Assembly (NCBI GenBank): GCA_902595795.1
Contig: CACJRK010000005.1
Span: 1 to 64,000 of the forward strand
DNA length: 64,000 nt
Direction: 5' to 3'
From: an uncultured Pelagibacteraceae bacterium
GTDB taxonomy: Bacteria; Pseudomonadota; Alphaproteobacteria; Pelagibacterales; Pelagibacteraceae
Shown here: positions 1 to 64,000 of the stretch, in pieces
Numbering within the stretch: the stretch's first letter is position 1
Layout of the letters: every line of letters starts with the position of its first letter
Position numbers and translations under genes: made by a program
Notes under the pieces: model-generated
What the model saw: only the letters and a program-made list of their open reading frames with translations
Told to the model about the DNA's origin: nothing
Databases searched by the model: none

Positions 1-1122
1 CTTTATATTAATTCCTAAATTTTTTGCTTCATCAATTATTTCTGACTCAGGATTTTTTCTAGTATCTAATACAATAGGATCTACTCCATGTTTTTTAAAT
101 TCAATTGCTGTTTCGTATCCACTATCATTATTTGTAAATACTAACGGTTTTTTTCCAACCAAAACACCATATACTTTTAAAAATTCTTTAGCAGCTGAAG
201 AAAGCATAACTCCTGGTGTATCATTATTTCCAAAAACTATTGGTCTTTCAATTGATCCAGAAGAAATCAAAACTTCCTTAGCACGAATGTACCATAACCT
301 TTTATTTGGATGATATTTTTTAGTTGTCGGTAAATGATCACTGACTTTTTCTGACATGACAAGCATATTGTGATCATAGTATCCAAAAATTTGAGATCTA
401 TTTTTTACAACAACATTTGGCATTGTTTTTAGCTCAGCAACTATACCTTCAGCCCAATCTTTTCCTGATTGATTACCAATATTGACATCACTAGTAAGTA
501 AAGATCCGCCAAATCTCGGTTTATCTTCAGCTAAGATCACTTTCGCTCCATTTTTTGCTGCAGCATAAGCACCAGCTAAACCTGAGGGCCCTGAACCTGC
601 AATTAATAAATCACAGTATTCATATTTATGTTCATATCTTTCATTATCGTGTTTGGTTGAAGCTACACCTAAACCAGCTGCTTTTCTTATAAAAGGTTCA
701 TAAATTCTGTACCAAAAACTTTTTGGCCACATAAAAGTTTTGTAATAAAACCCTGCAGGCAGAAAAATTTTTAAAAAATTATTGATTGCACCAATATCAA
801 AATTTACATTAGGCCAACAATTAACACTTTTTGCTTCTAAACCCTCAAATAACTCCTGTTCAGTTGCTTTAATATTAGGTTCTGTTTCACCATTTCTATA
901 AAGTTGAACAACTGCATATGGTTCGTCTACACCTGCTCCAAAGAAACCTCTGGGTCTGTGATATTTAAAACTTCTTCCTACTAAATGAACTCCATTTGCT
1001 AATAAAGCTGATGCTAAGGTATCGCCTTCATAACCAAAGTAAGTTTTACCATTAAATTTAAAAGATAATTTTTTATCTCTGTTTATTAATCCAACATTTT
1101 CAATTCTAAATCCTTGAGTCAT
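1..1122 (-). CDS. soxA: Sarcosine oxidase (or N-methylglutamate dehydrogenase) alpha subunit, C-terminus cut off by window edge
   Basis: Reading the minus strand from the ATG at 1122 gives 374 codons with no stop before the window edge, so the C-terminal part is missing. The N-terminal ~100 residues resemble the 2Fe-2S-ferredoxin-like domain of the family (GDTLASALLANGV, then FKYHRPRG). A second nucleotide-binding fold follows with GSGPSGLAGAYAA and an acidic strand end (ILAEDKPRFGG). The missing part should contain the GcvT-like THF-binding domain. The start shares one base with the soxD stop (TAATG), giving the order soxB-soxD-soxA. The family oxidises sarcosine to glycine with transfer of the methyl carbon to THF. 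The same gene order (mgdABCD) encodes N-methylglutamate dehydrogenase, and with gmaS/mgs genes in this window that alternative is real. Subunit identity is confident, substrate is not. Confidence 0.92.
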   Translation of the reverse strand, partial: MTQGFRIENVGLINRDKKLSFKFNGKTYFGYEGDTLASALLANGVHLVGRSFKYHRPRGFFGAGVDEPYAVVQLYRNGETEPNIKATEQELFEGLEAKSVNCWPNVNFDIGAINNFLKIFLPAGFYYKTFMWPKSFWYRIYEPFIRKAAGLGVASTKHDNERYEHKYEYCDLLIAGSGPSGLAGAYAAAKNGAKVILAEDKPRFGGSLLTSDVNIGNQSGKDWAEGIVAELKTMPNVVVKNRSQIFGYYDHNMLVMSEKVSDHLPTTKKYHPNKRLWYIRAKEVLISSGSIERPIVFGNNDTPGVMLSSAAKEFLKVYGVLVGKKPLVFTNNDSGYETAIEFKKHGVDPIVLDTRKNPESEIIDEAKNLGINIK

Positions 1123-1391
1123 TAAGTAACTTCCTCATCAGCTTTAAAGGTATTAAATATTTCATGAGTTGCGGTATCTCTCTCAACCTTTATCCATTGT
1201 CTACATCCAAAAATATGTTGCCAAAGCTCTAAATGTTTTCCTCTTAAACTTTTTCTATTATAAACAAAGTTATCCCATTCTTGATTAGAAACTTCTTTAT
1301 TAAGTTCCGGTCTTTTAACACTTGCGTCACCGCCGTATGAAAATTCATTTTGAGATCTCATTCCACAATGTGGGCAATTAATGTAAAGCAT
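1122..1391 (-). CDS. soxD: Sarcosine oxidase delta subunit family (zinc subunit)
   Basis: This 89-aa protein begins MLYINCPHCG and has Cys6, His8, Cys9, then His59 and Cys63, the pattern of the small zinc-binding delta subunit of heterotetrameric sarcosine oxidase. The FSYGGDA segment after the first Cys pair is also typical. Length matches the family (about 85-110 aa). It lies directly after soxB and shares one base with soxA (TAATG), so translation is probably coupled. The subunit has no known catalysis of its own; it sits between alpha and beta subunits. It could equally be MgdB of N-methylglutamate dehydrogenase. Confidence 0.93.
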   Translation of the reverse strand: MLYINCPHCGMRSQNEFSYGGDASVKRPELNKEVSNQEWDNFVYNRKSLRGKHLELWQHIFGCRQWIKVERDTATHEIFNTFKADEEVT

Positions 1392-2648
1392 TTAAGATAT
1401 CCAGGTTTTGGTTCCAAGTCCCTTCTCATCAATAAGATGGCCTGTGCTGAATCTATTTAAGCTATAGCCTGCGTTTAATTCATGAACTCTATCTTGTGCG
1501 ATTGTATGAGCAAATGTCCAACCTGAAGCAGGTGTGGCTTTAAATCCTCCATAACACCATCCGCAATTTAAATACAAACCTTCAATATGAGTTTTATCAA
1601 TAATTGGTGAACCATCCATTGACATATCCATAATACCACCCCAAGTTCTAAGCATTTTTAATTTGCTTAAAAATGGCATCATCGCAATCCCTTCTGTCAA
1701 TACATGCTGTAAGGTTGGTAAGTTTCCTCTTTGCGCATAACTATTGTATCCATCTAAATCTCCACCCATTACCATTTCACCTTTGTCTGACTGACTAACA
1801 TAAAAGTGTCCTGCACCAAATGTAACTACATTGTCCAGAACTGGTTTAATTGGTTCAGAAACACATGCTTGAAGTAAATGAGTTTCTATTGGTAAAGTCA
1901 TGTTTAATTTTTCTGCTAAAATATTTGTACTACCAGCAACACATAAACCAACTTTTTTTGCTTTAATATTTCCACGTGAAGTTCTAATGCCATTTATTTT
2001 TCCCGCTGAAACATCAAATCCTATTACTTCACAATTCTGAATAATATCTACCCCCATTGAATCTGCCTGACGTGCATAACCCCATGCAACGGCATCATGT
2101 CTTGCTGTTCCTGCACTTGGTTGCATCAAGCCACCAAAAATTGGAAATCTTACGTTGTCAGAAAAATCAGCCATTGGAATAATTTCTTTAACTTCCTCTC
2201 TATTTAAAAGAACTGCATCTATTCCATTTAATCTCATTGAATTTCCTCTTCTTGCATAAGCATTCATTTGAGCATCTGAATGAGCAAGATTAATAATTCC
2301 TCTTGGAGAAAACATTACATTGTAGTTCAGGTCCTGACTCATCTTTCTCCATAAATCCATTCCAAACTCACTAAACAAACCATTTTCATCATGCATATAA
2401 TTGGATCTAATAATTGTGGTGTTACGTCCTACATTTCCTCCTCCAATCCAACCTTTCTCGATAATTGCAACTTTTGTAATGTTATGCTCTTTAGCAAGAT
2501 AATATGCGGTAGCTAATCCATGACCACCACCACCTATAATTACAACATCATATTCTTCTTTAGGTGTTGGATCTTTCCAAGCTAGATCCCAATTCTTATG
2601 ATTAGAGAATGCGTTTTTAACTAAATTAAATATCGAATACTTCTGCAT
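1392..2648 (-). CDS. soxB: Sarcosine oxidase (or N-methylglutamate dehydrogenase) beta subunit, FAD/FMN flavoprotein
   Basis: This 418-aa DAO-fold flavoprotein has the FAD Rossmann motif GGGGHG at residues 39-44 and the beta-subunit signature GGGNVGRNTTIIRSNY near residues 70-85. The C-terminal NCGWCYGGFKATPASG is typical of heterotetrameric sarcosine oxidase beta. In this family the subunit carries the substrate site and covalent FMN. It is the first gene of the soxBDA run; the start at 2648 faces divergent fhs, so the 128-bp spacer holds both promoters. Oxidation of sarcosine, or of N-methylglutamate made by the mgs genes further along, would feed methylene-THF to the pool that Fhs drains. 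Substrate specificity cannot be read from sequence by eye. Confidence 0.93.
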   Translation of the reverse strand: MQKYSIFNLVKNAFSNHKNWDLAWKDPTPKEEYDVVIIGGGGHGLATAYYLAKEHNITKVAIIEKGWIGGGNVGRNTTIIRSNYMHDENGLFSEFGMDLWRKMSQDLNYNVMFSPRGIINLAHSDAQMNAYARRGNSMRLNGIDAVLLNREEVKEIIPMADFSDNVRFPIFGGLMQPSAGTARHDAVAWGYARQADSMGVDIIQNCEVIGFDVSAGKINGIRTSRGNIKAKKVGLCVAGSTNILAEKLNMTLPIETHLLQACVSEPIKPVLDNVVTFGAGHFYVSQSDKGEMVMGGDLDGYNSYAQRGNLPTLQHVLTEGIAMMPFLSKLKMLRTWGGIMDMSMDGSPIIDKTHIEGLYLNCGWCYGGFKATPASGWTFAHTIAQDRVHELNAGYSLNRFSTGHLIDEKGLGTKTWIS

Positions 2649-2776
2649 TAAATAATTTTATAACAAAGATTATAAATAGTGCTTATTTTTTTTATATATA
2701 TTTTTTAGAAGTTTCCAAATATCTCAAAAAAGGATAAGAAGTCACAGGTAAATGTTTTTAATTTAAAGGATTATTC

Positions 2777-4462
2777 ATGAGCGATGTAAAGTCAGATATT
2801 CAGATAGCTAGAGAAGCTAAAATGCAACCAATAAATGATATTTTAGCAAAAATAAATGTCCCTGATGAAAGTGCAGCTTTCAGCCCAATGGGAAGACACA
2901 TCGCAAAAATTAATCTAGAATATTTAGACAAGCTTAAAGATAAGCCAGATGGAAAATTAATTTTAGTAACTGCAATCACACCAACTCCAGCTGGAGAAGG
3001 TAAAACAACTACTTCTGTTGGATTAAATGATGGATTAAATAAAATTGGAAAAAAATCTATTGTTTGTTTAAGAGAACCGAGCCTTGGTCCTTCATTTGGA
3101 ATGAAAGGTGGTGCAGCTGGTGGAGGATATGCTCAAGTTGTTCCTATGGAACAAATAAATTTACATTTCACAGGTGATTTCCATGCAATCACATCTGCTC
3201 ATAATTTGTTATCTGCATTAATTGATAATCATATTTATTGGGGAAATAAATTAGACATAGATGTTAGAAGAATTGTTTGGAAAAGAGTCATGGATATGAA
3301 TGATAGATCTTTGAGATCGATAAATATTAATTTAGGTGGAGTTGCTAATGGATTTCCTAGAGAAGATGGTTTTGATATTACTGTTGCATCAGAAATAATG
3401 GCAATCTTTTGTTTATCGAATGATCTAGAAGATTTAGAGAAAAGAATTGGAAATATCACAATTGGATATAACCGAGATAAAAAACCGGTTTATGCAAAAG
3501 ATCTAAATGCTCAAGGTCCTATGACAGTACTTCTTAAAGAAGCTATAAGACCAAACGTAACACAAACATTAGAAAACAATCCTGCAATTATACATGGAGG
3601 ACCTTTTGCTAATATAGCGCATGGATGTAATTCTGTTATTGCAACAAAAACTGGATTAAAACTTGCAGATTACGTTGTAACAGAAGCGGGATTTGGTGCT
3701 GATTTAGGTGCTGAAAAATTTTTAGATATTAAATGTAGAAAATCAAATTTAAAACCTAGTTGTGTAGTTATAGTTGCAACAATCAGAGCATTGAAGATGC
3801 ATGGAGGAGTTGCAAAGGAAGACTTAAAAAACGAAAATGTAGGTGCACTTAAAAAGGGACTAGTTAATCTAGAAAGGCACATTGAAAATGTTAAAAAATT
3901 TGGTTTACCAGTTGCTGTTGCTGTTAATCATTTTATTAAGGATACAGATAGTGAAGTAAAAGCACTAATTGATTTTTGTAATGATTTAGGAGTTAAAGCA
4001 AGTCTTTGTACTCATTGGGCAAATGGTGGTGAGGGAACAAAAGATTTAGCGGCGCATGTTACTGAATTATGCGAAAAAGATGAGGCAAAATTTAAGTTCT
4101 TATACGAAAGCAAAACACAGTTGTTCAAAAAAATAGAAACAATAGCAAAAGAAATTTATAGGGCTGATGAGGTAATTGCTGATAATAAAATAAGAGAACA
4201 ACTTAAAAACTTTGAAGCAGCTGGATATGGTGAATTACCAATCTGTGTTGCAAAAACTCAATATAGTTTTTCAACTGATCCAAATTTAAAAGGTGCTCCA
4301 TCTGGTCATGCTCTTCCATTAAGGGAAGTAAGACTATCATCAGGTGCTGAATTTATTGTTGTTATTTGCGGTGCAATAATGACAATGCCTGGTCTTCCAA
4401 AAGTTCCAGCAGCAGACTCTATCAAATTAAATAAAAAAGGTGAAATTGAAGGTTTATTCTAA
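2777..4462 (+). CDS. fhs: Formate-tetrahydrofolate ligase
   Basis: This 561-aa protein matches the family length (about 555-560 aa). The nucleotide-binding loop [10 protein letters not shown] lies near residues 70-79, followed by [23 protein letters not shown], which is diagnostic of Fhs. The C-terminus has [12 protein letters not shown]. The enzyme interconverts formate, THF and ATP with 10-formyl-THF. In SAR11-type one-carbon oxidation it is thought to run towards formate and ATP. It is followed by tmm on the same strand after 76 bp and divergent from soxBDA, so three one-carbon functions share this locus. The start ATG is preceded by AAAGGA. Confidence 0.97.
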
Positions 4463-4538
4463 TTTAAGATAATATAGAAATATATTTTGTTATATCGTAA
4501 CATATAATCATAAATTTATTACTGAGAGGAAAAATTCT

Positions 4539-5870
4539 ATGTCAAAAGTAGCAATCATTGGCGCAGGTCCTTGTGGGCTTTCAATTTTAAGAGCATTTGA
4601 ACATTTAGAAAAAAAAGGAGAAAAAATTCCTGAAATAGTTTGCTTTGAAAAACAAGAAAGCTGGGGTGGTCTTTGGAACTACAGTTGGAGGACTGGTTCT
4701 GATCAATATGGAGATTCTGTTCCTAACAGTATGTATAGATATTTGTGGTCTAATGGACCTAAAGAGTGTTTAGAATTTGCAGATTATTCTTTTGATGAAC
4801 ATTTTGGAAAACCAATTCCTTCTTTTCCTCCAAGAGAGGTACTGCAAGATTATATTTTAGGAAGAGTAAGTAAGGGAAATATAAAAAATAAGATTAAATT
4901 TAATACTAGAGTCACAAATGCTATTTATAAAAATGATAAGTTTCAAATAAGCTACCAAGACAAAGTGAATAATAAAATTTTAAATGATTCATTCGATTAT
5001 TTAGTGATATCTACAGGTCATTTTTCTGTACCTTTTATTCCTGAATATGAAGGTATGAATTCTTTTCCAGGAAGAATAATGCACTCACATGATTTTAGAG
5101 ATGCAGAGGAGTTCAGAGGAAAAGATGTAATTGTTTTAGGAAGCAGTTATTCTGCTGAAGATGTGGCTCTACAATGTAATAAATATGGAGCAAAAAGTGT
5201 AACAATTGGCTACAGACATAACCCAATGGGCTTCAAATGGCCAAAAGGTATGAAGGAAGTTCATTATTTAGATAAGTTAGAAGGAAAAAAAGCTATATTT
5301 AAAGATGGAACTACACAAGATGCTGATGCAGTTATACTTTGTACTGGTTATCTGCATCATTTTCCTTTTTTAGAAGAAAATTTAAAATTAAAAACACATA
5401 ACAGGTTATATCCACCAAAACTTTATAAAGGTGTTGTATGGCAAAATAACCATAAACTTTTATACTTAGGTATGCAGGATCAATTTCATACATTCAATAT
5501 GTTTGATTGTCAGGCATGGTACGCAAGAGATGTGATTATGGAAAAAATCAAAATGCCTAGTAATGACGAAATAAATAATGACATAAATAAATGGGTTGCT
5601 ATGGAAGAAAAATTAGAAAACCCTGATCAAATGATTGATTTTCAAACTGAATATACCAAGGAGCTTCATGATATGTCTGATTATCCTAAAATTGATTTTG
5701 AATTAATTAGAAAACATTTCAAAGAATGGGAGCATCATAAAGTAGAGGATATTCTAACTTATAGAAATAAATCTTTTTCATCTCCTGTGACTGGATCAGT
5801 AGCACCAGTCCATCACACACCTTGGGAAAAAGCGATGGATGACTCAATGAAAACTTTTTTAAATAAATAA
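4539..5870 (+). CDS. tmm: Trimethylamine monooxygenase (class B flavin-containing monooxygenase)
   Basis: This 443-aa protein shows the FMO layout: FAD motif GAGPCG at residues 8-13, GGLWNYSW at 43-50, the FMO identity motif FPGRIMHSHDF at 176-186, and the NADPH motif GSSYSAED at 201-208. Length and segments such as PNSMYRYLWSNGPKE and MQDQFHTFNMFD match bacterial trimethylamine monooxygenase. The reaction is TMA + NADPH + O2 to TMAO; some homologues also oxidise dimethyl sulfide. Context supports Tmm: a TMAO-type transporter and TMAO demethylase lie within 10 kb. A GAGAGGA ribosome site precedes the ATG. It ends 4 bp from convergent gpsA. Confidence 0.93.
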   Translation: MSKVAIIGAGPCGLSILRAFEHLEKKGEKIPEIVCFEKQESWGGLWNYSWRTGSDQYGDSVPNSMYRYLWSNGPKECLEFADYSFDEHFGKPIPSFPPREVLQDYILGRVSKGNIKNKIKFNTRVTNAIYKNDKFQISYQDKVNNKILNDSFDYLVISTGHFSVPFIPEYEGMNSFPGRIMHSHDFRDAEEFRGKDVIVLGSSYSAEDVALQCNKYGAKSVTIGYRHNPMGFKWPKGMKEVHYLDKLEGKKAIFKDGTTQDADAVILCTGYLHHFPFLEENLKLKTHNRLYPPKLYKGVVWQNNHKLLYLGMQDQFHTFNMFDCQAWYARDVIMEKIKMPSNDEINNDINKWVAMEEKLENPDQMIDFQTEYTKELHDMSDYPKIDFELIRKHFKEWEHHKVEDILTYRNKSFSSPVTGSVAPVHHTPWEKAMDDSMKTFLNK

Positions 5871-5874
5871 AAAA

Positions 5875-6837
5875 TTAATAATTTATTTTTAATTTTTTAT
5901 TTTTAGTAATTGCACTTAATAATGCAATCATTAATGGGATTTTTTTCTTATTAATTTTTCTAAAAACATAGGGTGCAATTTCATTAGCTAAATCAGCTCC
6001 TTCAATGGTGTCATTACTCATAAATTTCTTTTTAGCATTTTTAAAAGAAAATCCTTTGCCTAAGTATTCTCCCATTTTGCTGTTTCTGCCTCCTACAGCG
6101 CTCACATAAAGATCTCCAATACCAGCTAAACCGTAAACAGTTTCTTCTTTTCCTCTAAAAAATTTAATTAAATATTTCATTTCATCTATAGATTTTCTGA
6201 ATAAAGCAGAGGAAGTGTTATTTCCTTGACCCGATCCAATTATCATTGAATAAATATTCTTAATAGCAGAGGAAAACTCAACACCTTTTACATCTGATGA
6301 ATATTCTGTTTTGTAATAATTAGTTGAAATCATTTTTCCAATTTTTTTAGCAATACCTATATTTTTATTTGCTATTACAGTATAACTTTTTACCCTCCTG
6401 GCTAATTCTTTTGCTAAACAAGGTCCTTTTAATATTGAAATATTTAAATTTTTTTTATTTAAATTTAATTGCTCAGACATACTAATTAATTTTTTACTTT
6501 TTTTTTGAAATTTCAAACCTTTTGTTAAAACAAGTATTAAAGTTTTTTGTTTAAGATCTTTTAGATAATTTTTTATCATATCTATACCTACTGAGCTTAC
6601 AGCAACGACTATTAAGTCCCATTTTTCATTTAGAAGTTCAGAATTAAATTTCTTAAGATTAATTTTATTTGATAAGTTAATTTTTAGAGTTGGATGAAAT
6701 TTTTTTTTATTTTTTAATTTTTTTAGTAAATTTAGGTTATATGGTTCAGTCAAAGTTACTTTTTGATTATTGTCAATTAAAGGAACAGAAAAAGCTGCAC
6801 CCATTGCCCCTGCTCCAATTATTAAAACTTTTTTCAT
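5875..6837 (-). CDS. gpsA: NAD(P)-dependent glycerol-3-phosphate dehydrogenase
   Basis: The 320-aa sequence begins with a Rossmann motif IIGAGAMGAAF. It carries the GpsA segments KGPCLAKELA, GVEFSSAIKNIYSM (with the expected lysine) and GLAGIGDLYVSAVGGRNSKMG. The enzyme reduces dihydroxyacetone phosphate to sn-glycerol-3-phosphate for phospholipids, or the reverse when glycerol is consumed. It lies 5 bp downstream of glpK and ends the minus-strand run that starts at tmoX. It is unusually rich in Lys/Asn/Ile, and its 9-T homopolymer near 6500 is intact, unlike the frameshifted genes later in the window. With glpK it could form a glycerol route. Confidence 0.88.
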   Translation of the reverse strand: MKKVLIIGAGAMGAAFSVPLIDNNQKVTLTEPYNLNLLKKLKNKKKFHPTLKINLSNKINLKKFNSELLNEKWDLIVVAVSSVGIDMIKNYLKDLKQKTLILVLTKGLKFQKKSKKLISMSEQLNLNKKNLNISILKGPCLAKELARRVKSYTVIANKNIGIAKKIGKMISTNYYKTEYSSDVKGVEFSSAIKNIYSMIIGSGQGNNTSSALFRKSIDEMKYLIKFFRGKEETVYGLAGIGDLYVSAVGGRNSKMGEYLGKGFSFKNAKKKFMSNDTIEGADLANEIAPYVFRKINKKKIPLMIALLSAITKNKKLKINY

Positions 6838-6842
6838 AAATA

Positions 6843-8321
6843 TTATGCTAAAGTTTTTTTAATTGCTTGCTGCCAACCTTGCAATAAGTGATTTCTTAAT
6901 TTTTTATCAATTTTTGGTACAAATTCCTTATCTTTTCTCCATGTATTTTTAATATGATTTAATGATTTAAATTCTCCTATTTGGTAACCTGCTAACAGCG
7001 CAGCTCCGAGAGCAGTTGTTTCTAAAATTTTAGGTCGAACTACTTTTAAATTAATTATATTTGCCAAAAATTGTGAAAACCAATTATTAGCTACCATACC
7101 ACCATCAATTTTAACTATTCTGGGTTTTAAACCGTCTTTGTTCATTGAATAAAATAAGTCATTACTTTGATAAGCAACTGACTCTACGGTTGCTCTAACT
7201 AAGGTTTTCCAACTACTATCTCTTGTAAGCCCTGTTATCAAACCTCTTGCATCAGGTCTCCAGTAAGGAGCCCCTATTCCACTAAAAGCTGGGACAATAT
7301 AAACTTCATCGTTACTTTTTGTTGATTTAGCTATTTTTTCAGTTTCGTAAGCATTGTTTATTAGTTTAATTTTATCTCTTAACCATTGCACACCCGCTCC
7401 AGCTATGAAAATAGATCCTTCAAGAGCATACGTAGTCTTATTATTCAATCGATAACAAATTGTGGTTAATAACTTATTTTTTGAATTAATTTTTTTTGAT
7501 CCAGTGTTCATTATTATAAAAGCGCCTGTGCCATAAGTGCTTTTAGTTGATCCTTTTTCAAAACAAGCTTGTCCAACAGCTGCAGCTTGTTGATCTCCTA
7601 AAACAGCTGAAATGGGTATTTCTTTTTCTGTAACTCTCTTATCTGTTTTTCCAAAATTATCTGCAGAATTTTTTACCTCTGGCAAAATATTCTTTGGAAT
7701 TTTTAATTTCTGCAAAATTTCATTATCCCATTTATTATTATTAATATTAAACAACATGGTTCTACTTGCATTAGTAGCTTCGGTTAAATGCTGTTTACCT
7801 TTAGTTAGTTTCCAGATTAAAAAGGTGTCTACTGTACCAAACAATAGATTATTTGTTTTTTGTAACTTTTTTGAAACTTTTACATTATCTAAAATCCATT
7901 TTATTTTAGTAGCAGAAAAATAAGGATCTATAAATAATCCTGTTTTTTTTCTAAAAATATTTTCATATTTTTTATTCTTTAGAGATTTACAATATTCCTG
8001 GGTTCTTCTATCTTGCCAAACAATTGCATTATAAATAGGTTTTCCAGTTTTTTTATTCCACAAAATTGTAGTTTCTCTTTGATTTGTAATTCCAATTGTA
8101 AGTATATGACCTTTTAAACTTTTAGCTTTTTTGATTACTTTTTTTAACGCTTTAAATGTTGTCGACCAAATTTCATTTGGATTGTGCTCTACCCAACCAT
8201 TTCTTGGAAAATATTGTTTAAATTCATATTGAGATATAAATTGAATATTTCCTTTGATATCAAAAAGCACTACCCTCGAGGAGGTTGTCCCCTGATCTAT
8301 CGAGATAATAAATTTTTTCAA
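6843..8321 (-). CDS. glpK: Glycerol kinase
   Basis: At 492 aa this is close to the usual ~500 aa of GlpK. FGGY-kinase motifs are clear: SIDQGTTSSRVVLFD at the N-terminus, ITNQRETTILW with IVWQDRRT after it, TNASRTMLFN, LGDQQAAAVGQ and the C-terminal KIDGGMVANNWFSQF. The enzyme phosphorylates glycerol to glycerol-3-phosphate. It lies 4 bp downstream of the fused permease gene and just before gpsA. No glpF facilitator or glpD is visible in the window. Its place at the end of a TMAO-transporter run is unexpected; either there is simple co-transcription or the transporter also serves a glycerol-bearing substrate (speculation). Confidence 0.95.
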   Translation of the reverse strand: MKKFIISIDQGTTSSRVVLFDIKGNIQFISQYEFKQYFPRNGWVEHNPNEIWSTTFKALKKVIKKAKSLKGHILTIGITNQRETTILWNKKTGKPIYNAIVWQDRRTQEYCKSLKNKKYENIFRKKTGLFIDPYFSATKIKWILDNVKVSKKLQKTNNLLFGTVDTFLIWKLTKGKQHLTEATNASRTMLFNINNNKWDNEILQKLKIPKNILPEVKNSADNFGKTDKRVTEKEIPISAVLGDQQAAAVGQACFEKGSTKSTYGTGAFIIMNTGSKKINSKNKLLTTICYRLNNKTTYALEGSIFIAGAGVQWLRDKIKLINNAYETEKIAKSTKSNDEVYIVPAFSGIGAPYWRPDARGLITGLTRDSSWKTLVRATVESVAYQSNDLFYSMNKDGLKPRIVKIDGGMVANNWFSQFLANIINLKVVRPKILETTALGAALLAGYQIGEFKSLNHIKNTWRKDKEFVPKIDKKLRNHLLQGWQQAIKKTLA

Positions 8322-8325
8322 AATA

Positions 8326-10479
8326 CTAATCTATGCCAAGATGTTTTTTTCTTTTCCCAACCCAAGTTCTTATTAAGTTATCAAAAATTAAACCTATAAA
8401 TGCAACACAAATTCCTAAAGTTAATCCTATTCCTGCTCCATTTTTATCTGAAAGTGCTTTTAAAATATATTGACCAAGATCTTCTGTACCAATGAAAGCT
8501 CCAATTATCACCATAAATAAAGCAAAAACTATTGTTTGATTTAAACCAAGCATCATGTGTGGAAATGCTAATGGAAACTCAATTTTTGTTAATCTTTGAA
8601 ATTTATTTACACCTGACATTGTTGCGGCTTCATGTAAGCCGACAGGAACACTTCTCAAACCTTCAATTGTGTATCTTGTTGCAGGAATTGTTGCATAAAC
8701 TATTACGGCAATTAATACAGAAGTATCAGTAATTCCAAAAAGCATCATTACTGGAATTAAATATACAAAAGACGGGAATGTTTGAAATATATCACAAACA
8801 CCTAGCATAAATGCTGCAGATTTTTTGTTTTGGAAACATATTGTGCCAACTGTAAATCCTATTAAACAAGAAATTACCACACCAAAAGTTGCCATATATA
8901 ATGTTACTAGAGCTCTATCCCACCATGGACTTAAAGCAATAAATAAAGTTAAAGCAGCAACAACTAATGCTGAACGAACTCCTCCAATTAAATATCCAGC
9001 CCCAACTGCCAGTACTAATGTAGCAACTGCAGGCATTCTCAAATATAAAGCTCTCATCGGTTGAAGTACATCTTGAATTAACCATGTGTTGAATGCTTTA
9101 ATATATACGAAGAATGTATCAAAAATCCAATCAACTCCTTTATTCCAAAAATCTGCTGTTGATATTCCTTTATTATGGGGAATTTCAAACAAATAATTAA
9201 AACTACCTTTAAAAATAAAAGTCCCAACATATGCAAGAATTATTCCTATTACGAATGAAGCTGCAAAAAATATTACATTTTTATTTCTTTGGAAAAATGT
9301 CAGATTACCAAAATAATCTGTTTGTTTATTTGCCCATGCCAAAGACATCTTATCTAATAAAATTGCTATTAAACTAATACATAAACCAGCCTCAAGTGCC
9401 AACCCAATATTGAGCTGATTAAGTGCTAACAACAAATTAAATCCTAAACCTTTAGCTCCAATGAACGCAGATATAACTGCCATTGAAAAACAAACCATAA
9501 TAACTTGGTTAACTCCAATTAAAATATCTCGTCTTGCTGTAGGAATTAATACCTTAAGCATTAGTTGCCAATTAGTACACCCGCTCATTCTTCCTGCTTC
9601 AATTACTTCCGGCGGTATGGCTCTTAAGCCTAAAATTGTAAGTAGTATCATTGGTGGAACTGCAACAACCATGGTAATAATTACTGCTGCATGGTCACCA
9701 ACTCCAAAAAGAACAAGTGCAGGAACTAACACAGCATATTGCGGCATTGTTTGCATCACTAAAAGAATTGGATACAAAGCCCGTTCAACACGTTTACTTT
9801 TATAAGCGGCAATACCTAAACCTAAACCAAAAATAAATGAAAGTGGCGCTGCAACCAGTATAAAAGAAAGAGTTTGCATTGAAGGTTTCCACTGACCAAA
9901 TATAGAAATATAAATCATTGTTAAAGCTGCAAACAAAGCTAATCCTTTTCCACTTAATTTATAAGAAAGTATTGCTGCTCCAGCCGCAACAATCGTCCAA
10001 GGTAAGCCTGGGAGAGCTAACCATGGATAAGAATCTATAAAATCCCAGCTTGTGAATGCAACTATTGTCTCTAATCCACCTAATAAAATTTCTCTGATTA
10101 ATTCGATTAAAAAGGTCATGATAGCTGTTAAATTTCTACTTATTTGTAATAATAATGGTCGAGTTTTATACTCTTGAGTTCCTTCGTTCCAAAACTCCAT
10201 AGGCATCCATTCATTCATCAAGAAAAATAAAGAGTCATTTATCCAAATAGGCAGCCATCCTAGAAGTGGAGGCAATCTCCAAAATACATCAAAGGCATAA
10301 TACCTAACCTCTTTACCTAGAAAAAAGTAAAAACTTTGGTTTGGATCTTTAACAAATTCAGCCTGGCCTCTTATAAATTTATAAGTTTCAGGAACATCAA
10401 TTGCAAAACATAAAGCAAAAAATACAATTAACAAAAATAACCATTGAAATAATTTTGGATATTTTTTTAAATACTCCAT
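8326..10479 (-). CDS. tmoW: Fused tandem ABC permease, TMAO/glycine-betaine type (TmoW-like)
   Basis: This 717-aa integral membrane protein contains two complete ProW-type permease domains in one chain. Each has an EAA-loop: VIEAGRMSG in the first half (followed by VLIPTARRDILIGVNQ) and HEAATMSG in the second (followed by FPLAFPHMMLGLNQ). The halves are joined by a segment with its own membrane spans around residues 400-500. Most relatives are single-domain subunits of about 280-350 aa, so this is a duplication-fusion that needs no permease dimer. It lies 3 bp after the ATPase gene. TMAO is the favoured substrate because tmm and tdm flank the operon; choline, betaine or proline betaine remain possible. 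Confidence 0.85.
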   Translation of the reverse strand: MEYLKKYPKLFQWLFLLIVFFALCFAIDVPETYKFIRGQAEFVKDPNQSFYFFLGKEVRYYAFDVFWRLPPLLGWLPIWINDSLFFLMNEWMPMEFWNEGTQEYKTRPLLLQISRNLTAIMTFLIELIREILLGGLETIVAFTSWDFIDSYPWLALPGLPWTIVAAGAAILSYKLSGKGLALFAALTMIYISIFGQWKPSMQTLSFILVAAPLSFIFGLGLGIAAYKSKRVERALYPILLVMQTMPQYAVLVPALVLFGVGDHAAVIITMVVAVPPMILLTILGLRAIPPEVIEAGRMSGCTNWQLMLKVLIPTARRDILIGVNQVIMVCFSMAVISAFIGAKGLGFNLLLALNQLNIGLALEAGLCISLIAILLDKMSLAWANKQTDYFGNLTFFQRNKNVIFFAASFVIGIILAYVGTFIFKGSFNYLFEIPHNKGISTADFWNKGVDWIFDTFFVYIKAFNTWLIQDVLQPMRALYLRMPAVATLVLAVGAGYLIGGVRSALVVAALTLFIALSPWWDRALVTLYMATFGVVISCLIGFTVGTICFQNKKSAAFMLGVCDIFQTFPSFVYLIPVMMLFGITDTSVLIAVIVYATIPATRYTIEGLRSVPVGLHEAATMSGVNKFQRLTKIEFPLAFPHMMLGLNQTIVFALFMVIIGAFIGTEDLGQYILKALSDKNGAGIGLTLGICVAFIGLIFDNLIRTWVGKRKKHLGID

Positions 10480-10482
10480 ATT

Positions 10483-11514
10483 TTAACTACCGTTTTTTCT
10501 TCCTCCAAAAACTGTATCTATTATTTTTGAAGGTTTAATTGATCCTACAATATTATTATTTGAGTCAACTACTCCTACTAATTTTTCTTGAGTAAGTATT
10601 TTTTCTGCAACATTTTCTATAATTTCATCTTTTGATACTTTTAAATCTCCCAAATTATCTTTACTTGAAGCATCCATTACATCCTCAATAATCAAAACTT
10701 TCTCTCTCGGTACTTCTTCAGTAAACTTTCTTACATATTCAGTGGCTGGATTTAATACAATATTTGCAGGAGTATCTAGTTGTTCAATAATGCCATCTTT
10801 CATAATTGCTATTCGGTCAGCTAATTTTAATGCTTCATCAAAATCATGAGTTATGAACATAATTGTTTTTTGTAACTTTTCTTGAAGTCTTAAAAACTCA
10901 TCCTGCATTTCTTTTCTTATTAATGGATCTAATGCAGAAAAAGGTTCATCTAAAAACCAAATATCAGGTTCTACAGCTAAAGATCTAGCAATACCCACTC
11001 TTTGTTGTTGCCCACCTGAAAGTTCTCTTGGAAAATAATTTTCTCTTCCATCAAGTCCAACTAATTTTACCATTTCCATTGCTCTACTAATACTATCCTC
11101 AGTCTCAGTTCCTTTTATCTGTAAAGGAAATGCAATATTTTCAACAACAGTTTTATGAGGCAGTAAAGCAAAACTTTGGAAGACCATTCCCATTTTACTT
11201 CTTCTAAGTTCAATTAACTCTTTATTATTTAATTTGAGTAAATCTTGACCTTCTATAAAAATTTTTCCACCTGTGGCATCTGTTAATCTTGAAATACATC
11301 TAAGTAGTGTTGATTTTCCTGAACCAGACAAACCCATTACAACTAACATCTCTCCTTTTGCAACTTCAAAAGAAGCATTGTTAACTCCAACTATACATCC
11401 CTTTTCTTGAAAAGTTTTTGCGTCTACATTGCCGTTTGCTTCCTCGAGCATTTTTTCAGCATTTTCTCCAAAAATTTTATAGACGGATTGACATTTAATT
11501 ACAGTTTCAGACAT
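10483..11514 (-). CDS. tmoV: ABC transporter ATPase, TMAO/glycine-betaine type (TmoV-like)
   Basis: This 343-aa ATPase has Walker A GLSGSGKST at 61-69, signature LSGGQQQR at 165-172 and Walker B IWFLDEPFSALDP near 185-197. The N-terminal insert before the Walker A strand and the C-terminal domain after residue ~260, which resembles a CBS region (KLVGVVDSNNNIVGSI), are typical of the OpuAA/ProV subfamily for quaternary amines. In that family the CBS domains sense ionic strength or nucleotides. It is followed after 3 bp by the fused permease. The 63-bp gap upstream separates it from the unknown membrane-protein gene. Confidence 0.87.
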   Translation of the reverse strand: MSETVIKCQSVYKIFGENAEKMLEEANGNVDAKTFQEKGCIVGVNNASFEVAKGEMLVVMGLSGSGKSTLLRCISRLTDATGGKIFIEGQDLLKLNNKELIELRRSKMGMVFQSFALLPHKTVVENIAFPLQIKGTETEDSISRAMEMVKLVGLDGRENYFPRELSGGQQQRVGIARSLAVEPDIWFLDEPFSALDPLIRKEMQDEFLRLQEKLQKTIMFITHDFDEALKLADRIAIMKDGIIEQLDTPANIVLNPATEYVRKFTEEVPREKVLIIEDVMDASSKDNLGDLKVSKDEIIENVAEKILTQEKLVGVVDSNNNIVGSIKPSKIIDTVFGGRKNGS

Positions 11515-11577
11515 AATTTTTTTAAAGTTATATTAATTTCGATAAAATTAAAATGTTAATAATTTTCGCCTTTCTTC

Positions 11578-12129
11578 TTAAAAATTTTTAATAAAATAAA
11601 CTCTTGTATCAATTCCTGTGCTTAAAAAACTTAAAGCTTCTCCGCTTACAGTAATACTTTCATTTACACCAACATTATTTCCACTAACCTTGAAACCTGC
11701 AAAACACTTATTTTTTTCCTTATCCCATTTAACAAAAGTTTCATCAATTTTATTTCCATTAATTGTATATAATTCATGTGCTCTAAAATTTAAAAAATTA
11801 GCACCCATAATTGCTCTTTGTGGAATTAATTTTGTAACTTTACATACCTGCTCATATACTTCGTCTGTTAATTTATAATGATTAGTTCCATCAAATGATA
11901 CTAGTATTCCTGAGGGTAATTTAGATATCAGTTCGCTTAGTTTTTTTTCTTCTGCAATTCTTTCTTCCTCTAATTTCATTCTTTTAACTAAATCGTCACC
12001 TTGTCCAAAAATTCCATTTAAAATGCTAAAAGATACAATTACTATTAGAGTGATAAATACAAGACCAATAAATTGTCTCAAAGACTCAGGTAAATATTTA
12101 ATTTTATTAATATAATTTTCTTTAGACAT
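11578..12129 (-). CDS. Unknown membrane-anchored protein, one N-terminal helix
   Basis: I do not recognise this 183-aa protein. The start was taken as the ATG whose A is the last base of the MORN-gene stop (TAATG at 12129); an upstream in-frame start would overlap that gene by 27 nt. One hydrophobic helix lies at about residues 21-41 (FIGLVFITLIVIVSFSIL). It is followed by a short charged, probably coiled-coil segment (KRMKLEEERIAEEKK) and a soluble ~120-aa domain with two cysteines. The topology suggests a cytoplasmic N-terminus and a periplasmic domain. It lies between the binding protein and the ATPase of the TMAO-type transporter. Confidence 0.72.
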   Translation of the reverse strand: MSKENYINKIKYLPESLRQFIGLVFITLIVIVSFSILNGIFGQGDDLVKRMKLEEERIAEEKKLSELISKLPSGILVSFDGTNHYKLTDEVYEQVCKVTKLIPQRAIMGANFLNFRAHELYTINGNKIDETFVKWDKEKNKCFAGFKVSGNNVGVNESITVSGEALSFLSTGIDTRVYFIKNF

Positions 12130-12506
12130 TATTCTTGTAACTTGCCGTTCTTCCAAATACCTGTTTTTTGTTTTCCATCAGCCCAAGTAAATGTTCCTTG
12201 ACCATTCATAAAACCATTAGCCCACTCCCCTTCATAAGTAGAACCATCGGGAAATGTTAAAATTCCTTCTCCATTCCATTCGCTGTTTTTAAATTCACCT
12301 TTGTAAATATAACCATTCGGCCAGGTTTCTACTCCTTGACCATTTTTTTTAGTTCCTACCCATTCGCCTTCATAAGTAGTTTTATCTGTATATACCCATT
12401 TGCCATAACCATTTTCACAATTTCCCTCTTTGCACCCAGTGCTACGTGCCAAAGCAACAGATGAAATTAGTAAACTTAGTAAAATACATATAAAATATTT
12501 TTTCAT
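12129..12506 (-). CDS. Secreted MORN-repeat protein
   Basis: The 125-aa product has a signal peptide (MKKYFICILLSLLISSVALA). About four MORN repeats of ~23 residues follow, each ending in a YxGEW/F-type core: TYEGEWVGTKKNGQG, YKGEFKNSEWNGEG, TYEGEWANGFMNGQG and a last degenerate one, TGIWKNGKLQE. MORN repeats form beta-hairpin ladders used in membrane association or protein contacts; no catalytic residue is seen. Two cysteines sit just after the signal peptide (GCKEGNCENG), perhaps as a disulfide. It shares a base with the next gene (TAATG). Its position inside a transporter operon is not explained by any function I know. Confidence 0.8.
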   Translation of the reverse strand: MKKYFICILLSLLISSVALARSTGCKEGNCENGYGKWVYTDKTTYEGEWVGTKKNGQGVETWPNGYIYKGEFKNSEWNGEGILTFPDGSTYEGEWANGFMNGQGTFTWADGKQKTGIWKNGKLQE

Positions 12507-12540
12507 ATTTATATTTTACACAAAATTCACTAAAAAAAAA

Positions 12541-13002
12541 TCAGACTTTTCCATCATTTTTGATGCATGAATAAATAGAAATATGTTTTTCTGCATTATC
12601 ACTTTTTATATTTTTTGTAATTTCGTGAACAAGCTCTCCAGTTTTTCTAGTTATAATACCTGACTCTGAATAATTATTTTTTTGATCAATTGATTTAAAC
12701 AAAACCACATCTTTATTTACAATTTTAACTTGTAGTTTTGTAGATTCTGAGAGAAATAAAGATAATCCTTTAATAAAAAGAGTTTCAGGTTGTTTTGATA
12801 AAATTTCAAATTTCTCTATACTTTTTTCATTTAAATCTTTAGCAAAAAAAGTTTGATAATTAAATTCTGAATTTTTAATTATTTTTTTTTCTAAATTACA
12901 AATATACTTAAGATTAATATTTTCCCTTATACTTATATCTTTTGCTAAAGATTGACTAAAAAATATCAAACTAATAAATATGCTTAAAAAATATTTGATC
13001 AT
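12541..13002 (-). CDS. Unknown exported protein
   Basis: I do not recognise this 153-aa protein. I chose the ATG at 13002 rather than the in-frame one at 13032, because the downstream start gives a clean signal peptide (MIKYFLSIFISLIFFSQSLA). The upstream one would place its first codons inside a C/G-rich hairpin. The mature part is Lys/Ser/Asn-rich with two cysteines (one near the start, one in IYSCIKN at the end) that could pair in the periplasm. It follows tmoX, separated by a terminator-like stem-loop, and precedes the MORN protein gene. Confidence 0.65.
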   Translation of the reverse strand: MIKYFLSIFISLIFFSQSLAKDISIRENINLKYICNLEKKIIKNSEFNYQTFFAKDLNEKSIEKFEILSKQPETLFIKGLSLFLSESTKLQVKIVNKDVVLFKSIDQKNNYSESGIITRKTGELVHEITKNIKSDNAEKHISIYSCIKNDGKV

Positions 13003-13021
13003 TAAATATGATTTAAAAAAA

Positions 13022-13047
13022 ATCCCCCCCAACGGAGTTGGGGGAGA
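13022..13047 (-). terminator. Terminator-like stem-loop after tmoX
   Basis: CCCCCAAC (13026-13033) pairs with GTTGGGGG (13037-13044) around a 3-nt loop. Read on the minus strand, the stem is followed by a run of T (complement of the A run at 13015-13020). It sits 25 bp past the tmoX stop and before the next gene start. This looks like an intra-operon attenuator or 3'-end stabiliser, which would let the binding protein be made in excess of the rest of the transporter. Confidence 0.75.
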
Positions 13048-13071
13048 TTAATAATTTAGTTTCTTTTTACC

Positions 13072-14046
13072 TTACTTAGTAAATGCTTTCCAAACCGACT
13101 CGTTGTCAGCTAACCATTTTTTGGCAGCATCCTCATGAGTCATTTTGTCAATATCAACTAAAGCAGCCATTGCTCCAATTTGGCTTGTAGAGAATGACAT
13201 TTTTTTAAAGACTGCAGCTGCAGCAGGATGTGTTTTTGGAAAATCTTCATGCACTGCTTTTTTTAAATAACCATCTGGTGATCCACATTTTCCATCACCA
13301 CCATCTTCTGGTCTACAACCAGCAGTGTATGGAGGGAAATCAATAAACGTGAAACCAGCACCATCTGTAAAGTTAGGTGTCCAGTTGAAGATGATTGTTC
13401 CTCTGCCTTCTTTTTCTGCTGCTGCTAACTCTGCCCAAAGCGCATCAGCACTTCCAGCAAATTTAACCCACCAAAGATCTCCTAAACCTAGAGCGTCAAC
13501 TCTTTGAGGTATCAAATCACCGTGCCAAGTTTGTGGACCTTCCAACATTCTTCCTTTTCCATCAGGTGAATCAGGTGTTGTAAAGTTTTTAGCACAATCT
13601 GGGTTTTTTAAAGCAGTCCAATCAGGTAGACCTGGGCATAATCCTTTATCAACAACCCAATTTGGGTATCCCATATCCTCTAAAGTCCTTGCTTCGTGAT
13701 CACCCCAATCTAATAATCCACCTTTATCTAAAGCAGTAGTAAAAGATTTACCGAATGCAGATTCCCACACTTCGTGAGAAATTGTTACATCTCCAATTCG
13801 AATAGATTCGTAAACCGCTTGTGAGTCTGCGTTTACATAACTAACATTATTTCCCATACTTTCAAAAATGCCACCAATTACGTAAGCCATTACAATTTGA
13901 CTTGACCAATTGTGAGTTGGGATAACTATGGGCTGACTACTGTCACCCGATTTTTTTGCCGTTTTATCGCCTCCTTGCATAAAGAAGATTGCAGCTGCAA
14001 TTATTACCACTGCACCGATAATTAACGGTAAACTTTTATTTTTCAT
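13072..14046 (-). CDS. tmoX: Periplasmic substrate-binding protein, TMAO/glycine-betaine type (TmoX-like)
   Basis: This 324-aa type II binding protein starts with a signal-anchor (about residues 7-24) and a polar linker (GGDKTAKKSGDSS). The fold resembles ProX/OpuAC-like proteins: a first strand ending HNWSSQIV, HEVWESAFG, LWWVKFAGS and NWTPNFT. Trp and Tyr are plentiful in these loops, as expected of an aromatic cage for a trimethylammonium or N-oxide group. Cysteines around CPGLPDW, NPDC, AGCRPEDGG and GKCGS may form disulfides. It is first in the run leading to tmoV and tmoW, with GGGAGAG before the ATG. TMAO as substrate is inferred from tmm and tdm; betaines are the alternative. Confidence 0.85.
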   Translation of the reverse strand: MKNKSLPLIIGAVVIIAAAIFFMQGGDKTAKKSGDSSQPIVIPTHNWSSQIVMAYVIGGIFESMGNNVSYVNADSQAVYESIRIGDVTISHEVWESAFGKSFTTALDKGGLLDWGDHEARTLEDMGYPNWVVDKGLCPGLPDWTALKNPDCAKNFTTPDSPDGKGRMLEGPQTWHGDLIPQRVDALGLGDLWWVKFAGSADALWAELAAAEKEGRGTIIFNWTPNFTDGAGFTFIDFPPYTAGCRPEDGGDGKCGSPDGYLKKAVHEDFPKTHPAAAAVFKKMSFSTSQIGAMAALVDIDKMTHEDAAKKWLADNESVWKAFTK

Positions 14047-14076
14047 ATTTACTCTCCCGTTATTAATATAGAATAA

Positions 14077-14105
14077 AGTATGTTCTTATTTAGAGATCTA
14101 GTCAA
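14077..14105 (-). promoter_or_regulatory. Possible sigma-70 promoter for tmoX
   Basis: On the minus strand TTGACT (14105-14100) is followed after 17 bp by CATACT (14082-14077), 4 of 6 matches to TATAAT. It would place transcription start about 25-30 bp upstream of the tmoX ATG. In such AT-rich DNA a match of this quality can arise by chance. Confidence 0.4.
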
Positions 14106-14168
14106 CTATTTTTGATTGTGCTATGACACTTTACTTTTTACATAAATTTATAGTCAATTCGTTTTGAT

Positions 14169-14174
14169 TATAAT
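14169..14174 (+). promoter_or_regulatory. Possible -10 element for tdm
   Basis: A perfect TATAAT lies 20 bp upstream of the tdm ATG, which would give a very short leader. No convincing -35 lies at 16-18 bp. An imperfect inverted repeat (ATAGTCAA, 6 nt, TTGATTAT at about 14150-14171) overlaps it and could be an operator. Confidence 0.4.
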
Positions 14175-14194
14175 ATGCTTAATTAAAATTTAAT

Positions 14195-16534
14195 ATGTTA
14201 GGCACTAGTATTGATATAAAATATCCTGGTTTGAATGTTTTACCACCTGGGGTTGAAAGACATGTTGTAAATGGTGGCGGTCTCACAGCTTTTCAAATCT
14301 TTCCTGATGATGAGCTAGAAATAATCAATGATGAAGGAAATCAATTATGTGAGATTATTTGCTTTGATAAAGATGGAAATTCTGATGTTGGAATATTAAA
14401 TCTTAAATCAAACAATGAAAAAAATTTCATTAGAGATATCCTTGGCGGTAGTGATGAAACAATTTTAGCCACCAACTATCAATTAAAAAAAAGAAATATA
14501 AAAATCTCGAATTCAAAATCTTCAATTATATTTAATAAAGAAACAAGACCTGGTGAAAAAATTAAATTTAAGTCAAAAGATAAATGTTATGTGATTTTTG
14601 CTGCACCAAGCAAGGATATGGATGTAACAAACCAAAATCCACCAACTGATTTAACCATATTTATTAAAAGAGCTAAAATTATTAATGATAAAGAATTAAA
14701 TGTAATTCCAGATCCTGTTTTCGAACCTTCTTATGAGAAAAATATAGATAAAGAAAGCTGTATATCTTATGAAGTTAGAGAGGGTGATTACATTCAGGTA
14801 ATAAGTCCAACAGGTAGACAGTGTTCTGACTTTGTTGCGTTTGATACAAGAAAATTAGAAAAAGGAATTGAAAAAGGATTAGACTGGCAAACCACAAGGA
14901 CATTCATGGGTAATACTTTTCCAGGACCAGGTTTGTTCTCTAAGTTTTATGATACAGATCATGAACCACTAGTTGAAGTAATAAGAGACACTGTTGGAAA
15001 ACACGATACCTTTAACCTTGCATGTACTTCAAAATATTATGAAGACTCAGGCTATTTTGGTCATCCAAACTGCTCCGATAATTTAACCGCTAGCATGTCT
15101 AAATTTGGAGTACAGAAACAAAAAGGATGGCACGCAATTAACCTTTTTTTTAATACTTCTGCTGCGGGTTTAAATTCTGTTATATCCGATGAGTCTTATT
15201 CTAGGCCAGGTGATTATGTGATGTTTAGAGCTCTAAAAGATTTAACAATTGGTACAACAGCATGTCCAAGCGATATAGATCCTTGTAATTCATGGAATCC
15301 AACAAATATATTTGTTAGAACTTACGATAAAAATAAAGAATTTAGAAAGTCATTTGCTTTTAGAATGAAAACAGACTCAGAAAAAAAACTAACTAGAAAT
15401 TCTGGCTTTTATGAAAAAACTTCAAAATTAACCAGAAACTTTATTGATGCCAGAGGTTTTTGGTTGCCAAATGATTACACTAAACATGGTTTAGTCAATG
15501 AGTACAATGCTTGCAGAAATGATGCCGTATTAATTGATTTATCTTCACTAAGAAAATTTGAAATAATTGGTCCTGATGCAGAAGAACTAATGAACTATAC
15601 TCTTACAAGAAATATAAAAAAACTTTCTGTTGGACAAGTTGTATATTCTGCAATGTGTTATGAAAATGGAATGATGTTCGATGATGGTACTCTTTTAAGA
15701 TTGAGCGAAACAGGTTTTAGATGGATATGTGGAGATGAATACGGTGGAGAATGGCTCAAAGAAATTGTAAAGAAAAAAAACTTTAATGCTATTGTTAAAA
15801 ATTCTACTGACCAAATTAGCAATGTATCTTTACAAGGTCCTAAAAGTAGAGAAATTTTAAAAAAAATTATTTTCACACCACCAACACAACCAACAATAGA
15901 TGAGCTAGGATGGTTTAGATTCACAATCTGTAGAATAGAAGAACTTCAGGGCATTCCTTTAATTGTTTCAAGAACAGGTTATACTGGTGAATTAGGTTAT
16001 GAAATTTGGTGTCATCCAAAACACGCTCCAGAAGTTTGGGATAAACTTATGGAAGCAGGAAAAGATGATGGTTTAATACCAGCTGGGTTTGCTGCATTAG
16101 ACAAACTTAGAATTGAAGCAGGATTAATTTTATTTGGAAATGAATTTGATGGACAACAAGATCCTTTTGAAGCTGGTATAGGCTTTGCAGTGCCTTTAAA
16201 AACAAAAGAGGAGGATTTTATTGGTAAACAAGAATTAATAAAAAGAAAAGCCAACCCTCAAAAAAAATTAGTAGGGTTAGAACTTGACGGTAAAGAAATA
16301 GCAGGTCATGGGGACTGTGTTCATATTGGAAGATCTCAGGTTGGCATAGTTACAAGCGGATGCCTATCTTCTACTTTAAACAAGAACGTAGCACTATGCA
16401 GAATTGATTTGCAATATTCCGAGATTGGCACAGAGGTAGAGGTTGGAAAAATAGATGGTCATCAGAAAAGAATAAGTGCAAAAGTAGTTGGATTTCCATT
16501 CTATGATCCAACAAAATCTAGAGTGAGAGCTTAA
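14195..16534 (+). CDS. tdm: Trimethylamine N-oxide demethylase (DUF1989-GcvT fusion)
   Basis: This 779-aa protein fuses an N-terminal DUF1989-type half (to about residue 390) with a C-terminal GcvT-like THF-binding half (about 415-775; DARGFWLPNDYTKHG, SRTGYTGELGYEIW, GLIPAGFAALDKLRIEAG). Cys277, His290, Cys293 and Cys357 have the spacing that I recall for the zinc site of Methylocella Tdm. The enzyme splits TMAO into dimethylamine and formaldehyde, and the GcvT half captures formaldehyde on THF. Neighbours agree: divergent TMAO-type transporter, with tmm and fhs nearby. The ATG used is the first in frame; the leader is short and no strong ribosome site is visible. The MarR-like gene starts on the base after the stop. 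Confidence 0.93.
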   Translation: MLGTSIDIKYPGLNVLPPGVERHVVNGGGLTAFQIFPDDELEIINDEGNQLCEIICFDKDGNSDVGILNLKSNNEKNFIRDILGGSDETILATNYQLKKRNIKISNSKSSIIFNKETRPGEKIKFKSKDKCYVIFAAPSKDMDVTNQNPPTDLTIFIKRAKIINDKELNVIPDPVFEPSYEKNIDKESCISYEVREGDYIQVISPTGRQCSDFVAFDTRKLEKGIEKGLDWQTTRTFMGNTFPGPGLFSKFYDTDHEPLVEVIRDTVGKHDTFNLACTSKYYEDSGYFGHPNCSDNLTASMSKFGVQKQKGWHAINLFFNTSAAGLNSVISDESYSRPGDYVMFRALKDLTIGTTACPSDIDPCNSWNPTNIFVRTYDKNKEFRKSFAFRMKTDSEKKLTRNSGFYEKTSKLTRNFIDARGFWLPNDYTKHGLVNEYNACRNDAVLIDLSSLRKFEIIGPDAEELMNYTLTRNIKKLSVGQVVYSAMCYENGMMFDDGTLLRLSETGFRWICGDEYGGEWLKEIVKKKNFNAIVKNSTDQISNVSLQGPKSREILKKIIFTPPTQPTIDELGWFRFTICRIEELQGIPLIVSRTGYTGELGYEIWCHPKHAPEVWDKLMEAGKDDGLIPAGFAALDKLRIEAGLILFGNEFDGQQDPFEAGIGFAVPLKTKEEDFIGKQELIKRKANPQKKLVGLELDGKEIAGHGDCVHIGRSQVGIVTSGCLSSTLNKNVALCRIDLQYSEIGTEVEVGKIDGHQKRISAKVVGFPFYDPTKSRVRA

Positions 16535-16882
16535 ATGAAAGGAACAAAATATTTATTAGAATTTTGGGAAAATCAAGTGAGACGGTCTCATAGTTCTAGT
16601 AATTATTTTTTTCGAAAATCTCCATCCCATTATCATATGATGTTATTGGTAATGAATGCATATAAACAAGGTGAAAAACTTTCTGTTGAAGAACTTAAAA
16701 CAAAACTTTTTAAAACTTCTAGACCAAAATCTGCTTTAATAATCAATGAAGCATGTGAAAATAATTTTTTCTACTTAGAAAAAACATCCTCAGATCAAAG
16801 AAAAAAAAATATCAAACCAACAGCGTCATTTGTAAAAGAATTTGATGAATATATGCATACTTTAAAAAATTTAGATCTTTAA
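16535..16882 (+). CDS. Small winged-helix protein, MarR-like
   Basis: The ATG directly follows the tdm stop (TAAATG), so the two are translationally coupled. The 115-aa sequence has the order expected of a MarR-type winged helix: a helical start, a helix-turn-helix-like stretch (LSVEELKTKLFKTSRPKSALIINEACENNFF), then a wing with SSDQRKKNIKPTASF resembling the D-x-R-x(3-5)-LT motif, and a last helix. It is short for MarR (usually ~140-150 aa) and lacks part of the N-terminal dimerisation helix. It is the only regulator-like gene near the TMAO genes, so local control is a reasonable guess. Family assignment is by pattern only. Confidence 0.6.
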   Translation: MKGTKYLLEFWENQVRRSHSSSNYFFRKSPSHYHMMLLVMNAYKQGEKLSVEELKTKLFKTSRPKSALIINEACENNFFYLEKTSSDQRKKNIKPTASFVKEFDEYMHTLKNLDL

Positions 16883-16919
16883 AGTATTTAAAATATTTTT
16901 GTTTAATATTGTTTAGAAA

Positions 16920-17813
16920 TTAGTTTTTTTTATTACTTAAAACTTGTTTTACTGTTTCGCCCATTACTGATGGATTTTTGGCAATCGTTACACCACACTC
17001 TTTTAAAAGCTCTACTTTTTCAACTGCACTCTCTCCATAAGCTGAAACTATAGCACCTGCATGTCCCATTACTCTACCTTTTGGAGCAGTTAAACCTGCT
17101 ATGTATCCTATTATTGGCTTTTTCATATTTTCTTTTGCAAATTCCCCTGCTGCAACTTCTTGAGGTCCACCTATTTCACCAATCATTAAAATTGCATCGG
17201 TTTCATCATCAGTTTCAAATTTTTCAATGATATCTCTAAAAGAACTACCATTTATCGGATCTCCTCCTATACCTACGCTAGTAGAAACTCCTATGTTTAG
17301 ATTCTTTAGCTGTTGCGCCGCTTCATAACCTAAAGTTCCTGATCTGCTAATAATTCCAATTTTACCTTCTTTATAAATATGACCTGGCATAATTCCTAAC
17401 ATGGATTTACCTGGACTAATTATTCCCGCACAATTTGGTCCAACTAGGGTCATTTTTTCTTTTCTAGAATATCTTCTCATATATCTTTTTATTCTAATCA
17501 TGTCATGAGAAGGAATTCCGTCAACAATAGCTACACAAGTCTTAATCCCGGCATCTGCAGCCTCCATAGCTGAGTCAGCGGCAAAAGCAGGTGGCACAAA
17601 TAATATCGATGCAGTTGCTCCAGTATGTTTTACAGCATCTTTAACAGTGTTAAAAACAGGTCTATCTAAATGTTTTCGACCTCCTTTTCCAGGTGTCACT
17701 CCTCCAACAACATTTGATCCATAATTAATCATCTCTTCAGCATGAAAGGTTCCCATTTTTCCAGTAAAACCTTGAATTAAAATTTTCGTATCTTTTTTAA
17801 TAACTACTGCCAT
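16920..17813 (-). CDS. mtkB: Malate-CoA ligase (or succinyl-CoA ligase) alpha subunit
   Basis: This 297-aa protein is a SucD-type subunit: CoA-binding Rossmann start (LIQGFTGKMGTFHAEEMI), GPNCAGIISPG, SRSGTLGYEA, GIGGDPINGSSF and the phospho-histidine loop GHAGAIVSAYG with His251. SucD and MtkB cannot be told apart by motif alone. I favour malate-CoA ligase because the gene follows its beta subunit by 4 bp and both follow a malyl-CoA lyase by 2 bp. A TCA-cycle sucCD pair normally sits with sucAB or mdh. The reaction is malate + CoA + ATP to malyl-CoA + ADP + Pi. Confidence 0.8.
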   Translation of the reverse strand: MAVVIKKDTKILIQGFTGKMGTFHAEEMINYGSNVVGGVTPGKGGRKHLDRPVFNTVKDAVKHTGATASILFVPPAFAADSAMEAADAGIKTCVAIVDGIPSHDMIRIKRYMRRYSRKEKMTLVGPNCAGIISPGKSMLGIMPGHIYKEGKIGIISRSGTLGYEAAQQLKNLNIGVSTSVGIGGDPINGSSFRDIIEKFETDDETDAILMIGEIGGPQEVAAGEFAKENMKKPIIGYIAGLTAPKGRVMGHAGAIVSAYGESAVEKVELLKECGVTIAKNPSVMGETVKQVLSNKKN

Positions 17814-17817
17814 TTAA

Positions 17818-18978
17818 TTATTTTAACGCTGCTACTGCTTTGTTTGCTGCATCCTCTAATGTATTTGCTTCAATGTAATTTATTTTACTATCTTGAAGAA
17901 TTTTATTTCCTTTTTCAACATTTGTTCCAGCTAATCTGATTACTAATGGAACATTAATTTCAATTTTCTCAAGCGCTTGAACTATTCCTTCTGCAACCCA
18001 ATCACATCTATTAATTCCAGCAAAAATATTCACTAAAATCACTTTTACTTTTTTATCCATAGTGATTAGCCTGAAAGCCTTCACTATTTTTTCAGGTGTT
18101 GCTCCTCCGCCGACATCTAAAAAATTTGCTGGCTCTCCACCAGCTAATTTAATCATATCCATAGATGCCATAGCAAGTCCAGCACCATTAATAATATTTC
18201 CGATATTTCCATTCAAATTTACATAATTTAAACCTCTATCAGAAGCATAAACTTCTTTCTCATCCTCTTGAGTTTTGTCTCTTAACTCAGAAACTTTATC
18301 TCTTCTGAACATTGCATTGTTATCAAAACTCATTTTACAATCTAAGGCTAAAATTTGTTTTTGTTTAGAAATGACAAGTGGGTTTACCTCAACCATTGTT
18401 GCATCTAATTCATGAAATGCTTTTGCACATCCAATTATTGTGTCTGAAGCTCTTCTAATCAATTCTGAATCTATTCCTAATCCAAAGGCTAACTCTCTTG
18501 CTTGGAAATTTTGAATACCAACTGCAACTTCAATTTTTGATCTTATAATTGTTTCAGGTTTATCATTAGCAATTTCTTCAACACTCATCCCTCCCTCAGT
18601 TGAAGCTACGACCATTATGCTTTCTGAACTTCTGTCAAAAACTAATCCTAAGTATAATTCTTTTTCGATATCAGTTGCTTCCTCAATGTAAATTCTATTT
18701 ACTATTTTGCCTTCAGGTCCTGTTTGGTTTGTTATAAGCTTCTTACCTAACAATTTATCTGTTGCTTGAGCAACTTCTAAAGGAGAATTGCAAAGAATTA
18801 TCCCTCCTGCTTTTCCCCTGGCGCCTGAATGAATTTGTGCTTTAACTACCCATTTTGAACCACCAATTTCTCTAGCTTTATTTTCAGCAGTCTCTGGACT
18901 GTAAACAATACCACCTCTAGGTATTGTAACTCCAAAACTAGATAAAATTTCTTTTGCTTGATACTCGTGAATATCCAT
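17818..18978 (-). CDS. mtkA: Malate-CoA ligase (or succinyl-CoA ligase) beta subunit
   Basis: This 386-aa ATP-grasp protein matches SucC/MtkA length. It starts MDIHEYQAKEILSSFGV and has KAQIHSGARGKAGGI, ATMVEVNPLVIS with DCKMSFDNNA, then GAGLAMASMDMIKLAGG, LDVGGGA and VNIFAGINRCDWVAEGI. The last segments form the C-terminal CoA-ligase fold. Together with MtkB it would activate malate for cleavage by the upstream lyase or, in reverse, harvest ATP from malyl-CoA. It lies 2 bp after mcl and 4 bp before mtkB, so the three are one transcript. Assignment over succinyl-CoA ligase rests on this context. Confidence 0.8.
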   Translation of the reverse strand: MDIHEYQAKEILSSFGVTIPRGGIVYSPETAENKAREIGGSKWVVKAQIHSGARGKAGGIILCNSPLEVAQATDKLLGKKLITNQTGPEGKIVNRIYIEEATDIEKELYLGLVFDRSSESIMVVASTEGGMSVEEIANDKPETIIRSKIEVAVGIQNFQARELAFGLGIDSELIRRASDTIIGCAKAFHELDATMVEVNPLVISKQKQILALDCKMSFDNNAMFRRDKVSELRDKTQEDEKEVYASDRGLNYVNLNGNIGNIINGAGLAMASMDMIKLAGGEPANFLDVGGGATPEKIVKAFRLITMDKKVKVILVNIFAGINRCDWVAEGIVQALEKIEINVPLVIRLAGTNVEKGNKILQDSKINYIEANTLEDAANKAVAALK

Positions 18979-18980
18979 AA

Positions 18981-19919
18981 CTATTTTTTATTAATTAATT
19001 TATCTATATTTACAACATTCTCTGCCATTCTAGCTGATGCCGCATCTATCATTCTGCCATCAAGTTGAGCAGCACCTTTACCTTCCTTGGCTGCTTTTTC
19101 TAATTCTTCTAAAATTCTTTTAGCTTTATTAACCTCTGTTTCTGGGGGTGAGAAAACTTTATTAGCAAGTTCAATTTGCGATGGATGAATTGCCCATTTA
19201 CCTTCTATACCAATTGCAGCTCCTCGTTTTGCTGCAGCAATATAAGCTTCAGGGTCATTAAAATCTCCAAAAGGACCATCTATTGCTCTTAATCCGTAAG
19301 CTCTACATGTCATAACTAATTCTGATAATCCATGATGCCATTGATCTCCTGGATAATCAGGGTTTAATCCTCCAATGACAACTGTTCTTGCTCTTAGACT
19401 GGCTGCATAGTCTGCAACACCAAAATGTAGTGCTTCTAATCTCTCACTTGATTTTGCAATTTCTTTTATATTAGACATGCCTAAGGCAGTTTCAATTAAA
19501 CATTCTATGCCAATTTTATTTTTTAGTTTTTTGTTTGCCTCAATTTGTGTAAGTAAACAATCAACCATATAAACATCGCTACCAGTTCCAGCTTTTGGAA
19601 CTAAAATAGTATCAATATTTTCTCCAGCTTGCTCAACAATTTCTACTAAATCACTGTACATATAATGTGTATCCAGACTATTTATTCTTACAGAAATTGT
19701 TTTTCCATTTTCTCTCCAGTTCATTTCATTAAGAGCTTTAATAGTATTGGCCCTTGCTGAAATTTTATCATTAGGAGAAACTGCATCTTCTAAATCTAAA
19801 AAGATATAATCTGCAGCAGAACTTAATGCCTTTTCAAACATTTTTGGTGATGATCCTGGAACTGCAAGCTCACTTCTTTGTAATCTAGAATTTGCTGGTT
19901 TATAGTATTTATGGCTCAT
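18981..19919 (-). CDS. mcl: Malyl-CoA lyase, HpcH/HpaI aldolase (CitE) family
   Basis: The 312-aa protein has the CitE-superfamily metal-site segment FLDLEDAVSPNDK (Glu44, Asp45), VRINSLDT, LIETALGMSNI and FGVADYAASL. WAIHPSQIELANKVFSP near the C-terminus is typical of malyl-CoA/beta-methylmalyl-CoA lyases. The enzyme cleaves malyl-CoA to glyoxylate and acetyl-CoA, reversibly. With mtkAB downstream it resembles the serine-cycle trio, but no other serine-cycle-specific gene (glyA, hpr, sga, ppc) is in the window. A 35-bp palindrome ends on the start codon. Beta-methylmalyl-CoA or citramalyl-CoA are alternative substrates. Confidence 0.83.
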   Translation of the reverse strand: MSHKYYKPANSRLQRSELAVPGSSPKMFEKALSSAADYIFLDLEDAVSPNDKISARANTIKALNEMNWRENGKTISVRINSLDTHYMYSDLVEIVEQAGENIDTILVPKAGTGSDVYMVDCLLTQIEANKKLKNKIGIECLIETALGMSNIKEIAKSSERLEALHFGVADYAASLRARTVVIGGLNPDYPGDQWHHGLSELVMTCRAYGLRAIDGPFGDFNDPEAYIAAAKRGAAIGIEGKWAIHPSQIELANKVFSPPETEVNKAKRILEELEKAAKEGKGAAQLDGRMIDAASARMAENVVNIDKLINKK

Positions 19920-19953
19920 AATTAATATGAATTAGTCTATTTCATATTAATTA
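19919..19953. repeat. Perfect 13-bp inverted repeat at the mcl start
   Basis: TAATTAATATGAA (19919-19931) and TTCATATTAATTA (19941-19953) are perfect inverted copies with a 9-bp spacer. The inner end overlaps the first base of the mcl start codon. Two roles are possible: an operator for a dimeric regulator, or an mRNA hairpin covering the mcl initiation region. It lies in the divergent spacer before the FAD oxidoreductase gene. Confidence 0.6.
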
Positions 19954-20062
19954 AAATGATATCAATTAATCACAATTTAATTGTATTAAAAATATATATA
20001 TTTTTTAGTACTATAAATAATACTTTCACTACCTATCCTTTTTGTGCATAGTTCTCTCACAT

Positions 20063-21391
20063 ATGTCAAGTTTACCAAAAAAAGCTAAAGTAGTAATAAT
20101 TGGTGGTGGTATCCATGGCTTGAGTACAGCTTGGAAATTATCTGAGACATATAAAAATGCTGGAGACATTGTAGTTTTAGAAAAAAAAGATACTGCTGCA
20201 GGCGCAAGTGGAATAGCTTGCGGTGTAATCAGAAACAATTATTTTCAGCCTGCAATGAGAGAATTGATGGCTCATTCAGTTTCAGTTTGGGAAAGTGATC
20301 CAAAAGCATTTAAATATAATGCAGTTGGTTATTTGCAAATATCACCAGAAGTGATGCACGAAGATGTTGCAACAATTTATGAGCAACAAAAAGCAATCGG
20401 GTACGACTCTGAATTTATCGAAGGTGAAAAAGATTGTATGAATTATATGAAAGGGATGTTTGATGATTGGCAAGCTCAGGGGATCACATCAGTACTTCAT
20501 GAAAAAAAAGGTGGATACGCATTTAACAAAGATTCTATTAAAGCACTTGAGAATAAATCTACTTCTAATGGAGTACAAGTTATTAAAGGTGTGAGAGTAA
20601 ATGGATTTAAAAGAGGTAGTAACAGTAAAGCAGTAACTGGAGTTGAAACTGATAAAGGAATCATAGATTGTGAACAAGTAGTTATTGGTGCAGGACCATG
20701 GGCTAGAGATTTTTGGAACATGTTAGAGCTACCAAAAACTGCAAACATTAAAGGTAAAGATGGCAAGATGCATACAACTGATATGTGGACGTATTGGATG
20801 TTACAAGAAGGTGTAATCGGTGTTGAACCAGATTTTTTAAAAATGAATAATGGTAAAGCTCCACCTGTAATTCATGTTGATTCCACTGCTCCTTTATATT
20901 CTGATAAAACAAAAAAATTAATCACAGATAAAATTTGGGGAATTTATTATAAACCAGATATAGAAGGTTTGGGTGTTCAAGGAGGTACTTCTCCTTATAT
21001 CGTTGATAAACACTTTGACCAAGTCAACGTGGATCCTTATGGAATTGAGTCACCAGAGTACCAGACAACAGAAGCGTTTAATGATATGTGGTGTTCAGCA
21101 TTGGCTCATTGTCAAAAAAGATTTGAAGGCAAATCTGATTTATATAGAAAAGGACCTTCAGGTGGTCTTGGATGTATGACACCAGATTCTTTTCCAATCT
21201 TTGACAGATTTTTAGAAAATGTTTACATGATTGCTGACGCTAACCATGGTTATAAAATGATTGGTGTTGGTGAACTTGTTGCAAAAGAAATTCTTGGAAC
21301 TGAGAGTGATTTATTAAAACCTTTTAGATTCAACCGTTACGAGAAGGGTGAACTTCACCCAACTTCGAATAGCCCCTTCCCTTGGAGTTAA
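20063..21391 (+). CDS. FAD-dependent amine oxidoreductase, sarcosine oxidase beta/DAO family
   Basis: From the ATG at 20063 the product has 442 aa; an earlier TTG at 20042 is in frame but less likely. The dinucleotide-binding motif GGGIHG is at residues 14-19, with VVLEKKDTAAGASG after it, VVIGAGPWARDFW in the middle and a C-terminal YMIADANHGYKMIGVGELVAKEI. This is the D-amino-acid-oxidase fold that includes SoxB, dimethylglycine and glycine oxidases, but the sequence is clearly divergent from soxB in this window. It leads the plus-strand run with glutamine-synthetase-like and glutamate-synthase-like genes, so an N-alkyl amino acid (for example an N-alkylglutamate) is a plausible substrate. 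That is inference. Confidence 0.8.
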   Translation: MSSLPKKAKVVIIGGGIHGLSTAWKLSETYKNAGDIVVLEKKDTAAGASGIACGVIRNNYFQPAMRELMAHSVSVWESDPKAFKYNAVGYLQISPEVMHEDVATIYEQQKAIGYDSEFIEGEKDCMNYMKGMFDDWQAQGITSVLHEKKGGYAFNKDSIKALENKSTSNGVQVIKGVRVNGFKRGSNSKAVTGVETDKGIIDCEQVVIGAGPWARDFWNMLELPKTANIKGKDGKMHTTDMWTYWMLQEGVIGVEPDFLKMNNGKAPPVIHVDSTAPLYSDKTKKLITDKIWGIYYKPDIEGLGVQGGTSPYIVDKHFDQVNVDPYGIESPEYQTTEAFNDMWCSALAHCQKRFEGKSDLYRKGPSGGLGCMTPDSFPIFDRFLENVYMIADANHGYKMIGVGELVAKEILGTESDLLKPFRFNRYEKGELHPTSNSPFPWS

Positions 21392-21511
21392 TTTTTTAGC
21401 TAATAGTTATAAAAATTATATATAATTATTATATCCAACAAAAATTAGACACTAATTACTTTTTCAGTTAACGTTCTACAATACAAAATTTATTCTTAAG
21501 GGGGGAATATA

Positions 21512-22981
21512 ATGACTGATCTAGAAAAGCATGTTAGCCAACCAGGACGTGCTAAATTAGTAAAAGACGTTAGAGCAAAAATTAAAGAATTAGGAATAAC
21601 TTATATTTATTTCCAGTTCATTTCAGTTACTGGAAGAGTTGTTGGAAAAGGTATACCAGCAGACCATTGGGAAAGAACTGCAGAAAAAGGTTTTCAATTA
21701 GTTTATGGATCCACTGCAAACTTATTCTTAGATCGTCACAATAATTATATCGGATACGGACCAGAGGCTATGGAGCTTGTAGGTATTCCTGATCCTGAGA
21801 CATTTGTACAATTACCTTGGGATAAAAGAGTAGGAAGAGTATTTTGTACATGTTTTAGAAATAGAGAAGAAAGAGAAAATCCAGGTGGTCATTTAACTTC
21901 AGACTGTAGAGGAAATTTAAGAATTTTCATGGACGAATTTAAAAAGAAACATGGACTTGAATTAAGAGTAGGTACAGAACCAGAAATGATGTGGTTGACT
22001 AGAAATGAAGATGGTTCTCCTACTGGGAAGGGTTTTTCCAAACCATTCTGTTACCATATAGACCAATTTGAATCTTTGAGACCTGTATTTATGAAAGTTA
22101 TTGAATATTCTAATGCCATGGGTCTAGACATGATTCAAGGTGACCATGAAGATGCTCCAGGTCAATTAGAGCTTAACTGGACTTATGATAACGTTTTACG
22201 AAATGCAGACAGATTATCCACTTATAGACAAATATGTGCGCAAGTTGCTAGAGAACACAATTTAATAGCTTGTTTTATGACAAAACCATTTATGGGAGTT
22301 TCAGCAAGTGGATGTCATACAAATATGTCTTTGTGGAAAGGTGGAAAGGTTAAAGTTAATAGACTTGGACATAAATCTTTACCGGGAGTAGACGGTGTAT
22401 TTAGTTATGTTGAAGGTGGAACTAATACTTTTATGCCTGATACAAAAGATATGCAAATGCCAGGTAAAATTGGTTTACAATCAATTGCAGGTATCATGAA
22501 ACACTTGCCAGCATTAACAGCTCTTGGATCTTCAACTGTTAATTCATACAGAAGATTATGGGACCAAGGATTTTGGGCTCCTGTTTATGCAGACTGGGGA
22601 TATCAAAACAGAACTTGTGGTTTAAGAGTTTCCGCTCCAGGAAGATTTGAGTATAGATCAGTAGACTCTATGCATAATCCTTATCTTTTAGGTGCTGCTT
22701 TGTTGAAAGCTTGCGATGAAGGCATAAGTAAGAAAATGAAACCAGCAGCTCCAGAGTCTAGAAACATTTATGAAGCTCAAAAAGCTGGTAAAGATGTTAA
22801 AAAACTACCATTAAGTTTAGGTGAAGCTTTAGATAGACTGGCAGAGGATGAAGTAATCAAATCTGCAATGCCAGATGAAATGTATAAAGTCTTCCATTGG
22901 TACAAAAACGATGAGTGGGAAAGGTTTCTTGGTGCAACTACGCAATGGGATCTGGATACTTATCTAGATTGTCTACCGTAA
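21512..22981 (+). CDS. Glutamine synthetase-like ligase, divergent from GmaS/GlnT
   Basis: This 489-aa enzyme keeps glutamine-synthetase catalytic segments: metal Glu pair GTEPEMMW, GDHEDAPGQLELNW, SASGCHTNMSLW (the NGxGxH-type loop), NSYRRLWDQGFW and RFEYRSVDSMHNPYL. It is about 50 residues longer than the type III/GmaS-like paralogue at 31557. A very strong ribosome site (AAGGGGGG) precedes the ATG. It sits between an FAD oxidoreductase and a glutamate-synthase-like trio that includes the amidotransferase. The likely reaction is ATP-dependent gamma-glutamylation of ammonia or an amine, the product being used by the following complex. True glutamine synthetase GlnA is different in length and context. 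Confidence 0.83.
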   Translation: MTDLEKHVSQPGRAKLVKDVRAKIKELGITYIYFQFISVTGRVVGKGIPADHWERTAEKGFQLVYGSTANLFLDRHNNYIGYGPEAMELVGIPDPETFVQLPWDKRVGRVFCTCFRNREERENPGGHLTSDCRGNLRIFMDEFKKKHGLELRVGTEPEMMWLTRNEDGSPTGKGFSKPFCYHIDQFESLRPVFMKVIEYSNAMGLDMIQGDHEDAPGQLELNWTYDNVLRNADRLSTYRQICAQVAREHNLIACFMTKPFMGVSASGCHTNMSLWKGGKVKVNRLGHKSLPGVDGVFSYVEGGTNTFMPDTKDMQMPGKIGLQSIAGIMKHLPALTALGSSTVNSYRRLWDQGFWAPVYADWGYQNRTCGLRVSAPGRFEYRSVDSMHNPYLLGAALLKACDEGISKKMKPAAPESRNIYEAQKAGKDVKKLPLSLGEALDRLAEDEVIKSAMPDEMYKVFHWYKNDEWERFLGATTQWDLDTYLDCLP

Positions 22982-23011
22982 GTCACAGAAAAATAGAAAG
23001 GGTATTAAAAT

Positions 23012-23956
23012 ATGTGTGGAATAGCAGGTTTAATTCATAGAGGAAAATCTTCAAATGTAGGAAGTGAACTTCAGGGTATGCTTCAGGCATTAAAACATAG
23101 AGGAGAGGACTCAACTGGTTACGCTTTATATGGTGATACAGATGGTAAAAATTTTATTATGCGATTCAAAGTGGGTGAAAATGTAGGAGAAGGAAGTTCT
23201 TCAATAATGGAAGATGTTTCAGTTTATGACGAAAGAAAAAAAGTTGTTGATCAAACTTTAGCTGAAATGGGTGCTAAAATAATTAAAGAGGAAAGAACTC
23301 TACCCTATTCTTTAAGATATGAATTAGAGTACGATGCTAAAGATCTTCTTAATTTTTCACAAACAATTGAGGCTATTCCCGGTGTTGAAATCCTTTCAAT
23401 GGGTAAATCATTAGAGGTTATTAAAGATCTTGGAAATGCTAAAGCAGTTTGCGATAGATACTCTTTAGATAAACTTGTAGGAACGCACGCTATAGGTCAC
23501 GCAAGAATGGCCACAGAATCTGGTGTCGATATTAAATCAGCTCACCCTTTTTGGGGTTATCCTTTTAGTGATGTTTCAGTAGTTCATAATGGGCAACTTA
23601 CAAATTACTGGAATAATAGAAGAGTATTAGAAAACAAGGGAATGAGGTTCATGTCTGAATGTGATTCAGAGCTTATTGCAGTTTATATAGCCCAAAAAAT
23701 GAGAGAAGGTGCAACCCTAGAAGAAGGAATGAAAGATTCTTTATTAGGTCTTGATGGTGTATTTACTTATTTTGTTGCAACAAAAGACTCGTTAGGTATG
23801 GCCAAAGATACAATGGCTGCTAAACCATTAGTGCTTTATGAATCAGATGATTTAGTTGCAATGGGATCTGAAGAAATTGCAATTAGATCAGTATTACCAC
23901 AAGAAATTGAAACATATGATCCATTTGATGGGGAGGTGAAAGTATGGCAAATCTAA
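23012..23956 (+). CDS. Class II glutamine amidotransferase subunit of a split glutamate-synthase-like enzyme (GlxB/MgsA-like, copy 1)
   Basis: This 314-aa Ntn-type amidotransferase has the catalytic N-terminal cysteine (MCGIAGLIHRG), LKHRGEDSTGYA, GHARMATES, VVHNGQLTNYWNNR and SECDSELIA. This is the order of the glutaminase domain of glutamate synthase. In the family it hydrolyses glutamine (or gamma-glutamylmethylamide) and tunnels the amine to the FMN subunit. It follows the ligase gene by 30 bp and overlaps the next gene by 13 nt. It is a paralogue of the gene at 28624 and is about 20 residues longer. Ammonia versus alkylamine specificity cannot be read here. Confidence 0.85.
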   Translation: MCGIAGLIHRGKSSNVGSELQGMLQALKHRGEDSTGYALYGDTDGKNFIMRFKVGENVGEGSSSIMEDVSVYDERKKVVDQTLAEMGAKIIKEERTLPYSLRYELEYDAKDLLNFSQTIEAIPGVEILSMGKSLEVIKDLGNAKAVCDRYSLDKLVGTHAIGHARMATESGVDIKSAHPFWGYPFSDVSVVHNGQLTNYWNNRRVLENKGMRFMSECDSELIAVYIAQKMREGATLEEGMKDSLLGLDGVFTYFVATKDSLGMAKDTMAAKPLVLYESDDLVAMGSEEIAIRSVLPQEIETYDPFDGEVKVWQI

Positions 23957-24798
23957 AAACTGTATCGAAAAAATCAAAAGCCCAGTCGATGGGTATGCAT
24001 ACCGAAGTACTTACAGGAAGAACACAACAGAAATTTTTTAATCCGGATGAGGCTGAAAACTTTTACTATTTTGGGACTTATGATGTTGATTTCAACAAAA
24101 GAACTGAACTAGATGTCATAGATATGACTGCACCTGAGGCAAACAAAGAAATCGATAATTTAATGAGTCAAGGTTATGGGACAATTGTAATAAAAAACCC
24201 TCAAGGAAAACATAGTCTAGGTGTTGGTATCTTAAATAAATTAAATTTAATTTTTGAGGGAAGTTTAGGTTACTTTGGTATGGGTTCTTGCGATGGTCCA
24301 ATAGTTAGAATCAATGGAAGAGTTGGTTGGTCATGCGCAGAAAATTTAATGGCTGGCAAAGTAGTAATCGAAAAGAATGCTGGATCTTGTTTCGGTGCAG
24401 CAATTAGAGGTGGTGATTTAATTTGCAAAGGTAGTGTTGGTGCCAGAACTGGTATTGATATGAAAGGTGGGACAATCATAATTGGTGGTGATGCTGGAGC
24501 TTTTACTGGCTTTATGATGCAAAGAGGTAGAATTATTATCCTTGGAAACGTTGGTATAAACCTTGGCGACAGTATGTACGATGGGACAATTTTCGTAGGT
24601 GGAGAAATAGGTTCTTATGGTAGTGATGCTGTAGATGCAGAATTAACATCAAGCGACCAAGATTGGTTAAAAAGAAAATTAAAAGTTGCAGAAATTGGTG
24701 AAAATTTTGATGTAAGTAAAATGAAAAAAATTGTAGCAGGTAAAAAACTTTGGAATTATGACAATTTGGAACCTACAGAGAAGAAGGGAGCAATTTAA
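23944..24798 (+). CDS. GXGXG-domain subunit of the split glutamate-synthase-like enzyme (GlxC/MgsB-like, copy 1)
   Basis: The 284-aa protein is a parallel beta-helix of the glutamate-synthase C-terminal (GXGXG) type. Repeating turns such as GSLGYFGMGSCDGP, GRVGWSCAENLMAGK, GSCFGAAIRGGDL, GSVGARTGIDMKGG and GGDAGAFTGFMMQRG cover about residues 85-230. It has an extra N-terminal ~50 residues compared with copy 2 (227 aa). The start overlaps the previous gene by 13 nt and the end shares one base with the next start. The domain has a structural role, connecting the amidotransferase and FMN sites. Confidence 0.85.
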   Translation: MANLKTVSKKSKAQSMGMHTEVLTGRTQQKFFNPDEAENFYYFGTYDVDFNKRTELDVIDMTAPEANKEIDNLMSQGYGTIVIKNPQGKHSLGVGILNKLNLIFEGSLGYFGMGSCDGPIVRINGRVGWSCAENLMAGKVVIEKNAGSCFGAAIRGGDLICKGSVGARTGIDMKGGTIIIGGDAGAFTGFMMQRGRIIILGNVGINLGDSMYDGTIFVGGEIGSYGSDAVDAELTSSDQDWLKRKLKVAEIGENFDVSKMKKIVAGKKLWNYDNLEPTEKKGAI

Positions 24799-26210
24799 TG
24801 CCTAAGAAAAAAAATAAAAAAGTTAAAAAAAATGGAAAAGGTGTTGGAGGAAAAGCAGACGTCCATGCTCATGAAGAAGGTAAAAGAAATAAAAGTTTAT
24901 TGGGACACAACGCTATTTTTACTCCTGAAGTAATAGACGATATTCATATTAAATCTCAATTAGGCAGATACAGAATGCGTGGAATGGCATTAATGAAAAA
25001 GATTCCTACTTTTGATGATTTGGTATTTTTACCTGGAACACTAACTAGATTTGTAATTGAAGGTTACAGAGAAAAATGTGAAACAAAAACTGTAATTGGT
25101 CCAAGATGTGAAAACCCAATAGAGTTAGATATTCCTGTATATATTACTGGTATGAGTTTTGGTGCATTATCTTACGAAGCTAAAACTGCTTTAGCAAGAG
25201 GAGCTACTATGGCTGGTAGTGCTACATGTTCTGGTGAAGGTGGAATGATACCAGATGAGAGAAGATATTCGGAAAAATGGTATTATCAATGTATTCAATC
25301 AAGATATGGTTTCAATCCTCATCATGCACAATTAGCAGATGGTATTGAAGTATTTATTGGACAGGGTCAAAAAGTTGGAATGGGTGGACACTTAATGGGT
25401 CAAAAAGTAACTGACCAAGTTGCTGAAATGAGATCGTTACCATCTGGTATTGACCAAAGATCTCCAGCGAGACACCCTGATTGGCTAGGACCAGACGATT
25501 TAGCTCTAAAAGTTGAAGAGTTAAGACAATTAACTAAAAATAAAGTCCCTATTCAATTAAAATTAGGTGCATCTAAAGTTTATGATGATGTACGTATGGC
25601 AGCAAAATGTGATCCTGACTCTATTTATTTAGATGGAATGGAAGGATCTACTGGAGCTGGTCCACATATAGCTGCTGCAAACACTGGTATTCCTGGTATT
25701 GCTGCAATTCGAGAAGCTAGAAGAGCAATCGACGATGTTGGTAAAACTGGAAAAGTAACATTAATTTATGCTGGTGGTGTAAGAGATGGTGCTGATATGG
25801 CTAAAGCTTTAGCTCTTGGAGCAGATGCAATAGCTATCGGTACTGGATCTATGATTGCATTAAATTGTAATAAAGATATTCCAGAAGCAAACTTTGAAAA
25901 AGAAATGGGAGTAAAAGCTGGTGAATGTTATCACTGCCATACTGGAAGATGTCCAGTAGGTGTTGCTACTCAAGATCCAAAATTGAGAGCAAGGTTAAAT
26001 CCAGATGATGCTGCATTAAGAGTTTACAATTATCTTCATTCAATGACTTTAGAGGCTCAACTTTTAGCTAGAGCTTGTGGTAAAACAAATATACATTCAT
26101 TAGAGCCTGAAGATTTAGCTGCATTAACATCTGAAGCTTCAGCTTTGGCAAAAGTTCCTTTAGCTGGAACTAACTATACAGTTGGAGTTGATAACTATCA
26201 CAAAATATAA
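24798..26210 (+). CDS. FMN-binding glutamate-synthase-like subunit with Fe-S cysteines (GlxD/MgsC-like, copy 1)
   Basis: This 470-aa protein matches the FMN domain of glutamate synthase: YITGMSFGALSYEAK, GEGGMIPDERRYSEKW, IGQGQKVGMGGHLMG, QLKLGASKVY, GAGPHIAAANTG, YAGGVRDGADMAKALALGADA and GTGSMIALNC. Cys377, Cys380 and Cys385 (ECYHCHTGRCPVGVATQ) are in the position of the [3Fe-4S] ligands of glutamate synthases. The paralogue at 30194 has none of them. The first ~35 residues form an unusual lysine-rich tail (PKKKNKKVKKNGKG), similar in composition to the start of the 138-aa protein encoded next. The family reaction transfers the amine to 2-oxoglutarate. Confidence 0.86.
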   Translation: MPKKKNKKVKKNGKGVGGKADVHAHEEGKRNKSLLGHNAIFTPEVIDDIHIKSQLGRYRMRGMALMKKIPTFDDLVFLPGTLTRFVIEGYREKCETKTVIGPRCENPIELDIPVYITGMSFGALSYEAKTALARGATMAGSATCSGEGGMIPDERRYSEKWYYQCIQSRYGFNPHHAQLADGIEVFIGQGQKVGMGGHLMGQKVTDQVAEMRSLPSGIDQRSPARHPDWLGPDDLALKVEELRQLTKNKVPIQLKLGASKVYDDVRMAAKCDPDSIYLDGMEGSTGAGPHIAAANTGIPGIAAIREARRAIDDVGKTGKVTLIYAGGVRDGADMAKALALGADAIAIGTGSMIALNCNKDIPEANFEKEMGVKAGECYHCHTGRCPVGVATQDPKLRARLNPDDAALRVYNYLHSMTLEAQLLARACGKTNIHSLEPEDLAALTSEASALAKVPLAGTNYTVGVDNYHKI

Positions 26211-26221
26211 GGATAATAATT

Positions 26222-26638
26222 ATGGCAAAAAAAAAGGGTAAAAAGATAGTTAAATCAAAAGCAAAAGAGATTAAAGGTCAGTTAGGTAAAAAAGCAGAAA
26301 CAGCAAGAGAAAAAATGATCGGCCAATCAATTGGTTACCGATATGATGTAAATCTTTTACCTGACTACAAAAAACTCACGCCATTTCTAAAAAAATATAT
26401 AGAAGCAATGGGATGGGATGACTTAAACTGGTTAGAAGATGTTCATATGGGATATGAAGAAGATAGACCCGCAGTATTTTGTAGAAATGCAAATGGTTGG
26501 GTTACTATTCCAGCATCAATTAAACTTCCAAACAATCAACAAGATAGAGACATGATTGCAAGAGAACTTTTAGTTAAGTTCCAAATGTCTCCAAAGCACC
26601 CTCTTGTTGATTTGAAAAAAGCTTATTTAAAATTTTAA
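26222..26638 (+). CDS. Unknown 138-aa protein with lysine-rich N-terminus
   Basis: I do not recognise this family. Residues 1-35 are very Lys-rich (MAKKKGKKIVKSKAKEIKG), much like the tail of the preceding FMN subunit. Residues ~45-138 look like a compact soluble domain with several Trp (MGWDDLNWLEDVHMGYEEDRP, NANGWVTIPASI) and one Cys. There is no signal peptide or membrane segment. It starts 11 bp after the FMN subunit and is followed by a strong stem-loop before amt, so it belongs to the glutamate-synthase-like operon. A role as an extra subunit or assembly factor is inference from position only. Confidence 0.75.
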   Translation: MAKKKGKKIVKSKAKEIKGQLGKKAETAREKMIGQSIGYRYDVNLLPDYKKLTPFLKKYIEAMGWDDLNWLEDVHMGYEEDRPAVFCRNANGWVTIPASIKLPNNQQDRDMIARELLVKFQMSPKHPLVDLKKAYLKF

Positions 26639-26663
26639 GTTTTCAATTATCAGTTGATATTTT

Positions 26664-26695
26664 TTAAAAACCTAGTGTTCGTACTAGGTTTTTAA
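26664..26695 (+). terminator. 13-bp perfect stem-loop between the glx-like operon and amt
   Basis: TTAAAAACCTAGT (26664-26676) pairs perfectly with ACTAGGTTTTTAA (26683-26695) around a 6-nt loop. The descending arm supplies five T but there is no longer T tract after it, so termination may be partial. It would separate or tune amt expression relative to the upstream enzyme genes. Confidence 0.65.
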
Positions 26696-26762
26696 GCATT
26701 TTATGTTTGTATCGAATCATAAAATTTAATAGGGTTTCAAAAAACTAATATGGAGAGAGAAT

Positions 26763-28163
26763 ATGACTGATCAGTTAGGTGCTCTTACAACCATATTTAC
26801 AGAATTTTACTACTGGGTAACAGTAGTACTGATGTTTTTAATTCACGTCGGTTTCTGTATGTATGAAGTTGGAGCTTCTCGATACAAACACCATCAACAT
26901 ACTCTAATGAAAAATACGATGCTGATACCTTTGGTAACAGTAACTTGGTTTTTCTTTGGTTGGTGGATTTACTGGGCATTCCCAACAGGACCGGGAATTG
27001 CACCTTCAATAATGAATGAAAGTACCGCGCTAATCACAGATGAATCTGCTTTTAGTGCTACATGGTACACAGCAACAAGTGAGTTAATGGCTGTCAATCT
27101 AGGAGATCACATTTCTGGTGTTTTCTGGGCTGCTTTTCTATTATTCTCATGGACTGCTGCGTCTATTGTTTCAGGAGCCATCATTGAAAGAATTACAACT
27201 TTTGCATTTGGTATATTAGCCATAGCAATTGGTTCTGTATTTTGGACAATTGATGCTGCTTGGGGATGGCACTTTGATGGATGGATGCTTAAAATTTTAG
27301 GATATCATGATGCTTATGCATCAGGAGTAATTCACGCAATTGCGGGTGGATTTGCTTTAGGTGTTCTTATGGTTTTAGGACCAAGAATTGGTAAGTTTTC
27401 ATCAAGTGGTGAACCAAGAAACATTGGACCAAGAAATCCTTGGCTAGTTACAGTTGGATTATTTTTAATTTATACTGGTTTCTGGGGATTTTATGCAGCG
27501 TGTAACATACCAATCTTTGATCTTGGACCTGAATACGGGATGGAAGGTGTAACTTATTGGACAGCTACAAACATATATGTAACCCCTACTACACTTAGTG
27601 GTATTACTTTTAACTTCTTGATGTCGTTATCAGGAGGATTATTAGCTGGTTATTGGATTGCTAAAGGTGATCCTTTCTGGACATACTCAAGTGGACTAGC
27701 AGGTGTTATCTGTGCTTCAGCTGGAAATGATTTATATCACCCAATTCAAGCAATGATAATTGGTATGATTGGTGTTGTAATTGCATATAAACTACATTAC
27801 TGGGTTGAACGTAAGTTCAAAATTGATGATGCAGTTGGTGCAGTAGCAGTACATGGATATGCTGGATTTGTTGGTCTAGTAATTTGTGGTTTTGTTTTAA
27901 ATGGTTATCCGTCATCTGGTTACAGTGTTGGAGCTATGTGGGACGGAACTACTTATGCTACTATTAACCCATTAGGACAATTTCTAGGAGCAATAATTAT
28001 GTTCGTAGTTCTTGGACTAATACCAGGCTATATCATAGCTAAAGTGCTTAACGGAATGGGTAAATTAAGAATCCCACGTGAAGTAGAAATAGCTGGATTA
28101 GACTACGAAATGATGGAGTCTGCTAAGGAAGATGAAAAAGCAGTTTCATCTGCAACCAGGTAA
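26763..28163 (+). CDS. amt: Ammonium/methylammonium transporter, Amt family
   Basis: This 466-aa membrane protein has about 11 predicted helices. Both Amt pore histidines are in place: GVIHAIAGGFALG and AVAVHGYAGFVGL. Other family segments are SWTAASIVSGAIIERIT, DAAWGWH and NFLMSLSGGLLAGYW. The C-terminal tail after helix 11 is short and acidic. GGAGAGAG precedes the ATG. No PII (glnK) gene is adjacent, unlike many amt loci. Position directly after the amine-glutamylation genes suggests uptake of ammonium or methylammonium for that pathway (inference). A 74-aa membrane protein follows after 11 bp. Confidence 0.92.
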   Translation: MTDQLGALTTIFTEFYYWVTVVLMFLIHVGFCMYEVGASRYKHHQHTLMKNTMLIPLVTVTWFFFGWWIYWAFPTGPGIAPSIMNESTALITDESAFSATWYTATSELMAVNLGDHISGVFWAAFLLFSWTAASIVSGAIIERITTFAFGILAIAIGSVFWTIDAAWGWHFDGWMLKILGYHDAYASGVIHAIAGGFALGVLMVLGPRIGKFSSSGEPRNIGPRNPWLVTVGLFLIYTGFWGFYAACNIPIFDLGPEYGMEGVTYWTATNIYVTPTTLSGITFNFLMSLSGGLLAGYWIAKGDPFWTYSSGLAGVICASAGNDLYHPIQAMIIGMIGVVIAYKLHYWVERKFKIDDAVGAVAVHGYAGFVGLVICGFVLNGYPSSGYSVGAMWDGTTYATINPLGQFLGAIIMFVVLGLIPGYIIAKVLNGMGKLRIPREVEIAGLDYEMMESAKEDEKAVSSATR

Positions 28164-28174
28164 AGGAGAAAAAT

Positions 28175-28399
28175 ATGGCTACAGTATCAAACTGGATAGA
28201 TCATCTAAGTGCTGAGGAAGTTGCCGGAGCAATTTACCCGGGGGCTGGATCCGTAGAAGGAATACTAGTTATTATAGGTATTATTTTATGGGTTGGTTGG
28301 CATGTTTTAACAGCTAGATCTGAAAGTGAAGAACTTGATAGATTGGCTAGAAAAAGACATAGCGCCAATGATCATAAAAGCAACGTTACCGACTGGTAA
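28175..28399 (+). CDS. Small single-helix membrane protein downstream of amt
   Basis: The 74-aa product has one hydrophobic helix at about residues 27-45 (SVEGILVIIGIILWVGWHVL), with an acidic/basic cytoplasmic-type tail (SESEELDRLARKRHSAND). It begins 11 bp after amt with a good ribosome site (AAAGGAGA) and ends 16 bp before a terminator, so it is the last gene of the operon. I do not recognise it. An accessory role to Amt is possible but unproven. Confidence 0.72.
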   Translation: MATVSNWIDHLSAEEVAGAIYPGAGSVEGILVIIGIILWVGWHVLTARSESEELDRLARKRHSANDHKSNVTDW

Positions 28400-28415
28400 C
28401 ATAAAATAAAAATTT

Positions 28416-28448
28416 GGGCGCTACTTAGGTGTGGCGCCCTTTTTTTTT
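28416..28448 (+). terminator. Rho-independent terminator closing the 20-28 kb operon
   Basis: GGGCGCTAC (28416-28424) pairs with GTGGCGCCC (28431-28439), with one G-U pair, around a 6-nt loop. Nine T follow at once (28440-28448). This is a textbook intrinsic terminator and the clearest in the window. Confidence 0.92.
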
Positions 28449-28457
28449 ACAAAAAAT

Positions 28458-28610
28458 ATGACTGATAAAGATAACGAAGAACTGAGACCAACTAAAATGA
28501 GAGGTGTAGCTTTTCCAAAAGCTAAGTACGGAGTGATAGCGGCTATTATCATCATTGTAGTTGTAAACCTTATCTATTATAAAGAATTCTTTTTATCGTT
28601 AATTAATTAA
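28458..28610 (+). CDS. 50-aa single-helix membrane protein
   Basis: An ATG at 28458 opens a 50-codon frame ending at TAA 28608-28610. The product starts MTDKDNEELRPTKMRG, then has a strongly hydrophobic helix at about residues 24-40 (YGVIAAIIIIVVVNLIYY) and a short tail. The polar start, single helix and position 13 bp before the amidotransferase gene make it a credible small membrane protein. It starts only 9 bp after the terminator T tract, so its transcript must begin inside or upstream of the terminator. No homologue is known to me. Confidence 0.6.
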   Translation: MTDKDNEELRPTKMRGVAFPKAKYGVIAAIIIIVVVNLIYYKEFFLSLIN

Positions 28611-28623
28611 AATTCTTAAATCT

Positions 28624-29508
28624 ATGTGTGGAATTGTTGGAATATATTTGAAAACAAAAAAATTTGAGAAAAATTTAGGTAAAATGTTATCAGGTATGCT
28701 TAACAACATGGAGTCTAGAGGACCAGATAGTGCAGGATTTGCTATATATAAAAATTCAGACAAAAAAGAATATAAATACTCTTTGTGCATAAATAATTTA
28801 GATTTTAGTAAATTTAAAAAAGATATTTTAAAAAAAATTAACAATTTAAAACTAAATCAATACTCAGATCATGTAATTGTAAAGACTACAGAAATACCAA
28901 AAAAATTTATTAAGTTTATTAATATTGAATTCCCTGAAGTTTCTATTGTTGGATATGGACATTCTATTGAAATTTTTAAACAAGTTGGAAACCCAAAAGA
29001 TGTGGTTAAAAAATTTAATTTAGAAAGTTTTAGTGGTACACATGGTATTGGGCACACTAGAATGGCAACGGAAAGCGCAATAACAACTGATGGTTCTCAC
29101 CCTTATTCAACTGGAGAAGATGAATGTTTAGTTCATAATGGTTCTTTATCTAATCATAATAACTTGAGAAGAGAACTTAGGAAAAAAGGAAATGCTTTTA
29201 CTTCTGAAAATGATACTGAAGTTGCTGCAGGTTATGTTTCTAATAGCCTCTCAAATAATAATTCTTTAAAGGATACTCTTGTTTCAGGTCTAAAAGACCT
29301 AGATGGTTTTTATACATTTATAGCAGGAACGAGAAAAGGATTTGCAGTAGTAAGAGATGAAATTGCATGTAAACCTGCAGTTATAGCTGAAACAAAAAAT
29401 TATGTTGCTATTGCTTCTGAATTTCAGGCGATGGCTCATCTTCCTGATGTTAACAATGCAAAAATTTTTGAGCCAGAACCTGGTATTGTGTATTCTTGGG
29501 GAAATTAA
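28624..29508 (+). CDS. mgsA: N-methylglutamate synthase amidotransferase subunit (MgsA/GlxB, copy 2)
   Basis: This 294-aa class II amidotransferase keeps the catalytic Cys2 (MCGIVGIYL), MESRGPDSAGFAIY, GIGHTRMATES, CLVHNGSLSNHNNLRR and TSENDTEVAAGYV. Its length fits MgsA, the subunit that releases methylamine from gamma-glutamylmethylamide or glutamine. It starts the second module mgsA-mgsB-mgsC-gmaS and shares one base with mgsB (TAATG). It is clearly paralogous to the gene at 23012 but more Lys/Asn-rich. The N-methylglutamate pathway assignment rests on the gmaS-type ligase three genes downstream. Confidence 0.87.
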   Translation: MCGIVGIYLKTKKFEKNLGKMLSGMLNNMESRGPDSAGFAIYKNSDKKEYKYSLCINNLDFSKFKKDILKKINNLKLNQYSDHVIVKTTEIPKKFIKFINIEFPEVSIVGYGHSIEIFKQVGNPKDVVKKFNLESFSGTHGIGHTRMATESAITTDGSHPYSTGEDECLVHNGSLSNHNNLRRELRKKGNAFTSENDTEVAAGYVSNSLSNNNSLKDTLVSGLKDLDGFYTFIAGTRKGFAVVRDEIACKPAVIAETKNYVAIASEFQAMAHLPDVNNAKIFEPEPGIVYSWGN

Positions 29509-30191
29509 TGAAATTAGATTTAAAAAAATTAAAGTTAAGACAAGTAAACGAACAATTGCAAAGTTTAGATCGAAAAATAAACGATAGAAATTTTACTATA
29601 ATAAATCCTGAAGGTAATCATGCTGTATGTGCTGGGTTAAATGAAGAATTAAATATAAATATTAAAGGTCATGTTGGATATTATTGTGCTGGAATGAATC
29701 AAAATGCAAATATTACAATTGAAGGCAATGTGGGAACTGGTGTAGCTGAAAATATGATGTCTGGAAAAGTTCATGTGAAAGGCAATGCGTCACAATCAGC
29801 GGGTGCAACTGCTCATGGTGGGCTTTTAATTATTGATGGTGATGCTAGTTCAAGATGTGGGATATCCATGAAAGGTGCAGATATAGTTGTTAAAGGTTCA
29901 GTTGGCCATATGTCAGGTTTCATGTCTCAAGCAGGGAACTTAGTGGTATGTGGTGATGCTGGTGAGGCATTAGGTGATAGTTTGTATGAAACAAACATAT
30001 ATATAAAGGGTAAAGTTAAATCGCTTGGTGCAGATTGTATTGAAAAAAAAATGGATAAAAAGCATATAAAAAAACTTAGTTTACTTTTACAGCAAGCTAA
30101 TATTAAAAATCAAAAAGCTGAAAACTTTAAAAGATATGGATCAGCAAAAAAACTATATAATTTTAAAATAGATAATATTTCTAACTATTAA
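29508..30191 (+). CDS. mgsB: N-methylglutamate synthase GXGXG subunit (MgsB/GlxC, copy 2)
   Basis: I take the ATG at 29508, whose A is the last base of the mgsA stop; an in-frame TTG 12 nt upstream is less likely. The 227-aa protein is a beta-helix with repeats like GHVGYYCAGMNQN, GNVGTGVAENMMSGK, GNASQSAGATAHGG, GDASSRCGISMKGA and GSVGHMSGFMSQAG. This matches the GXGXG domain of glutamate synthase. Size agrees with MgsB (about 225-230 aa). It lies 2 bp before mgsC and would join the glutaminase and FMN subunits in one complex. Confidence 0.87.
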   Translation: MKLDLKKLKLRQVNEQLQSLDRKINDRNFTIINPEGNHAVCAGLNEELNINIKGHVGYYCAGMNQNANITIEGNVGTGVAENMMSGKVHVKGNASQSAGATAHGGLLIIDGDASSRCGISMKGADIVVKGSVGHMSGFMSQAGNLVVCGDAGEALGDSLYETNIYIKGKVKSLGADCIEKKMDKKHIKKLSLLLQQANIKNQKAENFKRYGSAKKLYNFKIDNISNY

Positions 30192-30193
30192 AT

Positions 30194-31522
30194 ATGAAAA
30201 AAAATAACAAAACTCATCCTCGTCAATCATGGACTTTCGATGAATATACAAATTCTGAAATAAGAAGAGCTGCAGCAACAGGTATTTATGATATTAGAGG
30301 TGGAGGATCAAAAAGAAAACTTCCCCACTTTGATGATTTATTATTTTTAGGAGCCTCAATGTCTAGATATCCATTGGAGGGTTATAGAGAAAAATGTACT
30401 ACAAATGTAACTCTTGGAACTAAATTTGCTAAAAAACCCCTTGAATTAGATATACCAATTACAATTGCAGGAATGAGCTTTGGTGCATTGTCAGGACCAG
30501 CAAAAGAAGCTTTAGGAAGAGGTGCAAGTGCTGCTGGTACCTCTACTACTACTGGTGACGGAGGAATGACTCCTGAAGAAAGAGGCCAATCTAAATATTT
30601 AGTTTACCAATTATTACCATCTAGATATGGAATGAATCCAGACGATTTAAGAAAAGCAGATGCAATTGAAGTTGTTGTAGGTCAAGGCGCAAAACCTGGT
30701 GGTGGTGGAATGTTATTAGGTCAAAAAATAAATGACAGAGTTGCAAAAATGAGAACTTTGCCTAAAGGAGTTGATCAAAGATCTGCATGTAGACATCCTG
30801 ACTGGACTGGGCCGGACGATTTAAAAATAAAAATTTTAGAATTACGCGAAATTACAAAATGGAAAGTTCCTATCTTCATAAAAATTGCGGGTGCAAGACC
30901 ATATTACGATACTGCTTTAGCTGTAAAAGCAGGTGCTGATGCAGTAGTGCTAGATGGAATGCAAGGAGGAACGGCTGCTACTCAAGAGGTTTTTATAGAA
31001 AATGTTGGTCAACCTACTTTAGCTTGTATTAGACCCGCAGTAGATGCATTGCAAGATTTAAATGCACATAGAGAAGTGCAATTGGTGATATCAGGTGGAA
31101 TTAGAAATGGTGCAGATGTTGCAAAAGCTTTAGCTCTCGGAGCAGATGCCGTTTCAATAGGTAGTGCTGCAATGATAGCTATAGGTGATAATGATCCTAA
31201 GTGGGAAAAAGAATACAATAAGCTAGGTTCTACAGCGGGTGCTTATGATGATTGGCATGAGGGAAATGATCCAGCTGGAATATCAACTCAAAATCCAACT
31301 TTAATGAAAAGGTTAGATCCAGTTAAAGCTGGTAAAAAATTAACTAATTATCTAAAAGTGATGACACTAGAGGCACAAACACTTGCAAGAGCTTGTGGAA
31401 AAAATAGTTTACATAATTTGGAGCCTGAAGATTTATGTGCACTAACTGTTGAAGCTGCTGCAATGGCTAGAGTTCCTCTGGCAGGAAGCAATTGGATACC
31501 AGGAATAAAAGAAAAAAAGTGA
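30194..31522 (+). CDS. mgsC: N-methylglutamate synthase FMN subunit (MgsC/GlxD, copy 2), no Fe-S cysteines
   Basis: This 442-aa protein has the glutamate-synthase FMN-domain segments ITIAGMSFGALSGPAKEAL, TGDGGMTPEERGQS, VVGQGAKPGGGGMLLGQK, RHPDWTGPDD, FIKIAGARPYYDT, VLDGMQGGTAA and SGGIRNGADVAKALALGADA. Where copy 1 has Cys377/380/385, this protein reads AGAYDDWHEGNDPAGISTQNP with no cysteine, so it should lack the [3Fe-4S] cluster. It would then need another electron route to FMN. In the N-methylglutamate pathway it joins methylamine to glutamate or 2-oxoglutarate. It lies 34 bp before the gmaS-like gene. Confidence 0.87.
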   Translation: MKKNNKTHPRQSWTFDEYTNSEIRRAAATGIYDIRGGGSKRKLPHFDDLLFLGASMSRYPLEGYREKCTTNVTLGTKFAKKPLELDIPITIAGMSFGALSGPAKEALGRGASAAGTSTTTGDGGMTPEERGQSKYLVYQLLPSRYGMNPDDLRKADAIEVVVGQGAKPGGGGMLLGQKINDRVAKMRTLPKGVDQRSACRHPDWTGPDDLKIKILELREITKWKVPIFIKIAGARPYYDTALAVKAGADAVVLDGMQGGTAATQEVFIENVGQPTLACIRPAVDALQDLNAHREVQLVISGGIRNGADVAKALALGADAVSIGSAAMIAIGDNDPKWEKEYNKLGSTAGAYDDWHEGNDPAGISTQNPTLMKRLDPVKAGKKLTNYLKVMTLEAQTLARACGKNSLHNLEPEDLCALTVEAAAMARVPLAGSNWIPGIKEKK

Positions 31523-31556
31523 TTGATACAAATCTTTATTATTCATAAGATTAAAT

Positions 31557-32882
31557 ATGCCAAAAAATTTATCTAAGATAGCAAAAGCTAAAAAAATTAA
31601 ATATTTTTTAATAAGTTTCGTGGATCTTTTTGGTGTTTTAAGATCTAAATTAGTTCCAGCTCAAGCAATTGGAGATATGCAGAAAGATGGTGCAGGTTTC
31701 GCAGGTTTCGCTACATGGCTAGATATGACACCTGCTGATAGTGATATGTTTGGCGTTCCTGATCCTGATAGCCTAATTCAACTACCATGGAATAAAGAAA
31801 TCGGTTGGTTGGCTTCTGATTTATACATGGATGGTAAACCTGTTAAAGCTTCTCCAAGAATAATGCTTAAAGAGCAGATAAAGAAAATGTCACAAAAGAA
31901 ACTTCAAATGAAATCAGGTGTTGAGTGTGAATATTTTCTGATTTCTGAAGACGGACATTCTTTGGCAGATAAAAGAGATATTCAATCTAAACCTTGTTAT
32001 GACCAATCTGCTCTAATGAGAAGGTATGATTTAATAAAAGAAATTTGTGATTGCATGTTAGAAATGGGTTGGAAACCTTACCAAAATGACCACGAAGATG
32101 CTAATGGTCAATTCGAGATGAACTGGGATTATTCAGACTCTCTAATTACTGCGGATAGACATGTCTTCTTTAAATTTATGGTAAAAAGTTTAGCCGAAAA
32201 ACACGGTTTAAGAGCAACTTTTATGCCAAAACCGTTTAGTAATTTGACTGGTAATGGTTGTCATGCTCATGTTTCAGTATGGAATGGAAAAATAAATAAA
32301 TTTTTAGATAATAAAGATCAATTAGGATTAAGTAAGCTAGCTTATAATTTTTTGGGTGGAATCATGAATAACACTCAGGCACTTTCTGCTTTTTTTAATC
32401 CAACTATCAATAGTTATAGAAGAATAAATGCACCACCAACAAAATCTGGAGCAACATGGTCTCCAAGCAGTATTTCGTACACAGGAAATAACAGAACTCA
32501 CATGATTAGAATTCCTGACAAAGGTAGATTTGAGTTAAGATTAATGGATGGTTCAGCCAATCCTTACTTGCTTCAAGCAGGTATTATTGCTGCAGGACTA
32601 GAGGGGATTAATAAAAAATTAAATCCAGGAAAACCCCTACATTGTAATATGTATGAAGATTATAAAAAATATCCTAAATTAAAAAAATTACCGAATGATA
32701 TAAATCAAGCTATTAGTATGCTTCAAAATAGTAAAGCGCTTTCAAAAGCTTTTGGTGCAGATGTCATTAAAAGCTATATTAAGTTAAAAAATTCAGAAAT
32801 TAAAAATTTTAAAACGAGAAATAATTTTAATAAAAGAAAACCAGTGTCACAATGGGAAAAAGATAATACTTTAGATTGCTAA
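31557..32882 (+). CDS. gmaS: Gamma-glutamylmethylamide synthetase / type III glutamine synthetase family
   Basis: The 441-aa protein matches the type III glutamate-ammonia ligase family to which GmaS belongs (about 435 aa). It starts with AKKIKYFLISFVDLFGVLRSKLVP. Catalytic segments are SGVECEYFLIS (metal Glu pair), QNDHEDANGQFEMNWDY, NLTGNGCHAHVSVW, NSYRRINAPP and GRFELRLMDGSANPYL. The reaction is methylamine + glutamate + ATP to gamma-glutamylmethylamide. Three mgs genes precede it and an ammonia-lyase-like gene starts 3 bp after it. GmaS and GlnT differ only subtly, so methylamine specificity is inferred from the mgs context. Confidence 0.87.
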   Translation: MPKNLSKIAKAKKIKYFLISFVDLFGVLRSKLVPAQAIGDMQKDGAGFAGFATWLDMTPADSDMFGVPDPDSLIQLPWNKEIGWLASDLYMDGKPVKASPRIMLKEQIKKMSQKKLQMKSGVECEYFLISEDGHSLADKRDIQSKPCYDQSALMRRYDLIKEICDCMLEMGWKPYQNDHEDANGQFEMNWDYSDSLITADRHVFFKFMVKSLAEKHGLRATFMPKPFSNLTGNGCHAHVSVWNGKINKFLDNKDQLGLSKLAYNFLGGIMNNTQALSAFFNPTINSYRRINAPPTKSGATWSPSSISYTGNNRTHMIRIPDKGRFELRLMDGSANPYLLQAGIIAAGLEGINKKLNPGKPLHCNMYEDYKKYPKLKKLPNDINQAISMLQNSKALSKAFGADVIKSYIKLKNSEIKNFKTRNNFNKRKPVSQWEKDNTLDC

Positions 32883-32885
32883 TCT

Positions 32886-34017
32886 ATGACAATATTATCC
32901 AATGGGCATCAATGGAAATATACAGAATTAATTGAAAATAAAAATTATTCATTTAACAAAAATGAAATTCTTAAATCATTAACTTCATCAGAAATAGACG
33001 ATGCTTATGATAGTATTTCTAAGTGGAAAGGTTATTCCCCTACTCCCCTTCTATCTTTAAATAAACTTTCTGATGAACTAAATTTAAATAAAATTTTTTA
33101 TAAAGATGAGCACAAAAGATTTGCTTTAAAATCTTTTAAAGCTCTAGGAGGAGCTTATGCGGTAGAAAAAATCACTAAAGGAAACAAAGATATAGTTGTA
33201 GCAACAGCTACCGCAGGTAATCACGGAAGATCAGTTGCCTGGGGAGCTAGAAGATTGGGATTAAAATGTAAAATATTTATTAGTGAATTTGTAAGTGATG
33301 CAAGAGGTAAAGCTATGTCTGAACTTGGAGCAGATGTAGTAAAGGTAAAAGGTAATTACGAAAAATCTTTGATGGAATGTATAAAGCAGTCTACTGAAAA
33401 TAATTGGCAAATAGTTCAGGATGTTGCTTGGAAAAATTATATGCTCGTCCCCAAGTATACAATGGCAGGTTATACGGTAATGATGAAAGAGATAACTGAT
33501 CAAATCCAGAAAGAGAAAATAACTCACATCATTTTACAGGCTGGTGTTGGTGGCATGGCTGCTGCTATGGTTGCGGGTATTGCAAAATATTTAGACTATG
33601 TTCCAACAATTATAGTTGTTGAACCTGATAGTGCTGCTTGTGTGATGGAAAGTATTAAAACAGGTAAAATAGAAAAAATAGATATTAAAAGAGAGAGTTT
33701 AATGGGGGGTATGTCTTGTGGCGAGGTATCATTAGTCCCATGGGAAATACTCAAAAATTCAGTTAAATATTGTGTAAGTTTACCAGATGATGATATCGCA
33801 AAAACTATGAAATTACTTGGAAATTCAAGCTTTAGTAATGATAAAATAATTGCAGGAGAAAATTCGGCACCTGGTGTAATTAGTTTAATTTCTTGTTGTG
33901 AAGATCAAAATATTAGAAAAAAAAATAGATCTCAATGAAAAATCTAATGTTTTAGTTTTTGGTTGTGAAGGAGATACTGACCAAGAAATGTATCAAAAGT
34001 TAATTAACCAAAATTAA
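32886..34017 (+). CDS. dpaL: Diaminopropionate ammonia-lyase-like PLP enzyme, frameshifted near the 3' end
   Basis: The first 350 codons run from ATG 32886 to a stop at 33938. At a 9-A run (33918-33926) the frame moves. Dropping one A continues the family C-terminus (KSNVLVFGCEGDTDQEMYQKL) to TAA at 34017, about 376 aa in all. The fold-type II PLP site is SFKALGGAYAV with probable Schiff-base Lys85, and TATAGNHGRSVAWGARRLG binds phosphate. VGGMAAAMVAG and VEPDSAACV also fit diaminopropionate ammonia-lyase. That enzyme makes pyruvate and two ammonia from 2,3-diaminopropionate; EutB/threonine-dehydratase-like roles are alternatives. It starts 3 bp after gmaS and so belongs to that operon. The frameshift is probably a sequencing indel. 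Confidence 0.8.
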
Positions 34018-34021
34018 ACCA

Positions 34022-35444
34022 ATGAATAGTACTGGGATTTTTTGGATAAGAGAAGATTTTAGAATTGAAAATAATCCTGCACTATCATTTGCTACGCAAA
34101 GTCATGACAGTGTAATTGCATTATATATTTATAATAATAATGATTTTGATAATAAAAGAGAAGCTCAAAAATGGTGGGTATTCAAATCTCTAGAAACTTT
34201 AAAAAAAGATTTATCAGATTATAAAATTAATCTTGAAATAGTAAAAGGTAATGAGTTAGAGATTTTTTCTAAATTAAATAAAAAAGATAACATATCAATT
34301 TACTGGAATAAAATTTATGAACCAGATGTTATTACTAAAGGAAAAAAGATTCGTGACTTATTTATTAAAAATGAAATTAATTATAAATATTTCAAAGGAA
34401 ATATTTTAAATGAATTTCAAGAAGTAAAAAAAAATGATGGAACTCCCTTTAAGGTGTTTACACCTTTTTGGAGAAATGCTGAACAAGTATATCTAAATCA
34501 GCCACCAAGTAAAAATTATATTATTAAAAAAAAAATAAAAAAGATTTCATATTTTAATAAATGTATTGAGCCAAAGGATATTTTACCAAAAAAAAAATTG
34601 GTATGAAAAATTTGAAAAATATTGGAAAGTTTCAGAAAATGACTCAAAAAAAATACTCAAAAACTTAATTGAAAATAAAATTAAGGATTATGGATCTGCT
34701 AGAGATATACCTTCCATCGAAGGTACTTCAAAATTATCTCCGTATATCAAACATGGCCAAATTCATGTTGGAAGTATTTGGAAAAAATGTTCTGAAATAA
34801 AATCAAAAGGAATTGGTTATAGAAAATATATAAATGAACTTGGTTGGAGAGAGTTTTCACATAGTTTAATTAATTATTTTCCAGAATTCTTAAAAGGAAA
34901 CTTTAGAAAAGAATTTGATAAATTCCCTTGGGTAAAAAATGAGAAATTCTTAAAAGCCTGGAAAAAAGGAATGACTGGTTATCCTATTGTCGATGCAGGT
35001 ATGAGAGAATTATATGAAACTGGATGGATGCATAATAGAATAAGGATGGTAGTTGGTTCTTTTCTAGTCAAGCATTTAAGAATTAATTGGATTGAAGGAG
35101 AAAAACATTTTAGAAATTGTCTACTAGATTTTAATAAAGCAAATAATGTTGCTCAATGGCAGTGGGTGGCTGGTTGTGGTGCAGATGCAGCACCCTACTT
35201 TAGAATATTCAATCCAATACTTCAGGGTGAAAAATTTGACAAAGATGGAAATTATGTAAAAAAATGGGTTCCTGAACTCAAAAATGTTCCAAATAAATTT
35301 ATTCATAAGCCATGGGAAATGGAATTTAAGTATCAAGAAGCTATAAAAACAATTATTGGTAAAAATTACCCGAAGCCTATTGTGGTTCATGAAAAAGCTA
35401 GAGCTGCAGCTCTTGAAGCATTTCAATCTTTAAAGAAAAAATAA
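34022..35444 (+). CDS. phrB: Deoxyribodipyrimidine photolyase, frameshifted in the middle
   Basis: Two overlapping frames (34022-34606 and 34566-35444) join into one ~474-aa photolyase if one A is removed from the 10-A run at 34588-34597. The first part has the N-terminal alpha/beta domain (IFWIREDFRIENNPAL). The second has the FAD domain: GSARDIPSIEGTSKLSPYIKHG, WREFSHSLI, TGYPIVDAGMRELYETGWMHNR, NNVAQWQWVAG and FRIFNPILQGEKFD. The enzyme repairs UV-induced cyclobutane dimers with blue light. It starts 4 bp after the dpaL-like stop and converges with yjbQ. The break at a homopolymer and perfect preservation on both sides argue for a sequencing error. Confidence 0.88.
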
Positions 35445-35452
35445 ATTTAATG

Positions 35453-35872
35453 TTATTCACCAATAAAATGATGAATTATATCTCTTTTTTGATCTTCTAT
35501 TCTATGCTCAAATAAATATATACCTTGCCAAGTTCCAAGTAATAATTCACTATCTTTTACACTTAGAGAAATTTGATTATTTGTTAATGCAGATTTTATA
35601 TGTGCAGGCATATCATCTTTTCCCTCTGTTGTATGAACATATAGTTTATTATCCATAGGAGCTAATTTATCAAAATAATTTATTAAATCTGTTTTAACAT
35701 CTGGATCTGCATTTTCTTGAACAATTAATGAAGCGCTTGTGTGTTGAATGCTTAAATTAAGAATACCATTTTTGAAGTTATTTTGATTAATCCACTGAAT
35801 TGTATCGTTTGTAAACTCGTATAACTTTTGACCGTTAGTATTAATTTGAAGATTATAGAATTTTTGTTTCAT
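35453..35872 (-). CDS. yjbQ: YjbQ family protein (UPF0047)
   Basis: This 139-aa protein has the family segments LNLSIQHTSASLIVQENADPDV, HTTEGKDDMPAHIKSAL and LLGTWQGIYLFEHR. YjbQ-type proteins have been linked to a thiamine-phosphate-synthase-like side activity; the cell role is not settled. The conserved His in QHTSASL and the HxxAHxK segment are present. The ATG shares one base with the zapE stop. It is the last gene of the minus-strand operon that starts at csaA. Confidence 0.9.
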   Translation of the reverse strand: MKQKFYNLQINTNGQKLYEFTNDTIQWINQNNFKNGILNLSIQHTSASLIVQENADPDVKTDLINYFDKLAPMDNKLYVHTTEGKDDMPAHIKSALTNNQISLSVKDSELLLGTWQGIYLFEHRIEDQKRDIIHHFIGE

Positions 35873-36927
35873 TAACTATACTCCTTCGATGTAAGCTCGT
35901 ACAAACGACTGATAGTACGCTTAAATGGTTTTTCTAACAACCTTGAAGAAGTAAATTGATCTAAATTTTGATCAGCTGTCACTGCTAATGAAATATTTTT
36001 ATCATAAATTACATCTAACAAAGTGATAAAACGTTGTTGTTGATTTGAATTCACATCATTAAATTGGGGTATTCGATCTATTACGATAAATTTACATTTT
36101 TTAATTATTTCTAAATAATCTTCTGCTCCTAAATTTTGATCACAAAGTTGATTAAAGTTATATCTTGCAATTCCTTCATAAAAGTTTTCTATTTTAAATT
36201 CTCTTCCCTTTACATTAATTGTCATTGAAGATTGTTTTTTATCCTTTGTTATCGTTCTAAAAAATTTGTTAATCTTAAAATTGGTTTCTTGATTGAGAGG
36301 ATAATAATATCTTTGAATTTCATTATTGCTTGATTTTCTATAGTCATCATCTATTTTAAGTTCATATTCGATAGATTGATCCTGCATTATTTTAATAAAT
36401 GGCTTAAACTGATCTCTTTGTAGACCATCCTTATATAATTCTGAAATTTTTGTATTAGAGGTAAGAATAATTTTAATACCTTCCTTATATATCTGTTCGA
36501 ATAATTTTCCTAAAATCATAGCATCAACTATGTTGGTTACTTGAAATTCATCAAAATAAATTAAAGTAGCTTTTGATTTTAAATTTTTAACAAATTGATT
36601 GATTACATTTTCTTCATTTCTTTCTTTTTTTTTGTGAACAAAATCATGAAAACCTAACATAAACTCATTAAAATGCTGTTTTAATTTTTTTTCGTCAAGA
36701 TAATCATAAAAGAAGTTTAAAATCATCGTTTTACCAACCCCAACACCACCATATAAATAAAATCCTTTTTTAGATTTTTGTTTAGAAAATAATTTTGAAA
36801 AAAATGATTTGTAATTTTTATGATGATAATCTTCTAATTTTTTAATTACGGTAATTTGATTAGGATTAACTTCTAGATCTAAATTTTCACAATAAGATAT
36901 AAATTCTTTTTCAAATTTTTTTGGCAT
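35872..36927 (-). CDS. zapE: Cell-division ATPase ZapE (AFG1-like)
   Basis: Translation is taken from ATG 36927 (351 aa); the TTG one codon earlier gives MMPKK and is less likely. Walker A GGVGVGKT lies near residue 60, Walker B is LIYFDEFQVTN, and ILTSNTKISELYKDGLQR with a C-terminal arginine-rich TSRLLEKPFKRTISRLYEL follow the AFG1/ZapE pattern. The family is an AAA-like ATPase reported to act on the Z-ring in Gammaproteobacteria; in Alphaproteobacteria the gene often sits near TCA-cycle genes. It shares single bases with both neighbours (TGATG and TAATG). Confidence 0.9.
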   Translation of the reverse strand: MPKKFEKEFISYCENLDLEVNPNQITVIKKLEDYHHKNYKSFFSKLFSKQKSKKGFYLYGGVGVGKTMILNFFYDYLDEKKLKQHFNEFMLGFHDFVHKKKERNEENVINQFVKNLKSKATLIYFDEFQVTNIVDAMILGKLFEQIYKEGIKIILTSNTKISELYKDGLQRDQFKPFIKIMQDQSIEYELKIDDDYRKSSNNEIQRYYYPLNQETNFKINKFFRTITKDKKQSSMTINVKGREFKIENFYEGIARYNFNQLCDQNLGAEDYLEIIKKCKFIVIDRIPQFNDVNSNQQQRFITLLDVIYDKNISLAVTADQNLDQFTSSRLLEKPFKRTISRLYELTSKEYS

Positions 36928-37358
36928 CAATTTTTTCTAGTTTTAAAATCAATACCATACTCTGATCTTGGTCCTTTCCTTAGCCCAAATGGACCTGAGA
37001 TAAACAAAGTTAATGGTTTGGTTCCTGGTTCCAAATCTACTCTATGTAAATTATTTGCTGATCTGAAGCCAATATACCCTGGTGAACGCCAAAACTTGCC
37101 AGTGCTTAATGTTTCCCAGTAACCGCCTCTTAAAATGATAGTTATATATGGAAATGTATGATTATGAACACCTTCTCCATGATCATCTGCTAGCATTTCA
37201 TGAATTAAAATATTGAACGGAAACCACCTTGGACGATGTCTCATAAGAACATAGTAACGGTTCATCCATGGTTTAGCTTCATCATATTTTGGATGGGAAG
37301 GTCCTCTATCCAATACTACTTTTTTTCTTCCGATCTTTTCTAAAAATTTTAAGATCAT
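36927..37358 (-). CDS. Cupin-fold protein of unknown function
   Basis: This 143-aa protein has a cupin-type core: ILIHEMLADDHGEGVHNHTFPYITIILRGG, with a His-x-His pair and a downstream His in NNLHRVDLEPG that could bind a metal. The fold suggests a small dioxygenase-like or sugar-isomerase-like protein, but I cannot name a substrate. Its stop shares a base with the zapE start and it begins 2 bp after the beta-propeller gene. Confidence 0.7.
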   Translation of the reverse strand: MILKFLEKIGRKKVVLDRGPSHPKYDEAKPWMNRYYVLMRHRPRWFPFNILIHEMLADDHGEGVHNHTFPYITIILRGGYWETLSTGKFWRSPGYIGFRSANNLHRVDLEPGTKPLTLFISGPFGLRKGPRSEYGIDFKTRKN

Positions 37359-37360
37359 AT

Positions 37361-38656
37361 TTACTTATATTGAATTACTGATCCATTTCTTACTATAAAT
37401 AAATGATTGTTAAATATATATGGTTCTGAGACCGAACTACCAGAAACTTTTTCTATTTGTAACACTTGACCAAGATTAAGATCAACAACTATCATCTTGC
37501 CGTCAGAATTTGTTAAATATAATTTTTTATTTCCTATTACAAATCCACGTGGGTTTATATTTTTTCTTTTTTTTTCTTTATAATTTACATACAAATCTGT
37601 TATACGAATAATATTTCCCGTATTTTTTTCAACTACAAATAAAAAACCATTATTAGAAATAGTTAAAATTAAATTTCCTAATATAACTGGTGTGATATTT
37701 GAATTAATTTCATTGATCCAATTGACCGTTCCTGTTTTTACATCAACCGCATGAAATTGATTTTTATTGTTTGAAAAAAAAATTGTACTTCCATCGGAGA
37801 CTAATTTTGAAATTTTAAATCTATATGTTTCGTCAATTATACTGCTACTTTGTGTTGGTAGTTGCCAAGAAATTAATCCTGACTCAATATCAACAGCAGT
37901 AATATCTCCAATTGAATTACTAAAAATGACATTATTTTCAATTATTATTAAAGAGTATTTAGCATTTGAAATCGTAAAAGAGTCTTCAGTTTGTAAATTC
38001 CAACATTCCGAGCCATCTTTAATATTAAAACATTTAAGTGTATTTTTATAATCAACTGCAAAAGCCTTATCTTTAAATTTTTTTATTTCTGAATTGAAAG
38101 AATAATTATTGATTTTTGACCAATTTAATTTTCCTGTATTAATATTTATGGAATAGTATTTGGCAATATTATCTGTTATCAATAAGTTTTCTTCATCTAG
38201 CAGAAAATTCAATTTAGGTTGTAACTTTTTTTCAGATTTTGAGTAATGGTTTTTTTTCCAGATAACTTTTTGATTTACATCAAATCTAATAATTGTACCT
38301 TTTTTATCAAAAAAAATAATACCATCAGACAAAAATGCAGGTTTAAAATTAAAAAATTTTTCATCTTCCCATTTTGAAAATTTATAATTTCCAATTCTAT
38401 CTAACTCCCCAAGGTATATTTGAGATCCAGAATTATTTAAATTATTAAAATTTTTTTTAGTATCTTTAATTGTTGAGAGATCTAACTTAATTCCTTGATT
38501 AAATTCTGAAACAATTTTTTGCTCTTCTGCAAATATTTTTTTAGTATTATCTGTTTCCTTTATTTTATTTTTATCATTCCAAATACTAGTATTTTCATTG
38601 AAAGAACAGTTATTAAGAAAAAATAAAGCAATTAATAAAAAAACTAACTTATTCAC
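37361..38656 (-). CDS. bamB: PQQ-type beta-propeller lipoprotein, BamB-like
   Basis: The 431-aa product starts with GTG and has a lipoprotein-type signal (LVFLLIALFFLNNCSF) with Cys near residue 17. About seven PQQ-like blade repeats follow, for example INTGKLNWSKI, KDGSECWNLQT, IESGLISWQLP, VKTGTVNWINE, KNTGNIIRI and LNLGQVLQIEK. BamB is the propeller lipoprotein of the outer-membrane protein assembly complex. It overlaps the upstream TPR/YfgM-like gene by 8 nt, and a yfgM-bamB pair is common, supporting this assignment. The low sequence conservation of propellers keeps me short of certainty. Confidence 0.78.
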   Translation of the reverse strand: MNKLVFLLIALFFLNNCSFNENTSIWNDKNKIKETDNTKKIFAEEQKIVSEFNQGIKLDLSTIKDTKKNFNNLNNSGSQIYLGELDRIGNYKFSKWEDEKFFNFKPAFLSDGIIFFDKKGTIIRFDVNQKVIWKKNHYSKSEKKLQPKLNFLLDEENLLITDNIAKYYSININTGKLNWSKINNYSFNSEIKKFKDKAFAVDYKNTLKCFNIKDGSECWNLQTEDSFTISNAKYSLIIIENNVIFSNSIGDITAVDIESGLISWQLPTQSSSIIDETYRFKISKLVSDGSTIFFSNNKNQFHAVDVKTGTVNWINEINSNITPVILGNLILTISNNGFLFVVEKNTGNIIRITDLYVNYKEKKRKNINPRGFVIGNKKLYLTNSDGKMIVVDLNLGQVLQIEKVSGSSVSEPYIFNNHLFIVRNGSVIQYK

Positions 38657-39291
38657 TCAGATCTCTATTCAATCTTTTCTCAGCTTGAAGTCTAATGTCT
38701 GGGTTTGGATCCTCTAAACTAATAATCTGATTAAAAAACTCCTTGGCTTTTTCTTTTTGACCTCCTGAATAAAAATACTCAGCCATTAAATAAAGAGCAT
38801 GTGACTTCCAAACACTTTTTGAATTAATTAATGGATTTAACATATTTAAAAGATCTACTTCTTGAATTTTATCTGCGTTAAATAATGCTTTTTTGTATAG
38901 TACTAAATTTTTTATTTCTTCATCTAGTGATGTCTTTTCAATTAAAATATCAAATAAAGAATTAACCATTTTTTGTTCAGTTACTAGGTTGTTATCAATT
39001 ATAAAATAAAGTGACAGTGGAGAATAAGTTGGATTTTTTTTGTTTACTATTTCAATTAATTTATTAGCTGTAGATTCTTTATTGTCTTCATTATAATCTA
39101 TAATTATTGAGTTAAAATTGTTTGATATTTCTTTTTGTTTATTTGTAATATGATTGTCATAACTATAAACACCAATCAAAATTAAAATAATAATAATTAC
39201 TCCATAAATTATTTTATATTTATTATTTATAAAAAAAATTCTTTATTTTTTCTTGCCTATTAATTGTATTGATAGTTGATAAGTCTTCCAT
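38649..39291 (-). CDS. yfgM: YfgM-like membrane-anchored TPR protein, frameshifted near the 5' end
   Basis: The open frame from 39179 lacks a natural start. Removing one base from the 8-A run at 39231-39238 joins it to an ATG at 39291, 2 bp after the acnA stop. The restored ~214-aa protein starts MEDLSTINTINRQEKIK, has a helix (IIYGVIIIILILIGVY) and then a helical TPR-like region (LYLMAEYFYSGGQKEKAKEFFNQII). N-terminal anchor plus TPR and the adjacent bamB-like gene fit YfgM, a partner of the SecYEG/PpiD periplasmic chaperone network. The hidden 5' end was found only by reading past the frameshift. Confidence 0.75.
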
Positions 39292-39293
39292 AT

Positions 39294-41963
39294 TTAAATC
39301 ATATTCCTTAATACATACTGGAGTATTCCTCCATTTTTATAATACTCTAATTCATTTTTTGTATCAATTCTGCACAAAGTTTTAACTTTTTTTATTTCTC
39401 CTGAAGTGTATTTAATTTCTACCATAACTTCTTCTAAAGGATTAATGCCTTTTTCTATATCAATTATACTAATTAATTCAGATCCTATTAGCTTTAAATT
39501 TTTTCTATTTACATCATTAACAAATTGCAAAGGTAATATTCCCATCCCTATTAAATTGGATCTATGAATTCGCTCAAAACTTTCTGCTATAACAGCTTTA
39601 ACTCCAAGTAATTTTGTACCCTTTGCTGCCCAATCTCTTGAGGAGCCTGTTCCATATTCTCTTCCTCCTATAACAACTAAATCGGTTCCTCTTTTTTTAT
39701 ACTCTACAACAGCATCATAAATCGGGAGAACTTTTTCTTCAGGATATAATTTTGTATATCCTCCTTCAGTGCCCGGAGCCATTTCATTTCTTATTCTAAT
39801 ATTTGCAAATGTACCTCTCATCATAACTTCATGATTTCCTCGTCTTGAACCATATGAATTATAATCTTTTGGTAAAATCTGATGTTTCATAAAATATTCT
39901 CCTGTTGGACTATCTTTTTGAATACTTCCAGCTGGTGATATATGGTCAGTAGTAACCATATCACCTAATATTAACAATGGTCTTGCATCTTTTATTTTTT
40001 TAAATCCTTCTGGCTCATCTGGCAAAGATTCAAAGAAGGGTGGTTTTTTTACATAAGTTGATGCCTCATCCCAATTATAAATACTACTACTTTCAGTTTG
40101 AATTTTCTGCCATTGAATAGGACCCTCAGAAACATTTGAATATCTTTTAATAAACATTTCTGCGTTAAGCGATTGTTTTAAGGTATCCTCTATTTCTTGA
40201 TTAGTTGGCCAAATATCTTTTAAAAAAATGTTTTTACCTCTATGATCTTTGCCTAAGGCATCTTTATAAAAATCAAAACCCATATGTCCAGCAATTGCAT
40301 AAGCAACAACAAGAGGAGGTGAAGCTAAATAGTTAGCTTTAATATGTGGAGAAATTCTTCCCTCAAAGTTTCTGTTGCCTGATAACACCGAAACAGCATA
40401 TATATTTTCTTTTTCAATAGCCTCAACAATGTTTTCTGATAATGGTCCAGAATTACCTATACATGTAGTGCAACCATAACCCACTAAATTAAAACCTAAC
40501 TTATCTAAATAAACATTTAACCCTGCCTTTTCTAAATAATCAGTTACAACTTGCGAGCCTGGTGCTAAAGAAGTTTTTACCCAAGGTTTTGCCTCTAAAC
40601 CTAATTCAACAGCTTTCTTTGCAAGTAATCCTGCTCCTATTAAAACATTTGGGTTTGAAGTATTTGTGCATGACGTAATTGCTGCAATCAAGATAGAACC
40701 ATGACTTATTTCATATTCTGTATTCAAAACTTTTGAAACAGATTTTTTATTTTTATTTATTGTATCTTGTAATATTTTATTAAATGCACTTGGAGCATCT
40801 GTTAAGAGAACTTTATCTTGTGGTCTTTTAGGGCCTGAAATTGTTGGTACAATAGTAGACATATCTAAAGAAATAATATCAGTAAATTCTATTTCATTAC
40901 TTGCCCAAAGACCTTGTTCTTTTGCATAACTCTCTACAATACTTACAGTTTGTTGATCTCTGCCTGAAAACTTTAAATATTTTAATGTCTCTTCGTCAAT
41001 TGGAAAAAAACCACATGTTGCACCATACTCTGGAGCCATATTTGCAATTGTAGCTCTATCAGCAAGTGTTAAATTTTTTAATCCTTCTCCATAAAATTCT
41101 ACAAATTTCCCTACAACCCCTTTATCTCTTAACATTTTAACTACTGTTAAAACTAAGTCTGTTGCGGTTGTTCCTTCTGGCATTTTATTTTTTACTTCAA
41201 AACCTATAACTTCTGGAATAAGCATTGAGATTGGCTGACCTAGCATTCCTGCTTCAGCTTCAATTCCACCTACACCCCATCCTAATACTGATAATCCATT
41301 TACCATTGTTGTATGACTATCTGTACCAACTAATGTGTCAGGAAAAATATATTTTTCACCTTTAAATTCCTCTGACCAAACTACTTTTGATAAATATTCT
41401 AAATTAACTTGATGACATATACCTGTTCCCGGAGGAACTATTCTAAAATTATCAAATGCTTGTTGTCCCCACTTTAGAAATGAATATCTTTCTCCATTTC
41501 TATTAAACTCTATATCCACATTATTTTTAAAAGAGTCTGCTTCTGCAGACTCATCAACCTGGACTGAGTGATCAATAACAAGATCAACTGCTGACAAGGG
41601 ATTAATTGTATTTGGATCTTTATTTTTTTCTTTTACTGCCTCCCTCATTGCAGCTAAATCTGCAACTGCAGGTATTCCTGTGTAATCTTGAAGCAAAACT
41701 CTAGCTGGTCTGTAGGCAATTTCAGTGTTTGATTTTTTTTTATCTAACCAGTTTTTAATTGCTTCTATTTGAGATTTTGTAACACTTAAATCATCTTCGT
41801 ATCTTAATAAATTTTCTAATATAACTTTTAGAGATTTTGGAAGTTTACTGATCCTATCTAGTCCATTTTTTTCTGCTTCACTTAATGAGAAATATTTATA
41901 ATTCTTGTTGTTTATAGTAATAGTTTTAAGAGAGTTATATGAATTTTTGTTTCCTGGTGTCAT
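39294..41963 (-). CDS. acnA: Aconitate hydratase A
   Basis: The 889-aa enzyme matches AcnA length. It has IPAVADLAAMREA, DHSVQVDESAEADSF, VGTDSHTTMVNGLSVLGWGVGG, the cluster cysteines in SCTNTSNP and CTTCIGNSGP, and GREYGTGSSRDWAAKGT of the swivel domain. It isomerises citrate to isocitrate with a [4Fe-4S] cluster. It sits in a tight minus-strand run after csaA and a LysE-family gene (3-bp gap) and before the yfgM/bamB-like pair. Nothing unusual is seen in catalytic segments. Confidence 0.97.
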   Translation of the reverse strand: MTPGNKNSYNSLKTITINNKNYKYFSLSEAEKNGLDRISKLPKSLKVILENLLRYEDDLSVTKSQIEAIKNWLDKKKSNTEIAYRPARVLLQDYTGIPAVADLAAMREAVKEKNKDPNTINPLSAVDLVIDHSVQVDESAEADSFKNNVDIEFNRNGERYSFLKWGQQAFDNFRIVPPGTGICHQVNLEYLSKVVWSEEFKGEKYIFPDTLVGTDSHTTMVNGLSVLGWGVGGIEAEAGMLGQPISMLIPEVIGFEVKNKMPEGTTATDLVLTVVKMLRDKGVVGKFVEFYGEGLKNLTLADRATIANMAPEYGATCGFFPIDEETLKYLKFSGRDQQTVSIVESYAKEQGLWASNEIEFTDIISLDMSTIVPTISGPKRPQDKVLLTDAPSAFNKILQDTINKNKKSVSKVLNTEYEISHGSILIAAITSCTNTSNPNVLIGAGLLAKKAVELGLEAKPWVKTSLAPGSQVVTDYLEKAGLNVYLDKLGFNLVGYGCTTCIGNSGPLSENIVEAIEKENIYAVSVLSGNRNFEGRISPHIKANYLASPPLVVAYAIAGHMGFDFYKDALGKDHRGKNIFLKDIWPTNQEIEDTLKQSLNAEMFIKRYSNVSEGPIQWQKIQTESSSIYNWDEASTYVKKPPFFESLPDEPEGFKKIKDARPLLILGDMVTTDHISPAGSIQKDSPTGEYFMKHQILPKDYNSYGSRRGNHEVMMRGTFANIRIRNEMAPGTEGGYTKLYPEEKVLPIYDAVVEYKKRGTDLVVIGGREYGTGSSRDWAAKGTKLLGVKAVIAESFERIHRSNLIGMGILPLQFVNDVNRKNLKLIGSELISIIDIEKGINPLEEVMVEIKYTSGEIKKVKTLCRIDTKNELEYYKNGGILQYVLRNMI

Positions 41964-41966
41964 ATT

Positions 41967-42560
41967 TTATAAATAAAAAGTTACTATGCTTGTTAAAAGC
42001 AGCAGTGACATAGCATAATTAAAGTAATTAATAAATTTCTGATTTGTCGCAAATTTCCTGAAAAATTTACCTAAAAATGTCCACAGAGTTATACTCGCAA
42101 CTGAAACTACTAAGGCCATAATGATAATTTGAGTCGTATAACTTACAAAAGTTTCTCCTGGATTAATATAAGTGGATACAAGAATTATAGATGCAATAAC
42201 ACCTTTTGGATTTAAAAACTGAAAAATAAATGTTTCATAAAATTTAATTGGATTTTTGTTTTTATTTTCACTGCTAGAAGAGTCTGAAAATGAGATTTTG
42301 TATGCTAAATAAATTAAAAATAATGTTCCTAAATATTTTAAAATTTCTTGAATTAAAGGGTAAAGTTTAAAAATATTTATCAAACCTAAAGCTAAGCATA
42401 ATAATAAAAATGGAAATCCTAAGGTTACACCAATTATGTGTGGAAGTGTTTTAATAATACCAAAATTGAAACCAGAATAAAATGCAACAAAGTTATTTGG
42501 CCCTGGTGTAAATGCTGCAACAATCCCAAATAAAGCTATAGAAAGAATTTCAGGATGCAT
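41967..42560 (-). CDS. LysE/RhtB-family exporter
   Basis: This 197-aa protein has six predicted helices and the family start TPGPNNFVAFYSGFNFG with the ensuing VTLGFPFLL. FLNPKGVIASIILV in the middle is the usual second family segment. Members export amino acids such as lysine or homoserine; the substrate here is unknown. It is within the csaA-acnA operon with 2- and 3-bp spacers. Confidence 0.85.
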   Translation of the reverse strand: MHPEILSIALFGIVAAFTPGPNNFVAFYSGFNFGIIKTLPHIIGVTLGFPFLLLCLALGLINIFKLYPLIQEILKYLGTLFLIYLAYKISFSDSSSSENKNKNPIKFYETFIFQFLNPKGVIASIILVSTYINPGETFVSYTTQIIIMALVVSVASITLWTFLGKFFRKFATNQKFINYFNYAMSLLLLTSIVTFYL

Positions 42561-42562
42561 TG

Positions 42563-42907
42563 TTAAGCAATTGGTAAACCATTTTCTACATTCTTAGAAG
42601 GATGAACTAATGTGACTTTACCGTCAGCATCGATTGCCCCTAAAACTAATACTTGAGAAACTATTCCGGCTATATTTTTTTCAGGAAAATTACAAACAGC
42701 AATAACTTGTTTTCCCTTTAAATTATCCTCATTATAATAATGAGTAATTTGTGCTGATGATTGTTTAATCCCAATTTTACTCCCAAAATCAACCCGAATT
42801 ACTAGTGATGGTTTTCTTGCCTTTTCATTTTTTTTAACAGAAATTACAGTACCGACTCTAATATCTACTTTGTCAAAAATGTCATAGGTAATTTGCTCTT
42901 TAATCAT
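42563..42907 (-). CDS. csaA: CsaA-like tRNA-binding-fold chaperone
   Basis: The 114-aa OB-fold protein has the CsaA order: FDKVDIRVGTVISV, KARKPSLVIRVDFG, GIKQSSAQITHYY, GKQVIAVCNFPEKNIAG and a C-terminal VHPSKNVENGLPIA. It resembles the C-terminal domain of methionyl-tRNA synthetase. CsaA is described as a secretion-related chaperone in Bacillus. It is the first gene of the long minus-strand operon; its start is only 24 bp from divergent argE, so the promoters overlap. Confidence 0.92.
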   Translation of the reverse strand: MIKEQITYDIFDKVDIRVGTVISVKKNEKARKPSLVIRVDFGSKIGIKQSSAQITHYYNEDNLKGKQVIAVCNFPEKNIAGIVSQVLVLGAIDADGKVTLVHPSKNVENGLPIA

Positions 42908-42931
42908 AATATAATATAGTGTTTTAAGTTT

Positions 42932-44112
42932 ATGAGTATAGATAACACTTTATATGAAAAATCAATCAAGATTTTAACTGACTTAATTGGATTTAAAACA
43001 ATTTCTGGACAGGATAACAGTAGTTTAATTGATTATTGTGAAAATATTTTAAACGAAATTGGAATTGATACTTTCAAAGTTTATGATGAGGATAAAAAAA
43101 GAGTAAATCTTTTTGGAACTTTAAAATCTAAAAATCAAAACGGAAAAAAAACCAATTATTTTGTCAGGTCATACTGATGTAGTGCCTGTTTCTAAAGGTT
43201 GGAGTAGTGACCCATTTGTAGCAACAATTAAAAACAATAAATTGTATGGAAGAGGTTCTTGTGATATGAAAGGTTTTATAGCCTGTACCCTTGCTTATGC
43301 CCATATCTTTAAAGAAAGCAATTTAGATAGAGACTTGCATTTTTGTTATACATTCGATGAAGAGACAGCATGTATTGGAGCTCCATTACTAATTGAAGAA
43401 TTAAAAAAAAGAAATATTAAAAATGGAATTTGTATAATTGGTGAACCAACTAAAATGAAAATTATAGATGCCCATAAAGGTATGAATGAGTACACAATTC
43501 ATTTTGGGGGACTTGCCGGACATAGTTCTAAACCTCATTTAGGAGTAAGTGCCGTAGAATATGCATCAAGATATGTGAATAAACTTTTAGAAATAAGAGA
43601 GGAATTAAAAAAAAAGAGGTCCTAAAGATTGTATCTTTGATCCCCCACATTCAACTTTATCTATAGGTGGAATAAGAGGTGGTATAGCTCATAATGTTAT
43701 TGCGGATAAGTGTAGTGTGGATTGGGAAACAAGGCCAGTTATTAAAGCTGATGCAGACTTTGTTACAAATGAAATAGATAAATTTGTAAATGAAAAATTA
43801 CTACCAGATATGAAAACAGTATTTCCGGACTCCTTCATAAAGAAAGAAGTAATTGGAGAAGTGGTAGGTTTTAACAGATTAGATAAATCTGAAGCCTGTG
43901 AATTTGTATCAAGTATTACTGGAGATAATTCTAGAGAAGTAGTTTCGTTTGGGACTGAAGCTGGATTATTTCAAGAAGTTGGTATTAGTACTGTTGTATG
44001 CGGTCCAGGCTCAATTGAACAAGCACACAAGATAGATGAGTTTATTGAATTAAATGAAATTAAAAAATGCCTAAAGTTTTTAGAGGGCGTAAAAAATAAA
44101 TCGATTAATTAA
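42932..44112 (+). CDS. argE: Acetylornithine deacetylase-like M20 peptidase, two frameshifts
   Basis: Three frame pieces (42932-43177, 43161-43625, 43717-44112) form one ~393-aa M20 protein when one A is removed from each of two runs, 43144-43151 (8 A) and 43607-43615 (9 A). The restored chain has SGHTDVVPVSKGWSSDPF (metal His/Asp), GRGSCDMKGF, DEETACIGA (catalytic Glu), GEPTKMKIIDAHKG, GHSSKPHLGVSAVEYA and GPGSIEQAHKIDEFIE. These fit ArgE; succinyl-diaminopimelate desuccinylase or other M20 deacetylases are alternatives. It overlaps the convergent aldehyde dehydrogenase gene by 4 nt. Both breaks are at homopolymers and both sides are conserved, so the gene is probably intact in the organism. 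Confidence 0.82.
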
Positions 44113-45542
44113 TTCCAACCGCCTACAGATTTAACTTCTAAAAATTCAATTAGCCCCTCTTTTCCTGCTTCCCTACCAATACCAGAATGTTTGTATCCTC
44201 CAAATGGAGCATCTACAGCAATACCAGCGCCATTTACATCAACCATTCCAGATCTAAGTTTTCTTGCAACTCTTTGAACTTTTTCTTTATCTTGAGTTTG
44301 AATATAATTAGTTAGTCCATAATCAGTATCATTTGCAATTTGAATTGCCTCTTCCTCTGTTTCAAAAGGAATTACTGATAAAACTGGACCAAAAATTTCA
44401 GTTCTTGCAATATCCATATTATTATTTACTTCAGCAAATACAGTTGGTTTTACATAATACCCGTCATTTAATCCTTCAGGTTTACCAGTTCCTCCTGCAA
44501 CTAATTTTGCACCTTCGTCTATCCCTTTTTGAATTAAACCTTGGATTTTATTAAATTGTGTTTCTGAAATTACAGGACCAATATGATCTCCTTCTTTATT
44601 TGGATCACCCACCTGAAATTCGTTTGCATATTTTTTAAGTCGTTCAATTGCCTCATCATACATTGATTTTTCAACTAACATTCTTGTTGGAGCATTGCAA
44701 GATTGTCCAGAATTTCTAAAACATCTTAACGCGCCTCTTTCAATTGCTTCAGGATCTGCATCTTTAAAGATTATGTTTGCTCCTTTGCCGCCCAATTCTA
44801 AACTTACACGTTTAAAATCTTTAGCTGCATTTTGAGAAATTAACGCACCTGCTCTTGTTGATCCCGTAAATGAAATCATATTTACATCAGGATGACTTGT
44901 TAAAGCATTTCCTGTAATTTCACCGTCTCCATTAACTAAGTTAAATACACCTTTTGGAAACTTTGCTTCATCAATTAGTTCTGCAATAATAGTTGCGGAT
45001 AAAGGCGCAAGTTCAGATGGTTTTAAAACCATAGTACATCCTGCAGCTAATGCTGGAATTACTTTTAAACAAACTTGGTTTATTGGCCAATTCCAAGGGG
45101 TTATTAATGCACAAACTCCTTTAGGCTCATATAAAATTCTTTGATTTTTAGCATGATCTCCTAAAACTTTTTCAAACTCGAAATCTTTTAAATAACGAAT
45201 AAAAGATTTAATGTGACTTGCTCCTGTTCCAGTTTGAAGTTTTGATGAAAAGTCTTTTGGAGCTCCCATTTCAAGTGTAATTGCCTCAGCAATATCATTC
45301 CATCTTTTTTTATATAATTCATATAATTTTTCTAGATGAACAACTCTTTCTTCTTTTGATGTAAATCCCCAAGATTTAAATGCTTCTTTTGCTGCAATTA
45401 CAGCATCGTGTATATCTTCTTTACCTCCTAAAGAAATTACAGCACAACTTTTTTCACTTGCAGGATTTATTACTTGAATTTCTTTTTTATTTTTTGGTAA
45501 AACCCATGAACCATTAATATAAAAATTTTTCTTCTCAATCAT
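44109..45542 (-). CDS. Aldehyde dehydrogenase (NAD-dependent), copy 1
   Basis: This 477-aa ALDH has NGSWV at the start, TPWNWPINQVCLKVIPALAAG, FTGSTRAGALISQ, catalytic Glu in LELGGKGANI, catalytic Cys in SGQSCNAPTRM and EIFGPVLSVIPFE. It follows the agmatinase-family gene by 20 bp on the same strand, so gamma-guanidinobutyraldehyde, aminobutyraldehyde or a related amine aldehyde is a plausible substrate. A close paralogue lies at 59761. Specificity cannot be set from motifs. Confidence 0.88.
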   Translation of the reverse strand: MIEKKNFYINGSWVLPKNKKEIQVINPASEKSCAVISLGGKEDIHDAVIAAKEAFKSWGFTSKEERVVHLEKLYELYKKRWNDIAEAITLEMGAPKDFSSKLQTGTGASHIKSFIRYLKDFEFEKVLGDHAKNQRILYEPKGVCALITPWNWPINQVCLKVIPALAAGCTMVLKPSELAPLSATIIAELIDEAKFPKGVFNLVNGDGEITGNALTSHPDVNMISFTGSTRAGALISQNAAKDFKRVSLELGGKGANIIFKDADPEAIERGALRCFRNSGQSCNAPTRMLVEKSMYDEAIERLKKYANEFQVGDPNKEGDHIGPVISETQFNKIQGLIQKGIDEGAKLVAGGTGKPEGLNDGYYVKPTVFAEVNNNMDIARTEIFGPVLSVIPFETEEEAIQIANDTDYGLTNYIQTQDKEKVQRVARKLRSGMVDVNGAGIAVDAPFGGYKHSGIGREAGKEGLIEFLEVKSVGGWN

Positions 45543-45562
45543 GTTCGCAAACTATCCTTTCT

Positions 45563-46522
45563 TTATGATTTTGCAAATAAATTTGTTAGCTCGTATACAA
45601 TTGTAGCTGCAGCAAGTGAGGTCACCTCTGCATGATCATACGCAGGAGCAACTTCAACAACATCAGCTGAAATTAAATTCAATCCAGACAAACCTCTTAT
45701 TACATTCAAAATTTCTCTAGTAGTCATTCCTGCAATTTCTGGAGTTCCAGTTCCAGGTGCAAATGCTGGATCTAAAACGTCTATATCAATTGATAAATAT
45801 AATGCATTATCTCCTACTCTTTTTCTAATTCTTTCTGCAATTTTATCTGTTCCCTCAGTTTGAAATTCATCGCAGTGAATAATTTTAAAACCAAAACTTT
45901 CATCATTTTTAATATCTTCTCTACTATATAAAGGTCCTCTTATCCCAACATGCATTGAGGCATCATCTAAAAACAAATTTTCCTCTCGTGCTCTTCTAAA
46001 TGGAGTACCATGAGTATATGGAGCTCCAAAATAAGTATCCCATGTATCTAAGTGTGCATCAAAATGAACTAAAGAAACTGGACCATTGTTTTTTTTATTT
46101 ACTGCCCTAAGCAGTGGAACTGCAATTGTGTGGTCGCCACCTAAACTAATTATTCCACCTACTTTATTTAATAAATCTGTTGCTCCAACTTCAATTTGCT
46201 TGATCGCTTCATCAATATTGAATGGATTACATGCAATATCTCCTGCGTCTGCAACTTGTTGCACTTTAAATGGCTCAACATCGTAATTTGGATGATAATT
46301 TGTTCTTAGATGTCTTGAGGCTTGTCTAATACTTTGAGGACCAAATCTTGCACCAGGTCTGTAACTTGTTCCACTATCAAAAGGAACACCAACAATTGCA
46401 ACATCACAACTTTCAACATCTCTTAATTCTGGAAGTCTTGCAAACGTGTTAGGTCCCGCATACCTTGGAACTTTTGTTCCACTTACTGGCTGAATAGGAT
46501 TTTTATTTCTTTCTTTTTTCAT
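45563..46522 (-). CDS. speB: Agmatinase/guanidinobutyrase family ureohydrolase
   Basis: The 319-aa protein has all manganese-site segments of the arginase fold: SLGGDHTI (residues ~127-133), HFDAHLDTWD (~153-162) and SIDIDVLDPAFAPGTGTPE. RPGARFGPQSIRQASRHLR near the N-terminus is typical of agmatinases. It would hydrolyse a guanidino compound (agmatine, guanidinobutyrate or similar) to urea and an amine. The neighbouring aldehyde dehydrogenase points to amine catabolism, and a PotABCD transporter is encoded 5 kb away. No urease is visible. The symbol is tentative because several ureohydrolases share these motifs. Confidence 0.85.
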   Translation of the reverse strand: MKKERNKNPIQPVSGTKVPRYAGPNTFARLPELRDVESCDVAIVGVPFDSGTSYRPGARFGPQSIRQASRHLRTNYHPNYDVEPFKVQQVADAGDIACNPFNIDEAIKQIEVGATDLLNKVGGIISLGGDHTIAVPLLRAVNKKNNGPVSLVHFDAHLDTWDTYFGAPYTHGTPFRRAREENLFLDDASMHVGIRGPLYSREDIKNDESFGFKIIHCDEFQTEGTDKIAERIRKRVGDNALYLSIDIDVLDPAFAPGTGTPEIAGMTTREILNVIRGLSGLNLISADVVEVAPAYDHAEVTSLAAATIVYELTNLFAKS

Positions 46523-46575
46523 TTTATAAAAATCTAAGATAATATTATCTTGTCTAATTCGTCTATAATTAATTA

Positions 46576-47304
46576 ATGAGATTTTTTATAATATTCATCC
46601 TAAGTTTTCACATTTCTGTTGCAAATGCAGATGAAATATACAACCTTTTAAAAATTCCTAACCTAGAAATCTATAAATTAAAAAACAAAAATAATGTCCG
46701 TTATTTAAATGCAAAGGGAAATTTTAAAATAGGGGTAGATGACAATATTACCTGTAATAAAACAAAAAAAACAAATTTAGATGAAAAATTTCCCACTGTT
46801 GAAAAGAATATCAAAAGATACAATTCTACATTCCTTAAGAAAATAGATTTAAAATATATAGTATTTTGCGAAGGCTTATTTGTTTCAAATATAAATACCG
46901 GTGGAATACCAGATAATAAAAATAGAACTTTAATATTAGATATAAATTTCAATGAAAAATATTTTGAGAGAATGATCCATCATGAAATTTTTCATATGAT
47001 AGAAAATAGTTATGAAGATTATTTCAACGAGAATAAATTTACTTTATTTAATGATACAGATTTTGAGTATGCAGAATGTTCTACATGTACAAATAGACTA
47101 AATTTGGATTTATATAAAAATACAAATGGTTTTTTAACAGAATACTCTAAATCAATTCCATCAGAAGATATGGCTGAAATTTTTTCTTTCTTAATGGTTA
47201 ATAAAAATTTAATTGAAGAGAAAATAAAAAAAGACTCAATATTAAATAATAAGGTCAATTTTATTATGTTAAATATATCTAAAATTGATGTAAATATTTT
47301 ATGA
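46576..47304 (+). CDS. Putative secreted zincin-type metalloprotease
   Basis: I do not recognise the family. The 242-aa product has a signal peptide (MRFFIIFILSFHISVANA) and the zinc motif HEIFH at residues 136-140 (in MIHHEIFHMIEN), followed by SEDMAEIFSF, where a Glu could be the third ligand. Four cysteines (residues ~60 and 98, and the ECSTC pair) may form disulfides in the periplasm. It overlaps the next gene by 4 nt (ATGA) and is divergent from the agmatinase gene. Peptidase activity is inferred from HExxH only. Confidence 0.68.
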   Translation: MRFFIIFILSFHISVANADEIYNLLKIPNLEIYKLKNKNNVRYLNAKGNFKIGVDDNITCNKTKKTNLDEKFPTVEKNIKRYNSTFLKKIDLKYIVFCEGLFVSNINTGGIPDNKNRTLILDINFNEKYFERMIHHEIFHMIENSYEDYFNENKFTLFNDTDFEYAECSTCTNRLNLDLYKNTNGFLTEYSKSIPSEDMAEIFSFLMVNKNLIEEKIKKDSILNNKVNFIMLNISKIDVNIL

Positions 47305-47951
47305 TAAAAATAATTAAAGCTTCGAAATTAGAAAAAATTTTATTTATTTTTTTAATATTTTTAGCTGTTGCTGCTTTTACATCTTTTGTTTTGTTAAAAA
47401 ATAAATGCCTATTTATAGATAACAATGATTTAAAAAAATTAAATTTTGAAAACCCAGAAGATATTGCTGTGATGAATTTAGAGTGTGGAAATGTAATTAT
47501 TGAATTATACCCAGATACGTCACCAAAAGCAGTTGAAAGATTTAAAATACTAATTCAAAAAGAAATGTATGATGGTTCTGCCTTCTATAAAGTTATTGAA
47601 AATACTTTTGTGCAAGCTGGTGATATTGAATTTGGGAACATTGAGTTTTTAGACTACTCGAAAATTGGAAGTGGAAAATCTGGATTGGGGTTATTAAAAT
47701 CTGAGCTAAGTGATAATTTTGAATTTACTGAGGGTAGTGTTGGTTTTGCGAGATCGGCAGAATTTGATTCAGAGGATAGTGAATTTTTTATTACCTTAAA
47801 AAAAATTCCGATTTATCATGGAGAATATACTCCTATTGGTAAAGTGAAATATGGCCTAGATATTCTTAAAAAAATTAAAACAGGTAATAAAGCAATCTAC
47901 GTACTTAGACCTGATTATATAAATACTTTTAGATTGCTAGAATCTAATTAA
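47301..47951 (+). CDS. Cyclophilin-type peptidyl-prolyl isomerase, membrane-anchored
   Basis: The 216-aa protein has an N-terminal helix (ILFIFLIFLAVAAFTSFVLL) and a bacterial cyclophilin domain from about residue 55: IAVMNLECGNVIIELYPDTSPKAVERF, MYDGSAFYKVIENTFVQAGD, GSVGFARSAEFDSEDSEFFITL and TPIGKVKYGLDIL. The usual FxRVI has become FYKVI; the catalytic Arg is replaced by Lys, so activity may be weak. It probably acts on exported proteins. It overlaps the zincin gene by 4 nt and the convergent beta-oxidation gene by 8 nt. Confidence 0.85.
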   Translation: MIKIIKASKLEKILFIFLIFLAVAAFTSFVLLKNKCLFIDNNDLKKLNFENPEDIAVMNLECGNVIIELYPDTSPKAVERFKILIQKEMYDGSAFYKVIENTFVQAGDIEFGNIEFLDYSKIGSGKSGLGLLKSELSDNFEFTEGSVGFARSAEFDSEDSEFFITLKKIPIYHGEYTPIGKVKYGLDILKKIKTGNKAIYVLRPDYINTFRLLESN

Positions 47952-50166
47952 TCAAAGGTTTTCCAGTTGAAAGAGTGTGTTTAATTCTATCCTGAGTTTG
48001 TTTTTTTTCAATCAATCTCATAAAAGAATCTAGCTCTAATTTATAAAGATCATCCTCTGATAAGGTTTTATTTAAATTTGTATCACCGCCACTTAAGACA
48101 TTTGCTAGTTCTATTCCAACATACATGCCGTGATCTAAGATGATATTTTCATCATATAATTTATCTAAAATTTTAATCATCTTCTCTTTCAAAGGTTTTC
48201 CAGATAAATTAAATTTACACTCCTCTGGAGGAACAAAATCGTTGTTTTGATGAATAAGTTTTCTCGCCTCCTCAAAAAGACTATTTCTATTCATGATTTT
48301 TTTATCTTCAGGTTTTAAATATTTCAAAGGCTCTGCTTCCACAGGCGAAGTTGCAGTTTTTGCGTATCCAATAATATCAAATACTTTTAAGGGAGCATAG
48401 TCAGGATCAGATTTTGCCTCACCGGTTTGTGACCATCTCCATAACATCTCTTTACATCCACCTCCCGCTGGTACTAATCCAACAATTGTCTCCACAAGAC
48501 CAACTACAATATTTGTGTGAGATGCAACAAAATTACTTTGAACCATAACCTCAAATCCCCCACCCAATGTTAGTCCAGAAGGTGCTGACACTACTGGGTA
48601 CTTAGAATATTTTAAAGTTTTGCAAGTATCTTGAAAATATTTGATAAATTTTTCTATAGATTTGAAATCACCTTTGTCTGCAAAATTCATCGTATAACTC
48701 AAATTCACACCTGCAGAAAATTGCATGCTTTCATTCATAACAATTAGTGGTTTGTTTGTTGCATTTTTTAATGCATCCATTGAATCGTAATCTAGTGCAC
48801 AAGCTTTTGTGGTAAATTCAACAATATTAAAATCTTTAAAACGGTGAATTTCAGCAGAATTATTCTTATCTACTTTTATTGCTGAAGGTCTTATTTTTCC
48901 AAGTGTTTCGATCTCAGTATAAAGTTGTCTTTTACCATAAAAGTTTTCATCTTTTGATTTTGATAAATTTTCTAAAAATTCATTATTTTCAAAATTATAT
49001 ACTCTTGAAAAAAAGTTTTCTACACCGATTGATTTTAACATTTCGAAAGGACCCATAGCCCAATTAAAACCAAGTCTCATTGCTTCATCTATGTCGTTGA
49101 ACTTATCTGTAATTCCTGGGACTAGAGAAGATGCATATTTAATTATTTTAGAAATTACTTCCCAAGCATATTCTCCATATTTATCTTTTCGATTAATTAA
49201 ATTATTTATATCTACGGTTTCGATTCCTAAATCTATTTTTTTTGAGGTTGCGTATTCACCCGTCTCTAAATTGATAGCCTCTAATATTTTTTGGTTTTCA
49301 CTTTTATTCATTCTATAAAAACCACCTTTGCCTTTTCGACCAGTATAACCAGTATCAATTAATTTTTTTACTAATGGAATTTCTTTTGCAACAATTTGAA
49401 ATTCATCATTATCAGGAAGCTCTTTAATAAAACTTTTTAAAACATCGGCCATCAGATCAATTCCGATTAGATCATATAAGCCAAAAACTCCTGTTTTAGG
49501 TATGCCCATTGGCCTACCAAAAACTGCATCTGCTTCTTCAATAGATAATTTCATTTTAAATGCCTCCGTCATTGCTACTTGCATAGCATAAACACCTATT
49601 CTATTTCCAAGAAAGCCTGGTGTATCATTACAGACAATGGCACCTTTACCTAGCTCAACTTCACAAAATTTTTTAAGAGAATTAATTTTATTTAAATCGT
49701 TGTTCTCATTTTTAACAATTTCTAACAATCCCATGTATCTGACAGGATTAAAGAAATGTGTTATACAAAAATCTTTTTTTTCTTCTTCAGTCAATTTTTC
49801 TGACAAAACCTTTATTGGAATAGAGGAAGTGTTTGACGAAACTATCGCACCTAGTTTCCTATTTTTAAAAATTTTTTCATAAATGTTATGCTTTATATCA
49901 ATTCTTTCGACTACTGCCTCAACAACCCAATCGGCCTCTTTTACTGCATCAAAATTATCATCGATGTTTCCAACTTTAATATTGTTTATTTTTTTTTTAT
50001 CTAAAAGCAAAGGTGGTCTTGATTTGTGGATTCTTTCCCTGGCTTTTTCGCTAATTTCTGTTGTTAAATCTAAAAGAGTTACAGGAATATTAGCATTACA
50101 TAAGTGTGCAGCAATTCCACTACCCATTGTACCAGATCCAATTACAACTACTTTTTTAATATTCAT
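47944..50166 (-). CDS. fadN: 3-hydroxyacyl-CoA dehydrogenase / enoyl-CoA hydratase, FadN type
   Basis: I start at ATG 50166 (740 aa); an upstream TTG in frame is less likely. The NAD-binding motif VIGSGTMGSGIAAHLC is at the N-terminus, with SSNTSSIPI, THFFNPVRYMGLLEIV, NDTPGFLGNRIG and GRKGKGGFY of the dehydrogenase. A crotonase domain follows after residue ~450 (SYTMNFADKGD, APSGLTLGGGFEV, LVPAGGGCKEM). This dehydrogenase-first order is that of Bacillus FadN, the reverse of E. coli FadB. It catalyses hydration and oxidation in beta-oxidation. The divergent thiolase gene 100 bp away completes the pair. Confidence 0.88.
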   Translation of the reverse strand: MNIKKVVVIGSGTMGSGIAAHLCNANIPVTLLDLTTEISEKARERIHKSRPPLLLDKKKINNIKVGNIDDNFDAVKEADWVVEAVVERIDIKHNIYEKIFKNRKLGAIVSSNTSSIPIKVLSEKLTEEEKKDFCITHFFNPVRYMGLLEIVKNENNDLNKINSLKKFCEVELGKGAIVCNDTPGFLGNRIGVYAMQVAMTEAFKMKLSIEEADAVFGRPMGIPKTGVFGLYDLIGIDLMADVLKSFIKELPDNDEFQIVAKEIPLVKKLIDTGYTGRKGKGGFYRMNKSENQKILEAINLETGEYATSKKIDLGIETVDINNLINRKDKYGEYAWEVISKIIKYASSLVPGITDKFNDIDEAMRLGFNWAMGPFEMLKSIGVENFFSRVYNFENNEFLENLSKSKDENFYGKRQLYTEIETLGKIRPSAIKVDKNNSAEIHRFKDFNIVEFTTKACALDYDSMDALKNATNKPLIVMNESMQFSAGVNLSYTMNFADKGDFKSIEKFIKYFQDTCKTLKYSKYPVVSAPSGLTLGGGFEVMVQSNFVASHTNIVVGLVETIVGLVPAGGGCKEMLWRWSQTGEAKSDPDYAPLKVFDIIGYAKTATSPVEAEPLKYLKPEDKKIMNRNSLFEEARKLIHQNNDFVPPEECKFNLSGKPLKEKMIKILDKLYDENIILDHGMYVGIELANVLSGGDTNLNKTLSEDDLYKLELDSFMRLIEKKQTQDRIKHTLSTGKPLIN

Positions 50167-50272
50167 AATCAATTAATCTTTTATTGAATTAATCAAAAAC
50201 TTGAAATAAGACAAATTTCCTGATTTATTAATTTGATAAGCTATATAAATTAATACAATATTAAAGAGAAAA

Positions 50273-51400
50273 ATGTACAATTCAGTAATAGCTGGTTATT
50301 CGCGATCTCCTTTTACAATGGCTAACAAAGGGAAACTAATAGATGTGAAACCAGTTAATCTGTTAGCGGAAGTAACCAAAAATCTTATCTCTCAATCCGA
50401 AATAAATCCTAAGGATATTGAAGATGTAGTCATTGGTTGTGCTTTTCAGGTTGGTGAACAGTGTTTTAATATCGGAAGATTGGTAACTTTTTTATCTGGC
50501 TTAGATATAAAAGTGCCAGGTATGACTGTAGATAGATGGTGTGGATCCTCTATGGAAGCAATTCATATTGCTGCTGGGAAAATAGCAATGGGTTCGGGTA
50601 AGGCTTTTATTTGTGGTGGAGTAGAAAGTATGACAAGAGTTCAAACTGGTTTTGATTCTCTACCTTATCCTTATTCAGATGATGAAAAACAAAATCCACA
50701 TTTATATTTGTCGATGGGAATTACAGCAGAAAATGTTGCAAAAAAATTTAATATTTCAAGAACAGAACAACAAATATTTGCATTAGAAAGTCATAGGAAA
50801 GCAAACGAAGCACAGCAAAAAGGGAAATTTAATAATGAAATTACAAGAATAAGAAATTATGAAACAGATGAAAATATCAGACCCAATAGTACAATGGAAA
50901 AATTAGATAGTTTAAAATTAGCATTTGATGATAATGGAACCGTAACTGCTGCAACTTCATCCCCTCTTACCGATGGTGCTGCTGTAACACTTATATGTGA
51001 AGAAAATTTTGCAAAAGAAAATGGATTAGAAATTCTTGGGAGAATAAAATCTACTGCAGTAGAAGGTTGTGATCCAAATTATATGGGTTTAGGTCCAATT
51101 TCAGCTACTAAAAAAGCTTTAGAAAGAGCAAAACTTTCAATTAAAGATATAGATATTGTTGAGCTTAATGAAGCTTTTGCTTCTCAATCAATAGCTTGTA
51201 TCAAGGATTTAGAAATAGATGTTGAAAAAGTAAATTTGGATGGTGGTGCAATTGCATTAGGACATCCATTAGGTGCTACAGGTGCTCGAATTACTGGTAA
51301 AGCTGCACAGTTATTGAAAAGAGAGAATAAAGAATATGCTCTATCTACTCAGTGTATTGGATTAGGAATGGGAATTGCAACTATAATAGAAGCTATTTAA
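50273..51400 (+). CDS. fadA: Acetyl-CoA acyltransferase (thiolase)
   Basis: The 375-aa enzyme has both active-site cysteines, DRWCGSSMEAIHIAAG and STQCIGLGMG, and the catalytic His in GGAIALGHPLGATGARI. VELNEAFASQSIACIKD and GGVESMTRVQTG are typical. It carries out the last, thiolytic step of beta-oxidation. It is divergent from the FadN-type gene and converges with potC. Its length is slightly under the common ~390 aa but no motif is missing. Confidence 0.92.
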   Translation: MYNSVIAGYSRSPFTMANKGKLIDVKPVNLLAEVTKNLISQSEINPKDIEDVVIGCAFQVGEQCFNIGRLVTFLSGLDIKVPGMTVDRWCGSSMEAIHIAAGKIAMGSGKAFICGGVESMTRVQTGFDSLPYPYSDDEKQNPHLYLSMGITAENVAKKFNISRTEQQIFALESHRKANEAQQKGKFNNEITRIRNYETDENIRPNSTMEKLDSLKLAFDDNGTVTAATSSPLTDGAAVTLICEENFAKENGLEILGRIKSTAVEGCDPNYMGLGPISATKKALERAKLSIKDIDIVELNEAFASQSIACIKDLEIDVEKVNLDGGAIALGHPLGATGARITGKAAQLLKRENKEYALSTQCIGLGMGIATIIEAI

Positions 51401-51405
51401 TTTTT

Positions 51406-52260
51406 TTATCTATTAATTCCTCTTAATCTCTCAGACCTTCTTCTTAACAATTCAGCACTAATTAAAATCAAAGTCGAGAGTATGATTAAACATGTTGCAA
51501 CAGCAAGAATTGTTGGGCTTAATTGCTCTCTTAAACCAGTCCACATTTGAACTGGAATTGTTGTATTGTCTAAGCCTGCCAAAAATAGAACTACTACAAC
51601 TTCATCAAATGAAGTCACAAATGCAAATAAACCTCCAGATATAACCCCTGGTAAAATTAAAGGTAATGTTATTTTCATAAATGTGTTTACTGGATTGCTA
51701 CCCAGACTTGCGGCAGCTCTTGTTACGCTATGATCAAATCCAGATAAAGTTGCTGTTACAGTTATAACCACAAAAGGTGTTCCTAGAATTATGTGAGCAA
51801 AAATTATACCTGTGTGTGTTGCAGCTAGGCCAACTTTTGCCATGAAAAAGAAAATTGCTACGCCAGATATAATTAATGGGACAATCATTGGTGAAATAAG
51901 AGTTGCCATGATAATCCCTTTATAAGGCATGTGCCTACTACTTAAGCCTAACGCTGCTAAAGTTCCTAATATAATTGACCCAATGGTTGCAAATATTGCA
52001 ATAATAAAACTATTTTTTGCAGCAAGACCCCAAGGATTTTTTGTTCCATAAATCATATCTTTATACCATCTTAAAGAAAAAGCATCTGGATCAAGATTTT
52101 TCATTCCTTCAGAGAAAACTAAAAATTCTTCAGCGTTAAAAGATAACGGAAAAATTACAAATAAAGGTGCAATTAAAAAAAAGAATACAAATGAACAAAT
52201 AGCAATATAGACATAATGCCATATTCTATATCTTGTTTCTGTATAACTTGGTAAAGCCAT
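51406..52260 (-). CDS. potC: Spermidine/putrescine-type ABC permease (PotC-like)
   Basis: This 284-aa permease has about six helices and the EAA-type loop DHSVTRAAASLGSNPVNTFMKITLPLILPGVISG, typical of PotC. LDNTTIPVQMWTGLRE follows as in polyamine permeases. It is 2 bp after potB and is the last gene of the pot run. Substrate of the whole transporter (polyamine, or another small cationic amine) is inferred from family only. Confidence 0.87.
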   Translation of the reverse strand: MALPSYTETRYRIWHYVYIAICSFVFFFLIAPLFVIFPLSFNAEEFLVFSEGMKNLDPDAFSLRWYKDMIYGTKNPWGLAAKNSFIIAIFATIGSIILGTLAALGLSSRHMPYKGIIMATLISPMIVPLIISGVAIFFFMAKVGLAATHTGIIFAHIILGTPFVVITVTATLSGFDHSVTRAAASLGSNPVNTFMKITLPLILPGVISGGLFAFVTSFDEVVVVLFLAGLDNTTIPVQMWTGLREQLSPTILAVATCLIILSTLILISAELLRRRSERLRGINR

Positions 52261-52262
52261 AA

Positions 52263-53522
52263 TTAACCTAATTTGATGTTATCTACTCCCACTAGTTTGT
52301 TATAAATCCAATAAATAACCAATACTCCAGTTAATAACATTAGCCCCATCGCAGATGCAAAACTCCAATCTAAAGTTTGTTTCATATGGAAAGCAATTTG
52401 ATTGCTTATCAATGTACCTGATGCTCCACCAACTAATGCGGGAGTGATGTAATATCCAATTGCAAGTATAAATACTAATAAACAACCAGCTCCTATACCT
52501 GGGATTGTTAATGGAAAATATACTTTCCAAAATGCAACGAAAGGAGTCCCCCCTAAAGATTTTCCTGCTCTCATTAAACTTGGTGATATTGTTTTCATCA
52601 CACTATAAAGTGGTAAAACCATAAAAGGCAATAATATTTGAGTCATAGCAACATAAGTTCCGACCTTATTGTACATCATCTCTGGCCTGCTATCGTCAGC
52701 CACAAGTCCAATCATTACAAAGAAATCATTAACTAGTCCTTGTTGTTGCAATAAAATCATCCAACTGGCAGTTCTAACTAATAGGGATGTCCAAAAAGGT
52801 AACAGCACACATATCATAAGTAGGTTACTGTATTTCATTGGAAGAGTTGCTAATAAATGCGCAATTGGATAGCCCATTAGGAAACAAAAAATAGTTACAA
52901 ACAGTGCTATTTCTAATGTTCTTAACCATAAAATCCTATGTATTCTTCTATCTTCACTTACTTGAGTTACATTGCCATCTTCATCTAAATACATATCCAT
53001 ACCTTTAAGGTACTTATTCATAGTATAAGGAGGCGCAGTTCTTTTGATAGCTCTCCAGTAATCTACATTTCTATAATGTTTGTGAATTTTGATTATTTGT
53101 TCTTTAATACTTTTGCTTTCATCAATTTGATTACTTTTAACTTTTCTAAATAATCTTTTTAATATTGAATTAAATCCGTTTTTTTCTTTATTTAATCTTT
53201 GACCGAGTTTTCCATGTACTTTTTTTTCAGCAAGTATTTTATAGTCTTCATAAAAACTTCTATAAACTTCCTCTGGAGGTAATTCTTTACCATCCCATTT
53301 TTTCATTGATTCAAAGGTTTTTGGAAGCATATTAGTGATCATTCGATCATCAATACTCCTTGTAAACATTTCTCCTATTGGAAAAATATAAGTAATTAGT
53401 AAAAATAAGAGTAAAGGTGCAACAAGTAAAAAAGCTTTAATTTTATTTCTCTTTTCAGCTTTTTTAAGACTAACCTCTAAAGGCAGTCCATCAGTTGTTA
53501 ATATTTTATTTTCTGAGCTCAT
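52263..53522 (-). CDS. potB: Spermidine/putrescine-type ABC permease (PotB-like) with long periplasmic insert
   Basis: The 419-aa permease is well over the usual ~280-300 aa. The extra length is a charged segment at about residues 60-190 (ERRxx-rich; for example EELPPEEVYRSFYEDYK-like and GQRLNKEKNGFN), lying between helix 1 (FLLVAPLLLFLLITYIFP) and helix 2. The rest is a normal permease with the loop SLMRAGKSLGGTPFVAFWKVYFPLTIPG. The insert should face the periplasm and may contact the binding protein. It follows potD after a stem-loop and precedes potC by 2 bp. Confidence 0.86.
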   Translation of the reverse strand: MSSENKILTTDGLPLEVSLKKAEKRNKIKAFLLVAPLLLFLLITYIFPIGEMFTRSIDDRMITNMLPKTFESMKKWDGKELPPEEVYRSFYEDYKILAEKKVHGKLGQRLNKEKNGFNSILKRLFRKVKSNQIDESKSIKEQIIKIHKHYRNVDYWRAIKRTAPPYTMNKYLKGMDMYLDEDGNVTQVSEDRRIHRILWLRTLEIALFVTIFCFLMGYPIAHLLATLPMKYSNLLMICVLLPFWTSLLVRTASWMILLQQQGLVNDFFVMIGLVADDSRPEMMYNKVGTYVAMTQILLPFMVLPLYSVMKTISPSLMRAGKSLGGTPFVAFWKVYFPLTIPGIGAGCLLVFILAIGYYITPALVGGASGTLISNQIAFHMKQTLDWSFASAMGLMLLTGVLVIYWIYNKLVGVDNIKLG

Positions 53523-53527
53523 AAAAA

Positions 53528-53552
53528 AAGGGCGGTTAAAAAAACCGCCCTT
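53528..53552 (-). terminator. Stem-loop between potD and potB
   Basis: AAGGGCGGTT (53528-53537) pairs with AACCGCCCTT (53543-53552) around a 5-nt loop; on the minus strand seven T follow. It is a full intrinsic-terminator structure inside the pot run, 32 bp past the potD stop. Partial read-through would give more binding protein than permease. Confidence 0.85.
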
Positions 53553-53584
53553 AATATTATATAATTTTTAATTTAAAAACTAGT

Positions 53585-54709
53585 TTAATTTAAACCAGCT
53601 TTCATTGCTTCCCATTTTTCACCAATCTCTGTTCCATAATCAGCCCAGAAGAATGGGTCTACTAAAAAGTAATTTTTAGTATTAGCTGGAGCTGTAGGCA
53701 TTTGAGGCATCATTTCAGTTTTGCCATCTTTGTACCAAGGCTCACCAGCTTTGATGATTTCAAGAGAAGATTTTCTCCATGGAGCGTATGCAATATACTT
53801 TGCACTACCTGCTAACATTTCAGTGTTAGTCATCATAGCTAAAGCTTTCTTAGCATTTGCTTCATCTGGACCACCTTTAACAAGTGCGAAATATTCATAG
53901 TCAAGACCTTGACCATCCCATACTTGTTTAATAGGAGCACCTTCACCAACTTCAGCGTTGAAGAATCTTCCATTCCAACCTGTTGCCATTACAACTTCAC
54001 CTGCAACTAATAATTCAGGTGGTTGAGCACCAGCAGACCAGAATACACATCCACCATTTGGATCTTCACAAAGTGCTTTTACTTTGTTCATAGCTCTGTC
54101 GATGTATCCATCTTTTTCTTCCATAAATCTATAAAGTCTGTCACCACCTTTACCCATTTTAACTCCATCAGCAGCTAAAGCGATTTCAAGGTTAGTTAAA
54201 GCACTTTTATAGATTGCTCTTTTTCCTGGAAACTTTTTAGTATCAAAAAAATCTTTGATAGTTGTTGGTTCAGCACCACTAAATGCTCTTGTATCGAACG
54301 CATAGTTCCAAGAATATAAAATGTTACCTACTGCACATTTACTTGGCATACCTGTAAAGAAATCTTCACTTGCAGGAGTTCCATCTGGAGCAGCTGGGAA
54401 GTCTTTGTCGAAATCAAATTCAACAAATAAACCTTCATCACATCCGTTAATTGTATCGAATGCAAATAAGTCAATAATATCCCAAGTTATAGCACCAGCT
54501 TCTTTTTGTGCTTTAATTTCTGATAAACCACCAGAGTAATCAACCCAGTTGATTTCTACCCCTAGCGCTTTAGCAGTTGGATCACCATACCCTAATTTTT
54601 GAGACTCTGTATAAGCTCCACCCCAAGATGCTACAGTAACAGCAAAGGCTGAAGAAGTTACAGACACGACAAAAGAAAGAGCAAGTAATAATTTACTTAA
54701 TTTTCTCAT
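53585..54709 (-). CDS. potD: Spermidine/putrescine-type periplasmic binding protein (PotD-like)
   Basis: The 374-aa protein has a signal peptide (MRKLSKLLLALSFVVSVTSSAFA) and the PotD-type fold: ASWGGAYTESQK at the first strand, DIIDLFAFDTINGCDEGLF, VGNILYSWNYAFDTRAF, PPELLVAGEVVMATGWNGR and VDPFFWADYGTEIGEKW. Acidic and aromatic residues in these loops suit a polyamine or cationic amine ligand. It is preceded by a 115-bp gap after potA with its own hairpin and followed by a terminator-like stem-loop. Confidence 0.87.
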   Translation of the reverse strand: MRKLSKLLLALSFVVSVTSSAFAVTVASWGGAYTESQKLGYGDPTAKALGVEINWVDYSGGLSEIKAQKEAGAITWDIIDLFAFDTINGCDEGLFVEFDFDKDFPAAPDGTPASEDFFTGMPSKCAVGNILYSWNYAFDTRAFSGAEPTTIKDFFDTKKFPGKRAIYKSALTNLEIALAADGVKMGKGGDRLYRFMEEKDGYIDRAMNKVKALCEDPNGGCVFWSAGAQPPELLVAGEVVMATGWNGRFFNAEVGEGAPIKQVWDGQGLDYEYFALVKGGPDEANAKKALAMMTNTEMLAGSAKYIAYAPWRKSSLEIIKAGEPWYKDGKTEMMPQMPTAPANTKNYFLVDPFFWADYGTEIGEKWEAMKAGLN

Positions 54710-54764
54710 TATTCCTCCGTTTAAACGTTAATATAAATTAATTTATATAATTAAAATTACAGCA

Positions 54765-54794
54765 AAATGAGCATGTGAAGTCAACAGCTCATTT
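54765..54794. repeat. 8-bp inverted repeat in the potA-potD gap
   Basis: AAATGAGC (54765-54772) and GCTCATTT (54787-54794) form an 8-bp stem, with a further TGT/ACA pairing inside the 14-nt loop. It lies just beyond the potA stop and upstream of potD on the minus strand. It may be a weak terminator for potA or a processing/5'-leader structure for potD. Confidence 0.45.
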
Positions 54795-54824
54795 CATCAG
54801 TTTTATCATTAAGATTAAGAAAAT

Positions 54825-55910
54825 CTATTTTGGATCAAGTGCTCTTGCGTCAATACTGTTCCAGCCTATATCAATATCTTCAGTCACTTTTAGCTCTAGA
54901 TTTGATGTACTATTTGGAACTTTAAGAATAAATTCTGAGCTACCAAGAAGATTTAATCTTACCCTTGTATGGTCACCATGGTAGATTACTTCCTCTATCT
55001 TTCCAGTGAACATATTATCCATTTTATTAGCTGGATTTATTAAAGCTCTCTCTGGTCTTAAAGATACTGTTGTTTTTTCACCTTTTGATTTTACTGAAAT
55101 TGGATTTGCTAATATTTCTGAATTATTTAATTTAACTTTACACTTATCTTTATCAATGTCTATAACCTCTCCATTAAATGTATTATTTTCACCTATAAAC
55201 TCAGCTACAAAAGAATTTACTGGTTTTTCATAAAGTTCTGCTGGATCAGATAACTGTTGTACTTTTCCATCATTGAACACTGCTATTCTATTTGACATAG
55301 TTAAAGCTTCACTTTGATCATGAGTAACATAAACAACAGTAACACCAATACTCTCATGAATATGTTTGATTTCATATTGCATGCTTTCTCTTAAATTTTT
55401 ATCTAGTGCTCCTAAAGGCTCATCCATTAAAACAACCGCTGGATCAAATACTAAGGCTCTTGCAACTGCAACCCTTTGTTGTTGACCACCTGAAAGTTGA
55501 GCTGGCATTCTAGTTTCAAATCCACTTAGAGATACCATCGATAAAGCTTTATCAACTTTTTTATCTATCTCATCTTTTTCAACTTTTCTAACTCTTAAAG
55601 GAAAAGCTAAATTTTCATAAACTGTCATATGTGGAAACAAAGCATAGTTTTGAAAAACCATTCCTATACCTCTTTTATGCGGAGGAATATTTGAAATTAT
55701 ATTTCCATCTAATAATATTTCACCATGAGTTGGTGTTTCAAATCCAGCTAACATCATTAAGCATGTAGTTTTACCTGAACCAGATGGGCCAAGCATTGTT
55801 ATGAATTCACCCTCTGCAATATCTAATTGAAGATCTTTAACGACAAGAACTTTGCCGTCATAACTTTTATCTACTTTATCAAATTTTACAAATTCTGGAT
55901 TTTTAGACAT
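54825..55910 (-). CDS. potA: Spermidine/putrescine-type ABC ATPase (PotA-like)
   Basis: This 361-aa ATPase has Walker A GPSGSGKTT (residues ~41-49), LSGGQQQRVAVARAL, Walker B VVLMDEPLGALDK, the switch His in VTHDQSEAL, and a C-terminal TOBE domain (SLRPERALI, YHGDHTRVRLNL). It follows the doeA-like gene by 45 bp and precedes potD by 115 bp, so the transporter and the two catabolic genes upstream may be one transcription unit. Confidence 0.9.
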   Translation of the reverse strand: MSKNPEFVKFDKVDKSYDGKVLVVKDLQLDIAEGEFITMLGPSGSGKTTCLMMLAGFETPTHGEILLDGNIISNIPPHKRGIGMVFQNYALFPHMTVYENLAFPLRVRKVEKDEIDKKVDKALSMVSLSGFETRMPAQLSGGQQQRVAVARALVFDPAVVLMDEPLGALDKNLRESMQYEIKHIHESIGVTVVYVTHDQSEALTMSNRIAVFNDGKVQQLSDPAELYEKPVNSFVAEFIGENNTFNGEVIDIDKDKCKVKLNNSEILANPISVKSKGEKTTVSLRPERALINPANKMDNMFTGKIEEVIYHGDHTRVRLNLLGSSEFILKVPNSTSNLELKVTEDIDIGWNSIDARALDPK

Positions 55911-55955
55911 AAAAATGAATATAAAACATTTGTATAAATATATTTCAATAGCTAA

Positions 55956-57126
55956 TTAACTCTTTATATGAAGCTCTTTTGGAAAATTACAGAATAATTC
56001 TGATCCATTCTCAGTAACCCTAATAGCTTCAGATGCTTCAACGCCCCAGTCTCCAAACTGCATTACCGCTATCATATGAAAACAAACATTGGGCTCAAGT
56101 ACTGTCATGTCTCCTTTATATATATTAAGAGTATGTTCTCCCCAATCAGGTGGATAACCAATTCCGATCGAATAACCTGTTCTAGATTTTTTTTCTATTC
56201 CGTATTTGTCTAAAATTTTCCAAAAAGCTTGGGCTACATCATCAGCTGTGTTTCCTGGTTTGATTGCACTAATTCCAGCGTTCAAAGCCTCAATAGTTTT
56301 ATTCATTGTATCAATCTTTAATTGATTAGTTTTTCCAAGCAGAACCGTTCTGGCCATTGGAGCATGGTATCTCTTATAAACTCCAGATAATTCAATAATT
56401 GTAGCCTCACCTTCTACAAATTTATCTTGCGTAGCAGTTAAATGAGATGCTGAAGTACCTTTTCCGGTTGGAAGTAAAGTTGCAATACTGGAATATTCAC
56501 CTCCAAATTCTTCAGTACCATAAAATAAAGTTTTTTGAATTTCACCTACCGCATCACATTGTCTAACGCCTGGTTTAATAACTTCCATAGCAGTTTTCAT
56601 TCCCTTTTCTGAAATTTTTGCTGCGGATTTCATAAAACCTATCTCAGCATCTGATTTAACTAATCTTGCCCAATTAACTAAACGATCACTATCTTTGATC
56701 TTTGCGTTTGGTAATCCTTGTTTAATTTTTTCATAACAAAATGCAGTGAAATAATGTGCGTCCATTTCAACACCTATATTAAGCTTATCCCATTTTCTCT
56801 CTTTTATTATTTCAACTAAATAATCATAAGGATGTTTTGGCCATGTATGAATATAATTTTCATCATAAACAATAATATTATCTTTTTTTTAGATAAGTTT
56901 TTATATATGCGCCTCCCGCATCTTGAGCTCTTACAAAGCATAAAGGTTCGTCAGTGTTAATATGTACAATTGCACACTGAGCATAATAAAAAGACCATGC
57001 ATCATAGCCTGTTAAGTAATTCATATTATTAGTATCATGTGAGATTAAAAGCTCGATGCCTTTTTCCTGCATCATTTTCTTAACTTTTGTTAATCTTAGT
57101 TTGTATTCTTCTTTAGTGAATAGCAT
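55956..57126 (-). CDS. doeA: Ectoine hydrolase-like (DoeA/EutD) M24-family protein, frameshifted
   Basis: Frames 57126-56878 and 56765-55956 join through an 8-T run at 56883-56890 if one base is removed; the region between then reads on openly (IHTWPKHPYDYLVEIIKE). The restored protein is about 390 aa, the DoeA length. It has the creatinase-type N-domain (YLTGYDAWSFYYAQC) and an aminopeptidase-P-like C-domain with SGYSIGIGYPPDWGEH-type segment (TGYSIGIGYPPDWGEHTLNI), SGVYKRYHAPMART and EASEAIRV. The dinuclear metal ligands are not conserved, as in creatinase and ectoine hydrolase. It starts on the last base of the eutA-like gene. Other M24 amidohydrolases remain possible. Confidence 0.75.
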
Positions 57127-57871
57127 TAATTTACTTGGAATAATTTTCCAAATCCTTCTACTGAATTATTTTTTTTTATTTTTACTAGGGTGTCCCAAAT
57201 TAATGCCTGATTACTTGATAGAACTATAGTATTTAATTTTTGTTCTAATCTATCGATAATTTCTAAAACTGGTAGCGCTGTACAAGAAACAAACAAAGCA
57301 TCTGCTCCTTTCAAATCTATTTTTGAAAGAACATCATATAGATAATTTTGATCAACTTTTCCATGTCATAATCATCTTGAATATCAAAGTATGAATTCGA
57401 AGTAACCTCAAAACCCTCGCTTTTAAAATAATCCAAAACATCATCATTTAATTTTTTGCTATATGGTGTAAAAATTGAAATTTTCTTAATATTTAATTTT
57501 TTTAATGCTTTAATAGCTGCAGTGCTTGGTGTTGATACTTCTGCCATTGGTTTAGCAACTTTAACTTTTTGCTCTATTGATTCATGTCCAGCAGCAATGG
57601 TCCCTGAAGTACACCCATAAACCACACAATCCAAATCTTGATCAGGCAAAATATCCTTGGTAACCTCAGTGACTTTATCAGACATTTTTATAAGGTTTTC
57701 TTTCGTGAGAGGGTTGTAGCACTCAATACGATTTACAAAAAAATCGATTTTCCTATTTTTAATCACATTAATAAAATCTTTTTCAATCATAAAGTCACTT
57801 GCAAGAGCAATTAAACCAACTCTAGGATTGGATTGGCTAATAAATTTAGGATCTATTTTTGTTGAATTCAT
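57126..57871 (-). CDS. eutA: Maleate isomerase/Asp-Glu racemase family protein (EutA-like), frameshifted
   Basis: Frames 57871-57317 and 57314-57126 join if one base is added in the short T run at 57357-57360, giving about 248 aa (family ~240-260). Two catalytic cysteines are in place: VVYGCTSGTIAAGHESI and LFVSCTALPVLEIIDRLE, with SSNQALIWDTL near the end. This pattern is shared by maleate isomerase, arylmalonate decarboxylase and EutA of ectoine-use operons. The next gene is an ectoine-hydrolase-like gene, hence EutA-like. Unlike the other frameshifts here, this one needs a base added and lies at only a 4-base run. Confidence 0.72.
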
Positions 57872-57928
57872 ATTTTAAAAAGTGAATATATCACAAGTTC
57901 ATTAATAATCATTAATATTAAAATAGGT

Positions 57929-58801
57929 ATGAATATAAAAGATACTTTTGTAGCCTCCTTGGTACCTATTTTTTTAGGATTTGGTTTTGTAATTGCAAAA
58001 CCTGCTTTTGAATCTTTCCCCCCTATACTTTTAATGGGTATAAGATTTACATTTGCTGCAGCAATATTAATTTGGTGGTTTCCAATACCAAAAGGATATT
58101 TGAAAAAAATATTTGCTGCATCATTAGTGGCTAATACGTTGCAATATAGTATTACATATACTGGTTTAGATTTAATTGATGCATCTTCAGCAGTTCTTTT
58201 GGTTCAGATGGAAGTTCCGTTTGGGGTTATTTTTGCTTACTTCATGCTTAAAGAAAAACCAACTGTTAGAGCTTTGATTGGTATAGCTATCGCTTTTGTT
58301 GGTGTTTATATTTTAACTGGATCTCCTAACTTAGATGGGAAGTTTATTGGAATTAGCCTTACGATTTTAGGGTCTGCTATATGGGCTCTTGGACAAGTTA
58401 TGGTTAAACCTTTAAGCAAGGAGATAAATCCTTTGGCTCTAGTTGCTTGGTTAGCATTTTTCTCTGGGCCAATTTTAATAATGCTTTCATCAATAATTGA
58501 TGGAAATACAATTAATTATTTAACAAATGCCAAGATTGATCACTGGATCATTGCAATTTATATTGGTTTCATAATGCAACCAATTACTTATGGTTGTTTC
58601 TATTATGTTTTAAAAAACAACCCGCTTTATAAAGTGCTTCCTATCGTTACAATGGGTATACCCCCAACAGGATTATTGGCTGCAATTTTTCTTTTAGGTG
58701 AAAAACCAACACAAGAATTATTTATAGGTGGTGCAATAATAATACTAGGTGTGATTTTAATTGTATTTACAAAAGATAAAAAAGAAGAGGAAATAAAATG
58801 A
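57929..58801 (+). CDS. EamA/DMT-family transporter
   Basis: This 290-aa protein has ten predicted helices in two EamA repeats (GFGFVIAKPAFESFPP..., and LGQVMVKPLSKEINPLALVAW...). VLLVQMEVPFGVIFAYFMLKEKPT and MGIPPTGLLAAIFLLGEKPTQE are the usual repeat ends. Members export or import metabolites; the substrate is unknown. It overlaps the next gene by 4 nt (ATGA) and is divergent from the eutA-like gene. Confidence 0.85.
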   Translation: MNIKDTFVASLVPIFLGFGFVIAKPAFESFPPILLMGIRFTFAAAILIWWFPIPKGYLKKIFAASLVANTLQYSITYTGLDLIDASSAVLLVQMEVPFGVIFAYFMLKEKPTVRALIGIAIAFVGVYILTGSPNLDGKFIGISLTILGSAIWALGQVMVKPLSKEINPLALVAWLAFFSGPILIMLSSIIDGNTINYLTNAKIDHWIIAIYIGFIMQPITYGCFYYVLKNNPLYKVLPIVTMGIPPTGLLAAIFLLGEKPTQELFIGGAIIILGVILIVFTKDKKEEEIK

Positions 58802-59739
58802 AAATAGGTTTTATTGGTTTAGGAAATGTAGGCGGTAAACTAGCTGGAAGCTTAATAAGAAATCATTTTGATGTTACTGTTAGAGAAATAGATGAAAGTT
58901 TAACAAATGAATTCAAAAAGCTAGGTGCTAAAGTTGCAAAGTCTCCTAAAGAATTGGCAGAACAAACTGATCTAATTATTACTTCACTTCCTTCGCCTGA
59001 GGTTTCTGCGGAGGTTATGGAAAGTGAAGATGGAATTCTAAATGGTTTATCAGAAAATAAAATTTGGTTAGAAATGAGCACAACAGATGAGGATGAAGTT
59101 AAAAGACTTGGAAATAAGGTGATATCAAAAAAAGCTATCCCTCTAGATGGACCTGTTAGTGGAGGATGTCATAGAGCTGCCACAGGTAATATTGCTATAT
59201 TTGTAGGTGGAGAAAGAAAAGCTTTCGAAAAAATTTTACCAGCCTTAACTGTAATGGGTAGAAAAGTATTACATACTGGTGAATTAGGTAGTGCATCAGT
59301 TCTTAAAGTCATAACAAATTATTTAGCATCAGTTCATTTGGTAGCATTAGGTGAGGCATGGACTGTTGCAAAAAAATCAAATTTAGATCTAGCTAAAACA
59401 TTTAAAGGTATTAGAGTTTCATCTGGAAACTCATTTGTTCATGAAACAGAAAGTCAGGTTATTTTAAATGGTTCTTATAATATTAATTTCACAATGGATC
59501 TTGTTCTAAAAGATACTGGTTTATTCGATAATCTAGCAAAGAAATTAAATGCTCCATTAGAGATTTCTCCAAAGATAGTTGAAATATTTAAAGATGGAGA
59601 AAAAAAATATGGTTCAAGAGCATGGTCATCAATGATTGTAAAAAGGATGGAAGATTTAAATAAAATTGATTTTAGAGCCGATGGATTTCCTGATGAGCTT
59701 GTGGATAATGAACCAGAGGAAAAAGGCTATGAAATTTAA
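58798..59739 (+). CDS. Beta-hydroxyacid dehydrogenase (3-hydroxyisobutyrate dehydrogenase family)
   Basis: The 313-aa protein starts with IGFIGLGNVGGKLAGSLI (NAD(P) motif) and has the substrate motif DGPVSGGCHRAATGNIAIFVGG and the catalytic-lysine segment ASVLKVITNYLASVHLVALGEAW. Substrates in this family include 3-hydroxyisobutyrate, tartronate semialdehyde and 3-hydroxypropionate-type acids. It is placed between an exporter and an aldehyde dehydrogenase, so a hydroxyacid-semialdehyde step is likely; which one is not visible. Confidence 0.86.
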   Translation: MKIGFIGLGNVGGKLAGSLIRNHFDVTVREIDESLTNEFKKLGAKVAKSPKELAEQTDLIITSLPSPEVSAEVMESEDGILNGLSENKIWLEMSTTDEDEVKRLGNKVISKKAIPLDGPVSGGCHRAATGNIAIFVGGERKAFEKILPALTVMGRKVLHTGELGSASVLKVITNYLASVHLVALGEAWTVAKKSNLDLAKTFKGIRVSSGNSFVHETESQVILNGSYNINFTMDLVLKDTGLFDNLAKKLNAPLEISPKIVEIFKDGEKKYGSRAWSSMIVKRMEDLNKIDFRADGFPDELVDNEPEEKGYEI

Positions 59740-59760
59740 TTAATATGTTAAGATTAATAA

Positions 59761-61191
59761 ATGTTAGATAAAAGAAAATTTTACATAAACGGAAAATGGG
59801 TTGACCCAATCGAAAAAAAAGATTTTGAGGTAATCAATCCTTGTAATGAAGATCCTTGTGCAATTATTTCATTAGGTTCAAAAAAAGACACAGATAACGC
59901 AGTTAAAGCTGCAAAAACTGCATTTGAAATCTGGAAAGAAACTAGCAAAGAAGAAAGATTGGATTTGCTGGAAAAATTATTAGTAGTTTATAAAAAAAGA
60001 TTTGGAGAAATGGCAGAAGCTATTTCGCTAGAAATGGGAGCTCCAATGGATTGGGCTACTGATGTTCAAACTGGATCGGGACTAGCACATTTAGAAGATT
60101 TTATTTTAAGATTGAAAGAATTTAATTTTGATGAATACTTTGATAAAAAATCAAACAACCATATTTGTTATGAACCAATTGGAGTATGTGGATTAATTAC
60201 TCCATGGAATTGGCCTATAAACCAAATAACTCTTAAGGTCGTACCCGCATTTGCAACTGGGTGTACGATGATACTTAAACCATCTGAAATAGCTCCTATC
60301 TCTGGGATGTTGTTTGCTGAAATGATTGATGAAGTTGGATTTCCTGATGGTGTATTTAATTTAGTAAATGGTGATGGCGCAGGTGTTGGAACACAAATAT
60401 CAAGTCATCCTGATATTGATATGGTTTCTTTTACAGGATCAACTCGCGCTGGAAGACTTATTTCAAAAAATGCAGCAGAAACAATTAAAAGAGTTTGTTT
60501 AGAACTTGGAGGCAAAGGTGGAAACATAGTTTTTGCAGATAGTTACAAAAATGCTGTCCGAGATGGCATAAGAAATGTTATGAGTAATTCTGGTCAATCT
60601 TGTGATGCACCAACAAGAATGTTAGTTGAAAAATCTATTTACAAAAGAGCAGTTGATGAAGCAGTTGATGAAGCAAATAAAATTAATGTAGATCAAGCCT
60701 CAAAGAAAGGGGATCACATAGGACCTGTAATATCTAAAACTCAATATGACAAGATCATCAATTTAATTGAAAGCGGAATTTCTGAAGGTGCAACGTTAGC
60801 AGCCGGTGGTCCAGAGTTACCTAACGGATTAAATAAAGGTTATTTTATAAAACCAACAATTTTTACAAATGTTACAAACGACATGAGAATAGCTAAAGAA
60901 GAAATCTTTGGTCCTGTCCTTTCTATTATTCCGTTTGAAACTGAAGATGAAGCAGTAAACATTGTTAATGATACTTCTTATGGTTTGGGGAATTATTTAC
61001 AGACAGAAGATAGAGAAAAAGCACATAGAGTTGCTAAAAAATTAAGATCTGGTTGTGTTTATATTAATGGCAATGCAGCTGATGCTGGAACCCCTTTTGG
61101 AGGTTACAGACAATCAGGAAATGGTAGAGAGGGCGGTGTTTGGGGTCTTGATGAGTATCTAGAAGTTAAAACTGTAACCGGATGGAAATAA
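59761..61191 (+). CDS. Aldehyde dehydrogenase (NAD-dependent), copy 2
   Basis: This 476-aa ALDH has NGKWV, TPWNWPINQITLKVVPAFATG, FTGSTRAGRLISK, catalytic Glu in LELGGKGGNI, Cys in SGQSCDAPTRM and EIFGPVLSIIPFE. It is a paralogue of the enzyme at 44109, with most motifs identical. It is co-directional with the beta-hydroxyacid dehydrogenase (21-bp gap). A gamma-butyrobetaine dioxygenase gene is nearby, so trimethylaminobutyraldehyde is one candidate substrate (inference). Confidence 0.88.
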   Translation: MLDKRKFYINGKWVDPIEKKDFEVINPCNEDPCAIISLGSKKDTDNAVKAAKTAFEIWKETSKEERLDLLEKLLVVYKKRFGEMAEAISLEMGAPMDWATDVQTGSGLAHLEDFILRLKEFNFDEYFDKKSNNHICYEPIGVCGLITPWNWPINQITLKVVPAFATGCTMILKPSEIAPISGMLFAEMIDEVGFPDGVFNLVNGDGAGVGTQISSHPDIDMVSFTGSTRAGRLISKNAAETIKRVCLELGGKGGNIVFADSYKNAVRDGIRNVMSNSGQSCDAPTRMLVEKSIYKRAVDEAVDEANKINVDQASKKGDHIGPVISKTQYDKIINLIESGISEGATLAAGGPELPNGLNKGYFIKPTIFTNVTNDMRIAKEEIFGPVLSIIPFETEDEAVNIVNDTSYGLGNYLQTEDREKAHRVAKKLRSGCVYINGNAADAGTPFGGYRQSGNGREGGVWGLDEYLEVKTVTGWK

Positions 61192-61197
61192 AAATTT

Positions 61198-61840
61198 ATG
61201 CATTTAATCCATCGTGGGATTGTAAACAAAAAATATAAAGAAAACCTTTTAAATTCATTTAAACAATCATTTAAAAAAGGATTTGGAATAGAAACCGATA
61301 TACATGCAACTAAAGATTATAAATTTGTCTGTTATCACGATTTTACTTTAAAAAAGAATTTTCAAAAAGCAGCAAAGTATAAAAAACCTAAATTATCAAA
61401 AAGTAAAGGAAATCAGTCTTAAGTATAATAAACCAATACCCCTACTCCAAGATTTATTAAAGATATCAAAAAATAAATTCTCTTTGTTTATAGAGATTAA
61501 ACCTAAATTCTCAACAAAATTACTTAAAAAACTAATTAAAGAGACATCTAAATATTCAAAATGTGTTTTTATTTCCTTTAAACACAAGAATATTTTTAAT
61601 CTTTTAAAGTTGAATAAAAAAACAAAAGTAGGTTTATCTTTTTCACCGCCAACAACTGTGAAATCAATATTAAAAAAATCAATAATTAAAAATATAGATT
61701 ACTTAATTCTTGATAAATCTTATATAAAAAATAAAAAAATTCAGGACCTAAAAATTAAAAAATATTTTTATACAATTAAAAATAATTCTGAATTCAAAAA
61801 ATATAATAAAAAAAATAATCTTATATTTGAAAACTTATAA
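61198..61840 (+). CDS. Glycerophosphodiester phosphodiesterase, frameshifted
   Basis: The first frame (61198-61422) has the GDPD start HRGIVNKKYKENLLNSF, ETDIHATKD and YHDFTL; the second carries FIEIKPKF and the C-terminal strands. Removing one A, most likely in the 6-A run at 61381-61386, gives an open chain YKNLNYQKVKEISLKYNKP joining them (about 213 aa). The metal residues (HRG, E-x-D, H in YHD, EIK) are all kept. The enzyme splits glycerophosphodiesters to glycerol-3-phosphate and an alcohol such as choline. It is slightly short for the family. It overlaps the convergent dioxygenase gene by 6 nt. Confidence 0.75.
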
Positions 61841-62965
61841 TTGCTGCTTCAGATAATTTAATCTTCCAATTATTTCATCTCTATCCATATAATATCCTTG
61901 AAGATGTCTATGTCCTGAGTTTGGATCAAATTCAGTTCTTCCATGCAGTAGTCTTCTGTTATTAAATGAAAAAATATCACCTGGTTCTAATCTAAAATTA
62001 ATTTGAAATTTAGTGTCATGCAATAGATTACCAAATCGATGATGTGCTTTATAAACTGAGTCCATTATATCTGGGTGACAATCGAGTGCATCAAGAGTGG
62101 CAATACTGTAACGAATGTCATTATAATCTCCGTCTTTTGTAAGTGAGATTGCCGTACCATGGACGCTTCTGATCGCTTCTTGAGTATAATCTTTATCTCT
62201 AAATTTTAGTGGAGTATTAACTAAAACATCAAAAGTTTCTTTTTCATTTTTTCTTAAAAAGTCTGCTACTGCAAAAGCATCAACTGCAGAAGAGTCTCCT
62301 CCTTTTGCTAAATTTACTAAACAATGTAAAAATTGATATCCTGGAGGATTTTCAAACCAAGGTAAATCCATGTGATTCCTTAATGCATGAGCTGTGTATG
62401 CAGAATTGTTTGGTTTTGGAATATTAATAACCTCAAATGGTGTTTTAAAAAATGTTTCACGAGTATGACTTATTCGGTTTAATACATTTAATCCTGAATT
62501 TTTTTCAACCGGTGAATTCTTTACTATTGCTATCCCCATGTGATGCAAAAGTTCCAACCATTTAATCAATCCATCATCGGAACTTATAATTTCATCATGA
62601 TCAATTTGGATAGATTCTAAATTTTTTTCAAGCGAACTATCCCAAAGTTTATAGGGAGAAATATACTTTTGTTTATTTTTTAAAGTATAACAATTTTCTC
62701 TTAACCATTTAGGATCATAATAACTTTTATGATCTCCTTCACTCCATTCTATTTCTAATTTTCCGTCTGGGCCTACAGAGTAGTTTTTTGGGTTAATATC
62801 TTGTGACACATTCAAGATATTAAACATTCGATGTCTAGAATCTTTATCATGTGCAGTTGGGCAATTATCTCTTAACCAAAGATAATTAAATTTACTTTCT
62901 TCTCCGTCATTCCAAATAACTTTTAAATATGTCGAATTTTTCTCAAGTTTTGAAATTGCACTCAC
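61835..62965 (-). CDS. Gamma-butyrobetaine dioxygenase-like 2-oxoglutarate oxygenase
   Basis: The 376-aa protein has the BBOX layout: N-terminal DUF971-like domain (YLWLRDNCPTAHD) and a TauD-type oxygenase domain with iron ligands His198-x-Asp200 (NHMDLPW), His341 (RRLLHGRTEF) and the 2OG-binding Arg near residue 353. The family converts gamma-butyrobetaine to L-carnitine or hydroxylates trimethyllysine. The N-domain keeps only Cys35 of the zinc cysteines seen in the classical WLRDNCPCxxC motif, so the zinc site is probably lost. A betaine-type binding protein gene is divergent 128 bp away, which fits a trimethylammonium substrate. Confidence 0.85.
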   Translation of the reverse strand: MSAISKLEKNSTYLKVIWNDGEESKFNYLWLRDNCPTAHDKDSRHRMFNILNVSQDINPKNYSVGPDGKLEIEWSEGDHKSYYDPKWLRENCYTLKNKQKYISPYKLWDSSLEKNLESIQIDHDEIISSDDGLIKWLELLHHMGIAIVKNSPVEKNSGLNVLNRISHTRETFFKTPFEVINIPKPNNSAYTAHALRNHMDLPWFENPPGYQFLHCLVNLAKGGDSSAVDAFAVADFLRKNEKETFDVLVNTPLKFRDKDYTQEAIRSVHGTAISLTKDGDYNDIRYSIATLDALDCHPDIMDSVYKAHHRFGNLLHDTKFQINFRLEPGDIFSFNNRRLLHGRTEFDPNSGHRHLQGYYMDRDEIIGRLNYLKQQL

Positions 62966-63093
62966 TCTTAATCTTTATATAAATGGGTATTCAAATCAAC
63001 TCAATTAATGGTTGTATTATAAATTCGCTTGTTTTTTATCTTTATTCATTATTAAATCTTCAAATTAAAACTTAACCTTAAGGAGATAATTTA

Positions 63094-64000
63094 ATGAAGT
63101 TTTTAAAAAGATTAACTGTCTCAATTTTTCTTTTATCATCTTTAGTTATTGGTAATGCCAATGCAGGTGATTGTAAGGCTAGATTGGGAGATTTTGACTG
63201 GAGTAGTGCTAACATCCATACGGCAATTACTACTTTTATTCTTGAAAAAGGATACGGGTGTGAAGTCTCTGTAACTAAAGGAAGTACTACCCCAATTATG
63301 GCTGCTCATTACGATGGTCAATTAGATGTAATCACTGAAGTTTGGTATGACAACATTATTGCTAATTACGAGCCACATGAACAGGCTGGTACTATCATTA
63401 ATATTGGAGTTAACACACCTGACTCACAACAAGCTTTCTATGTAGATAAAGCAACTGCTGATAAATATAATTTGAAGTCGGTTGATGATATGAAAGATCC
63501 GAAAATAGCAGCTTTATTTAAAGACCCAGAAGATCCGTCTAAAGGAAGAATGACTAGCTGTATATCTGGTTGGACTTGTTATACTGTAAACTTGGTTAAA
63601 CAAATAGAGTATGGTTTAGATAAATATTATACTAACTTTGATCCAGGTTCAGGTGGAGCATTAGATGCTGCTATTGCAGGAGCTTTTGCTAAGAAAAAAC
63701 CAATCTTTACATACTACTGGGCACCAACTGGTTTAATGGGTAAAGTTGATCTTGTTAGACTTACAGAGCCAAAATTTGATTCTGATTGTTGGAACTCTAT
63801 GTCTGCTGTTGTTGAGGATATTAAAGCAAACGGACCAGATGCTTACAAGAAAAGCTGCGCATGTGAATATAGAGATATGGCTTTGACAAAATCTGTTTTA
63901 ACTGATTGGGCGAAAGCTAATCCTAAAGAAACAGATTTTTTAAAGAAATATACTATTCCAACAGCTACAGTTAACAAAATGTTAGCTTTTTATGAAGATG
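63094..64000 (+). CDS. Glycine-betaine/choline/carnitine-type ABC binding protein, 3' end cut off
   Basis: An ATG at 63094, after a strong AAGGAG, opens a frame that runs off the right edge (302 codons seen). It has a signal peptide (KRLTVSIFLLSSLVIGNANA), then LGDFDWSSANIHTAI, DVITEVWYDNIIANYE, SCISGWTCYTVN, FTYYWAPTGLMGKVDL and a late CACEYRDMALTKSV. The Trp/Tyr pattern (WSSA, VWYDN, YYWAP) fits the aromatic cage of the OpuAC/ChoX-type fold for trimethylammonium ligands. It is divergent from the gamma-butyrobetaine dioxygenase gene, so carnitine, gamma-butyrobetaine or betaine are candidates. The rest of the transporter would lie to the right. Confidence 0.88.
   Translation, partial: MKFLKRLTVSIFLLSSLVIGNANAGDCKARLGDFDWSSANIHTAITTFILEKGYGCEVSVTKGSTTPIMAAHYDGQLDVITEVWYDNIIANYEPHEQAGTIINIGVNTPDSQQAFYVDKATADKYNLKSVDDMKDPKIAALFKDPEDPSKGRMTSCISGWTCYTVNLVKQIEYGLDKYYTNFDPGSGGALDAAIAGAFAKKKPIFTYYWAPTGLMGKVDLVRLTEPKFDSDCWNSMSAVVEDIKANGPDAYKKSCACEYRDMALTKSVLTDWAKANPKETDFLKKYTIPTATVNKMLAFYED

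Follow-up and report, generated by a model that had tools for sequence, protein, structure and literature searches.

SAR11 bacteria are among the most abundant marine organisms, and methylamines are an important marine source of nitrogen and energy. The closest described counterpart of the locus analyzed here is the N-methylglutamate (NMG) synthase MgsABC. The M. extorquens mgsABC genes yield N-methylglutamate in P. putida, so three canonical subunits suffice, and the redox cofactor of the enzyme is called unknown in the same work (PMC6237917). In HTCC1062, glxBCD, which belongs to the operon glnT-glxBCD (SAR11_1316-1313), has been proposed as an NMG synthase, on homology only in the part of the source that deals with this operon (PMC3160333). 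We analyzed a window of 64,000 nucleotides from an uncultured Pelagibacteraceae bacterium (contig CACJRK010000005.1, assembly GCA_902595795.1, positions 1 to 64,000) that carries two copies of genes of this kind. Copy 1 is followed by a small gene, ORF138, whose product we consider rather likely to be the fourth component of a variant NMG-synthase-like complex (MgsA1-MgsB1-MgsC1-ORF138) in part of the Alphaproteobacteria, where it would probably serve as a small subunit in fixed stoichiometry.

Organization of the locus

The copy-1 genes at 23012-26210 combine the features of MgsABC, namely a class-II amidotransferase, a GXGXG subunit, and an FMN domain in one operon, in an order that is conserved in the examined neighbourhoods (Table 1). 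The MgsC1 stop codon ends at 26210, which leaves 11 bp before the ORF138 start at 26222, the same spacing as in the initial annotation. The terminator-like hairpin that follows ORF138 is also found in several relatives. A strong terminator-like GC hairpin lies after amt, at 28416-28439, between the copy-1 and copy-2 clusters. Elsewhere in the window, the genes for the substrate-binding and ATPase components of a glycine-betaine-type ABC transporter flank three small unannotated ORFs (11578-13032), one of them with MORN-like repeats (12129-12506).

Table 1. Coordinates of the copy-1 operon, ORF138, and neighbouring features in the window
Feature	Position	Strand	Remarks
FADox1, DAO/SoxB-like FAD oxidoreductase	20042..21391	+	In most cases opens the conserved operon
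GS1, glutamine-synthetase-like ligase	21512..22981	+	GFWAP in place of GYEAP
MgsA1/GlxB-like class-II glutamine amidotransferase subunit	23012..23956	+	PF13522/PF13537; Cys2 nucleophile in sequence
MgsB1/GlxC-like GXGXG subunit	23944..24798	+	PF01493
MgsC1/GlxD-like FMN subunit	24798..26210	+	PF01645; Lys-rich N-terminal extension; Cys357, Cys377-x2-Cys380-x4-Cys385
ORF138	26222..26638	+	ATG start, 138 aa
ORF138 parts			Basic N-terminal tail, ~residues 1-28; conserved core, residues 29-138
Terminator-like hairpin	26663..26696	+	Just 3' of ORF138, between ORF138 and amt
Ammonium transporter (Amt)	26763..28163	+	Adjoins ORF138 in SAR11, not in many other lineages
Copy 2: canonical mgsABC (28624-31522) and gmaS (31557-32882)	28624..32882	+	Without ORF138; MgsC2 (30194-31522) without Cys motif

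Conservation and family assignment of ORF138

ORF138 is a real gene with a core under strong purifying selection. In six comparisons within SAR11, the 110-residue core is 92-97% identical, with dN values of 0.02-0.07 against dS values of 0.4-2.1, and at least 70% identity is retained across 13 alphaproteobacterial loci. The core follows the pattern REK..IGQ.IGYRYDVNL.PDY...TPFL..Y...MGWDDLNWLEDVHMGY....AVF.RN.NGWV..P....LP.NQQDRDM.ARELL.KFQMS..HPL..L..AY.K. Its mean pairwise identity over the 13 loci (0.785) is second only to that of MgsC1 (0.826) and exceeds the values for GS1 (0.734), MgsB1 (0.674), MgsA1 (0.665), and FADox1 (0.662).

ORF138 matched no family in Pfam or NCBIfam at E-values up to 1, and none in Pfam at E-values up to 10 after its homologues were added to the alignment. 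The search of PDB sequences gave no convincing relative; the best match (E 0.008) aligns only part of the core with a larger, unrelated Toxoplasma protein, and we give it no credence. No paralogue was found in the window or in 800 kb of a complete genome of the same genus (G267), and Rfam gave no match in the ORF138 region. We would treat the protein as a new accessory family, without a name so far, whose presence sets apart one variant of an enzyme class already described. Two AlphaFold models, obtained from shallow alignments, reached low mean pLDDT values of 55 and 57 and have nothing in common beyond a secondary structure of one helix, three strands, and two helices (alpha-beta3-alpha-alpha, itself of low confidence). 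With the low-confidence first model, Foldseek (best E-value 0.06) and VIA-align (Z about 5; best Z 5.6, 3.4 Å over 78 residues) gave PH-domain-like matches, which we do not trust. Because the models are of low confidence, we argue neither a fold nor an interface from them.

Genomic association with MgsC1

The distribution of ORF138 was followed in two samples totalling 445 genomes, 385 from the class and 61 relatives, with the window genome in both; copy-1-type MgsC was called at an identity above ~75%. ORF138 is present in 56 of the 57 genomes with copy-1-type MgsC, comprising 37 of 38 in the class sample and all 20 among the relatives. The sole exception is G233, where MgsC1 occupies bases 108-1424 of its contig on the minus strand, so that the next gene would fall beyond the contig end. 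ORF138 is absent from all 38 genomes whose only MgsC is of the copy-2 type (35 in the class sample, three relatives), and the gene was never found without MgsC1 in the 445 genomes. The initial annotation had raised the question of whether the gene always occurs with copy-1-type modules, and these counts answer it in the affirmative.

The association extends to position. ORF138 lies immediately 3' of MgsC1 in all 20 neighbourhoods examined, usually at a spacing of 3-17 bp, and most of them share the gene order FADox1-GS1-MgsA1-MgsB1-MgsC1-ORF138. FADox1 was not found in five of 37 MgsC1-type genomes (G131, G137, G289, G372, G426) and GS1 in one (G289), and ORF138 is kept in all of them; some of these genomes are incomplete, which makes single absences soft. 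No ORF138 was detected in plasmid records, and a phylum sample of 398 genomes gave only two matches, both alphaproteobacterial. The viral collection contains one ORF138 locus (L150, IMGVR_UViG_3300006306_000019), in which phage-like genes are joined in frame to the C-terminal end of MgsC1, followed by a whole ORF138; this record is probably an assembly chimera.

Lysine-rich N-terminal tails

The initial annotation had drawn attention to lysine-rich starts on ORF138 and MgsC1 (tails, here meaning N-terminal extensions) that the copy-2 FMN subunit does not have. The sequences agree: residues 1-30 contain 11 lysines in ORF138 and ten in MgsC1 (24798), the two highest counts among 55 genes of the window, and the copy-2 FMN subunit (30194) has just a short MKKNNKTHP start. 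By the same measure, the orthologues in the 800 kb of G267 rank fifth and tied sixth of 755 genes. We estimate a chance expectation of ~4% for two adjacent genes both this lysine-rich, which makes the pair uncommon without being extreme.

All ~80 Pelagibacteraceae loci, which share descent, have net tail charges of +5 to +9 in MgsC1 and +7 to +10 in ORF138, and at the SAR11 loci both tails stay positive although their sequence drifts. Outside the SAR11 genus, ORF138 of most families has a short start with a DVDxFLKxxGLD motif and a near-neutral to negative charge. Lys or Lys/Ala tails recur on ORF138 in families f32 and f36, where most MgsC1 proteins have little or no tail, and part of family f83 carries basic tails on both proteins; most families carry them on neither. 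Over 18 family means, the tail charges of the two proteins are weakly and not significantly correlated (rho 0.36, p 0.14). In family f36 (L211/G398, L137/G094, L143/G223), the ORF138 tails are histone-H1-like, rich in Lys, Ala, and Pro, and ~60 to 95 residues long. The lysine-rich tail is a lineage-specific, local decoration, and therefore it cannot carry the case for a complex. The suggestion in the initial annotation that a shared basic tail points to common targeting or to one complex is accordingly divided: association in a complex is supported by the co-occurrence with MgsC1, and the shared tail finds no support as a general feature.

Enzyme type

MgsC1 is ~50% identical to copy-2-type MgsC, which places it outside the mgsC type that elsewhere accompanies gmaS and soxBDAG/mgd genes. 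The copy-2 MgsC of the window shares ~83% identity with plasmid copies from S. meliloti and Thioclava, which lie beside glnT/gmaS and soxBDAG-type genes; no ORF138 is annotated at those S. meliloti and Thioclava loci. Every aligned MgsC1 has Cys357, Cys377, Cys380, and Cys385, and none of the four is found in the S. meliloti, Thioclava, or window copy-2 proteins. Because three MgsC2-like proteins of other lineages also retain the motif, without an adjacent ORF138 of their own, the cysteines alone do not explain ORF138.

True glutamine synthetases have a catalytic Glu in the GYEAP loop; in both GS1 and GmaS this residue is a Trp. Although GS1 shares the replacement, its score with the TIGR03105-type GmaS profile is 298.7, and the cutoff is 469.6. 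From the known mechanism of glutamine synthetase, a Trp for the loop Glu points to a larger amine than ammonia, and GS1 is probably a gamma-glutamyl-alkylamide synthetase. The aligned GS1 orthologues also have a Tyr close to where true glutamine synthetases carry the ammonium-site Asp.

GmaS is present in 29 of 37 MgsC1-type genomes, and 12 of these 29 are without canonical MgsC. No candidate NMG synthase other than the copy-1 complex was found in such genomes. G289 (L149) has GmaS in the place of GS1, directly 5' of MgsABC1-ORF138, with sarcosine-oxidase/NMG-dehydrogenase-type genes (MgdABCD-like) nearby; a GbdR-like regulator and SoxBDA-type genes lie on the 3' side, and no FADox1, GS1, or canonical MgsC was found in this genome. 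Where the canonical synthase is absent, MgsABC1 likely makes N-methylglutamate.

Possible roles of ORF138

The co-occurrence of ORF138 with MgsC1 could alternatively reflect inheritance of the operon as a block, or a function in maturation or regulation. A factor dedicated to assembly or cofactor insertion, acting for instance on the FMN or the Cys-ligated cluster of MgsC1 and not staying as a permanent subunit, would display the same co-occurrence and the same position next to MgsC1, and ORF138 does accompany the MgsC type that always retains the cysteine motif. However, almost the entire core is as conserved as the catalytic subunit, which better suits a permanently buried protein, and the motif-bearing MgsC2-like proteins do without a neighbouring ORF138, so we regard a transient factor as unlikely. 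Somewhat more improbable still is a functional pairing of the basic tails of MgsC1 and ORF138 that targets the complex to an acidic partner such as a nucleic acid, membrane, or ribosome. The charge of +5 to +10 maintained on both proteins at all SAR11 loci despite sequence drift speaks for such a pairing, as do the basic ORF138 tails in f32, f36, and f83, but most families have a tail on neither protein, the f32 tail is confined to ORF138, and the two charges do not correlate significantly.

Regulatory roles are less probable again. Cyanobacteria have small, basic glutamine-synthetase inactivating factors, and ORF138, which is small, has a basic disordered tail, and shares an operon with GS1 in nearly all genomes, might inhibit or regulate GS1 in a similar manner. 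Yet it adjoins MgsC1 and not GS1, it is retained in G289, where GS1 was not found, and it is the core that is nearly invariant, with the basic tail absent in most lineages; a GS1 regulator is thus very unlikely. The least probable reading makes ORF138 a nitrogen-uptake regulator that replaces PII (GlnK) at the adjacent Amt. ORF138 is about the size of PII and in SAR11 sits just 5' of amt, but a terminator-like hairpin separates the two genes, for about half of the lineages the neighbourhoods examined showed no amt (as in L134, L135, L138-L140, L146, and L149), and ORF138 has no Pfam P-II match, its secondary structure being modelled, at low confidence, as alpha-beta3-alpha-alpha.

The best explanation is that ORF138 would be an obligate fourth subunit, or a dedicated partner, of the cysteine-rich MgsABC1. 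In the proposed pathway, GS1 or GmaS would form a gamma-glutamyl-alkylamide, most likely from methylamine, and MgsA1 would free the amine. The FMN site of MgsC1, with a cysteine-ligated cluster that has been lost in canonical MgsC, would then couple the amine to 2-oxoglutarate to give N-methylglutamate, which may be oxidized by FADox1 or MgdABCD. ORF138 might hold the catalytic subunits together or offer a docking surface for an electron partner, and its lysine-rich tail would be a dispensable, lineage-specific electrostatic extension. We infer that ORF138 is a physical subunit, that methylamine is the substrate, that MgsC1 holds an Fe-S cluster, and by which route electrons pass. A broader proposition is that SAR11 and numerous other Alphaproteobacteria assimilate methylamine through a hitherto unrecognized four-subunit class of N-alkylglutamate synthase, which would have a Cys-ligated cluster and depend on a small subunit with a new fold; this is tentative and, in our judgment, rather doubtful.

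The MgsC1 variant, with its cysteine motif and extra subunit, provides a direct handle on the redox cofactor of NMG synthase. If the fourth subunit is required, efforts to express glxBCD by itself could be unsuccessful, many of these cells would use something other than the canonical NMG pathway, and ORF138 would be a strict genomic marker that separates the two enzyme types in metagenomes.

Comparison with known systems

In glutamate synthase (GOGAT), GltB is a single polypeptide that works with GltD or ferredoxin as its partner. The GltB structures 7mfm, 6s6s, 2vdc, 1ea0, and 1llw match the FMN domain of MgsC1, and the Cys-rich PVGVATQ region corresponds as well; in the PDB, ORF138 gave no match to GltB sequences. 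Judging from gene numbering, SAR11_1312 would presumably be the ORF138 of HTCC1062. The glnT-glxBCD operon of that strain has the gene order of copy 1, glnT and then glxBCD, and the part of the source that describes it presents three synthase genes and mentions no fourth component (PMC3160333). Canonical MgsABC (GlxBCD) has the same three subunits as copy 1 in the same order (amidotransferase, GXGXG, FMN), and a glutamine-synthetase-like ligase is found alongside in both. In contrast to the canonical enzyme, copy 1 has the cysteine motif, longer N-termini on MgsB and MgsC, a different ligase (GS1) that is placed upstream, and ORF138.

Follow-up and report, generated by a model that had tools for sequence, protein, structure and literature searches.

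Ammonium transporters of the Amt family are textbook membrane proteins; work on them has dealt with homotrimers whose single soluble partner is GlnK. Our literature search found just one small protein that acts on an Amt, sP36 of Methanosarcina mazei, whose target is AmtB1 according to excerpts of PMC10714827. Small membrane proteins that bind transporters are described in excerpts of PMC10710835, namely AcrZ, a 49-aa protein with one helix on AcrB, and MgtS, MgtU, and LucB. Within the literature searched, which lay mostly outside subscription journals, we found no description of a bacterial small membrane protein linked to Amt and none of a membrane-embedded partner of a prokaryotic Amt; in the review PMC10433425, the terms 'small protein' and 'accessory' have 0 occurrences each. 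The methylated-amine gene clusters of Roseobacter contain dmmDABC, amtB, mgsABC, and gmaS, as described in excerpts of PMC5520151. In HTCC1062, amt is SAR11_1310 (PMC2704228, in part), glxBCD are SAR11_1313-1315, and glnT is SAR11_1316 (PMC3160333, in part).

We analyzed a window of 64,000 nt, that is, the whole stretch of DNA under study, from a Pelagibacter-type (SAR11) genome with a 1.1-Mb assembly. The window holds a methylated-amine gene cluster on the + strand in the order Amt, p74, hairpin, T9, p50, mgsA, mgsB, mgsC, and gmaS. The Amt-family transporter (26763..28163, 466 aa) belongs to a distinct alphaproteobacterial clade whose partner is p74; it matched PF00909 with 176.8 bits (cut-off 23.2) and scored 133.9 bits against the 'marine subtype' model TIGR03644, below the threshold of 514. 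The closest solved Amt by sequence is the distantly related 6eu6, and in the alignment with it the motifs VIHAIAGG and AVHGYAG retain both histidines, which we take to be the Amt pore pair. A Shine-Dalgarno-like AAAGGAG, read from the sequence, stands at 28162..28168, followed by p74 (28175..28399), a frame of 74 codons with an ATG start and a TAA stop. Downstream lie a conserved GC hairpin (28416..28439), a terminator-like tract of nine T on its 3' side (28440..28448), and p50 (28458..28610), whose 50 codons begin nine bases past the T tract. In the mechanical ORF list, p50 is 59 aa long and starts at a GTG within the hairpin (28431); relatives support the ATG at 28458 as the start. The coordinates that the first-pass annotation had given for the two small genes were right. 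By their order, the HTCC1062 tags between SAR11_1310 and SAR11_1313 are probably p74 and p50, and our literature search found no naming of SAR11_1311 or SAR11_1312.

Behind p50, three genes resemble those of N-methylglutamate synthase, namely mgsA (28624-29508), recognized by PF13522/PF13537, and mgsB (29508-30191) and mgsC (30194-31522), recognized by identity to annotated Ruegeria and Ponticoccus genes. They are followed by gmaS (31557..32882), a type III glutamine synthetase-like gene for gamma-glutamylmethylamide synthetase (TIGR03105, 624.9 bits against a cut-off of 469.6). The mgsABC genes are 46-83% identical to Ruegeria and Ponticoccus genes annotated as glutamine amidotransferase, GlxC/GXGXG, and FMN glutamate-synthase-like; the mgs names follow excerpts of PMC3160333 and PMC5520151. 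The region 5' of Amt (21512-26210) holds a second set, made up of GlnA-like, GATase, GXGXG, and GltS-like genes with about 28-50% identity to mgsABC-gmaS, and in other families such a paralogous set is often close to the Amt-p74 pair. Between this set and Amt we noticed p138 (26222-26638), a 138-aa protein that is 72-79% identical in distant Alphaproteobacteria, where it also follows a GltS-like gene. With no match in Pfam or NCBIfam and none convincing in the PDB, p138 is evidently an unnamed, strongly conserved family. Genes further upstream presumably belong to the trimethylamine pathway (Tmm-like, Tdm-like, and TmoXVW-like), as read from their sequence.

We found p74 in 22 and p50 in 23 of 61 genomes (the source genome and 60 relatives), the latter count including a remnant in genome G004. 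Relatives of p74 were collected from 541 stretches that fit the pattern, of which 488 encode a relative and 80 were kept; the named ones are Pelagibacter or Pelagibacteraceae single cells and MAGs. The p74 alignment (19 rows) has a mean column identity of 72%, with W7, H10, Y21, P22, G23, G25, E28, W39, G41, W42, and E50 among its invariant residues, and that of p50 (19 rows) has 69%, with an almost invariant PKAKYG. Over unsaturated pairs, the median dN/dS was 0.114 for p74 (114 distinct sequences) and 0.203 for p50 (109), and zero pairs reached 1 for either protein. In frame, pN/pS was 0.245 for p74 and 0.313 for p50; the same DNA read in frames +1 and +2 gave 1.20 and 1.29 for p74, and 1.03 and 1.92 for p50. 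Both frames are short, and neither matched a Pfam or NCBIfam family over the cut-off, as would fit the reading of one or both as chance ORFs. This reading is negligible in probability and is ruled out by dN/dS values of 0.11 and 0.20 against 1.03-1.92 in the control frames, and length, start, and position are also kept in relatives. Both p74 and p50 are real, conserved genes under purifying selection. The first-pass annotation had named missing codon-level conservation as the result that would overturn its two small proteins; with both frames conserved, its claim was not overturned.

A Shine-Dalgarno-like motif was observed ahead of p74 in 125/125 distinct loci and ahead of p50 in 0/125; three loci left out of this set (L089, L098, and L213), to which no p50 start was assigned, all have intact p50 frames. 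The best Pfam matches, DUF6186 for p74 (E 0.061) and ECSCR for p50 (E 0.013), are far below the cut-off and were taken as chance. Distant p74 proteins gave only sub-cut-off family matches, and a profile search of the PDB with p74 alignment A3 returned nothing at E<=10. Mutual homology of p74 and p50 is unsupported (profile comparison probability 5.5). In G141, p74 is cut after 36 aa on a contig whose end repeats its own operon in inverted orientation, and we read this truncation as an assembly artefact. In G023 (L065 / L020 / L026), p74 is tandemly duplicated behind Amt, giving proteins of 72 and 81 aa.

The first-pass annotation had tied the two small proteins to the neighboring transporter, and the tie proved tighter than it saw: both co-occur with one Amt clade, p74 across the whole class. 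Among distinct loci with both p74 and p50, Amt lies 5' of p74 in 125/125, at a gap of 12-19 nt. At the level of the order (197 genomes), the Amt orthologue (E<=1e-100) was found in 94, p74 in 95, and p50 in 95, the genome lists being compared by eye. All 94 genomes with Amt also have p74, and the sole extra p74 genome, G022, has a contig that begins inside Amt; the p50 list differs from that of p74 by lacking G141, the assembly artefact, and by including G004, the remnant. At the level of the class (289 alphaproteobacterial genomes), this Amt clade was present in 27 at E<=1e-160, separated by a clear gap from the other Amts (E 3.9e-95 or weaker, 45-48% identity), and besides these 27 a further piece of 230 residues sits at a contig end in G421. 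The p74 profile matched 26 of the 289 genomes, all within the 27, and in the 27th, G448, tblastn located p74 behind Amt; no p74 was found in any of the 289 that are without this Amt clade. The Amt clade occurs in 25 genomes beyond the order; in 24 of them p74 follows Amt on one contig and in one orientation, and in G410 the two are split, each at a contig end. Second Amts of 46-48% identity in G260, G485, and G390 are without p74. In plasmid records, p74 accompanies 3/3 Amts of at least 60% identity and 0/11 of lower identity; Ponticoccus alexandrii has one Amt with p74 and one without. A search for p74 beyond Alphaproteobacteria, run on 200 genomes of the phylum, gave it in G000 and G476 only, plus a weak match in G581 that was rejected as lying inside an unrelated 422-aa frame. 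Among the sampled genomes, the Amt-p74 partnership is obligate.

In Ruegeria conchae and Ponticoccus, the p74 homologue is annotated as 'hypothetical protein' between 'ammonium transporter' and mgs-like genes. The Ruegeria and Ponticoccus plasmids carry dmm genes (dimethylamine monooxygenase), amt, a 72-aa gene, mgsABC-like genes, and glnT. On a plasmid of Parasedimentitalea marina (L263), p74 is unannotated and the Amt match falls in two pieces under 'hypothetical protein', perhaps a decaying copy. The neighbors of this Amt clade suggest ammonium or methylammonium as its substrate. In four of the 13 distant loci (L218, L219, L220, and L224), the fetched flanks gave no match of convincing identity to any of the query methylated-amine genes, which tells against a firm assignment of the substrate.

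For p50, the best reading is a SAR11-specific add-on to the Amt-p74 module. Beyond the order, the class search located p50 in G345 alone, where it sits at the end of a contig. In this non-SAR11 genome (L208 9000-9900), the p50 homologue adjoins gmaS and lies behind a cut asd-like gene; the piece looks chimaeric or foreign (chimaera or transfer). In G109, G127, and G134, p50 still follows p74 though no mgs or gmaS match comes after it, the next genes having been inspected in G109 and G134. G004 has a natural deletion that runs from the GlnA-like gene through p74 and takes Amt with it, while mgsABC and gmaS are intact. What is left at the site is a broken piece of the GlnA-like gene and, after it, a p50 remnant without N-terminus or stop (L260 13100-13510). 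The three genomes with no mgs/gmaS match after p50 and the decay of p50 in G004, which as co-loss evidence is one case, suggest that p50 goes with Amt-p74 and not with the enzymes. Where gmaS directly follows p50, many relatives have a TATGTTA-like stretch shortly 5' of its ATG (equivalents of 28600-28640), which could be the -10 box of a promoter that gives gmaS a near-leaderless message.

As the first-pass annotation had described, each frame encodes one hydrophobic helix, with Kyte-Doolittle 19-residue maxima of 2.18 (p74) and 2.24 (p50); across relatives, the maxima are at least 1.65 in 84 p74 and at least 2.00 in 80 p50 sequences. The excess of K/R lies on the C-side in 84/84 p74 and on the N-side in 80/80 p50 sequences. 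The positive-inside rule relates the side of K/R charge to membrane orientation. On this basis, p74 is predicted to be N-out/C-in and p50 N-in/C-out, both as single-pass proteins. The bias is less marked in the 12 distant p74 proteins, of which 11 lean the same way and one is a tie. AlphaFold2 predicted a helix at residues 26-60 of p74, with block means of 93 and 92 over residues 31-50 (mean pLDDT 70.8, pTM 0.39), and a helix at residues 20-40 of p50 (mean pLDDT 74.9, pTM 0.40), these single-helix models being uninformative on any interface. Because its helix exceeds a membrane span, p74 may extend into the cytosol.

Between the two genes, the hairpin has a 9-pair stem, GGGCGCTAC/GTGGCGCCC, with one G-T pair. 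Its minimum free energy is -20.6 kcal/mol, compared with -8.97 +/- 2.4 for shuffles (z -4.85), and Rfam gave no match within the window. Across distinct intergenic sequences, the stem lies close 5' of the p50 ATG. RNAalifold on a MAFFT alignment recovered 5 pairs only, with stems misaligned, and fixed-register counting was used instead. In this register, 99 of 101 distinct sequences were anchored; L114, where the called p50 start falls in the hairpin region, and L212, whose hairpin is present with another stem sequence, were dropped. Pairs 4-7 form in 99/99; pair 5 is GC in 83, GT in 8, and AT in 8, and pair 7 is TG in 47, TA in 33, AT in 15, CG in 3, and GT in 1. The hairpin is thus conserved at the RNA level with compensatory changes on both sides of the stem. 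Of 100 distinct sequences scored for the T tract, 94 show at least 5 T among 8 bases and 6 show fewer, one of the 6 (L188) being a mis-anchored row; the tract is weak or missing in L013, L024, L111, L170, and L212.

A stricter scan of the whole window detected three hairpin-plus-T-tract sites, including two comparison cases on the - strand. One (13021..13049) lies behind a TmoX-like binding-protein gene, and the other (53528..53552) separates a binding-protein gene from the ATG of its ABC permease gene. From the end of the T tract to the likely next ATG on the same strand, the distance is 12 nt at the first site and 0 nt at the second; the binding-protein and permease roles at both sites are our assumption, read from sequence alone. 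A hairpin and T tract directly before the next ATG, behind likely binding-protein genes, may be general in this small genome.

The first-pass annotation had spoken of a strong terminator after the last gene of the Amt operon. The window sequence itself has the form of an intrinsic (Rho-independent) terminator, a GC hairpin and then a T tract, and to this extent the claim holds; in relatives, however, the hairpin is kept and the T tract is not always. As for the operon end, partial termination within one operon is likelier, because the T tract is weak in some relatives and the same layout stands before an ABC permease gene. A leaky terminator inside the operon is, in our judgment, the likelier identity of this hairpin. 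That the hairpin is a true operon end, with p50-mgs/gmaS transcribed from its own overlapping promoter, we consider unlikely: the T tract is strong here and reaches at least 5 T of 8 in most relatives, and many relatives have TAAAAT-like AT-rich stretches 5' of the hairpin, but the p74 stop and the p50 start are only 31-76 nt apart, save for 295 nt at the duplication locus, no + strand promoter was found nearby in a scan with the sigma-70 consensus only, and the same layout separates a binding-protein gene from its permease gene. The earlier reasoning, by which p50 transcripts must either run through the hairpin or start from a promoter within its region, is sound.

On balance, we favor a reading in which p74 serves this Amt clade as a dedicated accessory subunit, p50 is a second, SAR11-specific one, and the hairpin is partly read through. 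The Amt clade with p74 appears often in methylated-amine or related glutamine-amidotransferase gene clusters. From the Amt message, p74 would be made and placed in the membrane so that the short conserved N-terminus (W, YPxxG, E) faces outward and the tail inward, and p74 would most likely pack on the Amt trimer, setting its stability or activity. As a second one-helix protein of opposite topology, p50 would join the same module. The hairpin would most likely pass part of transcription, keeping the output of p50 and mgs/gmaS below that of Amt and p74. The inheritance of p74 and p50 with one Amt type suggests that they are working parts or regulators of Amt, and it is plausible that they tune it. 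Their gene linkage and co-loss can also be explained by a role in biogenesis or by co-selection within one operon.

Only tentatively do we entertain the possibility that p74, together with p50 in opposite orientation in SAR11, forms obligate subunits of the Amt trimer that would alter its cargo or gating and give control independent of PII; with similar reserve, the altered cargo might be, for example, methylammonium versus ammonium. If true, cells that are among the most abundant in the ocean would have a layer of control that does not depend on PII. A p74 that merely shields Amt from proteolysis, as a biogenesis or stability factor with no role in transport, seems distinctly unlikely to us; it draws on the same linkage as the accessory-subunit reading and has precedents in MgtS/MgtU with MgtA/MgtB (PMC10710835, in part), nothing observed speaks against it, and the two readings are inseparable by sequence. 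We would also be surprised if p74 and p50 anchored mgs/gmaS to Amt so that imported methylamine passed directly to gamma-glutamylmethylamide synthetase. The gene 3' of p50 is gmaS in 88 and mgsA in 30 of the 125 distinct loci (118 together), and the Ruegeria and Ponticoccus plasmids described above join Amt, the 72-aa gene, and the enzyme genes, both of which fit such an anchor. However, p50 is kept behind p74 in three genomes where no mgs/gmaS match follows it, it decays in G004 where mgs/gmaS are intact, and L218-L220 and L224 have Amt-p74 without nearby mgs/gmaS at convincing identity.

PII is normal in Alphaproteobacteria. Pelagibacter reportedly responds to nitrogen limitation without PII, as the title of Smith et al. 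2013 states. We found PF00543 absent in 9/9 genomes of the genus tested first, with the control positive in 13/14. Across the order, PII was present in 46/197 genomes, and 0/46 of these are from genus g1. A paper citing Smith et al. 2013, of which excerpts were available, places a PII system in other SAR11, in agreement with the PII that we found in other genera of the order. The absence of PF00543 in the sampled genus would suit p74 (and p50) substituting for GlnK, closing Amt under plentiful nitrogen in PII-less Pelagibacter. We give this substitution very little credence, since p74 is spread over Alphaproteobacteria and so hardly arose as a replacement, and as the main reading it is ruled out by G109, G127, and G134, which carry Amt-p74-p50 plus PII. 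If the accessory-subunit reading is true, the Amt family would gain a further part, a membrane-embedded partner that is conserved across Alphaproteobacteria and could bear on ammonium and methylamine handling in PII-less Pelagibacter. Each of p74 and p50 stands for a protein family without a name, in cells that rank among the most numerous in the ocean.

Compared with the described systems, p74 and p50 resemble AmtB-GlnK in that the gene for a small partner is linked to that of an ammonium transporter. GlnK, however, is a soluble trimer of PF00543, and neither p74 nor p50 matched PF00543 at E<=1. The likeness to sP36 lies in a small protein tied to Amt, and sP36 demonstrates small-protein control of an Amt; according to the same excerpts of PMC10714827, sP36 is without a transmembrane helix, becomes membrane-bound on ammonium upshift, and brings GlnK1 (PII) to AmtB1. 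Unlike sP36, p74 has a helix, is encoded beside Amt, and is also present in PII-less cells. The Roseobacter clusters of Ruegeria and Ponticoccus have the same Amt clade, a p74 homologue, and the mgs/gmaS order, but no p50 was seen between them, and the 72-aa protein carries no annotation beyond 'hypothetical protein'. With AcrZ, MgtS, MgtU, and LucB, as excerpts of PMC10710835 present them, p74 and p50 share one hydrophobic helix, a very small size, and dedication to a transporter; both are shorter than about 80 aa with a single transmembrane helix, as are modulators of the AcrZ/MgtS kind. Those proteins serve other transporter families; for p74 and p50, the dedication is seen as a genetic tie to one transporter. 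Small one-helix partners of transporters are already known, and p74 and p50 would join them as new families.
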